Shown piece after piece: positions 1 through 64,000 of a stretch of 64,000 bases of DNA. Where the stretch lies: the NCBI GenBank assembly GCA_035573675.1, contig DATMAB010000027.1, positions 1-64,000 of the forward strand, written 5' to 3'. A program made the translations under genes and the position numbers. Numbering within the stretch: position 1 is the stretch's first letter; every line of letters begins with the position of its first letter. The DNA is from Terriglobales bacterium. Lineage in GTDB: Bacteria; Acidobacteriota; Terriglobia; Terriglobales; Acidobacteriaceae. The notes beneath the pieces are model-generated. The model was not told where the DNA came from. It saw only the letters and a program-made list of their open reading frames with translations, and made no database searches.

Positions 1-164
1 AGACTGCTGTGCGGCCGTTGCTCGTTGTACTCCTTCCGCCAGGCCGCGATCTTCCGCCGCGCCTCGAACAGGTTCTGGAACCAGCTTAGGCGCAAGCACT
101 CTTCCCGCAGGCGTCCGTGGAAGCTCTCCACCCGCGCGTTCCGAGCCAAGCGGCGAATCGGCGC
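1..164 (-). pseudogene. IS3-family transposase (integrase core) C-terminal fragment, runs off the left edge
   Basis: On the minus strand an open frame reads RNARVESFHGRLREECL followed by WFQNLFEARRKIAAWRKEYN and EQRPHSS. This is the C-terminal end of the rve integrase core of IS3-type OrfB transposases; the Glu in NARVESF corresponds to the third catalytic acidic residue. Homology stops at about position 143: the residues before it do not match the usual family sequence, and a stop codon lies at about 165. The gene is therefore cut off on its N-terminal side within the window, and its C-terminus continues beyond base 1. It is most likely a dead remnant. Whether the element is intact on the other side cannot be seen. 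Confidence 0.75.
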
Positions 165-330
165 AAGTTACCAAAGTGATGCGGCCTGTGGAAAAAGTTG
201 CAGGCCTGCTGCTGCCGTTTTTGCCGAGCGTTGCGCGCAAGGCGCTTTGACGTCCGCAAAAAGCGCCTGTTAGACTAACTTTCTTGAGTTTCCTCCATTG
301 TGAGTCACTGAAGCATCCCCAAGGACATTC

Positions 331-1044
331 GTGCCCGGGTACACACGACATCAACTGAAGCAAGACAAGTTTGCCGAAGCGGCGGCGGAGACGCTGCACT
401 GGACGGTGGTGCATCGCAAGACCATCGTCACCGCCTCGGGCATTGCCGGCGTGGTTCTGGCCGCGGTGCTGGGAGGCTGGCTCTACCTGCGCCACCAGGA
501 CGGCAAGGCCTCGGAAGAACTGGGCGCGGCGGTGCGCACGCTTACGGCCCCGCTGGGCGCTCCTGATCCCAACGCGCCCGGCATCCAGACTTTCCCGACG
601 GCCAAAGAGCGGGCGCAGGCGGCGCAGAAGAAGTTCCGCGAGATCGCGGAGAAATACCGTTTCACCAAGACGGCCGAGATCGCGCACTACCTGGCGGGGG
701 TGACGGCGGGGGAGCTGGGCGACGTGGCCACGGCGGAGCAGGAGCTGGCCAAGGTGGCGGGCTCGCGCAACAAGGACCTGGCGCCGCTGGCGAAGCTGGC
801 GATGGCGGCCATGTATCACGGCCAGGGCCGCGACGCCGACGCCATCAAAATCTACAAGGAACTCATCGACCATCCGACGCCGGCCGTGCCCAAGACCCTG
901 GTGCAGCTCGAGCTGGCGGCCCTCTACGAGGAGAGCCAGCCAGCGGAAGCGGTGCGGCTCTACCAGCAGATCAAGATTGAGGACCCGAACGGGCCGGCGG
1001 GGCAGATTGCGTCTTCGCGGTTGGAATTGGTGATGCAGCCGTAG
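331..1044 (+). CDS. Membrane-anchored tetratricopeptide repeat protein (YfgM-like)
   Basis: 237 residues with a GTG start. A short cytoplasmic N-terminus is followed by one membrane segment (about residues 34-53, IVTASGIAGVVLAAVLGGWL). The rest is helical with repeats that look like degenerate TPRs: an A-x-Y-x-A pattern in HYLAGVTAGELGD, then AMAAMYHGQGRDADAIKIY and LAALYEESQPAEAVRLYQQ. This one-TM-plus-TPR plan is that of YfgM and related periplasmic scaffold proteins that associate with chaperones or the Sec translocon; here only the architecture supports this. The gene stands alone between the transposase remnant and a convergent aldo/keto reductase. Its exact role is unknown. Confidence 0.75.
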   Translation: MPGYTRHQLKQDKFAEAAAETLHWTVVHRKTIVTASGIAGVVLAAVLGGWLYLRHQDGKASEELGAAVRTLTAPLGAPDPNAPGIQTFPTAKERAQAAQKKFREIAEKYRFTKTAEIAHYLAGVTAGELGDVATAEQELAKVAGSRNKDLAPLAKLAMAAMYHGQGRDADAIKIYKELIDHPTPAVPKTLVQLELAALYEESQPAEAVRLYQQIKIEDPNGPAGQIASSRLELVMQP

Positions 1045-1135
1045 GGTTTTTGTACCGCCCCTCCGGGGCTCGCGTGCCCCTCGCCCTCGTCAACCCAGCG
1101 CTGCGCGGGCTCACACAAATTCCGCCCTTTCGGGC

Positions 1136-2266
1136 TTATTCGGCTTCCTCGCGGAAGAGGCTTTTCCACGTTTCGGCGGAAAGCGGCGGGTGGATCGCCA
1201 CCTGCAGGTTGGCGGCGACGTGCTCCGGGGCGCTCATGCCGATGAGCGCGGTGAGGAGGCCGGGGGCGGAGCGCGCGAACTGCAGGGCGGCGTGGGTGTC
1301 TTCGGTCGCGCCCAGGCTCTGAACCAGCGACGCCGGCAGGCCGGCGGTGAGCTGTCCCTGATGCAGGGAGGCGCTGCCCACCACGGCCACGCCGAGTTGC
1401 TGCGCCAGCTCCAGCAGGGAGAGCGACCTCTCGCCGTCGCGCTGGTTGCGAAAGGCCCAGGCCTCGATCATGGCCAGGTTGAACGGCATCTGGACGAAGC
1501 GGAAGTGATGGGCGTCGCCGGCGACTTCGCGGGCGATGGCCACCGTCTCGGCCAAACTCATGCTGCCGTGCTCGGCGGGCGGCAGGCGGAAGGCGTTCCA
1601 GGTGGCGCAACCGTAGTAGCGGATGCTGCCGGCACGCACGGCGTCCTCGAGCATGGTGAAGGCGTCCTTCAGCCGCTGGCGGAAGGTGGAGCGATCGACG
1701 GCGCTGAGTTGCGTTTCCGGGTTGTGCAGGTAGAAGACGTCGAGGGTGGCCAGGCCGAGGTTGCGGCGGCTGCGTTCGAGCTGGTCGGCGAGATACGTGG
1801 GCGCCATGCAGTGCATGCCGCCGGCGATATCGGAGACGCGGAAGACGCCCCGGTCCAGGTATTCGCGCACGAAGTAGGCGCGCGGGTCGGCAGGCATCTC
1901 GGCGTCGAAAGGCAGGTAGCCGGCCTTGGTGCAGACGACGACTTCGTCGCGCTGCAGGCGCTCCTCCGCCACCAGCCTGGCCAGCGCCGCGCCCAGATTG
2001 CGCTCCGAACGCTGGTGGCGGTAGTTGATGGCGGTATCCAGCAGGTTGATGCCGGAGCCCAGAGCGTGCTCGGCGGATTCCGTGTAACGGCGGTCGGTGG
2101 CGGCATCGGGCTCGCCCAGGTAGGTGCCGAGGCCGAGGGAGGAGACCCAGAGTTCTCCGGCTCCGGGAACCGCATCCGCACGGCGGAAATGCGCGGCGTC
2201 TCTCAGGTTCGGGAAACGGTCGCGATAGCGGGCGGTTCCATCCAGGGTAGCGTAGCCGGGGAGCAC
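1136..2266 (-). CDS. Aldo/keto reductase family oxidoreductase
   Basis: 376 residues, GTG start. It would reduce or oxidise a carbonyl/alcohol substrate with NAD(P)H; the substrate cannot be deduced. The family's catalytic tetrad is visible: Asp77 in LLDTAINYRHQ, Tyr82 in the same stretch, Lys114 in VCTKAGYL, and His181 in FYLHNPE. The N-terminal 40 residues precede the first barrel strand (WVSSLGLGTYLG), somewhat longer than in short AKRs. The C-terminal part contains the usual SASLHQGQL and LIGMSAPEHVAANL segments. No neighbour in the same direction, so probably monocistronic. Its antisense strand carries a long open frame fused in frame to the pilin gene; that is a shadow. Confidence 0.88.
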   Translation of the reverse strand: MLPGYATLDGTARYRDRFPNLRDAAHFRRADAVPGAGELWVSSLGLGTYLGEPDAATDRRYTESAEHALGSGINLLDTAINYRHQRSERNLGAALARLVAEERLQRDEVVVCTKAGYLPFDAEMPADPRAYFVREYLDRGVFRVSDIAGGMHCMAPTYLADQLERSRRNLGLATLDVFYLHNPETQLSAVDRSTFRQRLKDAFTMLEDAVRAGSIRYYGCATWNAFRLPPAEHGSMSLAETVAIAREVAGDAHHFRFVQMPFNLAMIEAWAFRNQRDGERSLSLLELAQQLGVAVVGSASLHQGQLTAGLPASLVQSLGATEDTHAALQFARSAPGLLTALIGMSAPEHVAANLQVAIHPPLSAETWKSLFREEAE

Positions 2267-2367
2267 AGCCCGAGTGTATCAGCCGCAGCGCGGACGGTTA
2301 CCCAAGGCTGGCTGACCGGTGACCGCCGGACATGTCCCGACGGACATGGAGAGGCAAGGTTTCCTTG

Positions 2368-2395
2368 TTGCCGGGCGAGCCAGGTGTGCTATATT
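2368..2395 (+). promoter_or_regulatory. Possible sigma70-type promoter upstream of the pilin gene
   Basis: TTGCCG (2368-2373) and TATATT (2390-2395) are separated by 16 bases. They would give a leader of about 160 bases before the pilin ATG at 2564. No sigma54 box (TGGCAC-N5-TTGCA) was seen, although many pilin genes use one. The call rests on hexamer resemblance only. Confidence 0.3.
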
Positions 2396-2563
2396 CAAGC
2401 CCTCCCTGAGCATCGCTGCATCTCTGCCCGTGAGGGGGATAGGGGTGAGTCGATCGAGCCAGCGCTGCGGTCGATGCGAACGCCGCCGATGTTCCCAAGT
2501 TCAGGTCGTACCCTCCCCAGGTGTCGCCGAAAACCGGTCCCATGGGACTTGAACGGGCGAACT

Positions 2564-3046
2564 ATGCGAAAAGAACACGGGTTTTCGTTGATTGAGCTGC
2601 TGATCGTGGTAGCCATCATTCTGATTATCGCGGCCATCGCCATCCCCAACCTGCTGCGCTCGCGTATTTCCGCCAACGAAGCTTCGGCGGTGGCCTCCAT
2701 TCGGGGCATCAACACGGCGCAGACCACCTACTCCATCAATTACCCGTCCATCGGCTATGCCGATACGCTGACCAAGCTGTCGCTCCCCCCACCGGGCACA
2801 CCGGTGAGCCCGAACGCCGCCGGGCTGCTGGACTGGGTGCTGGGCTGCGCCGCGCAGCCCTGCCGCAAGAGCGGCTACGACTTCGAGATCATCAACGTGA
2901 GCGGAACCCCGGCCTACACCTACGACGTGACCGGCCGGCCGGCGGCGCCGGGCCAGACCGGAGTGCGCGGCTTCTGCTCCAACCAGTTGACGGTCATCAC
3001 CTTCGACCCCAGCGGCGGCACGACCTGCACCGCCACCATTCAGTAG
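2564..3046 (+). CDS. pilA: Type IV pilin-like protein (prepilin)
   Basis: 160 residues starting with MRKEHGFSLIELLIVVAII. The short basic leader ending in Gly, then Phe, and Glu at +5 of the mature protein are the class III prepilin signal cut and N-methylated by PilD; the following 20 hydrophobic residues form the assembly helix. After the helix come NEASAVASIRGINTAQTTY, typical of PilA/PilE major pilins and type II secretion pseudopilins. The globular part has four Cys (in GCAAQPC, GFCSN and GTTCT), enough for two disulfides. The ATG at 2564 lies inside a much longer open frame that is antisense to the reductase; the leader peptide fixes the start. A hairpin terminator follows at 3121. Pilus type or pseudopilin role cannot be decided here. 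Confidence 0.9.
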   Translation: MRKEHGFSLIELLIVVAIILIIAAIAIPNLLRSRISANEASAVASIRGINTAQTTYSINYPSIGYADTLTKLSLPPPGTPVSPNAAGLLDWVLGCAAQPCRKSGYDFEIINVSGTPAYTYDVTGRPAAPGQTGVRGFCSNQLTVITFDPSGGTTCTATIQ

Positions 3047-3120
3047 AGCGCATACGCACGCTGCGGTTGACACTGCGCGACGCGGGCCTTTATTCTTAAA
3101 ATCTGCCCTGCCTGGAACAG

Positions 3121-3147
3121 GCCCTCCGGCGGTCCTGGAGGGCTTTT
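3121..3147 (+). terminator. Rho-independent terminator after the pilin gene
   Basis: GCCCTCC (3121-3127) pairs with GGAGGGC (3137-3143) around a 9-base loop and is followed by TTTT. It lies 75 bases after the pilin stop and just before the DUF177 gene, so it separates the pilin from the rpmF operon. Confidence 0.7.
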
Positions 3148-3165
3148 CAGCGACTGGATTCCAAC

Positions 3166-3714
3166 ATGCTCATCCGCATTGCAGACTTGGAAGTCCGGGA
3201 ACTCGTGTTTCAGGAGGGGTTCCAGCCGGGCGCCATCGATCTGGGGCCTGAACTGGCCCAGCAGGGAGTACTGGAGACCTCCGGGCGCGCGGAACTGGTG
3301 GAGGAGCACCAGGGCCGGCAGGCTCCCATCCAGGACATCCGCGTCGTGGGCCAGTACGCGGCGCGCATCGGAGCGCACTGTGCCCGCTGCCTGGAGCCGG
3401 TGGAACACCGGCTGCAAGGCAGCTTCGACCTGCTGTACCGGCCCACGGGGTCGGACTTCCGGGCTCCGGAAGTCTCCATCAGCGAAGCCGAGACCGAGAT
3501 CGGCTACTACCGGGGCGAGGGCTTGCTGCTGGAAGACGTGCTGCGGGAGCAGATCCTGCTGGCGCTGCCGGCGCGCTCCACGTGCTCGGACGGCTGCAAG
3601 GGGCTGTGCCCGCGCTGCGGGCGCAACCTGAACCTGGAACGCTGCGCCTGCCCGGAGCCTCCGCCGGATGCGCGCTGGGCGGCGCTGGAGGAGATCCGGC
3701 GCAAGCTGGAGTAG
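3166..3714 (+). CDS. DUF177 (YceD) family protein
   Basis: 182 residues. YceD/DUF177 proteins are encoded next to rpmF in most bacteria and have been linked to 23S rRNA accumulation and large-subunit assembly. The family signature here is the central HCARCLEPV segment and a Cys-rich C-terminal zinc knuckle-like stretch, CSDGCKGLCPRCGRNLN followed by RCAC. The gene is directly upstream of rpmF with a 47-base gap, the conserved order. Transcription of DUF177, rpmF, plsX and fabD together is likely because all are on the plus strand with short gaps and no terminator between them. Confidence 0.85.
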   Translation: MLIRIADLEVRELVFQEGFQPGAIDLGPELAQQGVLETSGRAELVEEHQGRQAPIQDIRVVGQYAARIGAHCARCLEPVEHRLQGSFDLLYRPTGSDFRAPEVSISEAETEIGYYRGEGLLLEDVLREQILLALPARSTCSDGCKGLCPRCGRNLNLERCACPEPPPDARWAALEEIRRKLE

Positions 3715-3761
3715 ATTGCTGAGACCGGGAGCTGCGGCTCCCACGAACCGAGGGTTCTGCC

Positions 3762-3944
3762 ATGGCCAATCCGAAACGGCGGCATTCCAAGTCGCGCTCC
3801 AGCAAGCGGCGCGCGCACGACTTTCTGCACGCGCACTCGCTCTCCGAGTGTCCCAACTGCCACGAGCGCAAGCTGCCCCATCGCGCCTGTCCCAAGTGCG
3901 GCTATTACAAGGGCCGCGAAGTGCTCGAGATCAAAGGCGAGTAG
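3762..3944 (+). CDS. rpmF: 50S ribosomal protein L32
   Basis: 60 residues, the usual length. It starts MANPKRRHSKSRSSKRRAH and carries the zinc-ribbon form of L32: CPNC (about residues 31-34) and CPKC (about 44-47). L32 is a component of the large ribosomal subunit near the peptidyl transferase centre. Because the four cysteines are kept, this is the zinc-dependent C+ type; nothing in the window encodes a zinc-free paralogue. It sits between DUF177 and plsX, the classic arrangement that couples ribosome and lipid synthesis. Confidence 0.97.
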   Translation: MANPKRRHSKSRSSKRRAHDFLHAHSLSECPNCHERKLPHRACPKCGYYKGREVLEIKGE

Positions 3945-3965
3945 GGTCTCTGCTGACCACCCGCG

Positions 3966-4991
3966 ATGCCGACGGTCATAGCCGTAGATGCGATGGGCTC
4001 GGACCGGGCGCCCAAGCCGGAAGTGGAAGGCGCCATCCTTGCCGTGCGCGAATATGACGTGCGTGTGCTGCTGGTAGGCCAGGAAGAGCGCCTGCGCGCC
4101 GAACTCTCTCTGCACCCGGCGGCGGGACGAATGCCCATCGAGGTGGTGCATGCCTCCGAGGTCATCTCCATGGACGAGAAGGCCTGGAAGGCGGTGCGCG
4201 GCAAGCGCGATACCTCCATGCGCGTAGGATTGCGCCTGGTGCGTGACGGCAAGGCCGCCGGCTTCGTCACCGCCGGCAACACCGGCGCCGCCATGGCACT
4301 GGCCAAGGTGGTGCTGGGCGCGCTGCCGGGCGTGGATCGTCCCGCCCTGGCGGGTGCATTCCCCACCGAGAAAGGCCACGCCGCGCTGCTGCTCGACGTG
4401 GGCGCCAACGTCGATTCCAAGCCCCACAACCTGGCCCAGTTCGCCATCATGGGCGAGATCTACGCGCGGGTGATCTTCGGCGTGCGCCGGCCCCGCGTCG
4501 GCTTGCTCTCCATCGGCGAAGAAGAAGTCAAGGGCAACGAGCTCACGCGCGAAACGCTGCCTCTGCTCAAGCAGCTTCCGCTGCACTTTGTGGGCAACGT
4601 CGAAGGACGTGACCTGTTCCGCGGCACGGTGGACGTCATGGTCTGCGACGGCTTCACCGGCAACGTGGCGCTGAAGATCTCCGAGGGCGTAGGACAGATG
4701 GTGCGCAGCATGCTGCGCGAGTCGCTGGAGTCCACGATTGCGTCGAAGGTCGGTTACCTGCTCTCGCGCCGCGCCTTCGAGGACTTCCGCCGGCGGCTCG
4801 ACCACGCCGAGTACGGCGGCGCGCCCCTGCTGGGCGTGAAAGGCGCCTGCATCATCACCCACGGCTCGTCCAACAACAACGCCATCAAGAACGCCATCCG
4901 CGTGGCGGCGGAGTTCGTCAGCGGCGGCGTCAATGCTCGCATCGAACGCGAGATCGCGGCGATGGCGGGCAAGGCCGCGGTGACACATTGA
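3966..4991 (+). CDS. plsX: Phosphate acyltransferase PlsX
   Basis: 341 residues. PlsX converts acyl-ACP to acyl-phosphate, the acyl donor for PlsY in phosphatidic acid synthesis; it is a peripheral membrane enzyme. Recognised by the start [15 protein letters not shown], the motif [24 protein letters not shown] and the C-terminal [19 protein letters not shown]. The start codon is 21 bases after the rpmF stop. fabD follows about 100 bases later. fabH, often between them in other bacteria, is absent from this cluster. Confidence 0.96.
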
Positions 4992-4995
4992 CGAA

Positions 4996-5088
4996 TTGCC
5001 GGAGTTTCGAATTGTCGCATCTGAAGGGCACGTCCTGGGGCGTTTTCAATTCGGCAATTCTGCAATTCCCCAATCCACGAGGGACACT
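4996..5088 (+). repeat. AATTGC-type degenerate repeat between plsX and fabD
   Basis: The gap holds repeated AATTGCC/AATTGTC/GGCAATTC units in both orientations (gaattgccgg, gaattgtcgc, tcggcaattc, tgcaattccc). Similar sequence recurs at 62685-62716 and, as AATTGG/AATTACC units, at 6520-6618. It is not translated if fabD starts at 5092, which is why the longer upstream open frame is not taken as coding. Confidence 0.55.
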
Positions 5089-5091
5089 GAT

Positions 5092-6033
5092 TTGAACCGG
5101 CGCATCGCCTTCCTCTTCCCCGGCCAGGGCTCGCAGCAGGCAGGCATGGGCAAAGACCTGGCCGAACGATATCCCGTGGCTCGACGCACGTTCGCGGAGG
5201 CCGACGACGCCCTGGGCTACGCGCTCTCCACGCTCTGCTGGGAGGGTCCGGAGGAAAAGCTGCGCATGACGGAGGTCACGCAGCCGGCCATCCTTACCGT
5301 CTCGGTTGCGGCGCTTCGCGTGCTGGCCGAGAAGGGCGTGCGCCCGGCGCTGGTCGCCGGGCACAGCCTGGGGGAGTACTCGGCGCACGTCGCCGCCGGG
5401 ACGTTCTCCTTCGCGGACGCGGTGCGCACGGTGCGCAATCGCGGCCGCTACATGCAGGAGGCCGTGCCCGCCGGCAAGGGCGCTATGGCGGCCGTTCTGG
5501 GGATGCCGCTTGCGGCGCTGCAACAGGTCTGCGAGGAGGCCGCGCACGGCGAAGTCGTCTCGCCGGCCAACATCAACTCCCCGGAGCAGATTGTGATCTC
5601 CGGGGAAAAAGGTGCGGTGGAGCGCGCGGCCGAACTGGCCAGGCAACGCGGCGCCAAGCGCGCGGTCATGCTGCCCGTCTCCGCTCCCTTCCATTGTGCG
5701 CTCATGCAGCCGGCCCAGGACCGCCTGGCCGCTGACCTGAGGGCGCTGCACTTTTCTACCCCCGCCGTTCCAGTGGTGAACAACGTGGACGCCGCACTGA
5801 CAACTTCGTCGGAAGCTGCGCGCGACACGCTCATCCGCCAGGTCACCGGGACCGTGCGTTGGGTGGGATGTATCGAGGCGCTGCGCGGCGCGGGCGCAGA
5901 ACTCTACGTGGAAGTCGGTCCCGGCAAGGTGCTCACCGGCCTGCTGCGCCAGATCGATCGGGCGCTCGCGTGCGTCAACGTCGAGGACGAAGCGTCGCTG
6001 GGGAAGGCTCTGGAAAAACTTCCGTCGGCCTGA
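5092..6033 (+). CDS. fabD: Malonyl-CoA:ACP transacylase
   Basis: 313 residues from a TTG start. FabD loads malonyl groups onto acyl carrier protein for fatty acid synthesis. The N-terminal FLFPGQGSQQAGMG, the nucleophile elbow GHSLGEYS (Ser92) and the catalytic His201 in SAPFHCALM are all in place; VNNVDA and VEVGPGKVLTGL close the family pattern. The open frame continues upstream to 4996 but that stretch is the AATTGC repeat; a GAGGGA sequence 7-8 bases before TTG 5092 and the typical family length (about 310) favour this start. It is the last gene of the rpmF-plsX cluster. Confidence 0.95.
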   Translation: MNRRIAFLFPGQGSQQAGMGKDLAERYPVARRTFAEADDALGYALSTLCWEGPEEKLRMTEVTQPAILTVSVAALRVLAEKGVRPALVAGHSLGEYSAHVAAGTFSFADAVRTVRNRGRYMQEAVPAGKGAMAAVLGMPLAALQQVCEEAAHGEVVSPANINSPEQIVISGEKGAVERAAELARQRGAKRAVMLPVSAPFHCALMQPAQDRLAADLRALHFSTPAVPVVNNVDAALTTSSEAARDTLIRQVTGTVRWVGCIEALRGAGAELYVEVGPGKVLTGLLRQIDRALACVNVEDEASLGKALEKLPSA

Positions 6034-6049
6034 TCCGCGACGAACAGTC

Positions 6050-6493
6050 CTAGAACGGCGAGAAGGTCAGGCTCTTGTCCTTCTTCTCCACCCAGATGCG
6101 GGCCTTGGCGCCCACACGTTCGTTCACTGTGACCTCGACCACCACGCCGGTGCCGCCGCGCGGGCTGTCCGAGCCTTCGATGCGGAAGCTCCGGACCAGG
6201 CCCCATTCCCCGCCGGGACCCCAGTCGCGGTAGAAATCCTCGTAGGGATAGCTGGCGTGGCGGTCCGGGTGCTGTTTCCACTCCGGGTCGGCCAGCCAGA
6301 TGCCGTACGCGGTCTCGTAATCGCGCTGCTGGAGTGCCGTCATGAAGCGTGCGACCACGCGCTCCTCCGGCCAATTGCGGTAACTGTAGGCCACCGCCGC
6401 CAGTACGCCCACCAGCACCACGCCGCCCAGCGCCGCGAGCGCGCGCCGGCGTTCCCGCCGCGGGTCGTACTCGGGAGCGTTGAGCAGGGACAT
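6050..6493 (-). CDS. Hypothetical single-pass membrane protein
   Basis: 147 residues. An Arg-rich N-terminus (RRERRRA) precedes one membrane helix (about 19-37, LAALGGVVLVGVLAAVAYS). The outer part begins ERVVARFMTALQQRDYETAYGIW, which resembles the first helix pair of NTF2/DUF4878-like domains, followed by strands ending VVVEVTVNERVGAKARIWVEK. Such small membrane-anchored NTF2-like proteins are common in Acidobacteriota and have no known function. It converges on fabD with a 16-base gap. The NTF2 relation is an inference from pattern. Confidence 0.7.
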   Translation of the reverse strand: MSLLNAPEYDPRRERRRALAALGGVVLVGVLAAVAYSYRNWPEERVVARFMTALQQRDYETAYGIWLADPEWKQHPDRHASYPYEDFYRDWGPGGEWGLVRSFRIEGSDSPRGGTGVVVEVTVNERVGAKARIWVEKKDKSLTFSPF

Positions 6494-6519
6494 GGCAGAG
6501 GATATGGTACCGGGAGAAT

Positions 6520-6618
6520 CGGGTAACTTGGTAATTGGTTAATTGGTAATTGAGCCGTTCTCTCCTCCCGGACACGCAGCGATCAATTACCCAATTACCA
6601 AACAACTCAATTACCCAA
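6520..6618. repeat. AATTGG/AATTACC degenerate inverted repeat
   Basis: Units such as GGTAATTGGTTAATTGG on the left and CAATTACCCAATTACC on the right face each other around a short spacer containing cctcccgg. The stretch fills the gap between the permease gene and the small membrane protein gene. It belongs to the set of simple-unit repeats seen in most gaps of this window. Confidence 0.6.
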
Positions 6619-6621
6619 TCC

Positions 6622-7734
6622 TCACAGCGTTCTCTTGAACAGCAGCACGGCTCCCGTGGTCATGATGAGAGTGAAAACGATCAGGAAGGCCAGGTCTCCC
6701 CAGATGGCCGCGAAGCCGGCCTCCTTCAGCAGCACGGATTTGAAGCCATGCACGGCGTAGGTGAACGGGTCGATCCAGGCGATGGCCTTCAGCCATCCCG
6801 GGAATGAATGGATGGGGTAGATGGCGCCCGAGGGAAAGAACAGCAGCGTGTTCAGAATGCCGAAGGTGGCGCGCGGTACCAGCGGATCCTCCACCCGGGC
6901 CATGAAGCAGAACATCATGGAAATGAAGGCGAACGAAGTGGATGCGATCAGGACCAGCAGCCAGAACATGGTCGCAGGCCGGAAGGCGGTGCCCACGCCC
7001 GCCAGCAGCGAGCCCAGGATGGTGAGCACCACGCCCGCAATGATGGCCTTCACCGCCCCCGCCAGGTTGAAGCCGAACACCAGTTCGAGCTTGGAGATGG
7101 GGGTGACCAGGTAGCCCTCGTGCACACCGCGGGCCTTGTCGTCGATATAGAGGATGCCGCCGCCGATCATCACGCTCACGAACATGGCCAGCGTGATGGA
7201 GCCCGGCAGCAGATATTTCATGTATTCCATGTACGGATAGAGTTCGACCAGTTCCAGCGTGATGCGGCCCACCAGGCGCGACTCGACCTCGGGCTGGTTC
7301 AGCGCCGCGACCAGCTCCTGCAGCTTCTCCGAGACCGCGCCGGACATGAAGTTATCGGTGTTGTCCACCACCAGCGCCACCCGCGGACGGTTCTGCTCGT
7401 ACACGCGGCGGGAATATTGAGGTGGAATGATGACCGCAGCTTCCACCTTGCCGTTGCGCACGTCCTCCACCGCCTGCCGCTCGTCGCTGTAATAGACAGG
7501 GGTGAAGGTTTTCGCGGTGGCGCGGACCGAATCGAAGGCCTCGCGGATCTTCACCGCCTGCGGTCCGCCGTCCTCGTCTACCACCGCCACCCGGGCGCCC
7601 ACTACCTTTCCGCCGAATGCGTTCCCCAGCACGATGAGCTGGATGAGCGGGAACACCATGGCCACCATCATGAGCGCGGGCGAACGGATGAACTTGCGCA
7701 GGTCGCGCTCCACCAGGGCCAGGACGCGGTTCAT
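6622..7734 (-). CDS. ABC-2 type transporter permease (multidrug/YhiH type)
   Basis: 370 residues. One membrane helix near the N-terminus (about 20-38, LMMVAMVFPLIQLIVLG) is followed by an extracytoplasmic domain of about 130 residues (VAVVDEDGG to about residue 170) and five or so helices in the C-terminal half, including YMEYMKYLLPGSITLAMFVSVMIGGG. This is the ABC2_membrane_3 plan of YbhS/YbhR-like exporters. It is encoded 13 bases after the ATPase gene and would form the membrane half of that transporter. It closes the TetR-HlyD-ABC operon. The exported compound is unknown; drug or lipophilic toxin is typical for the family. Confidence 0.9.
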   Translation of the reverse strand: MNRVLALVERDLRKFIRSPALMMVAMVFPLIQLIVLGNAFGGKVVGARVAVVDEDGGPQAVKIREAFDSVRATAKTFTPVYYSDERQAVEDVRNGKVEAAVIIPPQYSRRVYEQNRPRVALVVDNTDNFMSGAVSEKLQELVAALNQPEVESRLVGRITLELVELYPYMEYMKYLLPGSITLAMFVSVMIGGGILYIDDKARGVHEGYLVTPISKLELVFGFNLAGAVKAIIAGVVLTILGSLLAGVGTAFRPATMFWLLVLIASTSFAFISMMFCFMARVEDPLVPRATFGILNTLLFFPSGAIYPIHSFPGWLKAIAWIDPFTYAVHGFKSVLLKEAGFAAIWGDLAFLIVFTLIMTTGAVLLFKRTL

Positions 7735-7747
7735 GGCATCGGCCTCC

Positions 7748-8785
7748 TCACCGGAAGATGGCTCCCGTGTAGGCGTAGGCCTTCACGGCCTCGTCGCGCA
7801 GCTGGCGGCCGGTGTAATGGACGAAGACGTCGTCGAGCGTGGTGTGCTGCACGGAAAGCGATTTCACCTCCACGCCCTCGGCCAGGGCCACGCTCACCAG
7901 TTCGGTCGTGGTCAGCGAGCCTTCGTCGGAATGGATGCGGAAGAAGCCGCCGCCCTCATGATGCACCGAGTGCACCTTGCCCAGCTTTTCCAGGCGCTGC
8001 TCGAAGCCGGCCGGCACGTGGCTGAACTGCACCTCGATGACGTCGGAGCCGGGTACGCTCTCCTTCAGACCTTGCGGCGTATCCAGTGCGACCAGCTTGC
8101 CGTGATCCACGATGGCGATGCGGTCGCACAGCCGGTCGGCTTCGTCCATGTAGTGGGTGGTGAGCAGCACCGTGAGCTGCTGCTCTTCCTTGATGCGGGT
8201 GATCATCTCCCAGACAGCTACACGTGAAACCGGGTCGAGGCCGGTGGTGGGCTCGTCGAGGAAGAAGATCTTGGGGCGATGGACCAGGCCGCGCGCGATC
8301 TCCAGCCGCCGCCGCATGCCGCCGGAAAGATTCTTAGCGGCATGGTGGCGCCACTTGGTGAGGTCCACCAGTTCCAGCAGCTCGTCGATCGAACGCCGGC
8401 GCTCCTCGGCGGGCACGCCGTAGAGCTTGGCGTAGATGCTCAGATTTTCTTCCACTGTGAGGTCGATGTCGCTGGTGGAGGCCTGCGGGATGACGCCGAT
8501 GAGGCGCCGCGCCTGGTTGGCGTTCTTGCGAACGTCGTACCCGCCCACCCGCGCCGTGCCGGAGGTGATAGGCAGCAGCGTGGTCATCATGCGGATCAGG
8601 GTGGATTTCCCGGCCCCATTCGGGCCCAGCAGACCAAAAATCTCTCCCTGGCCCACGGAGAACGTCACGCCATCCACGGCGGCGAAGTCGCCGAACTTCT
8701 TGACGATGTTTTCCACCTCGATGGCGGGCGTCCGCTGGGCCTGGCCATTGGGCTTGCCGTTGCGCGGTTTGACGAAGGTGTTCAT
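7748..8785 (-). CDS. ABC transporter ATP-binding protein
   Basis: 345 residues. Walker A GPNGAGKST (residues 54-62), signature LSGGMRRRLEIARGL, Walker B FFLDEPTTGLDP and the switch His in LLTTHYMDEAD are present. The C-terminal 90 residues after the nucleotide-binding domain look like the DUF4162 extension of DrrA-type drug exporters. The start overlaps the last 4 bases of the HlyD gene, so the two are probably translationally coupled. It energises the neighbouring ABC-2 permease; together with the HlyD-type protein it resembles the YbhG-YbhF-YbhS-R exporter system, here with one permease instead of two. Confidence 0.94.
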   Translation of the reverse strand: MNTFVKPRNGKPNGQAQRTPAIEVENIVKKFGDFAAVDGVTFSVGQGEIFGLLGPNGAGKSTLIRMMTTLLPITSGTARVGGYDVRKNANQARRLIGVIPQASTSDIDLTVEENLSIYAKLYGVPAEERRRSIDELLELVDLTKWRHHAAKNLSGGMRRRLEIARGLVHRPKIFFLDEPTTGLDPVSRVAVWEMITRIKEEQQLTVLLTTHYMDEADRLCDRIAIVDHGKLVALDTPQGLKESVPGSDVIEVQFSHVPAGFEQRLEKLGKVHSVHHEGGGFFRIHSDEGSLTTTELVSVALAEGVEVKSLSVQHTTLDDVFVHYTGRQLRDEAVKAYAYTGAIFR

Positions 8786-9861
8786 GGGCGGGCCAGGGTG
8801 TGGCCGGGCAGCTTGTCCATGGGAATCAGCACCTCGGCGGTCATGCCGGGCACCAGTGTCTTGCGGGAGTTGTCGACGCGGACCTTCAGCACCACGGTCT
8901 TGATGTCACGCTTGGAGCGGCTGACGTCGCGCTGGGTGGCGAAGTCGCTCTCCGCCGACTTGAAAATGACCCGGCCCTCGACCGTCTCGCCCGAGGGCAG
9001 CCGGACCTGGAGCGAGTCGCCGATGCCGATGCGCGTGGCCTGCGTCTCCGGGAGGCCGGCGCGCACCCAGGTGTCGTTCAGGTCCACGATGGTCACAATG
9101 GGCTGGCCGGCGCTGACGACTTCGCCTTCCCGAGCCACCCGCACGGAAACCGTCCCGTCGAGGGGCGCGGTCACCCGCGTGTAGCCCAGGCGCGTGCGCG
9201 TTTCCTGGGCCCGGGCTGCAGCCTGCTCCGCCTGCGCGCGGGTGGCATGGACGGTGGAGGTCGCGGCGTGGGCCTCGTGGGTGCGGGCCTGGGCGGCGTT
9301 CAGCTCAGCCTGGGCGGCACGCACCTGGTCCTCGAGCGCCGCCATCCTCGCCTGCGCCGCTTTCAGCGCCTGCACGGAACGATCGCGATCCTGCTCCGAG
9401 GCCACGCCGGCGTTTGCCAGAGCCACGATGCGTTCGTTGTCCAGACGGACGCGCTCGAAATCGGCGCGGGCTTCCGCCAGTTGCGCCCGGGCCGCATCGA
9501 CTTGCGCCTGTGCCGCGCGCACGGCGCTGGAAGTCTCGCCTGAAGCCAGCTCTTCGCGTGCCTTCGAAGCGGAGACCTGCGAGCGCATGCTGGCCGTGCC
9601 GGCCTCGAAGGCGCGGAGCTGCGCTTCCAGTTCCGCCGTGTCGAGCTGTGCGATCAAATCGCCGGCCTTGACCGGCGTGCCTTCGTCCACGGGCAGCTTT
9701 TCGATGCGACCGCTGATGCGCGCGCTCACTACGACCTGGTTGGAGTCCACAGTGCCGATCAGGACCAGGTCTCGGGAACGCTCCGCAGTAACGACGTAGT
9801 AGACGATGGCGGCGGCAAGCAGAGCGCCCATAGCGATGGCGAATTTCTTGAACGTGCTCAT
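8782..9861 (-). CDS. HlyD-family membrane fusion (periplasmic adaptor) protein
   Basis: 359 residues. An N-terminal anchor (about residues 7-25, FAIAMGALLAAAIVYYVV) leads to a lipoyl/biotinyl half-motif (VVVSARISGRIEKLPVDEG TPVKAGDLIAQLD split around Gly-Thr), a long Ala/Gln/Arg-rich coiled coil (about 80-225), the second half-motif (TRVTAPLDGTVSVRV) and a beta-barrel domain. This is the adaptor that links an inner-membrane exporter to an outer-membrane channel. It overlaps the TetR gene by 4 bases (ATGA) and the ATPase gene by 4 bases. No TolC-like gene is in the window, so the outer-membrane partner must be elsewhere. Confidence 0.93.
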   Translation of the reverse strand: MSTFKKFAIAMGALLAAAIVYYVVTAERSRDLVLIGTVDSNQVVVSARISGRIEKLPVDEGTPVKAGDLIAQLDTAELEAQLRAFEAGTASMRSQVSASKAREELASGETSSAVRAAQAQVDAARAQLAEARADFERVRLDNERIVALANAGVASEQDRDRSVQALKAAQARMAALEDQVRAAQAELNAAQARTHEAHAATSTVHATRAQAEQAAARAQETRTRLGYTRVTAPLDGTVSVRVAREGEVVSAGQPIVTIVDLNDTWVRAGLPETQATRIGIGDSLQVRLPSGETVEGRVIFKSAESDFATQRDVSRSKRDIKTVVLKVRVDNSRKTLVPGMTAEVLIPMDKLPGHTLARP

Positions 9862-10571
9862 GACTCGTCCTTCCCGTCGGTGGCTGATGGCTGCTCTGCG
9901 CGCGGAGCGGTGAAGAGCGCCGCCGCCACAAAATCGAGCACGGCCGCGCGGCGCGCCGCTACCCGCTCCGGCGCCAGCGGGTCTCCGTCCAGCAGCAGGC
10001 GGAGCATCGGCAGGCTGCTGAAATAGAAGACGTTCATCGCCACCATGGAGAAAAAGAAATGCAGGGGATGGACGGGCCGGAAGTCGCCCCGCGCCATGCC
10101 CTCGGCGAACAATCCCACGAGCCGGTCTTTGAGCGGCGCGAGGTAGCGCTGGTAGATGCGCTGGATGTGGGGCGAGCCGCTGCGCCCGGCGCGCATCAGC
10201 TCGCGCTGTACGACGCGCGGATAGATGGGCGAGGCTGCAATGTAATCGAAATGCGCTCCCGCCAGGGCGATGATCTTCTCGCGCGGCGGCAGGTCCTGCT
10301 CCAGGACGCCGCGCAGCCGGTCCGCCAAACCGGAGAAGACGTGCTCCAGGGTGGCGCCGTACAAAGCTTCCTTGTCCCGAAAGTAGTAGTAAAGCAGGGC
10401 CTTGTTGACGCGGGCGGCGCGGGCAATGTGGTCGATGCGGGCCCCGGCCAGACCTTCCTGAGCAAACTCCTCTAAGGCGGCCTTCAGGATGGCGGCGCGG
10501 GTCTGCTCGGAATCGCCGCGGGGGCCGGGGCGAGAGAGGCGGCGAGCCGCGGGTTGGCTGCGAGGCGCCAT
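9858..10571 (-). CDS. TetR/AcrR family transcriptional regulator
   Basis: 237 residues from the ATG at 10571. The N-terminal TetR HTH is clear: TRAAILKAALEEFAQEGLAGA, then IDHIARAARVNKALLYYYFRDK (helix-turn-helix with the typical YYYF-x-DKE). The rest is a helical ligand-binding domain. The open frame continues upstream over the antisense of the permease gene, but the HTH sits just after this ATG, which fixes the start. It is the first gene of a TetR-HlyD-ATPase-permease operon with 4-base overlaps, so it most likely represses its own operon and responds to a compound the pump exports. Confidence 0.92.
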   Translation of the reverse strand: MAPRSQPAARRLSRPGPRGDSEQTRAAILKAALEEFAQEGLAGARIDHIARAARVNKALLYYYFRDKEALYGATLEHVFSGLADRLRGVLEQDLPPREKIIALAGAHFDYIAASPIYPRVVQRELMRAGRSGSPHIQRIYQRYLAPLKDRLVGLFAEGMARGDFRPVHPLHFFFSMVAMNVFYFSSLPMLRLLLDGDPLAPERVAARRAAVLDFVAAALFTAPRAEQPSATDGKDES

Positions 10572-10572
10572 G

Positions 10573-10592
10573 TTAATTAACCAGTTAGTTAG
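10573..10592. promoter_or_regulatory. Probable TetR operator upstream of the efflux operon
   Basis: TTAATTAACCAGTTAGTTAG lies immediately upstream of the TetR start codon. It contains the inverted core TTAACCAGTTAG (TAAC/GTTA halves) and further TTAA and GTTAG half-copies. Self-regulating TetR proteins usually bind such palindromes next to their own gene. It is strikingly AT-rich compared with its surroundings. Binding is inferred, not shown. Confidence 0.5.
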
Positions 10593-10648
10593 ATTAGCAG
10601 ACTGAGCCTCGGGTTGCAAAATCAGGCCGGGGAAAATATTGGCCTCAG

Positions 10649-11923
10649 CTAGCCCACCAGCGTAAGCCAGGCCCAGCCCACCAACAAGGTCAGCACCGTG
10701 ATGGGCAGGCCGACCTCGAAGTAGTCGCGGAAGCTGATTTCGACCTCCGGCTTGGCGCGTTCCACCATGATGATGTTGGCCACTGAGCCGGTGATGGTGA
10801 GGTTGCCGGCCAGGGTCGAGGCCATGGCCAGAACCAGCCAGCCGGTGTGTGGATTGGCGAAGCCGGGCACCAGGGATTTCATCAGCATGACCGCGGGTAC
10901 ATTGCTGACCAGGTTGGAGAGCACCGCGGCCACCACAGTGAAAGGCGCGGGATGCTCCAGGTTCCAACCGCGCGTGAACGAAAGCAGCCGGTCCACCAGA
11001 CCGGAACGCTCGGCGCCGCCCACGATCAGGAACAGTCCGACGAAAAACACCAGCAGGCCCCAGTCCACCTTCTGATAGACCTCGCGCGGATAGCGTGTGC
11101 GAGTGATGAGCATGACGGCAGCTCCCACGGCGGCCATGATGGCGGGCGGCACGCCGGCGAGAAAGCCGATCATCACCGTCAGGATGACGGTGGCCGGCTT
11201 GCGCAGGCGGGCGGTCTCGATGTGCGCGACGGGAATCGCCGTCACCTCGGGGTCGCGCAAGCCGTGGCGCAGCGCCACGCGGTGCAGGATGGCCCAGTCC
11301 AGAAACAGGCCGATCAGGGCCACCGGCCCGAGGTGCGCAAGGAAATCGCGATAGGAGATGCCGGAAAAGGACCCGATCAGCATGTTCTGCGGGTTGCCGG
11401 TGATGGAGGCCACGCTGCCGATATTCGACGCCGTCGCGACCGCCAGCAGGTACGGTATGGGCTTTACTCCCATGCGGCGGCTGGCCGTGAGCGCGAAGGG
11501 CACCATCACCAGGCAGATGATGTCGTTCACGAAGAACGCCGAGAGCACCCCGCTGGTGAAGATGATGGTGGGCAGCAGATGGTGCGGCTCGAGGCGCGTC
11601 ACCACCAGCTCCGTGATCCAGTCGAAGAAGCCGGCCACCTGCAGGTAGGCGACGATGAGCATCATGGAAAACAGCAGCACCAGGGTGGGGAAATCGATGA
11701 AGCGCAGGGCATCCTCGGAGGGCACGATGCGCAGCGCCACCATCAGCACCGCGCCGATGATGGCCGCACCCGGGCGGTCGATCTTCATCCCCGGGAACTT
11801 GCCCAGCGCGAACACCGTGTAGCTGGCAAAGAAGATGGCCCAGGCGGCCAGGATGCGGGCGTCGCTCAGCACCTCCGCCGAAGAATGCGAGAGCGAAGGG
11901 AGCGCCGGCGTGGCGAGCACCAT
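10649..11923 (-). CDS. SLC13/ArsB-type anion or Na+/H+ antiporter family permease
   Basis: 424 residues with about 11-12 hydrophobic segments. The conserved re-entrant motif SITGNPQNMLIG (about 168-179) and the C-terminal counterpart ASTLAGNLTITGSVANIIM mark the two inverted repeats of the ion transporter superfamily (ArsB, NhaD, CitM, SLC13). LSAFFVNDIICLVMVPFAL and LSNLVSNVPAVMLM are the matching helix pairs. Substrate is uncertain: arsenite, citrate-like anions and sodium are all handled by relatives, and no ars gene is nearby. It is 3 bases downstream of ddl, so probably cotranscribed with it. The TetR gene follows after 77 bases. Confidence 0.85.
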   Translation of the reverse strand: MVLATPALPSLSHSSAEVLSDARILAAWAIFFASYTVFALGKFPGMKIDRPGAAIIGAVLMVALRIVPSEDALRFIDFPTLVLLFSMMLIVAYLQVAGFFDWITELVVTRLEPHHLLPTIIFTSGVLSAFFVNDIICLVMVPFALTASRRMGVKPIPYLLAVATASNIGSVASITGNPQNMLIGSFSGISYRDFLAHLGPVALIGLFLDWAILHRVALRHGLRDPEVTAIPVAHIETARLRKPATVILTVMIGFLAGVPPAIMAAVGAAVMLITRTRYPREVYQKVDWGLLVFFVGLFLIVGGAERSGLVDRLLSFTRGWNLEHPAPFTVVAAVLSNLVSNVPAVMLMKSLVPGFANPHTGWLVLAMASTLAGNLTITGSVANIIMVERAKPEVEISFRDYFEVGLPITVLTLLVGWAWLTLVG

Positions 11924-11926
11924 GGC

Positions 11927-13117
11927 TTAACGGCTGTAGCGGTTCTGCTTCTTTTCGGCGTGGCGCTCCAGGCCGAGTTCGATCAGGCGGTTGATGAGGT
12001 CCGGGTAGCTCAGCCCGGTAGCCGCCCACAGCTTGGGATACATGCTGATGGAGGTGAACCCCGGCATGGTGTTGATCTCGTTGACGTAGATCTTCTGGCT
12101 CCGGGGATCCATGAGGAAGTCCACGCGCGCCAGGCCGGCGCAATCCACGGCGCGAAAGGCGCGCACCGCCAGTTGCTGCACCTGCTTCTGCTGGCGTTTG
12201 GAGATGCGCGCGGGAATCAACAGCTCCGAGCCCTCGTCGAGGTACTTGGCGTCGTAGTCGTAGAACTCCTTGCCGGGAACGACCTCGCCGGCGATGGAGG
12301 CCTGCGGGTGGTCATTGCCCAGCACCGAGCACTCGATCTCGCGCGCCTTGCCTTTCTTCCCGCCCACGCCCTGCTCGACGATGATCTTGCGGTCGAACGA
12401 GCCGGCCAGGTCGATGGCCCCCTTGAGTTCGGAGGCATCGTGCACCTTGGAGATGCCCACCGAGGAGCCCAAATTTGCCGGTTTCACGAACATCGGATAC
12501 TTGAGCCGCTTTTCGATGATGCGGCGCACATGGTTGGGGGCGCGTTCCCAGTCGCCGCGCAGCAGGGTGACGTGAGGCACAATCGGCAGCTTGGCCGCGG
12601 CGAACAGGCGCTTCATCACGTCCTTGTCCATGCCGCAGGCCGAGCCCACCACACCCGCGCCGACGTAAGGGATGTCCGCCAGTTCGAGCAGGCCCTGCAC
12701 CGTGCCATCCTCGCCGAAGGTGCCGTGCAGCACGGGGAAGATGATGTCCACGCTGACGGCGTGCGCGGCGGCGTGCGGCATATGCGCGTCACTTTCGAAG
12801 GGAACCAGCGAGCTCGAACGTTCGCCGGGCACAGGCGGCACAATGACGCCCTCGCCCTTGGCCAGCACCGCCGCCGGAGCGGTGGTTGCAGGATCGCCCG
12901 CGCGCAGGTGGCGCTCCTCGCCCGTGGCGGGCTTGCCGCGCAGCAGGCGCTCGGCGTGGGCCGCCGCCACCCAGCGGCCCTCCTTGGTGATGCCGATGGG
13001 GACGACCTCATACTTGGCCTTGTCGATAGCGTCGATGACTGACGCGGCCGAGAGCAGCGAGACCTCATGCTCGCCGCTGCGGCCTCCGAACAGGACTCCG
13101 ACGCGCAGCTTCTTCAT
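11927..13117 (-). CDS. ddl: D-alanine--D-alanine ligase
   Basis: 396 residues from ATG 13117 ([19 protein letters not shown]). Joins two D-Ala residues for peptidoglycan precursors in the cytoplasm, with an ATP-grasp fold. Family landmarks: [50 protein letters not shown] and [20 protein letters not shown]. Between residues about 50 and 115 there is a longer insert than in short Ddl proteins ([17 protein letters not shown] to PFESDAHMP), as in DdlA-type enzymes. The upstream in-frame extension to 13192 is translated from GAGTACC repeat sequence and was rejected. Its stop is 3 bases before the downstream permease gene. Confidence 0.95.
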
Positions 13118-13130
13118 CGCACACCCATTG

Positions 13131-13184
13131 TACGAGTTGCGAGTACCGGGTACCGAGTTGCGAGTTGAGGAACTGGATACCGGG
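13131..13184. repeat. GAGTACC/GAGTTGC degenerate repeat (solo copy)
   Basis: Contains gcgagtaccgggtaccgagttgcgag and related units just upstream of ddl. The same unit in opposite orientations brackets the four-helix-bundle gene at 54843-55262 and appears at 28219-28257 as GGTACTCGGTACTC. Confidence 0.65.
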
Positions 13185-13200
13185 CGCTGCATCGAGCTTC

Positions 13201-13270
13201 GTAGAGACCTAGCTTGCTACGTCTCTCTATCCATCTTTCACGTCCGAGACGTTGCAAGCAACGTCTCTAC
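13201..13270. repeat. GTAGAGACGTTGC palindromic repeat, copy 1
   Basis: Two stem-loops: GTAGAGACCTAGCTTGCTACGTCTC (about 13201-13225) and GAGACGTTGCAAGCAACGTCTC (about 13246-13267), ending CTAC. Other copies are at 29633-29683 and 35509-35546. The last bases supply the TAG stop codon of the DNA ligase gene (gtgTAGagacgt on the minus strand). Confidence 0.75.
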
Positions 13271-14964
13271 ACGCGCTGCTTCTCGAAGATCTCGCGCACC
13301 CGGTCGAGCGTGTCAATCTCCTCCGCCGATTTGTCTGTGCGGATGCGCAGGATGCGCGGAAAACGCAGGGCGTAGCCGCTTTCGTGGCGGTCCGAGCGCA
13401 TCACCGCATTGAAAGCCACCTCGAGCACGATTTTCGGTTCGACCTGCCGCCGCCAGCCTTCGTCGGCGAGAGTGTGCTCCAGGAACCACTGCGTCAGCTC
13501 GGCGATCTCGCTGTCGGTGAGTCCGGAGTAGGCTTTGCCGACGTTGAGCAGACGGTCGCCTTCGCGCACGGCGAACGTCACGTCGCTCAGCACGCCGGCG
13601 CGCTTGCCGTGGCCATACTCGGCGGCGGTGACCACCACGTCGAGTGTGGCCAGCTCGCGCTTCAGCTTGAGCCACCATTTGCCCCGGCTACCCGGCTTAT
13701 AGGGCGATTCCGGGTCCTTGATCATCAGTCCTTCATTGCCGCGAGCCAGCGACCGTTCGAAAAGTTGGTCGAGCTCAGTTGGTGTCGCAGCTTTCCACTG
13801 CGGAGCCCGCAGGACGCTGCCCACGGGCTCGCCTTCGCCGTCGAAATGCAGCTTGCCCTGGCCCTGGCGGACGCGACGAGACGGCGCGGGCCGGCGCTGG
13901 GTAAACAGGGCTTCAAGGAGCAGCGCTCGTTCGCGCAGCGGCCGGTCGAGCAGCAGTTCGCCGCCCGCGTACAGCAGGTCGAACGCAACGTAGGCCACGG
14001 GAATGCTGCGCAGTAGTTCGTCCGTGACTTTCTTGCGGCCCAACCGCTTCTGTAATTCTGTGAACGGGAGCGCGCGTTGCGCGGACGCGTCCCAGGCTAC
14101 GATCTCGCCATCCAGCACGACTTCGCCGGGAAACTCGGCCAGAGGCTCCTCGAGTTCCGGAAACGACGCCGTGACGTCGTCGCGTGTGCGCGAGAACAGG
14201 CGTGCGCGCCGCGGCTCTCCGCCCACGTGCGCCTGGGCGCGGATGCCGTCGTACTTGTCCTCCACCACGGCCGCGGCGATGTACTCAAAGGCTTCCTCTG
14301 CCGAGGCCACCGGGCTGGCCAGCATGAAGCCGAGTGGATGAAACAATCGCATGGCCGCAGACGCGAGGCGGCCAGCGGCGGCAAGGCGAAGGGTCTCGGC
14401 AATATCGCCGAGCAGCATGTTGGCACGCCGGACGTCCTCCAGAGGCGCGTCGTACGCCCGTGCGATGGCTTCTTCCACCAGGCTCTCCTTCACCCCGATA
14501 CGCAGGTCGCCGGTGATGATCTTGACGATGTACTTGGCCTCGAGCGCGGTGGCGTGTCGCAGCAGCTCGCGCAGCAGATTCGTCTTGGCGGATGAGCCAC
14601 TCGTCTTCGCCGCGGCAAGAAAAACTTCGGCGGCATTCAGCACGTTCAGCGTGCTCTCGGCCGGAGCTATGCCGGCGAGCAATTCCTCGGCTGCGGCGCC
14701 AGTATCTCCATAACGCCGGTAGGCCGCGCTCATTTCCGCTTCGCTCTTGCCGGTGAGCTCCTGGAGCACGTTCCACACCAGGGCACCACCAATCTGTAGC
14801 GTCCTTTCACTCGACACCGGGAAAACATGTCCGGAGAAGAAAATCGCTGACGCCGCGGCTTCCTCCACGCTGCGCGACTTCAGATAGTCCGCCAGGATTT
14901 CGAGCTTTTGCGTCTTCCTGGTGGTAGAGGCGAGAGCCTCGGCGGCAGTGGCCAGAGCGTGCAT
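13267..14964 (-). CDS. ATP-dependent DNA ligase
   Basis: 565 residues. Seals nicks in double-stranded DNA with ATP. The N-terminal 215 residues form the helical DNA-binding domain (LTGDLRIGV-like motif in [19 protein letters not shown]). The adenylation site is [12 protein letters not shown] with Lys237; [11 protein letters not shown] (motif III), VAFDLLY (IIIa), NEGLMIKD (IV) and KWWLKLKRE (V) follow, then an OB-fold with [15 protein letters not shown]. This is the three-domain type common in archaea and some bacteria; it lacks LigD polymerase and nuclease domains, and no Ku gene is in the window. The normal bacterial replicative ligase is NAD-dependent, so this is probably an accessory repair ligase. 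The stop codon lies in a repeat. Confidence 0.93.
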
Positions 14965-14995
14965 GCCGAGAGTTTGCTACGCGCAGCAGTGGGCG

Positions 14996-15946
14996 CTATA
15001 AGATCTTCTTCCCGAACACGGAGAGCGCCAGCTCCACCGCCAGGTCGGCGGTGCGGTTGTGTTCGTCGATGACGGGATTAACCTCGACGATCTCGAAGCT
15101 GGTCATGCGGCCGTGGTCGGCGATGATCTCCATGGCCAGGTGCGCCTCGCGATAGGTGGCGCCGCCGCGCACCGGGGTGCCGACGCCGGGCGCGTCCTCG
15201 GGGTCGATCCAGTCCATGTCCAGCGAGACGTGGTAGCCGGCGGTCCCGCGGCCCGCCATGCGCAGCGCCTCCTCGATCACCGTACGCATGCCGCGCTCGT
15301 CGATGTCTCGCATAGTGAAGACTTCCACCCCGGCCTTGCGTACGTTCTCCTTCTCCACCTGATCGATGTCGCGCACGCCCACCAGCACGCAGTTTTCCGG
15401 CGCGACCTTGGGCGCGAAGCCGAGGATGTTGGCCATCTCCGGCGGACCCAGGCCCATGATGGCGGCCAGCGGCATGCCATGCACGTTGCCGCTGGGCGAG
15501 GTCTCAGGCGTGTTGATGTCGGTGTGCGCGTCGATCCACAGCAGGCCGATCTTCTGGTTCTGCCGCCGGTAGAACTCGGCCACGCCCGCCACCGTGCCCG
15601 CGGCCACGGAGTGGTCGCCGCCCAGCACCAGCGGCGTCTTCCCGGCTTCCAGCGTCTTCAGGACCAGTTCAGCGTGCTTGGTACAGGTGGCGGTGATCTC
15701 TTTCAGGTACTTGGCGCGGGGATCGCCTTCCTTCTTCTGCTCGGCGATGGCCACGGAGACGTTGCCGGCATCCTCCACCACGTGGCCGAGCGCTTCCAGG
15801 CGCGCCTCCAGGCCCGCCACCCGTACCGCCGAAGGCCCCATGTCCACGCCGCGTCGCGACTGCCCCAGATCCAGGGGCACGCCGATGACACGGATCTTCC
15901 GGGGCGTGATGCCTGCTGCCGTAGTGTTGACCGCTGGTGTCGCCAT
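14996..15946 (-). CDS. rocF: Arginase
   Basis: 316 residues. Hydrolyses arginine to ornithine and urea with a two-manganese centre. The metal ligands are visible in GGDHSVAAG, DAHTDINTPETSPSGNVHG and SLDMDWIDPEDAPGVGTP; EVNPVIDEHNRTADLA follows. The SGNVHGMPLA stretch and the full EVNP-x-D-x2-N end match arginase rather than agmatinase. The order downstream of the GxxExxY gene and asnS is on the same strand. No urease or ornithine transaminase gene is nearby, so the pathway context is not visible. Confidence 0.94.
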   Translation of the reverse strand: MATPAVNTTAAGITPRKIRVIGVPLDLGQSRRGVDMGPSAVRVAGLEARLEALGHVVEDAGNVSVAIAEQKKEGDPRAKYLKEITATCTKHAELVLKTLEAGKTPLVLGGDHSVAAGTVAGVAEFYRRQNQKIGLLWIDAHTDINTPETSPSGNVHGMPLAAIMGLGPPEMANILGFAPKVAPENCVLVGVRDIDQVEKENVRKAGVEVFTMRDIDERGMRTVIEEALRMAGRGTAGYHVSLDMDWIDPEDAPGVGTPVRGGATYREAHLAMEIIADHGRMTSFEIVEVNPVIDEHNRTADLAVELALSVFGKKIL

Positions 15947-15958
15947 AGGACCTCGCCC

Positions 15959-16474
15959 CTACACGGTTAATCTCACCGGCGAGAACGCCGAGGACGCCGA
16001 GTCTGGAAAGCTGTTTACGATCCGGCGAAGACCCTGCTTCAAGACCCTGACGTTGAAGTTGATCAACAGGCCCACACTGAGACCTGAGAGCTTCAAGTAG
16101 GACGGCAACTGAGCTGCGTGAATCGGTGCAAGCTCGTCGACACTCTTGATCTCAACGATAATCGCCGACTCCACGACCAGGTCGAGGCGGTAACCGCAAT
16201 CGAGGTGTACACCTCGATATACCACGGGAAGCGGCTTCTGCTGTTCCACCCTCAATCCCAACTCCCTTAGTTCGTAGACCAAACAAGCCTCGTATGCTGA
16301 TTCGAGCAAGCCCGGTCCTAAGGCACGGTGCACGTTGATGGCCGCGCCAATGATCTTCCTGCTTATCCGGTCGAATTCTTGCTTCGTCCTTCCTCGGCGA
16401 TCTCGGCGGTGGACGCAGTGTTTACGGATACAGCCGGTACAGCATCCTCGGGAATGGAATCGTCTCCCGCACAT
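15959..16474 (-). CDS. GxxExxY protein, start unresolved
   Basis: The core reads [27 protein letters not shown], which contains the G-x2-E-x2-Y signature, then [20 protein letters not shown] and [13 protein letters not shown], a pattern like a PD-(D/E)XK nuclease core (D in YRLDL, E-x-K in VEIKS). The family is about 125-135 residues and of unknown function. No ATG/GTG/TTG lies just before the core; the nearest in-frame ATG is 16474, inside asnS. The coordinates use that ATG, but homology begins only at about 16375. The N-terminal lead-in and C-terminal tail ([14 protein letters not shown]) are encoded by CGCCGAG repeats that form near-perfect inverted repeats around the gene (15974-15995 and 16390-16411). 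It looks like an inserted cassette. Confidence 0.7.
15974..15995. repeat. Inverted repeat, left arm of GxxExxY cassette
   Basis: CACCGGCGAGAACGCCGAGG plus AC. It matches the reverse complement of 16390-16411 at 19 of 22 positions. The repeat unit CGCCGAG also occurs at 48324-48360 and as an inverted pair at 61729-61817. Confidence 0.7.
16390..16411. repeat. Inverted repeat, right arm of GxxExxY cassette
   Basis: TTCCTCGGCGATCTCGGCGG plus TG on the plus strand; 19 of 22 positions match the reverse complement of the left arm. It lies just beyond the asnS stop codon (16422). Confidence 0.7.
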
Positions 16475-17777
16475 GTTCCAGCCCGCAGATCCACGCCACC
16501 ACGCGCTCGATGCCCATGCCGAAGCCGCCGTGCGGCACGCCACCGTATTTGCGCAGGTCCAGGTACCATTTGAACGCCGCTTCCGGCAGGCCGTGCTCGC
16601 GAATGCGCTTCAGCAGCAGCTCGTAGGAGCCGATGCGCTGTGATCCGCCGATAATCTCGCCATAGCCCTCCGGCGCCAGCACATCCACGCACAGCGCCAA
16701 CTCCGGCCGCTGCGGGTCGGGCTCCATGTAGAACGCTTTCACCTGCGCCGGATAACGATGCACCATCACCGGCCGCTCGAACTGCGCGGAAAGGTAGGTC
16801 TCATCGGGCGAACCCAGGTCGCCGCCCCACTCGAAGCGCTGCTCGAGCGCGCCCTTGGCGTGGCCCTCCTGCAGCATCTTCACGGCTTCGTCATAGGTGA
16901 GCCGCGGAAAGGGGACATCGATCTTCTCCAGCGGTTCGAGCTTCCGGCCTATCGCCTCCAGATCGGCGCGCCGCCGCTCCAGGCATCGCTTCACGATGAA
17001 GGTAATGAACTCTTCCGCCAGTTGCATCAGGTCATCAAGAGTGGCATAGGCGACTTCCGGCTCGACCATCCAGAACTCCGTCAGGTGGCGCCGCGTCTTC
17101 GATTTCTCTGCGCGGAACGTGGGGCCGAACGAGTACACCTTGCCCAGCGCCATGGCTGTGGCCTCGATGTAGAGCTGGCCGGACTGGGTGAGGAACGCTT
17201 CCTCGTCGAAGTAATTCACCGGGAACAACGTAGTCGTTCCCTCGCAGGCCGCGGGCGTGAGGATGGGCGGGTCCGTGAGGGTGAAGCCGCGCTCGTCGAA
17301 GAAGTCGCGCGCCGCCTTGATGATCTCCGCCCGCACCCGCAGGATGGCGCACTGCCGCGGCGAGCGCACCCACAGGTGCCGGTGGTCCATCAGGAACTCG
17401 ACTCCGTGCTCCTTGAGCGAGATGGGATAGGGATCGGACTCGGGCACGCGCTGCACCACTTCGACCCCCACCACGTCGATCTCGTAGCCGCCGGGTGCGC
17501 GCTTGTCGGCGCGCACCTTGCCGCGTACGATCACGCTCGACTCCTGCGTCAATCCCTTCACCGCGTCGAACACTTCCGGGGTCACCGCGTTCTTGGCCAC
17601 CACGCCCTGCAGCAGCCCGGTTCCGTCGCGGAAGATGGGGAACAGCAGCTTGCCGCTCTCCCGCAGGTTGTACAGCCAGCCGCGGATGGTGACCACCTCG
17701 CCCTCATGGCGGCCGATCTGCACGATGCTGGTGATGGGTGCCTGCACGGTCTGATTGGTTTGCGCTTCGGTTGCCAT
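16422..17777 (-). CDS. asnS: Asparagine--tRNA ligase
   Basis: 451 residues. Class IIb synthetase that charges tRNA-Asn. An N-terminal OB-fold anticodon-binding domain ([19 protein letters not shown] to about 105) precedes the catalytic domain. Motif 2 is [20 protein letters not shown] and motif 3 [16 protein letters not shown]; the C-terminal end [14 protein letters not shown] is typical of AsnRS and distinguishes it from AspRS. Presence of AsnRS means Asn-tRNA can be made directly. The start is 6 bases after the upstream TIM-barrel gene's stop, so it is likely in one transcript with ggt and the isomerase-like gene. Confidence 0.95.
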
Positions 17778-17783
17778 CGCTGC

Positions 17784-18608
17784 CTACTTCCCCGCCTCCT
17801 CCAGCTTGCGGAATGCCGCCGCCATGCGTTCCGGGATGCCCGTCTTGCCTTCGCCCTCGATCTCCATCAGCAGCGGCGGGGCCTGGGGCGCCGAGCGCAG
17901 CAGCGCCATCGCCTGGTTCCAGTCCACCGAACCCTCGCCCGGCCAGAGATGCGAATCGCGGTCGCGGGCGTTGTCGTGCACGTGCGTGGACTGGATGCGT
18001 GACTTCAGCATCTCGAAGGCCGCCTCGACGCCGTCCGCCAGATGCGCGTGGCCCACGTCGAAGCACACGCCCAGGTCGTCGAAGTGTCCCGCGGTTAGGA
18101 ACTCCAGCAGGCGCGCCGGCGTCGACAGCTCGTTGGGGATGTTCTCCACCAGCAGCGTGACGCCCAGCGGCCTGGCGAAGGCGCGCAGGTGCTCGATGGA
18201 ACTCAGCCCGGCCTCGAATTTGCGCGCGTCGTAGGCTTCGCCCCCTATGCCCATGTGCTGCACCATGAAGCGGAACGGGATCTGCTCGGCCACTTCGAGC
18301 GCCCGCTTGATCTCGTCCATGGCCTCGACGCGGCGCTTGCGATCCGGGTCCACCGGATTGATGGGCGGCGCGCCCGAGCGTCCCCACTCGTAATCGCAGA
18401 ACATGGGCGAGTGCATGGAGTTCAGCGGAACCCCGCTGGACCAGAACCAGGAGGCGATCTCCCGCACGTGGGCGCGGTTGGTGTAGTCCAGATGCCCGCG
18501 GGCGCAGAAGATCTCGATGGCCTCGGCGCCGCCGCGCACCAGGCTGTCCAGCAGCCCGGGGTGCAGCCGCTGCGTCACGTAGACATAGGTGGACATCGCC
18601 CGCCGCAT
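17784..18608 (-). CDS. Sugar phosphate isomerase/epimerase-like TIM-barrel protein
   Basis: 274 residues of the xylose isomerase-like (AP endonuclease 2) superfamily. Seen: GLLDSLVRGGAEAIEIFCARGHLDY, RFMVQHMGIGG, GVTLLVENIPNEL, LGVCFDVGHAHLADG, STHVHDNARDRDSHLWPGEG and PPLLMEIEGEGK. The Glu, Asp, His and Glu residues in VEN, DVGH, HVHDN and MEIEG are those that bind the metal in this superfamily. Substrate cannot be predicted. The ATG overlaps the ggt stop as TGATG, which indicates translational coupling to ggt; this supports the first Met (MRRAMSTY) over the internal one. Confidence 0.85.
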   Translation of the reverse strand: MRRAMSTYVYVTQRLHPGLLDSLVRGGAEAIEIFCARGHLDYTNRAHVREIASWFWSSGVPLNSMHSPMFCDYEWGRSGAPPINPVDPDRKRRVEAMDEIKRALEVAEQIPFRFMVQHMGIGGEAYDARKFEAGLSSIEHLRAFARPLGVTLLVENIPNELSTPARLLEFLTAGHFDDLGVCFDVGHAHLADGVEAAFEMLKSRIQSTHVHDNARDRDSHLWPGEGSVDWNQAMALLRSAPQAPPLLMEIEGEGKTGIPERMAAAFRKLEEAGK

Positions 18609-20374
18609 CAGTAGCCCACCGCCTTCCCGTTGTTGCGCATGTCGCTGGCGCCCAGCCGCTCACCGGTGGCGAGGTCGATGGCGATGCATTCGCCGTCGCT
18701 CCAATAGCCCGACGCGTACACCGGATCCTTTTCCATGAACTTGTGGCCGCGTTCCTCCAGCAGACGCCGCGTGTCTGGAGAAAAGCCGCTCTTCTCCATA
18801 TAGATGGCATCCGGCAGCCACTGATGGTGGAAACGCGGCGCGTTCACCGCTTCCTGGATGTTCAGGCCATAGTCCACCACGCCCATCAGGATGTTGGCCA
18901 CCGTGGTGATGATGCGCGGGCCGCCCGGCGATCCCAGCACCAGGAACAGCTTGCCGTTCTTCAGCACGATGGTCGGCGTCATGGCGGAAAGCGGACGCTT
19001 TCCCGGCCCGATGGCGTTGGCTTCGCCCTGAATCAGCCCGTACAGGTTGGGAACGCCGGGCTTGGTTGCGAAGTCGTCCATCTGGTCGTTCAGCAGGAAG
19101 CCCAAGCCTTCTGCCGTCACTCGCGAGCCCAGCGAATCATTCAGCGTGGTGGTCACAGCGACGGCGTTGCCTTCGGGATCGACCACGGAGTAGTGCGTGG
19201 TGTGTTCCGGCTCGGGAATGAACGAGGGCGGGTGCAACGCTGCTATCCGGTCCAGCTCGTGGAAGACACCCGCCGGGCGCTTCAGCTCTGCGCTTGCGCT
19301 GGCGTGCGCCGGATTCACCGACTCGCGCCAGGCCGCGGCGTAGCGCTTGTCAATGAGCTGCGCCACCGGCAGGGCGGAAAAATCCGGATCGCCGAGAAAC
19401 TGCGCGCGATCGAAGAACGCCCGCCGGAATGCCTCCACGGTGAGATGGATGGAATCCGCCGAGCGATTGCCGAGCTTCGCCAGGTTATAGCCTTCCAAAA
19501 CGTTCAGCGCTTCGATCAGCACGATTCCGCCCGAAGACGGCGGCGGCGCGCCGATGATCTCGTAGCCGCGATACCAGCCCCGCACCGGCTCGCGTTCCTT
19601 CACCGCGTAGGCGGCAAGGTCTGCGAGCGTGATCAGCCCGCCGCCTTTTTCCAGCGCTGCCACCAGTTCGCGCGCCATGGCGCCGCGGTAGAAGTCTTCC
19701 GGGTCGGCGGCGATGCGCTCCAGCGTGCGTGCCAGCTCCGGCTGGCGGAAGATCTCGCCGGCCTTGTACAGGTCGCCGTTGCGCAGGAAGATGCGCCGTG
19801 TCTCGGCGAAGCGAGAAAGGGTTTCCTCTTCGTCTTTGAAGTCCTGGGCGTCCTCGTAGCTGAGCGCGAAGCCCTCGCGCGCCAGGCGGATGGCCGGCTC
19901 CATCACGCGTTTCAGCGGCAGCTTGCCCCACTTCTTCTGCGCGTACGCCAGACCCTTGACCGAGCCGGGCACGGCGATGGCGCGGTAGCCCACCACCGAT
20001 GCGTCCTTGACTACGTTGCCCTGCGCGTCCAGATACATGTCCCGCTGCGCCTTGGCCGGAGCCTTCTCGCGGAAGTCGAGGAAGTGCGTCTTGCCGTCCG
20101 CCCAGCGCACCAGCAGGAATCCGCCGCCGCCCAGGTTGCCGGCTTGCGGATGCACCACCGCCAGAGCGAACCCGGTGGCCACGGCGGCATCCACGGCGTT
20201 GCCGCCCGCCTGCATCATCTCTACGCCCGCTTGCGAAGCCGCCTCGTGGACGCTCGCCACCATCGCCTTGGGGGCGCGCACCGGGCTGCGGCCCGCCCCG
20301 CTGACATTGGCCGGAAGCCCCGCGAAAATCGCAGCAACCGCCAGCAATATCAATGACTTACGATGGATTGGCAT
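18608..20374 (-). CDS. ggt: Gamma-glutamyltransferase
   Basis: 588 residues. Periplasmic or exported enzyme that transfers or hydrolyses the gamma-glutamyl group of glutathione. A signal peptide is evident (KSLILLAVAAIFAGLPANVSG). The precursor is expected to cut itself before Thr392 in EHTTHYSVVDPEGNAVAVTT, the catalytic N-terminal Thr of the small subunit; GSPGGPRIITTVANI and the earlier AGNLGGGGFLLVR and PPPSSGGIVLIEALN are further family motifs. Coupled by TGATG to the downstream isomerase-like gene. Upstream 100 bases hold short GGAAGG and GCTA palindromes but no clear promoter. Confidence 0.95.
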   Translation of the reverse strand: MPIHRKSLILLAVAAIFAGLPANVSGAGRSPVRAPKAMVASVHEAASQAGVEMMQAGGNAVDAAVATGFALAVVHPQAGNLGGGGFLLVRWADGKTHFLDFREKAPAKAQRDMYLDAQGNVVKDASVVGYRAIAVPGSVKGLAYAQKKWGKLPLKRVMEPAIRLAREGFALSYEDAQDFKDEEETLSRFAETRRIFLRNGDLYKAGEIFRQPELARTLERIAADPEDFYRGAMARELVAALEKGGGLITLADLAAYAVKEREPVRGWYRGYEIIGAPPPSSGGIVLIEALNVLEGYNLAKLGNRSADSIHLTVEAFRRAFFDRAQFLGDPDFSALPVAQLIDKRYAAAWRESVNPAHASASAELKRPAGVFHELDRIAALHPPSFIPEPEHTTHYSVVDPEGNAVAVTTTLNDSLGSRVTAEGLGFLLNDQMDDFATKPGVPNLYGLIQGEANAIGPGKRPLSAMTPTIVLKNGKLFLVLGSPGGPRIITTVANILMGVVDYGLNIQEAVNAPRFHHQWLPDAIYMEKSGFSPDTRRLLEERGHKFMEKDPVYASGYWSDGECIAIDLATGERLGASDMRNNGKAVGY

Positions 20375-20475
20375 GGAAGGCTCCGGAAGGCCCTACGGAG
20401 TGGGGCCCGCCGCACCGGCAAGCTAACGAGGCTAGCCCACCGGCTGGGGAGGAGTCAAATCGTGTACGCCCTGCC

Positions 20476-22137
20476 CTATTTGGGCTTGTCCGCTATCTTC
20501 CAGACCCCGTTGAGGAGCACGGTGTCGACCTTGAGGGGTTCTTTGACGGTCGCCGATTCCGCCTCCACCACGGCGGTGTCGCCGGTCTGGGTGACGCGCG
20601 TGATCCTCAGGTCCCAGGGGAACATCTTGGAAAGGATGTCCAGCGCCATTTCGCCGAAGGGACCTTCCATGTCCTTGAACGACTCCGGGTTGGCGGAGAG
20701 CGCCTTCAGCTTGGCGACGTTCTTCTCATGAATCGCATCTGCGAACTCGAGCAGCAGCTTCCCGGGCCCGGTCTGGGCGGCGGCGATCTGCTCCGGCGTG
20801 GGAGGATCGCGCGGCTTGGGAGGCTCGGCGCCTTCCTCCTGCCCCACCCTCCACTCGCCGCCCATCTTCACCGTGTGCAGCTTGATGGTCTCCTTCCCGC
20901 TCTTGGTCGCCTTCATGGCGATGACTTCAGCGCGGTCCCCCTTCTCCGTGACTTCCACCACCTTCAGGCCGACCGGGAATGTGGCCTTGATCATCTTCAT
21001 CATCATGGCGCCGTCGGGGCCGTCGAGTTGCGCCGCCATTTCCGGGGCCACCAGCTTCTTGAGCGCCAGCTTGTTGCCCAGCCGCGCGGCGCTCATGAAC
21101 GCGGTTACCGTCTTGCCCGGGCCGCTCAGGGCGGCCTTCGTGCCCTCATAGGTCGGCGGAGGCTTGCGCAGCACCGTGGCCCGGAACGTGGCCCCGTAGT
21201 GGTACTCGGTGCCCATGAAGTCGTCCATCTCCTTCATGAACAGCTTGCCGGCCACGGTGTTGGCGTCGAACGTCTCCGGCAGGAAAATGTGCATGCCGGA
21301 AACTGACACGGAAGCCGATTCCCCTTCTTCCTTGGCGAAGCCGCGGTGGTAGATCTGTCCTCCCTTGGGCTCGCGGTCGGCGCCGATCTCCACCTCGACC
21401 GCGTGGACCTTGCCCTCGCGCGCCAGCTCTTGCATCCCGAAGCTCCCCAGCAGTACGTCTTCCGGGATAGGCCCGTCGCTCAGCACCACGGAGAGTTTCT
21501 CCGGGTCGCCGGGAAAATCCCGGCGCCCGACCACGTACGCATGCGTCAGCTGGGTCGCCTGGTCCTTGACGATGAATTCGCCGGCGGCGGTACCCGGCTG
21601 CTGCCCGGCGATCGCCGCCTTGTCGGCTTCACTCAGGCTCAAGGGGTACGGAGCCACGGCCGCGCGGAATGTGATGTCGAACTCGAAACGGTCCTCGAAG
21701 AAGCTGCCCTCTTCTTCCGTGAACACCCGGCCCGCAACTGCGTTGCCGTCGACGACCTGTGGCTCGAACTTCTCCTTAAAGCCTACCGGCACATAGCCGT
21801 CTGCGATCGCCGGATCGTAGATGGTCGCCCCCAGGGTGTCCTTGTCCTGAGTGACCGAGACCTCCAGCGCGTGGAGCTTGCCCTCCTTGGCCATTTTCTT
21901 CAGCGCGCTGGACCCCCTCCTCAGCGGCGGGACAGGCACGTCGCTCAGGAGGACATGAATGAACTCCTGTTCGTCTTCCGGGCTGTTCTTGGAGATCTGC
22001 GCATAGGCGTAGTTGAGTTGCGTGGTCTTGCCGTTGACAGTCAACTGGCCCGAGGCCTTGCCCGCTTCCTCGCCGGCCGCAGCCAACATGGAGACTGCAA
22101 GCAAGAGGGAGACGCAGAGGACGTCGCGCAGCTTCAC
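20476..22137 (-). CDS. Secreted protein of unknown function with two duplicated domain pairs
   Basis: 553 residues from GTG 22137, which directly precedes a signal peptide (LRDVLCVSLLLAVSMLAAAG) and follows a G-rich stretch. The open frame goes on to 22236, but those residues do not look like a signal sequence. Module A (about 30-163, from GQLTVNGKTTQLNYAYA) and module B (about 186-330, from GEFIVKDQATQLTHAYVVG) are homologous: both have LSD near the middle, a K-x-HA-x-EV strand, and end D-x-N-x-VAG-x-x-F and FRA-V. The rest holds two more repeats (about 355-455 and 465-553), each starting GPGK and ending in a V-x-W strand, resembling DUF4878/NTF2-like domains. I do not recognise modules A/B. 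Confidence 0.75.
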   Translation of the reverse strand: MKLRDVLCVSLLLAVSMLAAAGEEAGKASGQLTVNGKTTQLNYAYAQISKNSPEDEQEFIHVLLSDVPVPPLRRGSSALKKMAKEGKLHALEVSVTQDKDTLGATIYDPAIADGYVPVGFKEKFEPQVVDGNAVAGRVFTEEEGSFFEDRFEFDITFRAAVAPYPLSLSEADKAAIAGQQPGTAAGEFIVKDQATQLTHAYVVGRRDFPGDPEKLSVVLSDGPIPEDVLLGSFGMQELAREGKVHAVEVEIGADREPKGGQIYHRGFAKEEGESASVSVSGMHIFLPETFDANTVAGKLFMKEMDDFMGTEYHYGATFRATVLRKPPPTYEGTKAALSGPGKTVTAFMSAARLGNKLALKKLVAPEMAAQLDGPDGAMMMKMIKATFPVGLKVVEVTEKGDRAEVIAMKATKSGKETIKLHTVKMGGEWRVGQEEGAEPPKPRDPPTPEQIAAAQTGPGKLLLEFADAIHEKNVAKLKALSANPESFKDMEGPFGEMALDILSKMFPWDLRITRVTQTGDTAVVEAESATVKEPLKVDTVLLNGVWKIADKPK

Positions 22138-22236
22138 CTTCCACCCCCTGACTGACCAGGGGGAAAGGTACGCTACTGGCTGGTCCCGGTCAATCTGAGT
22201 CGAGAGCGTTTCCAGCCCACGACGATGAGAGGGCAT

Positions 22237-22470
22237 TTACCTACGGAAGAGCTTGGAGAACAACACCGGAAAGGGTCTTGCCCAAAGATGGTCGCCGGTT
22301 CCGTCGCACTCCGGACACGTTCCTGTACCTTTGCAGAGCGGGCATTTCGGTTCCACGGAACTGACGTGGACATTCACACGCGTGCCCTGACACTCGGCAC
22401 ACTGACCTGTGCCCTCGCAGTCATAACACTCCCACGAATAGAGCCGGTTCTTCTTTGCGCCCTTGTTCAT
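22237..22470 (-). CDS. Small DnaJ-type zinc-finger protein
   Basis: 77 residues. It contains CYDCEGTGQCAECQGT and CPLCKGTGTCPECDGTG, i.e. four CxxC pairs with Gly-rich spacers, the pattern of the DnaJ central zinc domain, but no J domain and no client-binding domain. Such stand-alone Cys-rich proteins occur in several phyla and may bind zinc or assist thiol chemistry; the function is not known. The gene lies 12 bases downstream of the HtrA-type protease and about 100 bases upstream of the large secreted protein, all on the minus strand. Confidence 0.75.
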   Translation of the reverse strand: MNKGAKKNRLYSWECYDCEGTGQCAECQGTRVNVHVSSVEPKCPLCKGTGTCPECDGTGDHLWARPFPVLFSKLFRR

Positions 22471-22482
22471 GATTCAATTCTT

Positions 22483-23634
22483 CTAGAGCGCCTCGCGCAC
22501 CTCGCTCAGCGGCACGTCAATCTCCAGGCGTCGTTTGCCGCGATACACGGCCACGCGTACCGTATCGCCGGCCTTGCGGTTGTTCATTACGCGCGCGATG
22601 TCGCTCTGGTCGGTGACTTCTTCGCCGTCGATGGCCACGATGAGGTCGCCGCCGATCATGATGGGCATGTTGCCCAGGTACGCCCGCCGAGTCCCGCCCT
22701 TGAGTCCCGCCTTCTCGGCCGGACCTCCCGGCACCACCTGCAGGATGAGCACGCCCGCATCCGCCGGCAGACCCATTTCCGCCGCCAGCTCCGGCCCGAT
22801 GGGCAGCGTCCGGATGCCGAGCACCGGCCGCCGCACGCGCCCGAAGGTGACCAGGTCGTTGAGCACCGCTTTGGCCACGTTGATGGGGATGGCGAAGCCG
22901 ATGCCCGCGCTTTGTCCGACCTGGCTGAGAATGAACGTGTTGATGCCGATCACTTCGCCCTGAGAATTCAGCAGCGGCCCGCCCGAATTTCCCGGATTGA
23001 TGGCCGCATCTGTCTGGATGGCTTCATCCACGAACAGGCCGGGCTCCGGCCCCCGCACCGGGCGCAGCGCACTCACGATACCGCGCGTCATTGTCCCACT
23101 CAGTCCGAACGGATTGCCGATGGCGTACACCTTCTGCCCCACCACCAGCGCCCGCGAGTCCCCCAGCGTCGCCGGCTTCAGGTTCTCCGCGGCCGGGATG
23201 CGGATGACCGCCAGGTCGTTGGGCCGGTCGAAGCCGATCACTTCCGCGCGGAACTTGCGCTTGTCCGAAAGCGTCACCTCCACCTGCCGCGCGTTCCGCA
23301 CCACGTGATAGTTGGTGAGGATGTGGCCCTGCTTGTCCAGGATGAACCCCGAGCCCTGGCCCTGCTCCGGCACCGGCCCGTAAAAAAAGTCGAAGGCCAC
23401 CGTCGTGGAGGTGATGTTGACCACCGAGGGCAGCGCCTTGCGATACACCTCGATGTTGGTCTGCTCGTCGGCGTCGAGCGCCGGCGCCGCTGCGGCTTCC
23501 GTGATCTCCAGGGTCGCCGGGCGCATGCGCCCGGTTTCGTCGGACGCCGAGCGCACGCCGCGGTAGTGCGTGGTCAGGTAGTAGAAGCTGGCCGCCAGCA
23601 ACAGCGCCAGCAGGACTGGTCGCAGGGATTTCAT
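22483..23634 (-). CDS. HtrA/DegP-like trypsin-like serine protease with PDZ domain
   Basis: 383 residues from ATG 23634, with GAGG 6 bases upstream. An N-terminal membrane anchor or signal (SLRPVLLALLLAASFYYL) exports it. The catalytic triad is His110 (ILTNYHVV), Asp140 (RPNDLAVI) and Ser217 (NPGNSGGPL). A C-terminal PDZ domain follows (about 285-375: RRPVLGIRTLPIG to GGDLIVAIDGEEV). This is a periplasmic quality-control protease/chaperone. The frame is open up to 24153 on the opposite side of coaE; that extension was discarded because the signal peptide starts here. Confidence 0.93.
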   Translation of the reverse strand: MKSLRPVLLALLLAASFYYLTTHYRGVRSASDETGRMRPATLEITEAAAAPALDADEQTNIEVYRKALPSVVNITSTTVAFDFFYGPVPEQGQGSGFILDKQGHILTNYHVVRNARQVEVTLSDKRKFRAEVIGFDRPNDLAVIRIPAAENLKPATLGDSRALVVGQKVYAIGNPFGLSGTMTRGIVSALRPVRGPEPGLFVDEAIQTDAAINPGNSGGPLLNSQGEVIGINTFILSQVGQSAGIGFAIPINVAKAVLNDLVTFGRVRRPVLGIRTLPIGPELAAEMGLPADAGVLILQVVPGGPAEKAGLKGGTRRAYLGNMPIMIGGDLIVAIDGEEVTDQSDIARVMNNRKAGDTVRVAVYRGKRRLEIDVPLSEVREAL

Positions 23635-23732
23635 GACATACCTCGATGAGTTCCGCGCGCAGAATGCCGCACCGGACACAACACTTAAGGATAGCGCGCC
23701 GACCGTGTAGCCTGCAGCGGAAGCAGGCGCGT

Positions 23733-24440
23733 CTACCGCCTTGCGATTCTCGTTGCGCGCGTCCTTTCCCTTTTTGCCTTTTTCATTTTCCCTTCTGCAT
23801 TCCGCCGTTCTCTTCGCCTCTGTATCTCTGTGGCTATTTCGAGCAGTTCCGCAAACACTTTCTCCACCTGGCTGTCCGTCTGCTCCAGCGTTCCGGAATT
23901 GTCGATGACGTAGTCCGCCCGCGCCACCTTTTCCTTGTCCGGCATCTGTGCGGCCAGGCGCCGGGCGGCTTCCGCGCGTCCCGCCTCGACGCCCAGCGGA
24001 TAGCGTGCGGCGAAGCGCTCCACCTTCTGCGCCTGCCGGCAGGTCACCACCACCAGCTTGTCGAAACGCGGTGCCGCGCCCGCCTCCAGGATCAGCGCTG
24101 CCTCCACCACCGCCAGGGCCTGCGGTTCTTCGCGCTCCAGGTCGTCCATCCACGCGTCCTGCATCGCGATTACCGCCGGATGCACGATGCGGTTCAGCTC
24201 CGCGATGCGTCCGCCACCGAACGCCGCGTCGGCCAGCTTCTTGCGGTCGATGGACTTGTCGGCAGCCAGAATGTCGCTACCGAACCGCCGCACGATCTCC
24301 TGGTACACAGGGAGACCCGGGCGCATGAGTTCGTGTACCAGGCGGTCGGCATCGAGCACGCGCGCGCCGCGCCGCGCCAGCATCTGGGCTACGGTGGACT
24401 TGCCGCTGGAAAGACCGCCGGTCAGCCCCACCCGCAGCAC
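23733..24440 (-). CDS. coaE: Dephospho-CoA kinase, with a basic C-terminal tail
   Basis: 235 residues. Phosphorylates dephospho-CoA in the last step of coenzyme A synthesis. P-loop GGLSSGKSTVAQML near the N-terminus, DADRLVHELMRPG, VIAMQDAWMDDLE and VVVTCRQAQKVERFAAR are family motifs; VIDNSGTLEQTDSQV marks the normal end at about residue 195. The last 35 residues (IQRRRERRNAEGKMKKAKRE and on) are unusually basic and are encoded by low-complexity sequence resembling a CAGAGATACAGAGG repeat, so the stop has probably been displaced. Four bases separate it from folD. Confidence 0.93.
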   Translation of the reverse strand: MLRVGLTGGLSSGKSTVAQMLARRGARVLDADRLVHELMRPGLPVYQEIVRRFGSDILAADKSIDRKKLADAAFGGGRIAELNRIVHPAVIAMQDAWMDDLEREEPQALAVVEAALILEAGAAPRFDKLVVVTCRQAQKVERFAARYPLGVEAGRAEAARRLAAQMPDKEKVARADYVIDNSGTLEQTDSQVEKVFAELLEIATEIQRRRERRNAEGKMKKAKRERTRATRIARR

Positions 24441-24443
24441 GTG

Positions 24444-25385
<942 letters not shown>

Positions 25386-25395
25386 GAGGCCTCGA

Positions 25396-25512
25396 TTCGA
25401 ATTGCATCATGGAATCATGGCTTCATTCAATCATGCGTCGCACCTCCAGGCAACGTCGCGCCGCACTTGACACCGTGACGCAATCCTTCAATGATTCAAG
25501 ATCGATGATTGC
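25396..25512. repeat. ATGATTCAA/AATCATG degenerate inverted repeat between folD and the Trm112-like gene
   Basis: Units GCATCATGGAATCATGG, TTCATTCAATCATGCG on the left and CAATCCTTCAATGATTCAAG, ATCGATGATTGCC on the right face each other. The ATG of the small plus-strand gene at 25505 lies in the right arm. Confidence 0.5.
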
Positions 25513-25672
25513 CCAGGACCTGCTTGATATCCTCGTCTGCCCGGCCTGCAAGCAGCCGCTCGCCTATAACCAGCAGGCGGAGACGCTGAAGTGCGCCGCC
25601 TGCCGCCGCGTCTATCCCATCGTGGACGATATTCCGGTGCTGCTGGTCGATGAGGCCAAGATCGAAGACTAG
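25505..25672 (+). CDS. Trm112-family protein
   Basis: 55 residues, MIAQDLLDILVCPACKQPLA, then LKCAACRRVYPIVDDIPVLL. Trm112/YcaR proteins bind zinc through two CxxC pairs (CPAC and CAAC here) and in eukaryotes and archaea activate methyltransferases; the bacterial role is poorly known. The open frame starts earlier at 25409, but that part is repeat sequence; the ATG at 25505 gives the normal family length. It is isolated, followed by a short palindromic repeat. Confidence 0.88.
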   Translation: MIAQDLLDILVCPACKQPLAYNQQAETLKCAACRRVYPIVDDIPVLLVDEAKIED

Positions 25673-25765
25673 CGCCTCTGGTTTCTCCAATCGTCTTTCG
25701 GAGGGCACGGCCAGCCATGCCGTCACCGCTGAATAGGCACAGGGGCTTCAGCCCCGGAGTGAACC

Positions 25766-27124
25766 CTACTTCCGCCTCCACGTCTTCCCGCCATCCTCCG
25801 TGATCCAGACAATGCCGTCGGAGGTCTCAACCGTCCCGTGCTGCAGGTCGCGGAAGTCGATGCGCACGATGTCGGGAAGCTCGGCCACTTCGGCGGGCGT
25901 CATGAGCGACGTCCGGGGAGGCACCAGCGAGCGCGGCTGCCACGTTTCCCCGCCGTCGGCGGAGTAGTACAAGCCCAGGTGTGATCCGCCGGCCCACACG
26001 TTTGCGCCCATCACCGCCACTGCCCGGAACCGCATCGGCGAAGCGATCCTCACGTCCTGCCAGGTCTTTCCGCCATCCAGCGAGCGTTGCACCTGTCCTT
26101 CCGAAGTGACCGTCCAGCGCGCCATCGCTGTCCTGGCGCTGACCTGGTAGTTCGTCACGTTCCCCGCCGCGGCGTGCTTCTTCATCGGCAGCGCGGCAGG
26201 AGGCTGATAGGCGGCTTCCGTCTTGGTCTTCGCGGCGGCTTCTTTCTCGTCGCTGGCCGGGCGATCGGCGCGTGACTCCGCGATGACCATCTCGTTCTCG
26301 CGGCTCTGGGCAACCTCACCCTTGTCCCGCGGCGGGGGCGCCGCGGCCGGAGCCTGCGGCGCGATCTGCGAACTCAGAGCGCCTCCGACCACGCCCGCCC
26401 GTGTCCCAGGCCCCACGCCCGCACCGCTGCCTGAGCCGATTCCTCCGCCCGTGTCGGGACCAACGCCTTCCCGTCCCGCAGCGGGCGCGCTCGCCGCCCG
26501 CTCCCGGGCGCGGCTGTCGTCCTTGCTCTCCGGAGCCGCAGCCGCCAGGCGCGGGGCTTCTTCCTGCGCCACTTTTCGCTGCGCTTCCGCGGGCTTGATT
26601 CGATCGAATTCCCGGTCTTGCAGGTCTGCGAGCTTGCCCGGCTCGCTCGCGGCGGTTTGCGATTCCACCCGGCCATTGACGGCGACACTGCTCGGCTTGG
26701 CCGCCTCTTCCTGGCGCTCAGGCTGCGCCGGCACGGGCGCTTCGCTCTGCGCCACTTGCACTTCCGGCGGCACATCCCGCCGCATCCACGGCGCACGGAC
26801 CAGCACCGCCGCCCCCACGATCAGCACCGCCGCCAGCGCGCCCCATTGCAGGTGCTCCCAGCGCAGCCAGCGCGAGCGCTCCGCCGGCGTAACGGCATGC
26901 GTTTCCAGTTCGGCTTCCGCTGGTTGCGCCCGCGCCAGTACGTCGCGGCATTCGGCGCATACGCCCAGATGCGCCAGCACCTGCTCGCGCTCGCGCGCGC
27001 GCAGCTTGCGTTCCGCGAACGCCGCCAGCAGGTCGGCATCCGGATGCGCCTCACCCGCAGCCCCCAGCGCCGCCAGGCGCTCGCGCACCGCGTTCGGGAT
27101 CTCCGGCTTGGGCGTCTCCGCCAT
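25766..27124 (-). CDS. Anti-sigma factor-like zinc-finger membrane protein with C-terminal Ycf48/BNR-like repeats
   Basis: 452 residues. The N-terminal cytoplasmic part carries AHLGVCAECRD (His52, Cys56, Cys59), the H-x3-C-x2-C of anti-sigma zinc fingers. One membrane helix (about 93-110) follows. Residues 115-330 are low complexity (Ala/Pro/Gly rich, with a GGGIGSGSGAGVGPG stretch). The last 110 residues contain SLDGGKTWQ, SADGGETWQ and TEDGGKTWR, the Asp-box beta-propeller motif seen in Ycf48-like photosystem assembly factors and sialidases. It starts 5 bases after the sigma factor gene's stop, so it is most likely the cognate regulator. The external Asp-box domain could sense something, but this is inference. 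Confidence 0.8.
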   Translation of the reverse strand: MAETPKPEIPNAVRERLAALGAAGEAHPDADLLAAFAERKLRAREREQVLAHLGVCAECRDVLARAQPAEAELETHAVTPAERSRWLRWEHLQWGALAAVLIVGAAVLVRAPWMRRDVPPEVQVAQSEAPVPAQPERQEEAAKPSSVAVNGRVESQTAASEPGKLADLQDREFDRIKPAEAQRKVAQEEAPRLAAAAPESKDDSRARERAASAPAAGREGVGPDTGGGIGSGSGAGVGPGTRAGVVGGALSSQIAPQAPAAAPPPRDKGEVAQSRENEMVIAESRADRPASDEKEAAAKTKTEAAYQPPAALPMKKHAAAGNVTNYQVSARTAMARWTVTSEGQVQRSLDGGKTWQDVRIASPMRFRAVAVMGANVWAGGSHLGLYYSADGGETWQPRSLVPPRTSLMTPAEVAELPDIVRIDFRDLQHGTVETSDGIVWITEDGGKTWRRK

Positions 27125-27129
27125 CGTGA

Positions 27130-28053
27130 CTACTCCCGCTCCTTCTTAAGAGAGAACGTTTTCGCCGGCGCTTCTTGCGCCAGATGCTTTCGGACATCCA
27201 CCGTCAGGTCGCGCACGTCGGCTTCCAGCGCTTCTTCGGCCTGCCGGCGGCTCATGCCGCGTTTTCCCAGCCCGTCCAGAATCTTCTTCTTCAGCCCGCT
27301 TGCGAGTTTTTCCACCCGGCGGCTGATGGTGGACTCGTGTACGCCCAGCATACGCCCCACTTCCGCCAGCGTGCGCCCGTCGAGGAAGTAGGCGGCCAGG
27401 ATGAAGCGCTCTTCGGCGCCGAGACCCGCCAGCGCCTCGTCGGTTGCGGCCCCGATGCGCGGATCGGGATCGGCGGCCGCCGCTTGCGCCCGTGCTTCAA
27501 ACTGCGTGCCCTGTTCTTGCTGCTCTTCCAGGCTCACCAGCCGACGCGACTTGCGATACCGGTTGACGTATTCCTGCGCCAGCACGGTGCGCAGCCAGCC
27601 CTCCAGCGACCCTCGGCCCGTATAGGAGGCCAGTTTCGAAACCCGCGGGCCGCCGTCGGCGTTCGAGGCGTAGAGGTCGCCGTAAAGCGAATCAGCCAGC
27701 TCGTGGCCGCTGGCGTCGTCGCGCGTGATGCCGCGCGCCGCGTCATACAGCTTCTCCCGGTAGCGCGTCAGCAAGACTTCCCAGGCCTTCTCGCTGCCCG
27801 CGGCGCAAGCCCGCGCCAGCGCCAGCTCTTCCACCCGCAGGCTGCCGTAGAACTCGGTGGCCTCTTTCTCGCCCGCATCGGGCGGCAAATAGCGTGCCCC
27901 GACCTCGGCCAGGATGCGCAGGAACTGGCCCGCCTCCAGACCATACTGTTCGCCGCCGCTCTTGACGTACAGTTCGGCGAACAGGCGGGTCAGGCGCTCG
28001 GCCACCGCGGTGCCCCCGCGCGACCTCCCGCCGTCCTGTCCCTCAGAACCCAT
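27130..28053 (-). CDS. RNA polymerase sigma-70 family factor (ECF-like)
   Basis: 307 residues from ATG 28053 (a TTG at 28074 is possible). Region 2 is spread over LARACAAGSEKAWEVLLTRY to LEGWLRTVLAQEYVNRYRKS; region 4 has the helix-turn-helix RTLAEVGRMLGVHESTISRR. An N-terminal domain of about 80 residues and a C-terminal extension (MSRRQAEEALEADVRDLTVD) are unlike short ECF factors. The anti-sigma-like membrane protein follows immediately, as is usual. The target promoters cannot be predicted. Confidence 0.88.
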   Translation of the reverse strand: MGSEGQDGGRSRGGTAVAERLTRLFAELYVKSGGEQYGLEAGQFLRILAEVGARYLPPDAGEKEATEFYGSLRVEELALARACAAGSEKAWEVLLTRYREKLYDAARGITRDDASGHELADSLYGDLYASNADGGPRVSKLASYTGRGSLEGWLRTVLAQEYVNRYRKSRRLVSLEEQQEQGTQFEARAQAAAADPDPRIGAATDEALAGLGAEERFILAAYFLDGRTLAEVGRMLGVHESTISRRVEKLASGLKKKILDGLGKRGMSRRQAEEALEADVRDLTVDVRKHLAQEAPAKTFSLKKERE

Positions 28054-28130
28054 CGATTGGGTGGATGGTATCAAGTTTTGGGATGCAAGAACCCGCAGCC
28101 GCGGCGTTCTACCGGCGGAGGAGCAGCGAC

Positions 28131-28205
28131 TGGCTTTTGGCTTTTGGCTTTTGGCTTTTGGCTTTTGGCTTTTGGCTCTTGGCTCTTGGCTCTTGGCCCC
28201 TGGCC
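28131..28205. repeat. Heptanucleotide tandem repeat TTTTGGC
   Basis: About six exact TTTTGGC units are followed by three TCTTGGC units and a decayed CCCTGGCC end. It is directly followed by GGTACTCG-type repeats (28219-28257) and CGCTTATCG/CTAATCG repeats (28261-28290). All lie in the leader of the ARPP-1-like gene. The unit length of 7 would shift frame if it were translated. Confidence 0.9.
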
Positions 28206-28218
28206 TTCAGCGTGGACT

Positions 28219-28290
28219 GGGTACTCGGTACTCGGTACTCGCAACCCGGTACTCGCCATTCGCTTATCGCTAATCGCTTATCGCTTATTG
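28219..28290. repeat. GGTACTCG and CGCTTATCG repeats upstream of the ARPP-1-like gene
   Basis: GGGTACTCGGTACTCGGTAC and further GGTACTCGC units (28219-28257), then CGCTTATCGCTAATCGCTTA plus TCGCTTATTG (28261-28290). The first is the same family as at 13131, 32209, 54843 and 55245. The gene's ribosome binding site starts right after them. Confidence 0.75.
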
Positions 28291-28310
28291 CTGCTCCAAA
28301 GGAGCTACCC

Positions 28311-29459
28311 ATGACCGCCCTGCGCGCCCTTCTTGCCCTGGCCGTGTTCGCCGCCATGTTCTGGTCGGCCGTCCCGCAATCCGCTGACGCCGGATTGCCG
28401 CCGCAAGCTTCCGGCTACCGCGTACTCGAACCCATCAGCCACGGCAACCTGACCATTTTCCCGGTCGCGGCCTCCACTACCTTTGACACCAGCCGCTTCC
28501 TCACTCTGGATGAGGGTTTGGCTTCGGGCGAAGTGGTGGTGACCGAAGCCGGGCAGGTCCGCCCGCTGATTCGCGGGCCGCGAACGCGTCCCGTTCCCCA
28601 GCCCGGAGGCGGCGACGTCAACCGCCTGGTGCTGGTCAACAACTCCAGCCGTCCACTGCTGCTGTTGGCCGGCGAGATCGTCACCGGCGGCAAGCAGGAC
28701 CGCGTGGTGGGCAAGGACCGCATCATCCCCGCACACGGCGACGCCGACCTCAGCGTCTTCTGCGTCGAGCCCGGCCGCTGGACCGCCACCAGCGACCGCT
28801 TCCAGGCCTACGACGGAAACATGGCCCAGCCCAGCGTCCGCGCCAAGGCCATGGGCGACAAGGACCAGCAGAAAGTCTGGGAGGAGGTTCATAAGTCCAA
28901 CCAGGGCATGGCGGAGGTCGTGGCCGCTTCGCCCGCCGGTATCGGCGCCGGCTCGGGAAGCGGTATCGGCTCCAGCGAAGGCCAGCGCCGCGCTGCCGCG
29001 GAGATCGCTTCCACCAGTTCCTACGCTCGCGTCATGGCCAACGACGAAGTCAAGAAGCGCATGGACGAGGCGGTGGCTCCCATCGCCGGGCCGCGCAGCG
29101 ACGTCCTGCGCCGCCTCCGTGCCCAGAAGGCCATCGGGGTGGTGGTAGCCGTGAACGGCCGCATCATCTGGGCTGACCTGTTCGCCTCCACCGACCTGCT
29201 CAGCGCCTACTGGGAGAAACTGGTGCGCTCCTACGCCGCCGAGGCGCTCACCGATTCACGCACCCGCTTTGCCGGCGTCTCGATGAAGGCCGCGCAAGCT
29301 TTCCTGGACGACTTCGAGGGCACGCGCCAGGTGGTCGAAACCGAACCCGGCGTCTTTCGTCATACCGAGATCTCGGGCTCCGGCTTTCGGGCCTTCGAGC
29401 TGACTTCGCTGCTGCCCAAGACCGGCTTCGACCTGCACCTGAGCAAGATGGCGGAATAG
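28311..29459 (+). CDS. Secreted ARPP-1-domain-like protein of unknown function
   Basis: 382 residues from ATG 28311, preceded by AAAGGAG at good spacing. A signal peptide (RALLALAVFAAMFWSAVPQSADA) exports it. The body matches what I know of the ARPP-1 domain: NRLVLVNNSSRPLLLLAGEIVTGGKQDR, VVGKDRIIPAHGD-DLSVFCVEPGRW (short pieces) and IGVVVAVNGRIIWADLFAS. A flexible Ala/Gly/Ser stretch near residue 205 (AGIGAGSGSGIGSS) links two halves. The domain name comes from association with poly-ADP-ribose and phosphatase genes, none of which are here. The function is unknown. Four repeat families lie in its leader. Confidence 0.72.
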   Translation: MTALRALLALAVFAAMFWSAVPQSADAGLPPQASGYRVLEPISHGNLTIFPVAASTTFDTSRFLTLDEGLASGEVVVTEAGQVRPLIRGPRTRPVPQPGGGDVNRLVLVNNSSRPLLLLAGEIVTGGKQDRVVGKDRIIPAHGDADLSVFCVEPGRWTATSDRFQAYDGNMAQPSVRAKAMGDKDQQKVWEEVHKSNQGMAEVVAASPAGIGAGSGSGIGSSEGQRRAAAEIASTSSYARVMANDEVKKRMDEAVAPIAGPRSDVLRRLRAQKAIGVVVAVNGRIIWADLFASTDLLSAYWEKLVRSYAAEALTDSRTRFAGVSMKAAQAFLDDFEGTRQVVETEPGVFRHTEISGSGFRAFELTSLLPKTGFDLHLSKMAE

Positions 29460-30000
29460 GTGGTGGGAGAGCGGGTCTTTAGGCCCGCTTTAGACGCAGC
29501 TTGGAAAGGGGCTTTGGCCCTGGCGGTCTCGTTTCGTAACAGGGCACGGTTTCAACCGTGCCGTTCGGGTCCGCGGGATGAGCGTGGGCTTTAGCCCCTG
29601 CGGCAATCTGTTCTGCACCCTCGCGCAGTTCCGTAGAGACGCAGCTTGCTGCGTCTCGGAGACGTTGCGAGTAACGTCTCTACAACGCATTTGGGCTTTC
29701 GGTGGGAGAGCCGGGCTCGGCAGGTCGGGCCTTCAGGTCGGACTCGCGCAGCGACCCCGTGCCAACGTCCGGCCTCACCAGGGCTTTAGCCCCGGCGCAT
29801 TCTTTGTATCAGGGCACGGTTTTAGCCGTGCCGCGCCCGTCCGCCGAAAACGGGGCTTTAGCCACGGGCGCCCAACCACCCCAGTCGCGAAGCGACGGAA
29901 ACTCGATAGCCCAGCACGTGAGTGCTGGGTGGAACGGCGGGAAAAACCCGAGTCCCGCAGGGACGGCACCACGGAACTTCCTCCGCCCGTCCAACGTAAC
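29460..30000. repeat. Gene-free palindrome-rich stretch
   Basis: About 540 bases without a credible gene. It holds many stem-loops: GGCACGGTTTCAACCGTGCC (29543-29562), GGGCTTTAGCCCC (29586-29598 and 29781-29793), GGCACGGTTTTAGCCGTGCC (29813-29832), CCCAGCACGTGAGTGCTGGG (29910-29929), and a GTAGAGACGTTGC element (29633-29683). Related GGCTTCAGCCC-type hairpins occur at about 25735-25760, 33830-33890 and 39795-39835. These look like REP-type intergenic palindromes. Confidence 0.75.
29633..29683. repeat. GTAGAGACGTTGC palindromic repeat, copy 2
   Basis: GTAGAGACGCAGCTTGCTGC then GTCTCGGAGACGTTGCGAGT and AACGTCTCTAC. Same two-hairpin layout as the copy at 13201-13270. Confidence 0.8.
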
Positions 30001-30108
30001 CTTAGGTGGTTACCGGCGATGCGAAAAGCAAACGAGACATGCAACGAAATCCGGCAACCGGCGTCTAATCGTACAGGAGGAAGAAGGGCACGGGATCGGA
30101 GGTGGGCG

Positions 30109-30333
30109 ATGCTGAACAAGTTCTCCATGTCGGAAGTATCGACCCTGTGTTCGGAGCTGCGGGGTAGCGCGCTGGACGCGCTGCAGGCAGCCGAGGTTCT
30201 CCAGATGTTCATGACGCGGCATGGCTACGGAGTGTCGCCGGAATCGGCGCGCGCCGCCATCGGCCGCATCATCGCGGGGGCGAGCGAAGACGCCATCCGC
30301 AGCGAGCTCGACAATCTGGCTTTGGTGATGTAA
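30109..30333 (+). CDS. Small hypothetical protein (74 residues)
   Basis: Starts at ATG 30109 with GGAGG about 7 bases upstream and ends just before a strong terminator, so it is likely a real gene although I do not recognise it. Sequence starts MLNKFSMSEVSTLCSELRGS and is predicted helical and soluble, with an Ala-rich middle (ALDALQAAEVLQMFMTRHGY) and an acidic end. No membrane segment, no cysteine pair of note (one Cys). The longer open frame to 29578 runs through the palindromic repeats and was rejected. Its isolation and compact transcription unit suggest a regulator or adaptor, but nothing proves it. Confidence 0.65.
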   Translation: MLNKFSMSEVSTLCSELRGSALDALQAAEVLQMFMTRHGYGVSPESARAAIGRIIAGASEDAIRSELDNLALVM

Positions 30334-30384
30334 CCGCATCCCGGCGCCCGCAAGGGCGCGTACTCTAAACCAATTGTCGCTAAC

Positions 30385-30413
30385 AAAGGCCGGGCGAATC
30401 TGCCCGGCCTTTT
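30385..30413 (+). terminator. Rho-independent terminator after the 74-residue protein gene
   Basis: AAAGGCCGGGC (30385-30395) pairs with GCCCGGCCTTT (30402-30412) around a six-base loop, followed by TCGTTT. The A/T flanks make it usable in both directions, so it may also end the minus-strand gene at 30446. Confidence 0.85.
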
Positions 30414-30445
30414 CGTTTAGTCGCGCTCAGCAGGACAAGCTGCTA

Positions 30446-31126
30446 CTAATCCACGTTGGCATCATATTCAGCTTGAAGGTAGGCCTTGTATTCCTCATTC
30501 TGATGGTACATCTCCTCTAGATACGTACGAATACCCTCAAGTACTTGGTAGACATGATCCATAATCTCTCCGAGCCACACGAAGTTCACGTTTAGTTTCT
30601 CAACTCCGTGCCCCGCATATCGAAACGCGAACCCACGTGGGTCGATTCTTTCGAACTCCAGGATGCAGCGCTCGACAAACTGAGTATCGTAGCCCTGCCA
30701 GACTTCGTCGCGAATCTTGGCCCTTGCATCCTGCAACACAAGTCCCCACAATTCTCCCAAGTTGTGAATCCGCTTGACTTGAGTGACTTCTTCCCTGGCT
30801 GCGTTTTCTCCCTCGCCCTTCACCCACCGACCCGCCACAATGATGTGCTTAAGTGCCAACTCTAAGTAGTGCCGGAATAAAAAGACCCCAGCAATGCCTT
30901 CGACTTCCTCATTGACCTTTCGTTCAGCCGTGGCAGCTATGAGCATTGCGGCGGACCGATAGAAGCTCTCGGCGAGGTCGAGCCACAACTTCGGGTGTTC
31001 TTCTTCATAGAAGACGCGGTCGTATCTCCACTCCTGAAAGGCAGTGTATTGGTCTCCTTCTCCATCCAACGTGGAGCCCTCGCCCGCTTGCGAGCTCAAC
31101 AAATCGCCATTTTCTGTCACATCCAT
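30446..31126 (-). CDS. Uncharacterised protein, second gene of an AT-richer two-gene unit (possibly HEPN-like)
   Basis: 226 residues, with GGAGGGAG just before the ATG. Mostly helical and acidic. Segment FLFRHYLELALKHIIVAGRW, then IHNLGELWGLVL and RGFAFRYAGHG recur in a family of uncharacterised bacterial proteins that I associate with HEPN-like helical folds, but the classic R-x4-6-H motif is not clear here (R-x8-H only). It starts 19 bases after the gene at 31146-31685 and is probably cotranscribed. Base composition is clearly AT-richer than the flanking genes, which suggests recent transfer. A toxin/defence role is a guess. Confidence 0.6.
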   Translation of the reverse strand: MDVTENGDLLSSQAGEGSTLDGEGDQYTAFQEWRYDRVFYEEEHPKLWLDLAESFYRSAAMLIAATAERKVNEEVEGIAGVFLFRHYLELALKHIIVAGRWVKGEGENAAREEVTQVKRIHNLGELWGLVLQDARAKIRDEVWQGYDTQFVERCILEFERIDPRGFAFRYAGHGVEKLNVNFVWLGEIMDHVYQVLEGIRTYLEEMYHQNEEYKAYLQAEYDANVD

Positions 31127-31145
31127 CTCCCTCCACTCATCGATC

Positions 31146-31685
31146 TCAGTTCACCAGGAAAAACTCGTGCACGAATTCCATGTCTTCCATGAATAGCTTT
31201 AGGCCCTCGAGTGTAAAAACGTCCTTTCCCTTGTAAATCGGCTTCGAACCTCTTAGGTTTTCAGGAAAGAATGCATGAGCCAAGCCGTTTCTAAGGCCGT
31301 TGACTCTCTCTATCGCCGACGCAACTCCTCTGGGCACGTTCTTGATTGCCTTGACAAGTCGCAACTTTTCCATGAGGCTGAGCGGTTCAATAACGTAGTA
31401 GTTGAAGTTTCGGAATTTCTTGGTCCTCCACAGCTTCACAAAGCTCCTTCGAGGGAAAAAATATCGACAAATCAAACCTCCGAGATGCTCGTCAATCAGA
31501 GTGTACTGCGTGATGACCTCGCCCCTGATTAGGTGATCCTTCATTCGCTCCAAGTGGGGAGTTCTCGAAGCCTTCTCGTATGACTTGATGTTCCCCCAAT
31601 CCAAACCCAGGAGCTCTGAGATTTCCTCTAGTTCCCGAACTAGAGTCCGCTGCTTCCTTGTCAGTCGATCGGCTGTCGGAACCAT
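31146..31685 (-). CDS. Uncharacterised protein with HEPN-type R-x4-H motif
   Basis: 179 residues from ATG 31685 (the frame is open to 31757; the start is not backed by a strong ribosome binding site). Segments include EITQYTLIDEHLGGLI-like helix (VITQYTLIDEHLGGLICRYF) and ERVNGLRNGLAHAFFPENLR. The latter contains R-N-x3-H, the catalytic signature of HEPN RNases (R-x4-6-H). HEPN proteins are common toxins or defence effectors and often come as pairs with another gene. Here the next gene downstream (30446-31126) lies 19 bases away. AT-richer than its surroundings. The call rests on the single motif and helical character. Confidence 0.55.
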   Translation of the reverse strand: MVPTADRLTRKQRTLVRELEEISELLGLDWGNIKSYEKASRTPHLERMKDHLIRGEVITQYTLIDEHLGGLICRYFFPRRSFVKLWRTKKFRNFNYYVIEPLSLMEKLRLVKAIKNVPRGVASAIERVNGLRNGLAHAFFPENLRGSKPIYKGKDVFTLEGLKLFMEDMEFVHEFFLVN

Positions 31686-31834
31686 GACATCTATTCTCGC
31701 GATACAGGGCGTGTCACACCAAATTCGAGAACCGCACGTAGCACTCTGCAACATCAATCGTACACATACGCCGATGCTTCACCCTTCATGGCTAGCGAAG
31801 GTCGGAAATGGGCTACCTCAATCCGCTGTCACAT

Positions 31835-32116
31835 TCATTTCTCATTGCTACTCACATCAAGAATCGCTTGACAATTCTGCAATGTGTTGATATTTTTTAA
31901 TCTGGCTACATAGCCAGCTAGAATACCTACACACAGGCATTCTGGCCTAAGTTCTTTGAAAACGAGACTTTGCAAACCACGCGCCCGTAACTCGTTGATC
32001 TTATTGGGGAGCCTGTTGCAGGGAATGAGGTAAGTCCTTTGTTTACGAGACTTTGCCTCTAACTCCTCTAGATCCCGGGACTCGGCGGGATTTTCCCCGC
32101 AACCTGATGATTCCAT
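31835..32116 (-). CDS. Small unrecognised open frame in the AT-rich islet
   Basis: 93 residues, acidic N-terminus (EELEAKSRKQRTYLIP), then NKINELRARGLQSLVFKELR and CLCVGILAGYVARLKNIN. I recognise no family. There is no good ribosome binding site (ccctcta before the ATG). It lies upstream of, and on the same strand as, the HEPN-like gene with a 150-base gap. It could be a decayed or novel gene, or chance. Confidence 0.3.
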   Translation of the reverse strand: MESSGCGENPAESRDLEELEAKSRKQRTYLIPCNRLPNKINELRARGLQSLVFKELRPECLCVGILAGYVARLKNINTLQNCQAILDVSSNEK

Positions 32117-32208
32117 TAGAGGGATACCCGGGGGGAGGGGTGACTAGCGCGACCTTAACCGCCGAGTTAATCTAGGCGACGGGCTCGCAACCCTTGGATG
32201 GTTTGTCT

Positions 32209-32298
32209 GGGTACTGAGTACTGGGTACTGAGTACTGGGTACTGGGTACTCGCACCCTGCCTCCTGCTTTCTCCGTGTCTCCGTGCCTCCGTGGTGTC
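32209..32298. repeat. GGTACTG and CTCCGTG repeats before the M20 peptidase stop
   Basis: GGGTACTGAGTACTGGGTAC and further units (32209-32253), then TTTCTCCGTGTCTCCGTGCC plus TCCGTGG (about 32266-32293). The second type resembles the CAGAGATACAGAGG sequence in the coaE tail. They end right at the peptidase stop codon (32301). Confidence 0.7.
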
Positions 32299-32300
32299 CT

Positions 32301-33728
32301 TTACCTGGTCGCCGCCACGCCGACCACCACGTCAAACAAGACGCGGAACCCGCGCCGCACTTCTTCCACGCGGATGCGTTCGTTGTCGCCGTGGGCGGTG
32401 CGCGATTCTTCGTCGGTCGAGGCGTGGGGTGAGAAGCCGTAGCACACGATGCCCAGCGGCCGGTAGCGTTGATTTTCGGTGTAGCCCGAGGTCAGCCGCG
32501 GCGCGACCGGAGCCTGGGGAAAGTAGCGCGCCGAGACGCGTTCGATCTCGGCCCAGAGTTCCGTGTTCGTGGGCGATTCGTTGGCCACGCGGAATTCCCC
32601 GTCCAGCGGCTCCACAGAAACGTTCGAGTCCGCCACCACGCGGCGCATGGTTTCCAGAAACGCCTTGGGGTCTTCGCCCGGAAGCAGGCGGACGTCGAGG
32701 TTGGCCCAGGCCTCGCCGGGGATGACGTTGGTCTGCTGCGAGCCGCCCAGCATGGTCACCGAGATGGTGTTCTGGAGCAGCGGGCGCAGGAACTCGTCCT
32801 GCTCCACCTCAGCGCGGAAGCGGCGATTCTTGAGCGCCCGCCGGATGTCGCGGAACTTGGCGGCGCGCTCCGGAGTTTCGTAGCGCGCCATGGCGGCCAG
32901 GAACTGCTCCGCCACCGGCAGCACCTTGAGCGGAGGCCGGTAGTCGAGGATGCGTCCCAGCGCGCGCACCAGCCGGTTGGGCGCCGAGGCGTCCAGGGGC
33001 CGGGAGCCGTGTCCCGGGCGGCCGTGCGCCGTCACCCGCAGCCAGAACGTGGTTTTTTCCGCCACGTCCACGCCCACGTATTTCACCTGGCCGTTCTCCA
33101 GGCGATTGGAGCCGCCCTCGGTGATGAGGTATTCGGCGTCGGCCAGCCAGTCTTTCTTGTTGGCGATGACCCAGTCGGTGCCCGAGCCCTCGGCTTCTTC
33201 GTCGGCGGTGGCCAGGAAGATGACGTCGCGGTCGAGCGCGACCTTTTCGCGCTGGAGCATCACCATGACCAGGAGCTGCGCCAGCCCTTCGTCCTTCATG
33301 TCCTGGGCGCCACGGCCGTACAGCGCGCCCTCGACCACCTCGCCCGCGAACGGCGGCACGCGCCAGCGCGCCGGGTCGCTGGTGACCACGTCGGTGTGGT
33401 TCAACAGGATGAGGGGCCGCCGCGCTCCCGAGCCCTTGATGCGCGCCCACAGGTTGGCGCGCCCGGGCGCGTATTCGATCACCCGGTTCTCGATGCCCTC
33501 GGCGTCCAGGACCTTTTTGAAGAAGGCCGCGGCGCGGGCTTCGTTGCCCGGCGGGTTGGTGGTGTCCACGCGCAGGTATTCCGTCATCCAGGTGACGGCC
33601 TGCTCTGCGTACGCGTTCATGCGCACGGCCGGAATGGCATCCGAAGGGAGCGCGTTTTGCGCGGCGGAAGATGCGGCAACAAGCAGCGTCAGCAAGATGG
33701 CTGTCAATCGGGGACGAGTCGTGAGCAT
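32301..33728 (-). CDS. M20 family metallopeptidase, secreted
   Basis: 475 residues. A signal peptide (LTAILLTLLVAASSAAQ) exports it. The di-zinc site is visible: LILLNHTDVV (His and Asp), GRGAQDMKDEG (bridging Asp), TADEEAEGSGTDW (catalytic and ligand Glu), EGGSN and the last His in GFSPHASTDEESRTAHGDNE. The dimerisation domain starts at about LRVTAHGRPGHGSRP. Such enzymes (ArgE/DapE/carboxypeptidase/PM20D1-like) remove terminal residues or acyl groups; with a signal peptide it probably works on exogenous peptides or N-acyl amino acids. It is isolated. Confidence 0.93.
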   Translation of the reverse strand: MLTTRPRLTAILLTLLVAASSAAQNALPSDAIPAVRMNAYAEQAVTWMTEYLRVDTTNPPGNEARAAAFFKKVLDAEGIENRVIEYAPGRANLWARIKGSGARRPLILLNHTDVVTSDPARWRVPPFAGEVVEGALYGRGAQDMKDEGLAQLLVMVMLQREKVALDRDVIFLATADEEAEGSGTDWVIANKKDWLADAEYLITEGGSNRLENGQVKYVGVDVAEKTTFWLRVTAHGRPGHGSRPLDASAPNRLVRALGRILDYRPPLKVLPVAEQFLAAMARYETPERAAKFRDIRRALKNRRFRAEVEQDEFLRPLLQNTISVTMLGGSQQTNVIPGEAWANLDVRLLPGEDPKAFLETMRRVVADSNVSVEPLDGEFRVANESPTNTELWAEIERVSARYFPQAPVAPRLTSGYTENQRYRPLGIVCYGFSPHASTDEESRTAHGDNERIRVEEVRRGFRVLFDVVVGVAATR

Positions 33729-33966
33729 GGGAGGAAGGTGCAGGATACGACCCGGAAGGTCATGGTGTCACCCTGAGGAGCGATAGCGACGAGGGATCTG
33801 TGCATCTGGCGATGGGCGCACCGGCTTACCTCAGGGGCGAAAGCCCGGTGTTGATGCCTTCATAGCGGCACGGCTGAAGCCGCCCCTCCGAAGGAATGGG
33901 GATGACGGCGGAAAGAAAGGCAAGAAAGCGCAACCGCGCAGGAGCAGTTTCGGCGAAAATCGAGGC

Positions 33967-34458
33967 ATGGAAACGCTCTACTATTCGCACGTTCGCTCGC
34001 CCATCGGCCCGCTGACCGTAGCGGTTTCCGGGCGCGGATTGGTCGCGCTCGAGTTCGGCGCCGAGCCTCCCGCGAAGCATCGGCGCGCCTGGCGCGACGT
34101 CGAGTGGAAGGAATCGGCCGAGAAGACCGCGCCCTACGTGAAGCAACTCGAAGAATATTTCGCCGGCGTGCGGAGGGAGTTCACGCTGCCGCTCGACCTG
34201 CGCGGTACCGAGTTCCAGAAGCGCTGCTGGCAGGCGCTGCTCGAGATTCCCTACGGGCGCACACGCTCCTATGCGGAGGTGGCCCGCGCCGTGGGCAAGC
34301 CGCGCGCCTTCCGCGCCGTCGGCCTGGCCAACAACCGCAATCCCATCGCCATCGTGGTGCCCTGCCATCGCGTGATCGGCAAGGACGGCTCGCTCACCGG
34401 TTACGGCGGCGGACTGGATGTGAAGGAGGAACTGCTGCGGTTGGAAGGGGCGCTGTAA
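33967..34458 (+). CDS. ogt: Methylated-DNA--protein-cysteine methyltransferase
   Basis: 163 residues. Removes alkyl groups from O6-alkylguanine onto its own cysteine, a one-time repair. The active-site motif VVPCHRVIGKDG has the acceptor Cys; the helix-turn-helix region FQKRCWQALLEIPYGRTRSY and the Asn hinge (ANNRNPI) are in place, and SLTGYGGGLDVKEELLRLE closes the fold. It has no Ada N-terminal domain. It precedes the CDF transporter gene by 75 bases of degenerate GCAGTTCGCAGATC repeats. Confidence 0.96.
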   Translation: METLYYSHVRSPIGPLTVAVSGRGLVALEFGAEPPAKHRRAWRDVEWKESAEKTAPYVKQLEEYFAGVRREFTLPLDLRGTEFQKRCWQALLEIPYGRTRSYAEVARAVGKPRAFRAVGLANNRNPIAIVVPCHRVIGKDGSLTGYGGGLDVKEELLRLEGAL

Positions 34459-34533
34459 GTTTCAGGTCCCAGGTCTCAGGGTTGCAGTTCGCAGATCAAA
34501 GTTCGCAGTTCGCAGATACGATAGACTTTCGTT

Positions 34534-35457
34534 ATGCACGCGCACGCTGAACAACGCGCCTCGCGGGTGCTCGAACTCTCGCTCCTGGCCACGTTGGCTT
34601 ACATCGTGGTGTGCATCGTGGTGGGCATCCAGGCGAAGAGCCTGGCGCTCATCTCCGAAGCCGGGCACAACGTCACCGATTTGCTGGCGCTGCTGCTCTC
34701 GCTGGTGGCGGTGTACCTGCACGCGCGGCCGCCAAGCTCCTCCAAGACCTACGGATACCAGCGGGCGGGCGTGCTGGCGGCGTTCGTCAACGCGCTGCTG
34801 CTGGCCGGGCTGACGTTCTATCTTTTCTACGAAGCGGCGCACCGCCTGTACGCGCCGGTGGAAGTGCACGCGCGGCCGATGATCGCCGTGGCCGGCGCAG
34901 GCATCGTGATGAACGCCGCCATCGCGCTGGCCGTCTATCGCACCGGCAGCGACGTGAACCTGCGCAGCGTGCTGTTGCACGAGCTGGGCGATACGCTCTC
35001 CACCGCCGCCGTGGTCGCGGGCGGCTGGGGCATCCTGACGACCGGCCAGAACTGGATCGATCCGGCGCTGTCGTTCGGCATCGGCGCGCTGATCCTGTGG
35101 TCCTCGTTCGGCATCCTGCGCGAGACGCTGAACATTCTGCTGGAGGGTGCGCCGGCGGGCATGGAACTGGACCGCATCGCGCGCGACCTGGGTTCCATTG
35201 ACGGAGTCGAGGGCGTGCACGATCTGCACGTGTGGAGCCTGGGCTCGGAGCAGCACGCGCTTTCCTGTCACATCCGCATTCCCGACATTCCGCCTTCCGC
35301 CAGCGAGCGCATCCTGCGCGAAGTGAACGAGCGGCTGCGCGAGCGCTTCCGCATCCAGCACACTACCATCCAGTTCGAGCACGCGGCCTGCGAAGTGCCG
35401 CACGGATGCGCCGCACCTGCGGTGGAAACGCGCGCGCACACGCACTACGGGCCATAG
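34534..35457 (+). CDS. Cation diffusion facilitator family transporter
   Basis: 307 residues. Inner-membrane exporter of divalent cations such as Zn2+ driven by protons. The two H-x3-D pairs of the transport site are EAGHNVTD in helix 2 and HELGDTLS in helix 5, the H/D type expected for zinc or cadmium. Six membrane helices are followed by a cytoplasmic metal-binding domain (VEGVHDLHVWSLGS to the C-terminus), which has extra His/Cys near the end (EHAACEVPHGC and HTH). Likely relatives are CzcD and ZitB. The gene converges on the helical protein at 35569. Confidence 0.93.
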   Translation: MHAHAEQRASRVLELSLLATLAYIVVCIVVGIQAKSLALISEAGHNVTDLLALLLSLVAVYLHARPPSSSKTYGYQRAGVLAAFVNALLLAGLTFYLFYEAAHRLYAPVEVHARPMIAVAGAGIVMNAAIALAVYRTGSDVNLRSVLLHELGDTLSTAAVVAGGWGILTTGQNWIDPALSFGIGALILWSSFGILRETLNILLEGAPAGMELDRIARDLGSIDGVEGVHDLHVWSLGSEQHALSCHIRIPDIPPSASERILREVNERLRERFRIQHTTIQFEHAACEVPHGCAAPAVETRAHTHYGP

Positions 35458-35508
35458 GGATTCCTGGCTTCGCTCGGAATCTCAACACGCAACCCGGTAA
35501 AGACCGTG

Positions 35509-35546
35509 CTTGCAACGTCGCGAAGACGCAGCAAGCTGCGTCTCTA
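35509..35546. repeat. GTAGAGACGTTGC palindromic repeat, copy 3
   Basis: CTTGCAACGTC, then GAAGACGCAGCAAGCTGCGT plus CTCTAC. It lies between the convergent ends of the CDF gene and the helical protein gene. Confidence 0.75.
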
Positions 35547-35568
35547 CGCGAAGGCAGGTTTCTTGCGG

Positions 35569-36003
35569 CTAACGCGGGCGGCGGAGCTTGGAATCGCCGC
35601 CGATCGGCGTCATGTGGCGGTCCACGGTCGATTGCGTGAACGAGCTCAGTTCTTCCAGCAGCGTGCGCGCTTCCGGCGATCTGCGAACCTCGGGGAGCGT
35701 AAGCTGCTCGCGCAGGTGACGCATCATCTCCGTGACGCGGCGCATGCGCGAGGCCTGCAGCATCTGATCCACGCCCACGCCGCTCTGCTCGCCGCTGGCC
35801 TGCAAGTAGGCCCAGAGCAGGTGGCGCAGGTGGTCTACGGCGGCGCGGAAGTCTTCCATCAGGCCCTGGTCGAGCAGCTCGTCGAGCTTGCGGGCCTGTT
35901 CCGCGTCCGGGCCGCTCTGCGCCACAGCGCCTTCCAGTTCCTGGTGGAACTGGCGCAGGTCCTCGGTGACACGACGGACGCGGTCGGCGAGGCTCTCCGC
36001 CAT
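35569..36003 (-). CDS. Uncharacterised helical protein, tandem paralogue 1
   Basis: 144 residues, almost entirely predicted helix: LADRVRRVTEDLRQFHQELE, LDELLDQGLMEDFRAAVDHLRHLLWAYLQ and QMLQASRMRRVTEMMRHLRE in pieces. It is clearly homologous to the next gene upstream: both share D-x-F/K-x-AVDH-(L/T)R-x-(L)LWA-(Y/H)L-(Q/E)A and (R)MRRVTEM(M/L)R. No membrane segment. I do not know the family; it may be restricted to Acidobacteriota. A conserved W and the RVTEM motif suggest a protein-protein surface. Function unknown. Confidence 0.72.
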   Translation of the reverse strand: MAESLADRVRRVTEDLRQFHQELEGAVAQSGPDAEQARKLDELLDQGLMEDFRAAVDHLRHLLWAYLQASGEQSGVGVDQMLQASRMRRVTEMMRHLREQLTLPEVRRSPEARTLLEELSSFTQSTVDRHMTPIGGDSKLRRPR

Positions 36004-36055
36004 GCGTAGACCTTACCACAGGCGCGCGAGAGCACGCCGTCGGCCACGTCGCCGG

Positions 36056-36448
36056 CTAGACCTGACGAACCGTGACGCCGGTGGCGACAGCGATCTCATT
36101 CAGCAGAGCGCGGGCTTCGCTGGTGGCGGCGACGGGCGGCGTGCGAAGCTCTTCGCGCAACAGCCGCAGCATCTCCGTCACGCGCTCCATGCGGGCCTTC
36201 AGCAGAAGGTCTTGCGCATCGACCCCGGTATGTTTTCCGGCGGCTTCCAAATGGGCCCAAAGTACGAGGCGCGTGTGGTCCACGGCAGACTTGAATGCCG
36301 CGATCAACGTCCGGTCGAGCATCTGATCCAGCGTCTGAGTGCGGACCGCTTCGGCTGGATCTCCGATGGCGGCTCTGTTGATCTCGTCCTGTACTTTTTT
36401 CAGGTCCGCAGTGAGCCGCCGGATGTGATCCGTTAACTCCTGGGACAT
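36056..36448 (-). CDS. Uncharacterised helical protein, tandem paralogue 2
   Basis: 130 residues with the same plan as the gene at 35569-36003: LTDHIRRLTADLKKVQDEIN, MLDRTLIAAFKSAVDHTRLV, LWAHLEAAGKHTGVDAQDLL and MERVTEMLRLLREEL. The pair is separated by 52 bases and most likely cotranscribed, this one first. The duplication with divergence of about half the positions suggests they form a heterodimer or have divided roles. No known domain is recognised. Confidence 0.72.
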   Translation of the reverse strand: MSQELTDHIRRLTADLKKVQDEINRAAIGDPAEAVRTQTLDQMLDRTLIAAFKSAVDHTRLVLWAHLEAAGKHTGVDAQDLLLKARMERVTEMLRLLREELRTPPVAATSEARALLNEIAVATGVTVRQV

Positions 36449-36557
36449 GCTGGGCCCAACTTAGCACGGATTCCCGGTTTGACACTCGCATTTTCGGATG
36501 GCTAAGCTCATACAGGTGGGTTGCACCGGCAGGCGGTTACACGACATCTAATTGACG

Positions 36558-37541
36558 ATGAAGTTACTGCGACAATCGGCGCGTATGCAGGCCATGGCCC
36601 AACTCCTTCCGGCGCTGGAGGGAGGGGATGAGACCCTGGTGGGCGGGCAGGCTGTGCTGGAAGGCGTGATGATGCGCACGCCACATGCCTATGCTATCTC
36701 CGTGCGCAGGCCCTCGGGCGAGGTCGTGACCCACGCCGAGGGCATGGAGAAGCTTTCGGAGCAGCACCGCTGGATGGGATGGCCGCTGGTGCGCGGCGTG
36801 GCCACTCTGGCGCAGGCGATGGCGCTCGGCTATCGTGCCCTGCGCTACTCCGCCAACGTGGCCCTGGAGGAGACCGCACCGCCCGAGGGCAAGAAGCTGG
36901 AGATCAGCGGCTGGCTGATGGCGCTGAACGTGCTTTTCTCGCTGGGCTTCTTCATCTTCTTCTACAAGTTTGTGCCGCTGGCGGCAACCACCGGCCTGCA
37001 GCGGGTCTCGCCGGTGTTCGAGCAGCCGCTGTTGTTCAACCTGGTGGACGGGCTGATCCGCATCGTGCTGTTCGTACTCTTCATTTGGGGCGTGTCGCGC
37101 TGGAAGGACATCCATCGGGTGTTCCAGTACCACGGCGCGGAGCACAAGACAGTGTTCGCCTTCGAAGCCAAGGAGCCGCTGGAGGTCGAGCGCGCGCAGA
37201 GGTTCTCCACCTGGCATCCGCGCTGCGGCACCAGCTTTTTGATGACGGTGATGCTGATCGCCATCCTCTTCTACGCGCTGGTTCCGGTAGAGACGTTCTG
37301 GGCGCGGTTCGCAGTACGCATCGCGCTGTTGCCGCTGATCGCCGGGGTCTCGTTCGAGATCATCCGCTACGCCGCCAGGCACCGCAAGTCGCTGTTCTCG
37401 CTCATGACGCTGCCCGGACTCTGGCTGCAACGCATCACTACGCAGCCGCCGGACGACGGCATGGTGGAGTGCGCCATCACTTCGCTCAACCGCGCCATGG
37501 AGCTGGAACAGCAGCGCGGCGGCGAGATGGTGATTGCCTAG
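36558..37541 (+). CDS. DUF1385 (YqhQ-like) membrane protein
   Basis: 327 residues from ATG 36558 (a TTG two codons earlier is also possible). DUF1385 signature GGQAVLEGVMMRTP near the N-terminus, then two or three membrane helices before YHGAEHKTVFAFEA and HPRCGTSFLMTVMLIAI, and two more before the C-terminal domain. The family is often linked with prfA and prmC, as here, but has no established function; a metal-dependent role is sometimes proposed for the His/Cys motifs. It precedes prfA by 138 bases. Confidence 0.88.
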   Translation: MKLLRQSARMQAMAQLLPALEGGDETLVGGQAVLEGVMMRTPHAYAISVRRPSGEVVTHAEGMEKLSEQHRWMGWPLVRGVATLAQAMALGYRALRYSANVALEETAPPEGKKLEISGWLMALNVLFSLGFFIFFYKFVPLAATTGLQRVSPVFEQPLLFNLVDGLIRIVLFVLFIWGVSRWKDIHRVFQYHGAEHKTVFAFEAKEPLEVERAQRFSTWHPRCGTSFLMTVMLIAILFYALVPVETFWARFAVRIALLPLIAGVSFEIIRYAARHRKSLFSLMTLPGLWLQRITTQPPDDGMVECAITSLNRAMELEQQRGGEMVIA

Positions 37542-37679
37542 CGGCCGCAGGCCGCGCCCTCCGCTCTCCGCTATCCGCTTTCCGACAAACGAAACCTCAA
37601 GCCTGCGCTTACAATTGAGCTGGTGGAAGCGCGGGCCCGCAATCACTGACAACTGCCCACTGGCTACTGGCAACTGAGC

Positions 37680-38759
37680 ATGTTCGAGCGTTTGGAACAA
37701 ATCGAAAGCAAGTACGAGGAGCTGACGCAGGCCCTGGCGTCGCCGGAAGTCATCGCCGACTCGGCGCGATACCAGAAGACCGCCAAGGCGCACAGCGAGA
37801 TCGCGGCTGTAGTGGAAAAATATCGCGAGTACAAGGACCTGAAACGTGGCATCGCGGAGAGCAAGGCCGTGCTGGCCGAGGAGCACGACCCGGAGATGCG
37901 CGCCTACGCCCAGGAAGAACTGGCACACCTGGAGGCACGAGTCGGGCGGGTGGAAGAAGAGCTGAAACTGCTGCTGGTTCCCAAGGACCCGAACGACGAG
38001 AAGAACGTGGTGCTGGAGATTCGCGCGGGAACCGGGGGCGACGAGGCCTCGCTGTTCGCGGCTGAGCTGTTCCGCATGTACACGCGCTACGCGGAGAGCC
38101 AGGGCTGGAAGGTGGAGGTGCTTTCCTCATCGGAATCGTCCGTGGGAGGGTTGAAGGAAGTCATCGCGCTGATCGAAGGCAAGGGCGCGTACTCGCGCCT
38201 GAAGTACGAAAGCGGCGTGCACCGTGTGCAACGCGTCCCGGAGACCGAGCAGAAAGGGCGCATCCACACCTCGGCGGTCACGGCGGCCGTGCTTCCGGAA
38301 GCGGAGGAGGTGGACGTCAAGATCGACCCCAAGGACCTGCGCATCGATACGTTCTGCTCTTCGGGTCCCGGGGGGCAATCGGTGAACACCACCTATTCGG
38401 CGGTGCGCGTGACGCACATCCCGACCGGCACGGTGGTCTCCATGCAGGACGAGAAGTCGCAGATCAAGAACCGCGAGAAAGCCATGCGCGTGCTGCGCTC
38501 CCGGCTCTACGAGATGGAACTGGAAAAGCAGCAGCGGGCGCTGGCCAAGGAGCGCCGGGCCATGGTCGGCACCGGGGATCGCAGCGAGAAGATCCGCACT
38601 TACAACTTTCCGCAGAACCGCGTGACCGACCACCGCATCGGGCTCGACCTGCATCAACTGCCGGAAGTGCTCGACGGCAGGATCGGCCCGCTGATCGACG
38701 CGCTCGTGACCCACTACCAGGCGGAAAAGCTGAAGCAGGAAGCGTCGGTGACGACGTAA
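37680..38759 (+). CDS. prfA: Peptide chain release factor 1
   Basis: 359 residues, the usual length. Recognises UAA and UAG and triggers release of the peptide. The GGQ loop [15 protein letters not shown] and the codon-recognition tripeptide in [18 protein letters not shown] (PET, a P-x-T variant of the usual PAT/PVT) are visible. It is followed by prmC, which methylates the Gln of GGQ. The start is preceded by a degenerate ACTG/GGCAACTG repeat that takes the place of a clear ribosome binding site. Confidence 0.97.
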
Positions 38760-38764
38760 TCTAG

Positions 38765-38852
38765 CCACGGATTAACACGGATCAACACCGATAAAGCTTA
38801 GCCTTCTGTGAAACCGCTTTCTGATCCGTGGTCATCCGTGGAAATCCGTGGC
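38765..38852. repeat. CCACGGATT inverted repeat between prfA and prmC
   Basis: Left arm CCACGGATTAACACGGATCA plus ACACCGAT (38765-38792); right arm GATCCGTGGTCATCCGTGGA plus AATCCGTGG (38823-38851). The arms are complementary and enclose about 30 bases without an open frame. Related CGCGGAT units occur at 48261-48293, 59512-59537 (inside recG) and 60224-60255. Confidence 0.8.
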
Positions 38853-38857
38853 TGACA

Positions 38858-39697
38858 ATGCAGTTGCGGAACGCCCTCAATTCGGCAATCCAGCAGCTGG
38901 AAGCGGCAAACATAGGGTCGCCGCGCCTGAATGCGGAAGTGCTGCTCATGTTCGTGCTGGGCGCGAACCGCGCTCATCTGTACGCCTACCCCGAGCGCGA
39001 ACTTACCCCTGAGGAACTTGCGCGATACGACGAAGCGCTCGCCGAGCGAGCTCGCGGCAAGCCCTCGCAGTACATCACCGGACACCAGGAGTTCTGGGGC
39101 CTGGACTTCGTGGTGACGCCGGCGGTGCTGATTCCGCGGCCAGAGACGGAGCACGTGGTCGAAACCGTGCTCGAACTGGCGCGCGGCGTCGAGCGACCGC
39201 GGATTGTGGACGTGGGCACAGGGTCGGGCTGCATCGCACTGGCGCTGGCCAAGGAGCTGCCGCAGTCGAAGATTCATGCCTGTGACATCTCCTCCGAGGC
39301 GCTGGAAGTGGCACGCGCGAACGCTGCGCGTTTGGAGCTGGCCGGCCGCGTGTCGTTCCATCAGAGTGACCTGCTGGCCGCGTTGCCCGTTGAGCCCGCA
39401 TTCGACTTCGTGGTCTCTAATCCCCCCTATGTCGGGGAGAGCGAACCGGAGCAGGTGCAGCGCGAAGTGCGCGAGTTCGAGCCTAAGGTGGCGGTGTTCG
39501 CCGGGGAAAAAGGGCTGGAGGTCTACGAGCGGCTCATCCCACAGGTGCGCGCCGTGCTGAAGCCGGGGGGATGGTTGGTAGTCGAGATCGGTTACTCGAT
39601 GGAGAATGCCGTGCGTAAGTTGCTTGCGGGCTGGAGCGAGGTCCGTGTGACCAACGACCTGCAGGGGATTCCACGGGTAGTGGCGGCCCGCAAGTAG
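38858..39697 (+). CDS. prmC: Release factor glutamine N5-methyltransferase
   Basis: 279 residues from ATG 38858 (MQLRNALNSAIQQLEAANIG). Methylates the GGQ glutamine of RF1/RF2 using S-adenosylmethionine. SAM motif I is VDVGTGSGCIALALA and the substrate-binding motif is VSNPPYVGES, both diagnostic; LLMFVLGANRAHLYAYPE and QYITGHQEFWGLDF belong to the N-terminal domain. The open frame begins at 38828 but that part is the CCACGGATT repeat. Downstream of prfA. Confidence 0.95.
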   Translation: MQLRNALNSAIQQLEAANIGSPRLNAEVLLMFVLGANRAHLYAYPERELTPEELARYDEALAERARGKPSQYITGHQEFWGLDFVVTPAVLIPRPETEHVVETVLELARGVERPRIVDVGTGSGCIALALAKELPQSKIHACDISSEALEVARANAARLELAGRVSFHQSDLLAALPVEPAFDFVVSNPPYVGESEPEQVQREVREFEPKVAVFAGEKGLEVYERLIPQVRAVLKPGGWLVVEIGYSMENAVRKLLAGWSEVRVTNDLQGIPRVVAARK

Positions 39698-39845
39698 CGG
39701 AACCTCGCCGCCCTGGGCTACTTTCATTCCGCGCCCGCGGCGCTGGGACTGTGGCAGCACAAGCTACAGGTAATCACCGGTCGACCAACCAAAGGATGAC
39801 TAGCGGGCTGAAGCCCGAGCTATCCAGGCCCGGCACTTCCAAGCC

Positions 39846-41288
<1,443 letters not shown>

Positions 41289-41304
41289 CGTGGCTCCCTC
41301 TTGT

Positions 41305-43626
<2,322 letters not shown>

Positions 43627-43682
43627 TTTCGCATGGCGAGACCATGCTTGCTACCACCCGCGGGAGAACCCCTAGGCAGCGG

Positions 43683-43931
43683 TCAGGCCCTGGCAACCAG
43701 CCGCGCTGCGCCCACCAGAGTCACCGCTCCCACCGTGGCCGCGGCCAGGCTGCCAATAAAACCGCCGTACGCGATGCCCAGCTTGCTGAAAATCCAGCCG
43801 CCCAGGACGGCGCCGATGAGGCCTAAGAACAGGTCCGCAATAAGCCCGAAGCCGCCCCCACGAGTGACAGTTCCTGCCAACCAGCCGGCGATGATCCCAA
43901 TGAGAATCCATCCCAGTAATGAATGCTCCAT
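43683..43931 (-). CDS. GlsB/YeaQ/YmgE family stress-type membrane protein, copy 1
   Basis: 82 residues with three or four hydrophobic helices and a glycine zipper: LGWILIGIIAGWLAGTVTRG, GFGLIADLFLGLIGAVLGGW, then AYGGFIGSLAAATVGAVTLV. The G-x-G-x2-D-(I/L)-x-x-G-I-(V/I)-G-A pattern is the family's. Small membrane proteins of this kind rise under stress; the function is unclear. A related gene is 550 bases away (44237), with another tiny membrane protein between. It shares its leader region with the next gene. Confidence 0.85.
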   Translation of the reverse strand: MEHSLLGWILIGIIAGWLAGTVTRGGGFGLIADLFLGLIGAVLGGWIFSKLGIAYGGFIGSLAAATVGAVTLVGAARLVARA

Positions 43932-43972
43932 GATGTGACCTCGCTTTCTTCTCCCAACTCATTCCCGGGCAG

Positions 43973-44200
43973 TCAGGTTTGGGATTTCTTTCTACCCGCC
44001 ACCACCAGGGCGGCGCCAACAGCCATCGTGAGACCACTGAGAATCGGTGGAATGGATATTTTCTTCTCCTCTTTCACCGTTGCCTGCACCGGGCCCACGC
44101 TCACCGAGTTTCGCTCGGTCTTGTAGGTGAACTCGCCGATCATCAAGCCGGCGGCTCCCATCACGATGAGCACAATGCCGATGAGGGTGACAGGTCTCAT
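43973..44200 (-). CDS. Small DUF3185-like membrane protein
   Basis: 75 residues from ATG 44200, with GGAGG 8 bases upstream, which decides against the upstream ATG. MRPVTLIGIVLIVMGAAGLM is one helix and LSGLTMAVGAALVVAGRKKS another, joined by a polar loop EFTYKTERNSVSVGPVQATV. This fits small two-helix proteins of the DUF3185 type found beside stress membrane proteins. Function unknown. Confidence 0.65.
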   Translation of the reverse strand: MRPVTLIGIVLIVMGAAGLMIGEFTYKTERNSVSVGPVQATVKEEKKISIPPILSGLTMAVGAALVVAGRKKSQT

Positions 44201-44236
44201 AGTCACGACCTCCACAGATGGCGGCGGCCGAACTTG

Positions 44237-44482
44237 CTAGGCCGTCCTTCGAACCAAGCCGATCAGGAACAACAAGGCCATGGAACCAACCAGCGCCATG
44301 AGCAACTGCGCGACCAGTCCGTACGCCGCCAAGCCCACAATGCGAAACAGAAAGCCTCCCAGCAAGGCCCCGATCACCCCGACAATCAGGTTACCCAACA
44401 GTCCAAAGCCGCGCCCGCGACTGATTTTTCCGGCTAGCCAGCCGGCTATCAAGCCAAGGACCAGGATTGAAAGTATGTCCAT
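44237..44482 (-). CDS. GlsB/YeaQ/YmgE family stress-type membrane protein, copy 2
   Basis: 81 residues with GGAGGAAG just before the ATG. MDILSILVLGLIAGWLAGKI, then GFGLLGNLIVGVIGALLGGF and LAAYGLVAQLLMALVGSMAL; similar to the 43683 copy (GWLAGK/T-x-x-R-G-x-GFG). The three tiny genes form a same-strand cassette, probably expressed together under envelope or osmotic stress. There is 200 bases without a gene before the MBL-fold gene, with a GGGCTCGGGGGAGCC-type hairpin near 44535-44550 but nothing else recognisable. Confidence 0.82.
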   Translation of the reverse strand: MDILSILVLGLIAGWLAGKISRGRGFGLLGNLIVGVIGALLGGFLFRIVGLAAYGLVAQLLMALVGSMALLFLIGLVRRTA

Positions 44483-44683
44483 CTCTTCCTCCCACTCTCT
44501 GCTTCACGGGAGACAATGAGGACCCGGACCCGCGGGGCTCGGGGGAGCCGCTGGTTTGCGGCTCGCCTGAGCGGTCCAGATGCATGAATCAGGACGTTTC
44601 CTGCGTACCTTGAATTCGATGCGCGCAGAGCAGCCAGGGTTATCCCTGTGAGCCGGAACTACCGTTCATCAGCGCGCTGCTTT

Positions 44684-46234
44684 TCACTGAACGTACTTGG
44701 CGCGGACAGCCAGGCCGCTCTTCAAGGCTTCGATGGTGGCGGGGATGCCATGCACCGGAATGATGCGCTCCACCTTCAGCCCCAGCTCCGTGATCTTCCT
44801 AGCCATGTTCACCGTGTCTGGCCCGGCGATAACGAGCTCGAGCGAAATGGGATCCCAGACATCGGCTTGAAACAGCACCTTCTCTTTCGGGAAGTAGGCC
44901 ACGAGCATTTGGGTGATGTGGCCGGTGGGGCCGAAGTCGTAGAGCTCGACGCGGTTGGCGCCGTCCTCCAGCACTCGGAACCTTTCCACGGTTTCGATGC
45001 TTGGCGCCCGCGGATGGCGGGTGAGCGCGTCGGGATACATGGTGCGGCGGCTGGACGCGACTTGCTCGATGATGCCTTTCGCGTCCGGGGTCGTAAGTAT
45101 GGAAACTCCTTCGGCGATATAGGGCCGCACGCCAGCCACGTGGTCGTAGTGGAAGTGGGTGGCCACCAGGTAGCGGATGGGTTTGTCGGGAACCGTGGCA
45201 CGGATCAGCTCGAGGCAGGTCTCCGAATAGCGGCTGTGGAGCGGCGCTTCGAAGACGACGACGTGGTCGCGAAAGACGGCGAACATGATGTTGTAGGGGC
45301 CGCGGATCATGAACAGGTTCTCGCCCAGCTTCTGGACGGAGGGTTCCGCGGGATCCTGCGCCATGGGCACTACGTCCTGCTGCGGCGGCGGCTGGAAACT
45401 CCCTTCAGCCAGCGATATGTCGAGTTCGATGGAACTGGCGCGCATCTCCTGCGTGGGTACGCCCGCCACACGGTCGATGTAACGGAAAGGGAGCTGCAGC
45501 CGACCCACGCGACGGTAATCGTCGTAGACCACTTCCTGGTAGCTATCACCGGCGAGCGCGTGTTCGCGCAGGAATTCGGACTTCGAGAGTAAGCCGGTCT
45601 TGGCGTCGAAATAGAGCAGCACGCGGGTTCCGAGGACATCGGTGAAAGAGATGACCTTGTGGGTCCTTCCAAATTCCTGGCCTTCGCCCACCCAGGCAAG
45701 CGTCTCCGGCCGGTTCAGAGCCATGCGGAGCGCGCCTTCCGGGTAGCGCCGGAACCTGCGGACGTGGGAGGAGCGCGCATCGTCGGCGGAGAATGCGCGG
45801 TAATAGGACTTTTCCTGCCCGAAGGTGATGGTTTCGAAACCGGAGTTCTCGGTGCCCACATTCTTGCGCGTGATGAAGTCTTCGCGCTTGACGTCGGCCT
45901 CGACCATCTCCTCAAGCCAGCGATTCCCGCCGTAGTCGAGGAAGCCGACGCCCTGGTCGCGTCCGTTCGGAGGCGGAGCGGCCAGCGTCGGTGCGGCAAC
46001 GGCATAGGGTCGCGGGTGCTGGCCGGAGCCGATCCACTCGCCGGACAGTTGCCGGCGAACAGTCCTCAGGTCGCGAAGGGCTTCGAGCCCGCCGATTGCG
46101 TCGACGCCGGAATCGATCACTTCTCTCGCCTTGAAGTAGGAACTCAAGCCCGGGGTCGAAGGCTCCTGGGCGCAGGTCAAGGCCGTGCAGAAGACAGTCA
46201 GCAGGCAGGAGTTTGCGACACCGGCAAGCGTCAT
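44684..46234 (-). CDS. Secreted MBL-fold metallo-hydrolase with a large N-terminal domain
   Basis: 516 residues. A signal peptide (LLTVFCTALTCAQ) is followed by about 270 residues that resemble the outer-membrane lipoprotein-carrier-like/beta-rich domain found in other secreted MBL proteins (TVRRQLSGEWIG, RVLLYFDAKTGLLSKSEF). The metallo-beta-lactamase domain begins near residue 300; ATHFHYDHVAG has the H360-x-H362-x-D364-H365 metal motif, and later VELYDFGPTGHITQM and RIIPVHGIPATIEAL supply the remaining ligands. Substrate unknown. Diverges from selB with a 127-base gap. Confidence 0.83.
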   Translation of the reverse strand: MTLAGVANSCLLTVFCTALTCAQEPSTPGLSSYFKAREVIDSGVDAIGGLEALRDLRTVRRQLSGEWIGSGQHPRPYAVAAPTLAAPPPNGRDQGVGFLDYGGNRWLEEMVEADVKREDFITRKNVGTENSGFETITFGQEKSYYRAFSADDARSSHVRRFRRYPEGALRMALNRPETLAWVGEGQEFGRTHKVISFTDVLGTRVLLYFDAKTGLLSKSEFLREHALAGDSYQEVVYDDYRRVGRLQLPFRYIDRVAGVPTQEMRASSIELDISLAEGSFQPPPQQDVVPMAQDPAEPSVQKLGENLFMIRGPYNIMFAVFRDHVVVFEAPLHSRYSETCLELIRATVPDKPIRYLVATHFHYDHVAGVRPYIAEGVSILTTPDAKGIIEQVASSRRTMYPDALTRHPRAPSIETVERFRVLEDGANRVELYDFGPTGHITQMLVAYFPKEKVLFQADVWDPISLELVIAGPDTVNMARKITELGLKVERIIPVHGIPATIEALKSGLAVRAKYVQ

Positions 46235-46361
46235 CGGTGTTCCTCCAAGTTCCCCTTTTCACGAACCTTGAGTGAGACGAGTGGCGGCCAGGATTCCTTC
46301 CATGTTTTGCCGGCATGGCGCGGATGAACGTCGCTCATGATCCGCGGGATACACTAGGAGA

Positions 46362-48260
46362 ATGAAGTCGGTCATCGTCGGCACGGCCGGGCACATCGAC
46401 CACGGGAAAACCGCTCTGGTCAAGGCCCTCACGGGTATCGATGCCGACCGCCTGGACGAAGAAAAGCGGCGTGGCATCACCATCGACCTGGGCTTCGCCC
46501 ACCTGGAGCTGGCCGCGCCCGACGGCGCGCCGCTGCGCCTGAGCTTCGTCGACGTTCCCGGGCACGAGCGCTTCGTGCGTAATATGCTGGCGGGGGTGGG
46601 CGGCATCGACCTGGTGCTGTTCGTGATCGCGGCGGACGAGTCCATCAAGCCGCAAACCCGCGAACATTTCGACATCTGCCGCCTGCTCAACATCCCACGC
46701 GGCATCACGGTGCTGACCAAGTGCGACCTGGTGGACCGCGACACGCTGGAAGTGGTGCGCCTGGAAGTGGAGGACTTCGTGCGCGGCTCGTTCCTTGACG
46801 CCGGGCGCGCGCCGATCATCCCGGTAAGTTCGCGGACTGAAGAGGGCATTCCGGAACTCAAGCAGGCGCTGGCGCGCTCGGCCGCTGAAGTCCGGCAAAA
46901 AGAGAGCGCGGCGCTTTTCCGGCTGCCCATCGACCGTGTCTTCGTGATGAAGGGATTCGGGACGGTCGTAACCGGCACGCTGGTGGCGGGCTCGATCGGC
47001 AAGGAGGAAGAAGTCGAGGTCTATCCCAGTGGGCGGCGCGTACGCGTACGCGGCGTCCAGGTGCATGGCCAGCCCGCCGCGCGCGCGCGAGCCGGGGAGC
47101 GCACCGCGCTGAACCTGGCCGGCGTAGCCAAGGAGGAGCTGGCGCGCGGCATGACCCTGGCGCCTCCCGGCGTGCTGCGTTCCACCGAGCGCGCCGACGT
47201 TTCTCTCACGTTGCTGGACGGCGCCAGGCCGCTGCGGGATCGGAGCCGTGTGCATCTGCACGTGTTCTCCGCCGAGACAGTTGCCGAAGTGCTGCTCTAC
47301 GACGACAAGCAGCTCAGCCCCGGTACTACGGCGTTCGCGCAATTGCGTCTGGCCGATGCCATGTTGCTGCTGCCCGGCGACCGGTTTATCGTCCGCCAGT
47401 TCTCGCCGGTAGTCACCATCGGGGGTGGCGTCGTGCTGGATATCGCACCGCCGCTGCGCAAGCAGGATTACACGCCGGGCTTCCTCTCCATCCTGGCAAC
47501 CGGTGACGGCGATTCCGCCTTCAAAGCGCGCGTGGCGCGGCGCGGGCACAACGGACTTTCTTTGAACGAGGCCGTAGCGGAAACCGGGTGGACGCGGGAG
47601 ACCGTGGAGAAGCACGCTGCCTCGCCGGTGCACGCGGGCCTGGCTCGGCGCGTCGGCGATGTTTTTGTTCACGGTCCGGCGCTGGACGCTCTGCAAAAAG
47701 TCCTGTTGGAGGCAGTCAAGGGTTTCCACGACAGGAATCCCCTGGTTCCGGGAATGGGCAAGGAGGAGCTTCGCGAAGAGCTCCACTTGCGCCCGGAGAT
47801 TCTTGACGCGGTGCTGGCAACCCTGACCGCCGACAACAACCTGGAAGTCCTGGGCGAACAGGTGCGACTGCCGGGACGGGGCGTCGTGCTGAGCGACGAG
47901 GAAGCCGCCGCGCGGAGCACAATCGAGCAAGCCTTCGTCGCCGCCGGCCTGAAGGTTCCCGCGCTGAAAGAGGTGCTGGCCGCTCTGCCGGTGGACAAGA
48001 CACGGGCGCAGAAGATCGTGACCTTGCTGCTGCGGGACAAAGTGCTGGTCAAGCTCTCCGACGATTTGGTCTTCCACTCCGCCGCGTTGGCGGAACTGCG
48101 ACGGCGGGTCGCAGAACACAAACACACATCCGCCAAAATCGACGTGGCCCGCTTCAAGGACCTGGCCGGGGTGAGCCGCAAGTACGCCATCCCGCTGCTT
48201 GAGTACCTGGACCGCGAGCGCGTTACGCGGCGCGTGGGTGATGACCGCGTGATTCTTTAA
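46362..48260 (+). CDS. selB: Selenocysteine-specific elongation factor SelB
   Basis: 632 residues. Brings Sec-tRNA to UGA codons that carry a SECIS hairpin. GTPase motifs: [14 protein letters not shown] (residues 7-20), RGITIDLGF (switch I), [13 protein letters not shown] and VLTKCDLVD. The middle part has EF-Tu-like beta-barrels, and the C-terminal third contains winged-helix domains (for SECIS binding) such as [20 protein letters not shown] and [35 protein letters not shown] is the last. EF-Tu is excluded by the length and these domains. selA is 12 kb downstream in the same orientation. No selC was found in the window. Confidence 0.95.
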
Positions 48261-48293
48261 CCGCGGATCCCGCGGATAGACGCGGATCAACGG
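48261..48293. repeat. CGCGGAT repeat after selB
   Basis: CCGCGGATCCCGCGGATAGA plus CGCGGATCAACGG begins the base after the selB stop codon. Same family as 38765, 59512 and 60224. Confidence 0.7.
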
Positions 48294-48323
48294 AAGGACT
48301 GATTGTGGAACGTATAATCAGGG

Positions 48324-48360
48324 CTTCTCTCGGCGTTGTTTGCGATCTCGGCGGTGAGAG
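48324..48360. repeat. CGCCGAG repeat (solo copy) directly before trmFO
   Basis: CTTCTCTCGGCGTTGTTTGC plus GATCTCGGCGGTGAGAG. It matches one arm of the repeats bracketing the GxxExxY gene and ends at the TTG start of trmFO. Confidence 0.6.
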
Positions 48361-49707
48361 TTGACGGCTCCCATTCGCATCATCGGCGGCGGGCTGGCGG
48401 GCTGCGAGGCGGCGTGGCAGTGCGCGCGCCGCGGTCTGGAGGTCGAGCTGTTCGAGATGCGCCCGGTGCGCTCGACGCCTGCCCATCAAACCGGCGACCT
48501 CGCTGAACTGGTGTGCTCGAACTCGCTCAAGAGCGATATGGAAAATACCGCGCCCTGGCTGCTGAAGGAGGAAATGCGCCGCGCCGGGTCGCTGCTGCTG
48601 GAGTGTGCGCGCGAAGTAGCCGTGCCGGCGGGCCACGCGCTGGCCGTGGACCGCGCGGCCTTCGCCGCGCGCGTCACCCGTGCCATCGAAGCCGAGCCCC
48701 TCATCCGCTTGCGGCGCGAGGAAGTCACGCGCATCGAGGAAGACGATGGCTTTTGGATCATCGCCAGCGGCCCGCTCACCTCGGACGCGCTTTCGGCTGA
48801 AATCGGGCGGCTTAGCGGCGCGTCGCACCTGGCTTTTTACGATTCCATCAGCCCCATCGTGGAAGCCGACTCCATCGACATGGAACGCGTTTATTTCGCG
48901 GCGCGCTACGACAAGGGCACACCTGATTACATCAACTGTCCGTTCACCAGGGAAGAGTATGACCGCTTCTATGACGCGCTGATCGCCGCCCAATCCGTGG
49001 ACGGCCACGACTGGGAGAAGCTCAACTACTTCGAGGGCTGCCTGCCCATTGAGGAGCTCGCGCGGCGCGGCCGCGACACGCTGCGCTTCGGGCCGATGAA
49101 GCCGGTGGGGCTGCGCGACCCGCGCACCGGGAGGCAGCCGTACGCGGTGGTGCAGCTCCGCCGCGAGAGCCTGCGCGCCGATTCCTACAACCTGGTCGGC
49201 TTCCAGAACCACCTTAAGTTCGGGGAACAGGCGCGCGTCCTGCGGCTTATCCCCGGGCTGGAAAACGCGCGCTTCCTGCGCTACGGCCAGATCCATCGCA
49301 ACACCTACATCAACGCGCCGGCGCTGCTCGCGGAGACGCTGGCGCTGCGCGCGCACCCGCGCGTCTTCTTCGCCGGGCAGATTTGCGGCGTCGAGGGGTA
49401 CGTGGAATCGATTGCCGCAGGGCTGATGGCCGGACTGCACGTTGCAGCCCTTGCGGGCGGCGTAGCGCCGCTGCCTCCGCCGCGTGAAACGGCGCTGGGC
49501 TCACTCGTTCACTACATCACGCACTCCGACGCGCGTGACTTTCAGCCGGCGAACATCACGTTCGATCTGCTGCCGCCGCTGGAGAGGAGAGTCCACGATC
49601 GCGCCGAGCGCCACCGCCTCCAATGCGAGCGGGCGCTTCACGCCTTCGACCGCTGGCGGGACACAGCCCAAGCCCTCGGGTGCGTCCGCACGGAAGCGGC
49701 CTCCTGA
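48361..49707 (+). CDS. trmFO: Methylenetetrahydrofolate--tRNA-(uracil-5-)-methyltransferase TrmFO
   Basis: 448 residues from a TTG start. Makes ribothymidine at position 54 of tRNA with folate and FAD. FAD-binding IIGGGLAGCEAAWQCARRG at the N-terminus; the family motifs FEMRPVRSTPAHQT, ELVCSNSLKSD and FINAPALL-like NTYINAPALLAETL, GQICGVEGYVESIAAGLMAG follow. Length (about 450) fits. It is a bacterial functional analogue of TrmA. With queD/E/C and other translation genes it forms a tRNA-modification-rich part of the window. Confidence 0.94.
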   Translation: MTAPIRIIGGGLAGCEAAWQCARRGLEVELFEMRPVRSTPAHQTGDLAELVCSNSLKSDMENTAPWLLKEEMRRAGSLLLECAREVAVPAGHALAVDRAAFAARVTRAIEAEPLIRLRREEVTRIEEDDGFWIIASGPLTSDALSAEIGRLSGASHLAFYDSISPIVEADSIDMERVYFAARYDKGTPDYINCPFTREEYDRFYDALIAAQSVDGHDWEKLNYFEGCLPIEELARRGRDTLRFGPMKPVGLRDPRTGRQPYAVVQLRRESLRADSYNLVGFQNHLKFGEQARVLRLIPGLENARFLRYGQIHRNTYINAPALLAETLALRAHPRVFFAGQICGVEGYVESIAAGLMAGLHVAALAGGVAPLPPPRETALGSLVHYITHSDARDFQPANITFDLLPPLERRVHDRAERHRLQCERALHAFDRWRDTAQALGCVRTEAAS

Positions 49708-49864
49708 TTCAAATCCAGCCGGACCACAGACTCCGCCCAAACGCTGCAAGCCACATCACAACGAACAGTGTGTTCAGCCAGAAGCTGTCGCCGCCCCGGC
49801 ACTTACCTCAGGCCCCTCCCCGTTGACGTTGCAGACCGATGGCGCTAACGTTGCGCTTGTCGTC

Positions 49865-50935
49865 ATGACGACTCCTTCCCTCTCGGCGGTCGACGCGGTC
49901 ACGCCCGCCTTCGACCATGCGCGCCGTGCCCTGTTGCAGCCCTTTCGTTTCGCCTTGTGGTGGCGGCTTTCCCTCGTGGGCTTGCTGAGCGGAGAGTTTG
50001 TCAGCGGAGGCGGGGGCGGGGGCACGAACTGGCAAGTGCCGGCTCAGCGGCGCGGCAATGAAGACCTGATCGGGTATTTCGCTGAACCGGATTTCTCCCG
50101 GATCATGGAGTTTCTGCCACTGATCCTGTTCCTGGTTGCGGTGCTGATCGTGCTGGGCATCGTCATGCTGTACATCAGCAGCGTGTTCCGGTTCATCCTG
50201 TTGGAGACGGTGCTGCACGACCGCTGCGAGATCGGCGCGGGATGGAATCGGTGGCAGCGGCAAGGCTGGAGCTACTTCCTGTGGCAGCTCGGTTTCAACC
50301 TGGCCGTCCTGTTGATGATGGGGCTGGTAGTCGGTCTGGCGCTGGCGGTCGCCGCCGCCACTGGCGCTCTGAGCGCCCCGCGTGAGCATGTAGCGTTGCT
50401 GGTAGCGGGCGGTGTGGTCCTGTTTTTCGTGTTGATGGCGATGCTGCTGGTCAACCTTGTGATCTGGCTGTTCACCAAGGACTTCGTCGTGCCCATGATG
50501 GCGCTCGATGATGTGGGCGCGGTGGAGGGCTGGCGCCGTCTCCTGCCGCTGTTGAGCGCGGACAAGGGCGGCTACGCCGTCTACGTGATCATGAAGGCCA
50601 TCCTGGCGGTGGGGGCCGCGCTGGTGTTCGGCATCGCGCAGTTGATCGTCACTCTGATTCTGCTGGTGCCTGTGGGCCTGGTTGCCGCCGGTGCCATCCT
50701 GGGCGGCAAGGCCGCCGGACTGACGTGGAACGCGGCGACCATCGCCCTGGCCGTCGTGGTGGGAACCGTCCTGCTGCTCCTGCTGATCTGGCTATGGGCG
50801 CTGATCTCCGTGCCCGCCGTCTTCTTTTTCCAGTCGTACACGCTGCGGTTTTTCGGCGGGCGCTACGCGCGGCTGGGCGCGCTGATGGGGCCGGTTCCGC
50901 CGCCGATTCCCGTCGTCCCGGCTGCGGGCGTCTAG
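49865..50935 (+). CDS. Multi-pass integral membrane protein of unknown function
   Basis: 356 residues from ATG 49865. Six or so long hydrophobic segments: FLPLILFLVAVLIVLGIVML, then FNLAVLLMMGLVVGLALAVA, LLVAGGVVLFFVLMAMLLVN, the Ala/Gly-rich ILAVGAALVFGIAQLIVTLI and others, ending in a Pro-rich tail (PVPPPIPVVPAAG). The N-terminal 60 residues contain a Gly run (SGGGGGGTNW). The central part DRCEIGAGWNRWQRQGWSYF looks like that of DUF7544-type proteins, but I cannot assign it. It ends 3 bases before the convergent der gene. Confidence 0.72.
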   Translation: MTTPSLSAVDAVTPAFDHARRALLQPFRFALWWRLSLVGLLSGEFVSGGGGGGTNWQVPAQRRGNEDLIGYFAEPDFSRIMEFLPLILFLVAVLIVLGIVMLYISSVFRFILLETVLHDRCEIGAGWNRWQRQGWSYFLWQLGFNLAVLLMMGLVVGLALAVAAATGALSAPREHVALLVAGGVVLFFVLMAMLLVNLVIWLFTKDFVVPMMALDDVGAVEGWRRLLPLLSADKGGYAVYVIMKAILAVGAALVFGIAQLIVTLILLVPVGLVAAGAILGGKAAGLTWNAATIALAVVVGTVLLLLLIWLWALISVPAVFFFQSYTLRFFGGRYARLGALMGPVPPPIPVVPAAGV

Positions 50936-50938
50936 CGT

Positions 50939-52312
50939 TTATCTCCGGGCCCGGTTCTTGATCCAGATGGGTGTGCCCGCAAATCCGAACGCACGCCGGA
51001 TCTGATTCTCCAGAAAACGCTGATAGGCGAAGTGCAGCTTGACCGGCCGGTCGGTGAACAGGATGAATGTCGGCGGAGAGGTAGCGGCCTGCGTCATGTA
51101 GTAGATCTTCACTTTTTTTGCGGCCGGCACGCCAGCGCGCTCGAAGTCCACGGTCTTGAGGAAGCGATTGATCTCGCCGGTGGAGACTCGCTTTCTGCGC
51201 TCCGCCGCTACCTGCTCGACCGTGGCGAAGACCTTCTCCACCCCACGTCCATCGAGCGCGGAGATGAACAGCACCGGCGCGTAGGACAGGAATTTTAGCT
51301 TGCGTCTCAGACGCTGCTCATATTCGTGCGGCGTCACGGGTCGTGTGGCCCGGCTACGCTCGGTCGCGACCTTCACCTGGTCCCACTTGTTCACCACCAC
51401 GATGACCGAGCGCCCGCTCTCGTGCGCGTAGCCGGCGATGTTGGCGTCGAGCGCGGTCACGCCTTCGACGGCATCGATCATCAGCAGGGCGACGTCGGCT
51501 GACTCCAGATGCTTGCGCGCCATGACGACCGAAAGCTTTTCCGCCATCAGTTTGGTCTTGCCTTTGCGGCGGATGCCGGCGGTGTCGATGAAGCGGTACC
51601 AGTGGCCATCGCGTTCCACCGCTTCATCCACAGCGTCGCGCGTGGTGCCGGGAATCTCGGAGACGATAGCGCGCGGAACTCCGGTGAGCCGGTTCAGCAA
51701 CGTGGATTTGCCGACGTTCGGCCGCCCGATGATCGCCACCTTGATTTCGCCGGTCTCGCTGACCGCAGCCGGCTGCTCGCCTTCTGTGCCAAGCCGTCCT
51801 TCCGCGGCAGGCGAGATCCTCTCCAGAATCGCCTCCAGCAGTTCGGCGACGCCAGTGCCGTGCTCCGCCGAGACCGGGAACATCTCGCGTATGCCCAGAC
51901 GCCGGAAGTCTTCGACTTGGGCTTCGAGCTTGGGAGTGTCGATCTTGTTGACCGCTAGGAACAGGGGCTTGCCGGTGCGCAGCAGGAGACGCGCCAGCTC
52001 GATATCCGGCGCCGCCAGTTCGGTGCGTCCGTCGACCACCAGGATCACGGCTAAACTCTCTTCCAGCGCAACTCTCGCCTGGCGGAAGATCTCGGCCGGG
52101 ATGAGCTCTTTTTCGTGCGGGATGATGCCCCCGGTGTCCACCACGCGCAGCTTTCGCCCAAGCCATTCGGCCTCGCCATAGATGCGGTCACGGGTGATGC
52201 CGGGCTCGTCGCCCACGATGGCCCTCCGTATCCCAAGAATGCGGTTGAAGAGCGTGGACTTGCCGACGTTGGGCCGGCCCACGATGGCAATGGTTGGCGT
52301 CTGGTTGGTCAT
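50939..52312 (-). CDS. der: Ribosome biogenesis GTPase Der
   Basis: 457 residues. Two tandem GTPase domains needed for assembly of the 50S subunit. First: GRPNVGKSTLFNRIL, DTGGIIPHE, NKID; second: GRPNVGKSTLLNRLTG, DTAGIRRKGK, NKWD. A C-terminal KH-like domain follows (KVKIYYMTQAATSPPTFILF). On the minus strand a perfect TATAAT sits at 52333-52338, a plausible -10 only about 20 bases before the start codon; no good -35 was seen. The divergent helicase gene begins 38 bases away. Confidence 0.96.
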   Translation of the reverse strand: MTNQTPTIAIVGRPNVGKSTLFNRILGIRRAIVGDEPGITRDRIYGEAEWLGRKLRVVDTGGIIPHEKELIPAEIFRQARVALEESLAVILVVDGRTELAAPDIELARLLLRTGKPLFLAVNKIDTPKLEAQVEDFRRLGIREMFPVSAEHGTGVAELLEAILERISPAAEGRLGTEGEQPAAVSETGEIKVAIIGRPNVGKSTLLNRLTGVPRAIVSEIPGTTRDAVDEAVERDGHWYRFIDTAGIRRKGKTKLMAEKLSVVMARKHLESADVALLMIDAVEGVTALDANIAGYAHESGRSVIVVVNKWDQVKVATERSRATRPVTPHEYEQRLRRKLKFLSYAPVLFISALDGRGVEKVFATVEQVAAERRKRVSTGEINRFLKTVDFERAGVPAAKKVKIYYMTQAATSPPTFILFTDRPVKLHFAYQRFLENQIRRAFGFAGTPIWIKNRARR

Positions 52313-52350
52313 CGCAAGCGCGGCCCGCGGCTATTATAGAGACGCTCTCC

Positions 52351-54363
52351 GTGACTACCGCCACGCAGCCTTCGCTCTACGCCTTCTTCGGTCCCGGGGG
52401 ACTGCTGGCCAAAACGCATCCCGCCTACGAATTTCGCCGCGGACAACTGGAAATGGCGCAGGCGGTCGAGCAGGCGCTGACCGAGAAGCGGCACCTCATC
52501 GTCGAAGCCGGCACCGGCACGGGCAAAACGCTGGCCTACCTGCTGCCCGTCATCCGCGCGGGCAAGCGCGTCGTGATCTCCACCGGGACCAAGACTCTGC
52601 AGGAACAACTTTTCTACAAGGACATTCCGTTCCTGGAGCGTGAAGCCGGCCTGGGCAAGCTGCGTGTCTGCTACATGAAAGGGCGGAACAACTACCTTTG
52701 CCGGCAGAAGCTGTACGACCTCACCGACCGGCCCGTGCTCACCGGCCTGGAACAGGTGGAGCACTATCAGCTCATTGCGGCCTGGGAGAAGACCACGGAG
52801 ACCGGCGACCGCGCCGAACTGGCCGCGCTGCCGGAAGCGAGTGTGCTGTGGCCGCGTCTCGACGCCCGCGCCGAGGCCTGCTCCGGGCAGAAGTGCCCGC
52901 AGTTCGACCGTTGCTTCATCACGGAGATGCACCGCCGCGCCGCCGAAAGCGACATCATCATCGTGAATCATCACTTGTTCTTCGCCGATCTCGCCATCCG
53001 CCAGATTCCCGATCGCGCCTCGGACGTCGGCATCCTGCCGGAATTCGCTGCGGTCATCTTCGACGAAGCCCATGAGCTGGAAGACGTGGCGTCCAGCTAC
53101 TTCGGGGTGACGGTCAGCGACCTGCGCTTCGCCGATCTGGTGCGCGACATCGAGAACACGGCCAAGCTGAAGCAGGCCTTCACGCCGGACGTCAAGGCGG
53201 CTGCCCAGAGCCTGCGCGATCGCGCACAATTCTTCTTCGCCCTGCTGCCGCCGGGCGAAGGGCGCTTTGCCTTCGAGAACCGCCGCGAATTCCTGGAGGA
53301 GAACGGCGACGACTACCTGGCCCTGTTGAACGCCCTGGGCGGGATGGCTTCGACGCTCGAGGCCCTGCCCGAGCGGCCGGAGGAGATCGTCCGCCTGGCG
53401 CGCCGGGCGCAGGAACTGCGGGTGCAGACCAGCTTCCTGCTGGAATCGGCCGACCGCAACACGGTGTTTTGGATCGACCGGCGAAGCCGAAGCGAAGACC
53501 GGAGGGGCCGTGGCGACGAGAAACGCTCCCGCGGCGCCCGCGAATCGGCGAGCCACGTCTTTATACAAGCGACTCCCATCGACGTCTCCCAGATCCTTCG
53601 CGATTGCCTGTGGCAGGACCTCGAAACCAGCGTGCTCACCTCGGCCACGCTGGCCGTGAGCGGCAACTTCCAATATCTCCGGCGGAGACTGGGGCTCGAG
53701 CACGTGCGCGAACTGGTCGTACCGTCACATTTCGACTACGCCAGCCAGGCGCTGCTCTACATCCCGCCTTCGCTGCCCGACCCGCGCGTGCCGCAGTTTG
53801 CGCCACGCGCTGCCGAACTGATCCGCCGCACGCTCGAGGTGACTCAAGGCCGCGCCTTCTGCCTATTCACCAGCTACGCCCAGATGCGCGACTTCCACCA
53901 GCGCCTGGAAGACCAGCTCGACTTCCCGCTGTTGCTGCAGGGCACGGCTCCCAAGAACGCGCTGCTGGAAGAGTTCCGCCAGACCCCGGGGGCGGTGTTG
54001 TTCGCCACCTCCAGCTTCTGGCAGGGAGTGGACGTGCAGGGCGAGCAGCTCAGTTGCGTCATCATCGACCGGTTGCCCTTCGCCGTGCCGGCTGACCCGG
54101 TGGTGGCCGCACGCATCCACGCTATCGACGAAGAAGGCGGCAACGCCTTCTTCGACTACCAGGTTCCCTCCGCCGTCATCACCCTCAAGCAGGGCTTCGG
54201 CCGCCTGATTCGCTCGCTCGACGACCGCGGCCTGCTGGTGTTGCTGGACAACCGCGTGCTGCGCCAGCGCTACGGCCGCATTTTCCTCGAAAGCCTGCCT
54301 CCCTACCGCCGTACCACCGAGTTTGCCGACGTGGAGGCGTTCTTCCGGGAGCGCTCCGGCTGA
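52351..54363 (+). CDS. DinG/XPD-type ATP-dependent DNA helicase
   Basis: 670 residues from GTG 52351. Superfamily 2 helicase. Walker A EAGTGTGKTLAYLLP (about 52-66) and a DEAH box FDEAHELED. Four Cys that would bind a 4Fe-4S cluster lie in NNYLCRQKLYD and EACSGQKCPQFDRCF, as in DinG/XPD. Motif V/VI: FATSSFWQGVDVQGEQLSCV and QGFGRLIRSLDDRG. An insertion of about 30 Arg/Ser-rich residues (RRSRSEDRRGRGDEKRSRGA) sits near residue 375. No 3'-5' exonuclease domain is fused. Probably involved in repair or replication. The frame upstream overlaps der and was rejected. Confidence 0.92.
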   Translation: MTTATQPSLYAFFGPGGLLAKTHPAYEFRRGQLEMAQAVEQALTEKRHLIVEAGTGTGKTLAYLLPVIRAGKRVVISTGTKTLQEQLFYKDIPFLEREAGLGKLRVCYMKGRNNYLCRQKLYDLTDRPVLTGLEQVEHYQLIAAWEKTTETGDRAELAALPEASVLWPRLDARAEACSGQKCPQFDRCFITEMHRRAAESDIIIVNHHLFFADLAIRQIPDRASDVGILPEFAAVIFDEAHELEDVASSYFGVTVSDLRFADLVRDIENTAKLKQAFTPDVKAAAQSLRDRAQFFFALLPPGEGRFAFENRREFLEENGDDYLALLNALGGMASTLEALPERPEEIVRLARRAQELRVQTSFLLESADRNTVFWIDRRSRSEDRRGRGDEKRSRGARESASHVFIQATPIDVSQILRDCLWQDLETSVLTSATLAVSGNFQYLRRRLGLEHVRELVVPSHFDYASQALLYIPPSLPDPRVPQFAPRAAELIRRTLEVTQGRAFCLFTSYAQMRDFHQRLEDQLDFPLLLQGTAPKNALLEEFRQTPGAVLFATSSFWQGVDVQGEQLSCVIIDRLPFAVPADPVVAARIHAIDEEGGNAFFDYQVPSAVITLKQGFGRLIRSLDDRGLLVLLDNRVLRQRYGRIFLESLPPYRRTTEFADVEAFFRERSG

Positions 54364-54412
54364 GAAGTGACGGAAGGGAGCGGTCTCCAGGGACAGGTCC
54401 GCCCGCTCACGC

Positions 54413-54418
54413 TACAAT
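54413..54418 (+). promoter_or_regulatory. Possible -10 element for the queD operon
   Basis: TACAAT (54413-54418) with GGGACA 17 bases upstream (54390-54395) could be a sigma70 promoter about 45 bases before the queD ATG. No preQ1 riboswitch fold was recognised in the leader, which instead holds degenerate GGCTGAA repeats. Confidence 0.3.
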
Positions 54419-54463
54419 GTCCAGGCTGAACGGCTGAAACCGGATGGCTGAAGGCTGGTGTTC

Positions 54464-54841
54464 ATGTTCCAGGTGAGCGTGGAAGAGAGCTTCGCGGCAG
54501 GCCACTACCTGCGCAACTACCGGGGGAAGTGCGAGAAGCCGCATGGACACAACTACCGGGTGCGCATCACGCTGGAAGGCAAGGACCTCGACCAGGCCGG
54601 CCTGCTGCTGGACTTCAAGGACCTGAAAGAGGTTCTTAAGAACACCATCGAACGCCTCGACCATCAGATGATGAACGACCTCGAGCCCTTCAAGACTCTC
54701 AATCCCTCCGCCGAGAACCTGGCCAAATACTTCTACGAGTGCGCCCGTACCCGCCTGAGCATGGCCACCGACAACCGCATCCGGGTGAAGGAAGTCACGG
54801 TGTGGGAGACGGATAGCACGACAGCTACCTACTTCGAGTAG
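54464..54841 (+). CDS. queD: 6-carboxytetrahydropterin synthase
   Basis: 125 residues from ATG 54464. Converts dihydroneopterin triphosphate to 6-carboxy-tetrahydropterin, the second step of preQ0/queuosine synthesis. Zinc ligands His14 (AGHYL), His27 and His29 (PHGHNY) and the catalytic Cys23 (GKCEKPHGHN) are in place; NPSAENLAKYFYE is the next family motif. Followed by a broken four-helix-bundle gene and then queE and queC. A GTG two codons earlier is possible. Confidence 0.94.
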   Translation: MFQVSVEESFAAGHYLRNYRGKCEKPHGHNYRVRITLEGKDLDQAGLLLDFKDLKEVLKNTIERLDHQMMNDLEPFKTLNPSAENLAKYFYECARTRLSMATDNRIRVKEVTVWETDSTTATYFE

Positions 54842-54842
54842 C

Positions 54843-54860
54843 GAGTACCGAGTTGCAAGT
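54843..54860. repeat. Inverted repeat, left arm of the four-helix-bundle cassette
   Basis: GAGTACCGAGTTGCAAGT, directly after the queD stop codon. It matches the reverse complement of 55245-55262 at 17 of 18 positions. Confidence 0.7.
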
Positions 54861-54878
54861 CCAGCATCATGACACAAG

Positions 54879-55237
54879 ATGGCTCAGTCCTATCGAGATC
54901 TCATAGCGTGGAAGCACGCGATGGCACCGGCACGCTTGGTGTATCAGACCACTGAGAATCTTCGCCAGAACGAGACCTTTGGCCTTACGGCTCAGAAGCG
55001 GCGTGCAGCCGTCTCGATACCCAGCAACATTGCTGAAGGCCAGGCTCGTTTCTCCAAACGGGAGTTCGCGCACTTCCTTTGTAGTGCGCGTGGCTCGCTC
55101 GCCGAGCTTGAGACGCAGGTCATTCTGCCAGAGACCTGGATTACCTGAAGGAGGAACATGCCACCAAGGTCCTCAAGGCAACCGATGAGTTGAGCCGTTT
55201 TCTGAGCGGCCGAATCTCTTTCTGCGTGAGGGCTAGC
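54879..55237 (+). pseudogene. Four-helix-bundle (23S rRNA intervening-sequence type) protein, frameshifted
   Basis: The start MAQSYRDLIAWKHAMAPARL, then FGLTAQKRRAAVSIPSNIAE and FSKREFAHFLCSARGSLAEL are the four-helix-bundle/S23 family. After ETQVIL (to about 55127) the frame ends at a TGA (55146-55148), but the -1 frame continues ARDLDYLKEEHATKVLKATD and ELSRFLSG, the expected fourth helix. A single G appears missing in ctg-gcc at about 55125-55128. In the -1 frame there is then no stop before queE. So the gene is broken (or misread). It is bracketed by inverted GAGTACC repeats and interrupts the queD-queE gene pair. Confidence 0.8.
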
Positions 55238-55244
55238 GCCCGCA

Positions 55245-55262
55245 ACTCGCAACTCGGTACTC
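55245..55262. repeat. Inverted repeat, right arm of the four-helix-bundle cassette
   Basis: ACTCGCAACTCGGTACTC, followed by two more GTACTC units to 55277. It mirrors 54843-54860 (17 of 18). The queE ATG is 30 bases downstream. Confidence 0.7.
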
Positions 55263-55291
55263 TGTACTCGGTACTCTTAGGCGCACCGCGC

Positions 55292-55972
55292 ATGCAAATC
55301 ACCGAGATCTACGCCTCCCTGCAGGGCGAGTCCTCCTACACCGGGCTGCCGTGCATCTTCGTGCGCCTGACGGGATGTAATTTGCGGTGTACCTGGTGCG
55401 ACAGCGAGTACACCTTCACGGGCGGACGTCGCATGACGGTGGAGGAGGTGGAAGCCGAAGTCCGCCGCCTCTCGCCGGTCCGGCTGGTCGAGATCACCGG
55501 CGGCGAACCGATGCTGCAGGAAAAGGAAGTCCTGGAACTCATGCGTCGCCTGCTGGCATCCGGGTACACGGTCCTGCTCGAGACCAGCGGTGAGCGCCCG
55601 CTGGCCAGCGTGCCCAAGGAAGTGGTGAAGGTGGTGGACGTGAAGTGCCCGCACTCCGGGGAGCCGGACACCTTCCGCATGGAGAATCTGGATGCGCTCA
55701 CGATTCGCGACGAGGTGAAGTTCGTCCTTACCGACCGTGCGGATTACGAGTTCGCCCGTGATTTCATCCGTCGCCATGACCTTCCCGCGAAGGCCGGCTC
55801 GGTGATCCTTTCTCCCGCTTTCCGCAAGGACGCGGCCGGGCCGCGCGATGCCTCCCACTGCCTCCTCGATCCCCGCGAATTGGCCGAGTGGATGCTTGCC
55901 GACGGCCTCAACGTGCGCCTGGGCCTGCAGGCCCACAAGTTCATCTGGCCGCCGGAAACCAAGGGTGTCTAG
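55292..55972 (+). CDS. queE: 7-carboxy-7-deazaguanine synthase
   Basis: 226 residues from ATG 55292 (MQITEIYASLQGESSYTGLP). Radical SAM enzyme that makes the 7-deazaguanine ring of queuosine. The cluster motif is TGCNLRCTWCDSEY (C-x3-C-x2-C); GGEPMLQE follows. The longer frame to 55190 is the four-helix-bundle remnant read in the -1 frame and was rejected. It is followed by queC after 83 bases. Part of the queD-E-C group. Confidence 0.95.
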   Translation: MQITEIYASLQGESSYTGLPCIFVRLTGCNLRCTWCDSEYTFTGGRRMTVEEVEAEVRRLSPVRLVEITGGEPMLQEKEVLELMRRLLASGYTVLLETSGERPLASVPKEVVKVVDVKCPHSGEPDTFRMENLDALTIRDEVKFVLTDRADYEFARDFIRRHDLPAKAGSVILSPAFRKDAAGPRDASHCLLDPRELAEWMLADGLNVRLGLQAHKFIWPPETKGV

Positions 55973-56055
55973 TGCAGTAACGTTACTTCGCACTCGCAGC
56001 TGGACTAGAATCGAGGCAGCAATTCGCCCGCAGGACTCATCCAATAGGCAGACAG

Positions 56056-56769
56056 ATGACACAGGTGGCGAAGCATGTCGAGTCGCGTCCGGGGGCCGTG
56101 GTCCTGCTCAGCGGCGGCATGGATTCCTGTGTCTGTGCGGCGCTGGCGGCCCGCGACTTTGACGCCTCGGCGCTGCACGTCAGCTATGGCCAGCGTACCG
56201 AAGAGAGGGAGCGCCGCGCTTTTGAAGGCATCTGCGACCGTCTGGGCATTCAAAACCGCCTGGTCATTCGCAATACCGCGTTGGCCGCCATAGGGGGCTC
56301 CGCCCTCACCGACCTGGCCCTGGCGGTGCCCGACGTGACCGAGCGCATCGGCCTGGATATTCCCGTGACCTACGTCCCGTTCCGCAATGCGCACTTCCTG
56401 GCCGCGGCCGTGAGCTGGGCCGAAGTGTTGGGCGCGGAGAAGGTCTTCATCGGCGCGGTCGAGCCGGATAGCTCCGGCTACCCCGACTGTCGCCCGGCGT
56501 ACTACGAGGCTTTCAATCAGCTCATCCGCACTGGCACCCGCCACGGCCGCATCCAGGTCGTGACGCCGCTCATCCATATGCGCAAGCATGAGATCGTCCG
56601 CCTGGGCCTTGAACTGGGAGCGCCCTTCGATTTAACGTGGTCTTGCTACAGTCGCGAGGATCGCGGCTGCGGCGCCTGCGAGAGTTGCGTGCTTCGCCTG
56701 CGCGCCTTCCGGGAAGCCGGAGCCCAGGACCCCATCGCGTATCTGTCCAGCGTCCTTACGCACGGATGA
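56056..56769 (+). CDS. queC: 7-cyano-7-deazaguanine (preQ0) synthase
   Basis: 237 residues. ATP-dependent conversion of 7-carboxy-7-deazaguanine to preQ0. PP-loop VVLLSGGMDSCVCAALAA at the N-terminus; VTYVPFRNAHFLAAAVSWAE and IGAVEPDSSGYPDCRPAYYE are family motifs. The zinc site is in WSCYSREDRGCGACESCVLR (four Cys). It is the third gene of the queuosine precursor cluster. queF and tgt are not in the window. Confidence 0.95.
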   Translation: MTQVAKHVESRPGAVVLLSGGMDSCVCAALAARDFDASALHVSYGQRTEERERRAFEGICDRLGIQNRLVIRNTALAAIGGSALTDLALAVPDVTERIGLDIPVTYVPFRNAHFLAAAVSWAEVLGAEKVFIGAVEPDSSGYPDCRPAYYEAFNQLIRTGTRHGRIQVVTPLIHMRKHEIVRLGLELGAPFDLTWSCYSREDRGCGACESCVLRLRAFREAGAQDPIAYLSSVLTHG

Positions 56770-56812
56770 CTGCACTTATGACACGGCGTTCATTCCGCCG
56801 GGAGGAAGAGTT

Positions 56813-57892
56813 ATGAGGACCAAACTGATGCTTGCAGCCCTGGCGGCGGTGGCGACGCTGGCCGTCCTGCCCCGCGCCCAGGCCCAGATGGCCACCGTCA
56901 AGGGCCGTTGCACCGACGAGCAGCGCCAGCCCATCGTGAACGCCATCGTCGAATACGCCAGCCTGGATACCGGCCGCAAGTACAACATCAAGACCAACAA
57001 GAGCGGCGACTACTACTCGATCGGCCTGCAGAGCGGCAAGTACAAGGTCACCCTGTATCGCAACGAGGAGGACCAGAAGGCCGGCCGCAGTCTGTACTTT
57101 TTCAACAACGTCACCGTGACCCTGTCGGGCGTGGAGGGGGTCAATACCCTGGATTTCGACCTGGCGAAGGAGCGCGCCACGGCGGCTCCGCAGATGACCG
57201 AAGAGCAGCGCAAGCAGATCGAGGAGGCCCAGAAAGAGAACGTCAAGATCAAGAACTTGAACGACATGCTGGCCCAGGCCCGGGCCGCGCTCAGCAGCAA
57301 CCCTCCCAATGCCGACCAGGCCGTTGCCCTCATGCAGCAGGCCGTCGCCGTGGACCCGTCGAAGGACCTGCTCTGGTACACGCTGGGCGACTCCTATCTC
57401 GCGGGCAAGCACTATCCGGAAGCCGCCGAGGCGTACCAGAAGGCGATTGCCATCAAACCGAATGGCGCGTACTACAACAACCTGGGACAGGCGCTGGCCG
57501 GCAGCCGCAAGGTGGATGAGGCGGTAGCGGCGTATGAGGCGGCGGCCGCGGCCGATCCCGCGGGCGCCGGCCAATACTATTTCAATATGGGAGCGGTGCT
57601 GACCAACGCCGGCCGGCTGGATGCGGCGCTGGCGGCATTCGATAAGTGCATCGCCGCCGACCCCGGCAACGCGAGTGCCTATTTCCAAAAGGGCTCCATC
57701 CTGATGGGCAAGGGCACGATGGACAAGAACAACAAGTTCGTGGCGCCGCCCGGCACGGCCGAGGCCTTCAACAAGTACCTGGAACTGGCGCCGGAGGGAC
57801 CCTACGCCGAGAACGCCAAACAGTTGCTGCAGTACATCGGCTCCGAGATCGAATCCACGTACAAGCGCTCCAAGACCACCAAGAAGAACTGA
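56813..57892 (+). CDS. Secreted carboxypeptidase-regulatory-like and TPR protein
   Basis: 359 residues, with GGGAGGAAG before the ATG. Signal peptide (LMLAALAAVATLAVLPRAQA), then a beta-sandwich of about 95 residues resembling the carboxypeptidase regulatory-like fold (ATVKGRCTDEQRQPIVNAIV, SGDYYSIGLQSGKYKVTLYR), then four or so TPRs (LLWYTLGDSYLAGKHYPEAA, AYYNNLGQALAGSRKVDEAV, QYYFNMGAVLTNAGRLDAAL and one more) and a Lys-rich C-terminus. The plan fits an exported scaffold protein; the function is unknown. A strong terminator follows. Confidence 0.85.
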   Translation: MRTKLMLAALAAVATLAVLPRAQAQMATVKGRCTDEQRQPIVNAIVEYASLDTGRKYNIKTNKSGDYYSIGLQSGKYKVTLYRNEEDQKAGRSLYFFNNVTVTLSGVEGVNTLDFDLAKERATAAPQMTEEQRKQIEEAQKENVKIKNLNDMLAQARAALSSNPPNADQAVALMQQAVAVDPSKDLLWYTLGDSYLAGKHYPEAAEAYQKAIAIKPNGAYYNNLGQALAGSRKVDEAVAAYEAAAAADPAGAGQYYFNMGAVLTNAGRLDAALAAFDKCIAADPGNASAYFQKGSILMGKGTMDKNNKFVAPPGTAEAFNKYLELAPEGPYAENAKQLLQYIGSEIESTYKRSKTTKKN

Positions 57893-57908
57893 CGCGGTCT
57901 GAAACGCG

Positions 57909-57934
57909 AAGGGCGGCCCGTGCGGGCCGCCCTT
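57909..57934 (+). terminator. Rho-independent terminator after the TPR gene
   Basis: AAGGGCGGCCCG and CGGGCCGCCCTT form a 12-base-pair stem with a 2-base loop, followed by CTTCTTG. It separates the TPR gene from recG. Confidence 0.8.
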
Positions 57935-57977
57935 CTTCTTGCACCTGCACTGTCCGGCAAGCGAGAATCCCCTGCCG

Positions 57978-60212
57978 ATGCTCGAACTGCACACGCCGGT
58001 GCAATACGTGCGGGGTGTAGGTCCGAAGGTGGCCGCGCTGCTGGCGGAAAAGGGCATCACCACCGTAGAAGACCTGCTCTACTACCTTCCCTTTCGCTAC
58101 GAGGACCGGCTCAACCCCCGCGCCATCGCCCAGCTTCGCCCGGGAGAAATGGCCACGGTGATCGGCGAGGTGCGCACCTCCGGCCTATTTCGCACCCGCC
58201 GCATGCCCATCTTCCAGATGACTGTGGCCCAGGGACGCGACGCGCTGCAGTGCATCTGGTTCAACGCCGCCTACCTGCGCGGCAAGTTCCAGCCCGGCAA
58301 GCGCGTGGCGCTGTACGGGAAGGTGGAAGCCGCCTTCCAGGGCCGCGGCCGCCTGCAACTGGTGCAGCCGCAGTTCGAGGTGCTGGACTCCGAAGGCGAA
58401 GATCCCGCCGCGGCTTCGCTGGAGGTGGGACGCATCGTGCCCATTTACGAGTCGGCAGCGCGTGGCAAGCTGACCTCGCGCTGGTTCCGCCGGGTCATTC
58501 ATGGAGTGCTGGAGAATCTGGCCGCGGAAATCCCCGACGGCGTCCCGCCCGCCATGCGGGATGCCCTGAAGCTCCTGCCGCGCCGCGAAGCCTTCTGGCG
58601 CGTCCACTGGCCCGAGCCCGCGACGCCCTTCGAAGACCTTCAGGCCCAGCGCACGCCTGCGCATCGCCGACTGATCTTCGAAGAACTGTTCTTTCTCGAA
58701 GTCGGGCTGGAGCTGAAGCGTCGCCGCTTGCGCCAGCAGCCGGGCATCAGCTTCCGGCTCGACGACAAAGTGCGCCAGGCGATCAAGCGCATTCTGCCCT
58801 TTCACCCCACTGCGGCGCAGAAGCGGGTGTTGGGCGAGATCGCGCGCGACATGGAGCGCCCCTCGCCCATGCGCCGGCTGTTGCAAGGGGATGTGGGCTC
58901 GGGCAAGACCATCGTGGCGCTGGAGGCGGCGATCATCGCCATCGAGAACGGGTGCCAGGCCGCCCTCATGGCGCCCACCGAGATCCTGGCTACGCAGCAT
59001 TACCTGGCGGCGCGCACCCTGCTGGAAAAGGCAGGCTATCGCATCCTGCTGCTGACCGGTTCGCTCGATCCCGCCGAGAAGCGCTCCGCCCGCCGTCATG
59101 TGGCCCGCGGCGACGCCCAACTGGTCATCGGCACCCACGCGCTCATCGAGGAGAAGGTGGAGTTCGCGCGCCTGGGACTGGTCATCGTAGACGAGCAGCA
59201 CCGGTTCGGCGTGCTTCAGCGCTTTCGCCTGATGAAGAAGCCCGCCGCGGCAGGCGCCCGCCAGGAACCCGAGCCCGATGTGCTGGTGATGACCGCCACG
59301 CCCATCCCCCGCACGCTGGCATTGACGCTGTATGGCGATCTCGACGTCAGCCTGCTCGACGAAATGCCGCCGGGCCGCTCGCCCATCGTCACCCGGCGCG
59401 TCTCCGACGAGCGCTCCGTCGAGGTGTTCGCCTTCGTGCGCCGCCAGGTGCACATGGGGCACCAGGCCTACATCGTTTATCCAGTCATCGAGGAAAAAGA
59501 AGAACAACCAGCCGCGGATCAGCGCGGATCAGCGCGCATGGAACCTACGGAACCGGAGGCGACGTCGAAACTTTTCCCTGAGCCCGCGCCGCGCCTCACG
59601 CTCAAAGCCGCGGTGAAGATGTATGACGAGCTGCGCAAGAAGATCCTCCCCGACCTGCGCATTGGCCTGCTGCACGGCCGCTTGCCGGCTGAAGAGAAAG
59701 AAGAGGTGATGCGCCGCTTCGCCGCGGGCGAGATTGACGTACTGGTTTCCACCACGGTCATCGAGGTCGGCGTCGATGTCTCGAACGCCACGGTGATGGT
59801 GGTGGAGCACGCCGAACGCTTCGGACTGGCCCAGCTTCACCAGTTGCGGGGGCGCATCGGCCGTGGCGCCGCCAAAAGTTATTGCATTCTCATGACCGGC
59901 GGCAAGATCACCGAAGATGCCGAGCAGCGCCTGAATGCCATGGTGCGCACCACCAACGGCTTCGAGATCGCCGAGCTGGATCTGGAGCTGCGCGGCCCGG
60001 GCGAATTCTTCGGCACCCGCCAGGCCGGCATGCCTGACTTCCGCGTGGCCAACCTGCTGCGCGACAAGGAGCTTCTCGAAGTCGCCCGCCGCGAAGCCGC
60101 CCGCGTCGCCGCCGGACCCGCTGCCGACCTTTCCGCGCAGGACATCAGCCGCGTCTTCGCTCACCTGAAGGCCCACTGGCAGAGGCGATACGGATTGGTG
60201 GAAGTGGGATAG
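57978..60212 (+). CDS. recG: ATP-dependent DNA helicase RecG, with an in-frame repeat insert
   Basis: 744 residues from ATG 57978 (MLELHTPVQYVRGVGPKVAA). Branch-migrating helicase in recombination and fork rescue. The N-terminal wedge (PFRYEDRLNPRAIAQLRPGE) and helicase motifs LLQGDVGSGKTIVALEAA, VDEQHRFGVLQR, TATPIPRTLAL, FAAGEIDVLVSTTVIEVGVD and QLRGRIGRG are all seen. Between VYPVIEEKEE-like (YPVIEEKEE, about 505) and LKAAVKMYDEL there is an insert of about 30 residues (EQPAADQRGSARMEPTEPEA and on) encoded in part by a CGCGGAT repeat at 59512-59537. The rest is normal, so the protein is probably active. Confidence 0.95.
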   Translation: MLELHTPVQYVRGVGPKVAALLAEKGITTVEDLLYYLPFRYEDRLNPRAIAQLRPGEMATVIGEVRTSGLFRTRRMPIFQMTVAQGRDALQCIWFNAAYLRGKFQPGKRVALYGKVEAAFQGRGRLQLVQPQFEVLDSEGEDPAAASLEVGRIVPIYESAARGKLTSRWFRRVIHGVLENLAAEIPDGVPPAMRDALKLLPRREAFWRVHWPEPATPFEDLQAQRTPAHRRLIFEELFFLEVGLELKRRRLRQQPGISFRLDDKVRQAIKRILPFHPTAAQKRVLGEIARDMERPSPMRRLLQGDVGSGKTIVALEAAIIAIENGCQAALMAPTEILATQHYLAARTLLEKAGYRILLLTGSLDPAEKRSARRHVARGDAQLVIGTHALIEEKVEFARLGLVIVDEQHRFGVLQRFRLMKKPAAAGARQEPEPDVLVMTATPIPRTLALTLYGDLDVSLLDEMPPGRSPIVTRRVSDERSVEVFAFVRRQVHMGHQAYIVYPVIEEKEEQPAADQRGSARMEPTEPEATSKLFPEPAPRLTLKAAVKMYDELRKKILPDLRIGLLHGRLPAEEKEEVMRRFAAGEIDVLVSTTVIEVGVDVSNATVMVVEHAERFGLAQLHQLRGRIGRGAAKSYCILMTGGKITEDAEQRLNAMVRTTNGFEIAELDLELRGPGEFFGTRQAGMPDFRVANLLRDKELLEVARREAARVAAGPAADLSAQDISRVFAHLKAHWQRRYGLVEVG
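59512..59537. repeat. CGCGGAT repeat inside the recG coding region
   Basis: CCGCGGATCAGCGCGGATCA plus GCGCGC. It encodes AADQRGSARM in frame. Same family as the intergenic copies at 48261 and 60224. Confidence 0.7.
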
Positions 60213-60223
60213 AGGCAAAGGCG

Positions 60224-60255
60224 CGACGCAGATTCACGCGGATAACGCGCATTGG
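60224..60255. repeat. CGCGGAT repeat between recG and selA
   Basis: CGACGCAGATTCACGCGGAT plus AACGCGCATTGG. A degenerate copy of the family found at 38765, 48261 and 59512. Confidence 0.5.
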
Positions 60256-60301
60256 ACTCCGCCCTTTAGATTGAACGTTCCCGTGATGAGATAATCCTAA
60301 C

Positions 60302-61711
<1,410 letters not shown>

Positions 61712-61728
61712 GTCGACCCCGAAGCTTC

Positions 61729-61817
61729 TTCACCACCGGGAAGGCAGAGATCGCCGAGAACCGCGAATCGCAGTGTTCGCCCTGTCGCTTTCCTCGGCGC
61801 TCTCTGCGGTGAACGTG
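61729..61817. repeat. CGCCGAG inverted repeat without a gene inside
   Basis: Left arm TTCACCACCGGGAAGGCAGA plus GATCGCCGAGAAC (61729-61761); right arm TTTCCTCGGCGCTCTCTGCG plus GTGAACGTG (61789-61817). The arms are complementary and enclose about 27 bases. It is the same family as the repeats around the GxxExxY gene but empty. Confidence 0.65.
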
Positions 61818-61828
61818 TTCAACAGACG

Positions 61829-61853
61829 AAAAGGGCGGCCGTTGCGGCCGCCC
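61829..61853 (-). terminator. Rho-independent terminator of the cold-shock gene
   Basis: GGGCGGCCG and CGGCCGCCC (61833-61853) make a 9-base-pair stem with a 3-base loop; on the minus strand it is followed by TTTT. It is 20 bases after the csp stop codon. Confidence 0.8.
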
Positions 61854-61873
61854 GATCGCACAACGCTGGATGC

Positions 61874-62074
61874 TTAGAGAGCGGTAACGTTCTCCGCCTG
61901 CCAGCCCTTGGGTCCCTTGACGAGGTTGAACTGCACGGCCTGGCCTTCCTTCAGAGAGCGGAAGCCCTCCGCCTGGATGGCCGAGAAATGCACGAAGACA
62001 TCCTCACCGTTCTGACGGCTGATGAAGCCGTAGCCCTTGGCGTCATTGAACCACTTCACAATTCCTTGTTCCAT
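61874..62074 (-). CDS. Cold-shock protein (CspA family)
   Basis: 66 residues. Single-stranded nucleic acid chaperone with one cold-shock domain. RNP1 KGYGFISRQ and RNP2 DVFVHFSAI are present; the start [17 protein letters not shown] is typical. Minus strand, with a terminator just downstream. The 200 bases upstream (to acpS) are gene-free and might form a long cold-responsive leader, but no known cold box was identified. Confidence 0.96.
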
Positions 62075-62281
62075 GTTGCGGGTAATTCCTTTTGTTGTTG
62101 GATTTGCGCTGGACTGAAGCGGAAAACTGCAGAGGCAGGTACTAGCTCAAAAGCCGAACCGCTCTGAAACCCCTTCCATCTAACGCGCTTTGAGCATACC
62201 GCAGATAGCCCGGAAAGGCAAAAGGGAGATGGCCGGGCGGCCTGGGGCGGCTGTGGTACTTTAGACCGCCACGAGGCCCGG

Positions 62282-62662
62282 ATGATCGTCGGCACAGGCG
62301 TGGACATTGTAGAAGTGCCGCGGGTGGCGGCGGCGATCGAGCGCTTCGGCCGGCGGTTCCTGGAGCGCGTGTTCACCCCGGACGAGATCCGCTACTGCGA
62401 GTCTCGGCGCAACCGTGCCGAGCGTTACGCGGCCCGTTTTGCCGCCAAGGAAGCCGCGCTCAAGGCGCTGGGCACGGGCTGGAAGCGCGGCATCGCCTGG
62501 CGCGAGGTGGAAGTGCGGCGCGAGCCCAGCGGACGCCCCACTCTTCACTTCTCGGGCAAGGCGGCCGAGTTTGCGGCCCGCCTGGGAGCGAAGCGCGCTG
62601 CGCTTTCGCTCTCACACACGGTCGAACAGGCCATCGCGCATGTCATCCTCGAAGGTGATTAG
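62282..62662 (+). CDS. acpS: Holo-[acyl-carrier-protein] synthase
   Basis: 126 residues. Transfers 4'-phosphopantetheine from CoA to [23 protein letters not shown] at the start with the catalytic-metal Asp (VDIVEV), then [19 protein letters not shown] with the conserved Glu (AAKEA), and [15 protein letters not shown] at the end. Usual length. The start is the first ATG after the csp leader. It and coaE together supply and use CoA. Confidence 0.95.
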
Positions 62663-62739
62663 CCATCGAGGCAACGGAACTCGAAGATTGCCGAACTGCG
62701 GAATTGCCGGATTGAGAGATTTCCCGCGAGCCATCTTGC

Positions 62740-64000
62740 ATGAGTGAAACCCAGGTCCTGCCGCTGGTGGAAGCGCCGGGTGTGCACGAAGTGCCGCCGC
62801 GCCGCGTGCTGGCCGGCGTGGCGCTGGTGAGCTTCAGCATGCTGCTGCTGGAGCTGGCCTGCACACGCCTGTTCTCCGTGGTGTTGTTCTACCACTTCGC
62901 CTTCCTGGCCATCGGAGTGGCCCTGCTGGGCCTGGGAGCAGGCGGCGTGTTCGCCTTCCTCAAGCGGCCCTGGCTGGCCCGGTGGGAGACCAGCGCCATC
63001 GTAGCGAGAATCTGCCTTATCAACGTGGTGGCTACGGTTTTCGCTCTGGCCATCATTCTGGTAGTGCCGGTCTCACCCGAACTGACCTGGCGCAATTTCG
63101 GCAAGCTTTCGGTGGTGTACCTGGCGACGGGCGTGCCGTTTTTCCTCTGTGGGCTGATTCTTTCGGTGGTATTCGCGCGTGAGACGAAGAAGGTCTCGCA
63201 CCTCTACGGTGCGGACCTGATGGGTGGCGCGCTGGCCTGCCTGCTCGTGGTCCCGGCGCTGAACGTCATCGGGGCGCCCAACGCGATTCTGGCGTCCGCC
63301 GCCGTCATGGCCGTAGCTTCGGCTGTATGGGCGGCAAACCGCGCGCAGCGCAACACCGGGCTGCGCATGGCGGTGGTGATGCTGGCGCTGATCGCCCTCC
63401 GCCTGGCCGGCGGTACGCCCGACGTACAGTACGTGCGGGCGATGAACCGGGAGCAGCCCAAGGTGCTGTTCGCCCGATGGAATGCCATCTCGCTGGTGCA
63501 GGTGCAGGAACTGCGGCGGGCGCTATACATGGTGATTGACTCGGATGCGCAAACCGCCATCATGAACATCCCGCCGGAGAGCGCGCGCCAACCCGAGACG
63601 CGCCGGCGCATCCTTTCCGGTGTTCCGGCGGTGGTCAACGCGCTGCGGCCCCAGGGCGATTACGCCATCATCGGCCCGGGCGGTGGTGTGGACGTGCTCC
63701 GCGCTCTGGCTGGCGGCAGCGCGAACATCACCGGTATCGAGATCAATCCCCTCATCGTCAACACCATCATGCTCGACAAGTTCCGGGACTACTCCCATCG
63801 GCTGTACGAGCAGCCGGAAGTGCGCATCCACGTCGGTGACGGCCGCAGCTTCCTGCGCCAGAGCCCCGATCGTTACGACGTGGTGCAAATGACCCTGGTG
63901 GACACCTGGGCCGCCACCTCGGCGGGCGCCTTCGCGCTCAGTGAGAACAACCTGTACACGGTGGAGGCCTTCCGCGAGTACTTCGAGCACTTGAAGCCGG
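62740..64000 (+). CDS. Membrane-anchored spermidine-synthase-like protein, incomplete at the right edge
   Basis: At least 420 residues from ATG 62740 (MSETQVLPLVEAPGVHEVPP); the end is outside the window. The first 200 residues have six or so membrane helices (SMLLLELACTRLFSVVLFYH, FAFLAIGVALLGLGAGGVFA and others). A soluble domain follows with SAM motifs of the spermidine synthase fold: AIIGPGGGVDVLRALAGG, GIEINPLIVNTIML, HVGDGRSFLRQ and DVVQMTLVDTWAATSAGAFA. Unlike true SpeE, no DxPxGP-like motif is seen: the equivalent is TLVDTW. Polyamine synthesis is therefore uncertain. The leader has AATTGCC repeats (62685-62716). Confidence 0.8.
   Translation, partial: MSETQVLPLVEAPGVHEVPPRRVLAGVALVSFSMLLLELACTRLFSVVLFYHFAFLAIGVALLGLGAGGVFAFLKRPWLARWETSAIVARICLINVVATVFALAIILVVPVSPELTWRNFGKLSVVYLATGVPFFLCGLILSVVFARETKKVSHLYGADLMGGALACLLVVPALNVIGAPNAILASAAVMAVASAVWAANRAQRNTGLRMAVVMLALIALRLAGGTPDVQYVRAMNREQPKVLFARWNAISLVQVQELRRALYMVIDSDAQTAIMNIPPESARQPETRRRILSGVPAVVNALRPQGDYAIIGPGGGVDVLRALAGGSANITGIEINPLIVNTIMLDKFRDYSHRLYEQPEVRIHVGDGRSFLRQSPDRYDVVQMTLVDTWAATSAGAFALSENNLYTVEAFREYFEHLKP

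Follow-up and report, generated by a model that had tools for sequence, protein, structure and literature searches.

The recG Gene and Its Extended Loop

The window, by which we mean the whole 64,000-nucleotide stretch of DNA analyzed here, is part of contig C27 of the 3.16-Mb, 28-contig draft genome (G000) of a Terriglobales bacterium from the family Acidobacteriaceae. On its forward strand, positions 57978..60209 hold recG, an intact open reading frame closed by a stop codon at 60210-60212 and encoding an ATP-dependent DNA helicase RecG of 744 amino acids. The protein scores 915 bits against NCBIfam NF008168 (cut-off 718), harbors wedge, DEAD, and helicase C-terminal domains, and finds its nearest named relatives among proteins labelled Acidobacteria (such as those of Acidobacteriales and Acidobacteriaceae MAGs, Paracidobacterium acidisoli, and Acidipila rosea); a search of Rfam gave no match at recG. 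Since 93% of its amino acids agree with those of the RecG of a congener (G001) although 149 of the 410 comparable fourfold sites differ, the protein is under purifying selection. That recG might be a decaying pseudogene, or its loop an assembly error, is a thought invited by the draft state of the genomes and by nothing else, and is extremely improbable given the intact frame, the presence of the wedge and helicase domains, the strong purifying selection, and the comparable loop of G001.

Between VYPVI and LKAAV, this RecG carries a loop of 37 residues (EEKEEQPAADQRGSARMEPTEPEATSKLFPEPAPRLT; 59490..59600, forward strand), in agreement with the preliminary description, which had pointed to an extra segment of about 30 residues. 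In an AlphaFold2 model of the protein (30-sequence alignment A1; mean pLDDT 83), residues 508-539 have a pLDDT below 50 and lie between the strand at 496-501 and the helix at 545-556; the VIA-align table returned the RecG/Mfd fold and nothing further. When the protein is aligned with Thermotoga maritima RecG (1gm5), the alignment stops at query residue 508 and restarts at 537, and with 9wm0 it stops at 509 and restarts at 543, which leaves 28-33 query residues without a match. We read the segment as a strand–helix loop of the second helicase domain, predicted to be disordered and expandable.

The RecG C-terminus was found in 374 of 398 genomes of the family, and the loop was read in 178 genomes, 155 from the window's family and 23 from outside, part of this sample having been chosen in order of likeness to the window, which leaves large lower-scoring genera under-represented; G036, G050, and G210 (L050, L085, and L117) were left out of the loop set. 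Within the family, 93 of the 155 loops have at most 12 residues (exactly 7 in 81) and 62 have at least 19, so the long insert is far from common to all relatives. Outside the family, the loop has at most 7 residues in 22 genomes and 21 in the remaining one, although for several of these genomes the parser errs by as much as about 4 residues (2-3 given where 6-7 is right). Inserts of at least 15 residues, tallied across 98 distinct RecG genes with the trimmed N-terminal end excluded, concentrate at the site of the 37-residue loop (61), followed by residue 422 (15), 138 (8), 85 (4), and 184 (1). The second variable loop, around residue 422, averages a pLDDT of 59 in the model of the window's protein, which is low, if not below 50.

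A Dispersed 10-nt Repeat in Frame within the Loop

The first part of the loop was proposed to be a CGCGGAT repeat, and a dispersed 10-nt repeat, CGCGGATNNN, does occupy positions 59513..59542 (forward strand) with three units, translated in frame as part of AADQRGSARM. The array consists of CGCGGATCAG CGCGGATCAG CGCGCATGGA, that is, two exact units followed by one that carries a single core change, and since three 10-nt units amount to 30 nt, or ten codons, the frame of recG is kept. In the bacterium's own genome, a pair of units, CGCGGATNNNCGCGGAT, gives 41 exact hits and its reversed pattern none, and 87 against one when up to one mismatch is allowed; because 41 exact matches stand against zero, the array in recG is not due to chance. 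Within the 64-kb window alone, enrichment is not significant (CGCGGATNNNCGCG, one mismatch allowed: 13 matches against 9.2 expected), and the dispersal is therefore visible only at the scale of the whole genome. The segment of about 30 residues cannot be taken as repeat throughout, the repeat accounting for about 10 of its residues; the rest of the loop (59543..59600, forward strand) is non-repeat, with an end (LFPEPxPRLT) common to G001.

The 41 matches form 28 arrays of two or three units, six of which make up three inverted pairs 166-258 bases apart. TTTCGC precedes 8 of 22 arrays and is missing from the copy in recG. CTAC, which reads GTAG on the opposite strand, stands 2 bases beyond the recG array; a tag of this kind is missing within 10 bases of 18 of the 22 arrays. 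By itself, the recG array folds no better than shuffled sequences (z -0.65), and the best inverted pair involving it reaches 73% complementarity, its arms being separated by 72 nt. When codon usage was applied to the 22 arrays fetched out of the 28, the one in recG alone was called coding, and two of them (L010 and L015) scored near zero, neither clearly coding nor clearly noncoding. This partly upholds the claim that the repeat otherwise occurs only in gaps, which stands for the arrays checked in this genome and fails for two other genomes, where the same family lies in frame in another RecG loop (L229 and L252, see below). A text search of the literature with the repeat strings retrieved no paper.

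Local slippage, or a coincidence of codons, could in principle have produced a CGCGGAT-like array unrelated to the dispersed family, as the unit is short, the genome is rich in G+C, and the window alone displays no enrichment. We consider this origin very unlikely: over its three units, the recG copy agrees at 25 of 30 bases with the closest of the other three-unit arrays in the genome, none of the 98 RecG genes matched a reversed pattern, and two further genomes have this family in another RecG loop.

Other arrays lie in the window. One (L023; 48261..48290, forward strand) was not called coding. Another, diverged but still of three units (60227-60256), starts 14 bases past the recG stop codon, inside a stretch of 54 bases (60213..60266, forward strand) that is absent from G001 and has TAG on either side (60210-60212 and 60267-60269); in G001, the gap after recG runs straight into sequence resembling what follows the array in the window. 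Arrays are therefore gained or lost between close species, as judged from this one species pair.

A few further features were observed in passing. At L020:1501-1785, a tRNA-Pro gene (1542-1618) sits between two inverted CGCGGAT arrays. Elsewhere in the window, CACGGATNNA units are followed by inverted ATCCGTGGNN units in a hairpin-like pair (38766-38860), an Acido-Lenti-1 RNA scores above its gathering score on the minus strand (29883-29929), and seven-base tandem repeats (TGGCTTT, ACTCGGT, TCGCTTA, and CTGGGTA) occupy 28131-28292 and 32207-32250.

Age of the Insertion

In a FastTree phylogeny of RecG from which the loop was excluded, G000 pairs with G001 as its sister (support 1.0), and G019 joins the two (0.97). 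The loop of G001 contains two CGGAT units at period 10 (GACGGATCCGCACGGATGCG) and shares GSARM with that of the window; on these grounds, the two arrays are probably homologous, a reading based on the protein alignment, and the 10-nt array would predate the split of the two species. G019, the nearest relative of the pair, has a loop of 27 residues (EGRDDEQPALDFALTAEKADKKKTAAS) devoid of any CGCGGAT array, because of which the repeat probably entered a loop that was already lengthened. Long loops also occur in relatives that lack all the tested repeats. As to the relative ages raised in the preliminary description, the repeat is younger than the gene, and a species-specific origin is unlikely in view of the period-10 pair of G001.

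Unrelated Dispersed Repeats in the Same Loop

The loops of several relatives turned out to hold dispersed repeats of other families. That of G001 also contains a GTAG-ended palindrome (GTAGCGCCGGCGTCTCGCCGGCG), whose GTAG tag stands beside a palindromic core (GTAGCGCCGGCGTCTCGCCGGC; folding z -3.38), and the same family is found in the opposite orientation in the loop of G002, motifs related to it occurring in G104, of the same genus. The loop of G033 holds a palindrome of another family (GGGCACGACTTCAGTCGTGCC, of the GGGCACGACTT family), which recurs in the opposite orientation and with two mismatches in the loop of L233, and the loop of G034 a CTTCGACT...CAGGATGAC repeat. All are dispersed in their genomes: GCCGGCGNGACGCCGGCGCTAC, for the GTAG-ended family, has 45 matches in G002, 15 in G104, and 2 in G001 (one being the recG copy), GGGCACGACTTNAGTCGTGCCG has 78 in G033, and the CTTCGACT repeat has 45 copies in G034, the genomes for these counts having been picked partly for their repeat-like recG loops. 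The reversed-pattern controls for the CGCGGATNNN pair, GCCGGCGNGACGCCGGCGCTAC, GGGCACGACTTNAGTCGTGCCG, and the CTTCGACT repeat gave 0 in all 14 genomes per search. The recG copies themselves are among the genome matches (G000 C27:59513, G001 C6:8610, G002 C3:264658, G033 C111:7722, and G034 C11:194775).

A further palindrome, CCCCATCGCGCC...GGGCGCG.TGGGG, lies in the loops of G138, G180, and G223 and, diverged, in that of G087. A BLAST search with the 66-base insert gave weaker matches elsewhere in 5 of 6 genomes of the G138/G180/G223 genus (24-52 bases long, 81-96% identical, with E values reaching 0.007), and in G138 both the pattern, searched on both strands, and BLAST found the recG copy only. 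G162 falls in the clade of this palindrome and has a loop without it, possibly as a result of loss or of misplacement in the tree.

Across 98 distinct RecG genes (215 kb, most of the genes being from the window's family), which were made distinct by the identity of one stretch and thus still include close relatives and form no random sample, a recognised copy was found in 8 and reversed patterns in none. Six of these copies occupy the same loop as in the window (L032, L033, L037, L058, L064, and L233). The other two belong to the CGCGGAT family and lie in frame in the loop at about residue 422 (L229, near 2819, exact; L252, one mismatch), together with CGATCACC-like tandem repeats; this supersedes a scan of 45 recG genes in which the CGGAT pair had seemed confined to G000 and G001. 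In our judgement, which is drawn from tree position and loop likeness and not from a model, about seven entries of five families into the loop have taken place. The sequences indicate that this loop recurrently receives dispersed repeats in the window's family of Acidobacteriota.

Tolerated Site or Preferred Target

To what extent repeats enter other genes was judged by codon usage for 106 copies outside recG (21 from G034, 21 from G002, 43 from G033, several of these in tandem clusters, and 21 arrays from G000): 4 lie in real genes and 102 do not. The in-frame copies are in leuS of G034 (L319), in alaS of G033 (L356), and, in G002, in recN (L348, its reading frame truncated by the end of the locus) and a recA/ImuA-like gene (L347), both of the latter scoring below the curated NCBIfam cut-offs. 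A 53-aa reading frame in L357, called coding by the codon-usage classifier, was counted as spurious. If 4% of copies fall in genes, with assumed round figures of about 3,000 genes and about 40 copies per genome and hits taken as even among genes, well under one recG hit would roughly be expected in 98 genomes; eight recG genes with a copy were observed, a comparison that is as rough as its premises, the genomes being related and not randomly drawn.

The recG loop might be an insertion hot spot, its sequence or replication context attracting repeats instead of merely permitting them, as several families and two different loops of the gene are hit and an array lies 14 bases after its stop codon that the congener G001 lacks. 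This seems quite unlikely to us, since the families share no evident target sequence when compared by eye and occur in both orientations, and since, by codon usage, 102 of the 106 copies outside recG do not lie in real genes. We favor the view that repeats recurrently enter the loop because, most likely, in-frame insertions there do little harm, when those elsewhere in RecG would mostly be purged; tolerance, then, more than targeting, may lie behind the recurrence. The suggestion that the repeat can enter a gene and be tolerated in a loop agrees with what we find for the window, where an in-frame copy lies in a loop of predicted disorder and RecG is under purifying selection.

As to how the copies arrived, mobilisation of short repeats is the presumed route, and the GTAG-ended and GGGCACGACTT families may have moved by way of tyrosine (Y1) transposases. 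Matches to the transposase family PF01797 were found in 12 of the 14 genomes searched (none in G034 and G162), for a total of 52, and 30 of the loci were fetched. In L404 and L396, GGGCACGACTT copies, some with 1-2 mismatches, bracket the PF01797 match, and in L392 others are placed between a pair of matches. In the 30 fetched loci, neither the GTAG-ended pattern nor the CTTCGACT repeat had any copy, and CGCGGATNNN copies occurred within 1.5 kb of a match, on one side only, in two (L391 and L403). Against this route, G034 has no PF01797 match and yet contains its 45 copies of the CTTCGACT repeat.

A Clamp-Binding-Like Motif in the Long Loops

The long loops are variable except near their start, where 39 of the 62 carry Q..[LMIF].[FL] (30 as QPELDF and 3 as QQEMEF), many of these 39 genomes belonging to one clade. 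There, the loop start reads [DE]QPELDF or a variant (DDQPELDF, e.g., in L064 and L058). In the part of RecG that precedes the loop, the loose Q..[LMIF].[FL] pattern turns up 15 times over 16,625 residues. The codons of the loop motif differ synonymously, for instance between G033 and G243. At what we take to be the usual clamp-motif position of DnaE, 11 of 12 genomes have QHGLF and G033 has QAGLF. Escherichia coli RecB uses QVEMEF to bind the sliding clamp, the consensus of such motifs being given as Q-aliphatic-x-[L/M]-x-[F/L] in the available text of PMC13254535; position 2 of the RecG motif is P, Q, or S, not an aliphatic residue, and the fit to the consensus is hence not strict. The RecG of the window lacks the motif: it reads EQPAADQ where G019 has EQPALDF, and the CGCGGATNNN array lies at that place.

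On the basis of these sequences, one may imagine that the RecG loop of this family is an evolving docking arm with a clamp-binding-like motif, repeatedly remodelled or broken by mobile repeats, and that the insertion in the window may have destroyed a putative contact between RecG and the sliding clamp, although we deem this scenario rather unlikely. It is also conceivable that the loop is a functional binding module in which repeats are kept or recruited for a changed RecG activity, for example a mutator effect such as the one suggested for repeats in repair genes by Di Nocera and colleagues (PMC3733652, main text). The short motif conserved in 39 of 62 long loops, with its resemblance to that of RecB, would fit this idea, as would the fact that the repeat-bearing genes identified here are all information-processing genes, like many in that work. 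We nonetheless judge it unlikely: unrelated repeats encode unrelated peptides, from which no common function follows, and the motif is absent in the window's genus (QPAADQ).

Comparison with Known Repeats and Significance

Taken as a whole, the best explanation, and in our opinion a highly probable one, is that of a disordered, expandable loop into which three units of the dispersed 10-nt repeat CGCGGATNNN would have been inserted in frame in the window's genus, and which repeats have entered recurrently in the family, presumably by tolerance.

The occurrence of repeats inside repair and tRNA-ligase genes is already published: the main text of Di Nocera et al. (2013, PMC3733652) describes GTAG/CGTC REPs inside genes, many of them for replication or repair and some for tRNA ligases, reports different REPs at about the same recB site in two Xanthomonas species, and does not mention recG. 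The repeats considered here resemble them as short dispersed sequences lying in frame within genes, many of which are repair genes and some tRNA ligases, and the loop repeat of G001 and G002, with its GTAG tag, its palindromic core, and its 45 copies in G002 (2 in G001), is like the REPs in these respects. The repeat of the window differs in being a 10-nt tandem array with no stem beyond chance, and, in contrast to what those reports describe, a single RecG loop holds several unrelated families here. The same article names an Acidobacteria group among the RAYT/TIRYT tyrosine transposases; like the repeats of such transposases, the GGGCACGACTT family flanks PF01797 matches (2 of 30 loci), and unlike them CTTCGACT does so in 0 of 30 and CGCGGATNNN stands on one side in 2 of 30.

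Other parallels are looser. Rickettsia palindromic elements, described in the available text of PMC10969869 as palindromes of about 150 bp of which several families lie in frame in unrelated genes, share the in-frame insertion with the repeat of the window, which is however 30 bp long, tandem, not palindromic, and found in Acidobacteriota and not in Rickettsia. The small mobile sequences of enterobacteria, whose open frames are fused into genes according to the text at hand of Delihas (2007, PMC2759123), are likewise small repeats read within genes, but with units of 103-168 bp. A paper on Wolbachia recG (PMC4224334), considered as a precedent, was set aside, its available text being concerned with selection and not with repeats. 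A pattern of one loop with many repeats was not found in the literature searched, and the new part of our observations is the recurrent use of one RecG loop by unrelated repeats.

That one loop of a repair helicase is filled by unrelated repeats in separate lineages makes it possible to separate a tolerated site from an active repeat. The association of intragenic repeats with repair genes, known from the literature, now extends to RecG and to the acidobacterial group studied here, and the long loops point to a clamp-binding-like motif in RecG that lends itself to experimental testing.
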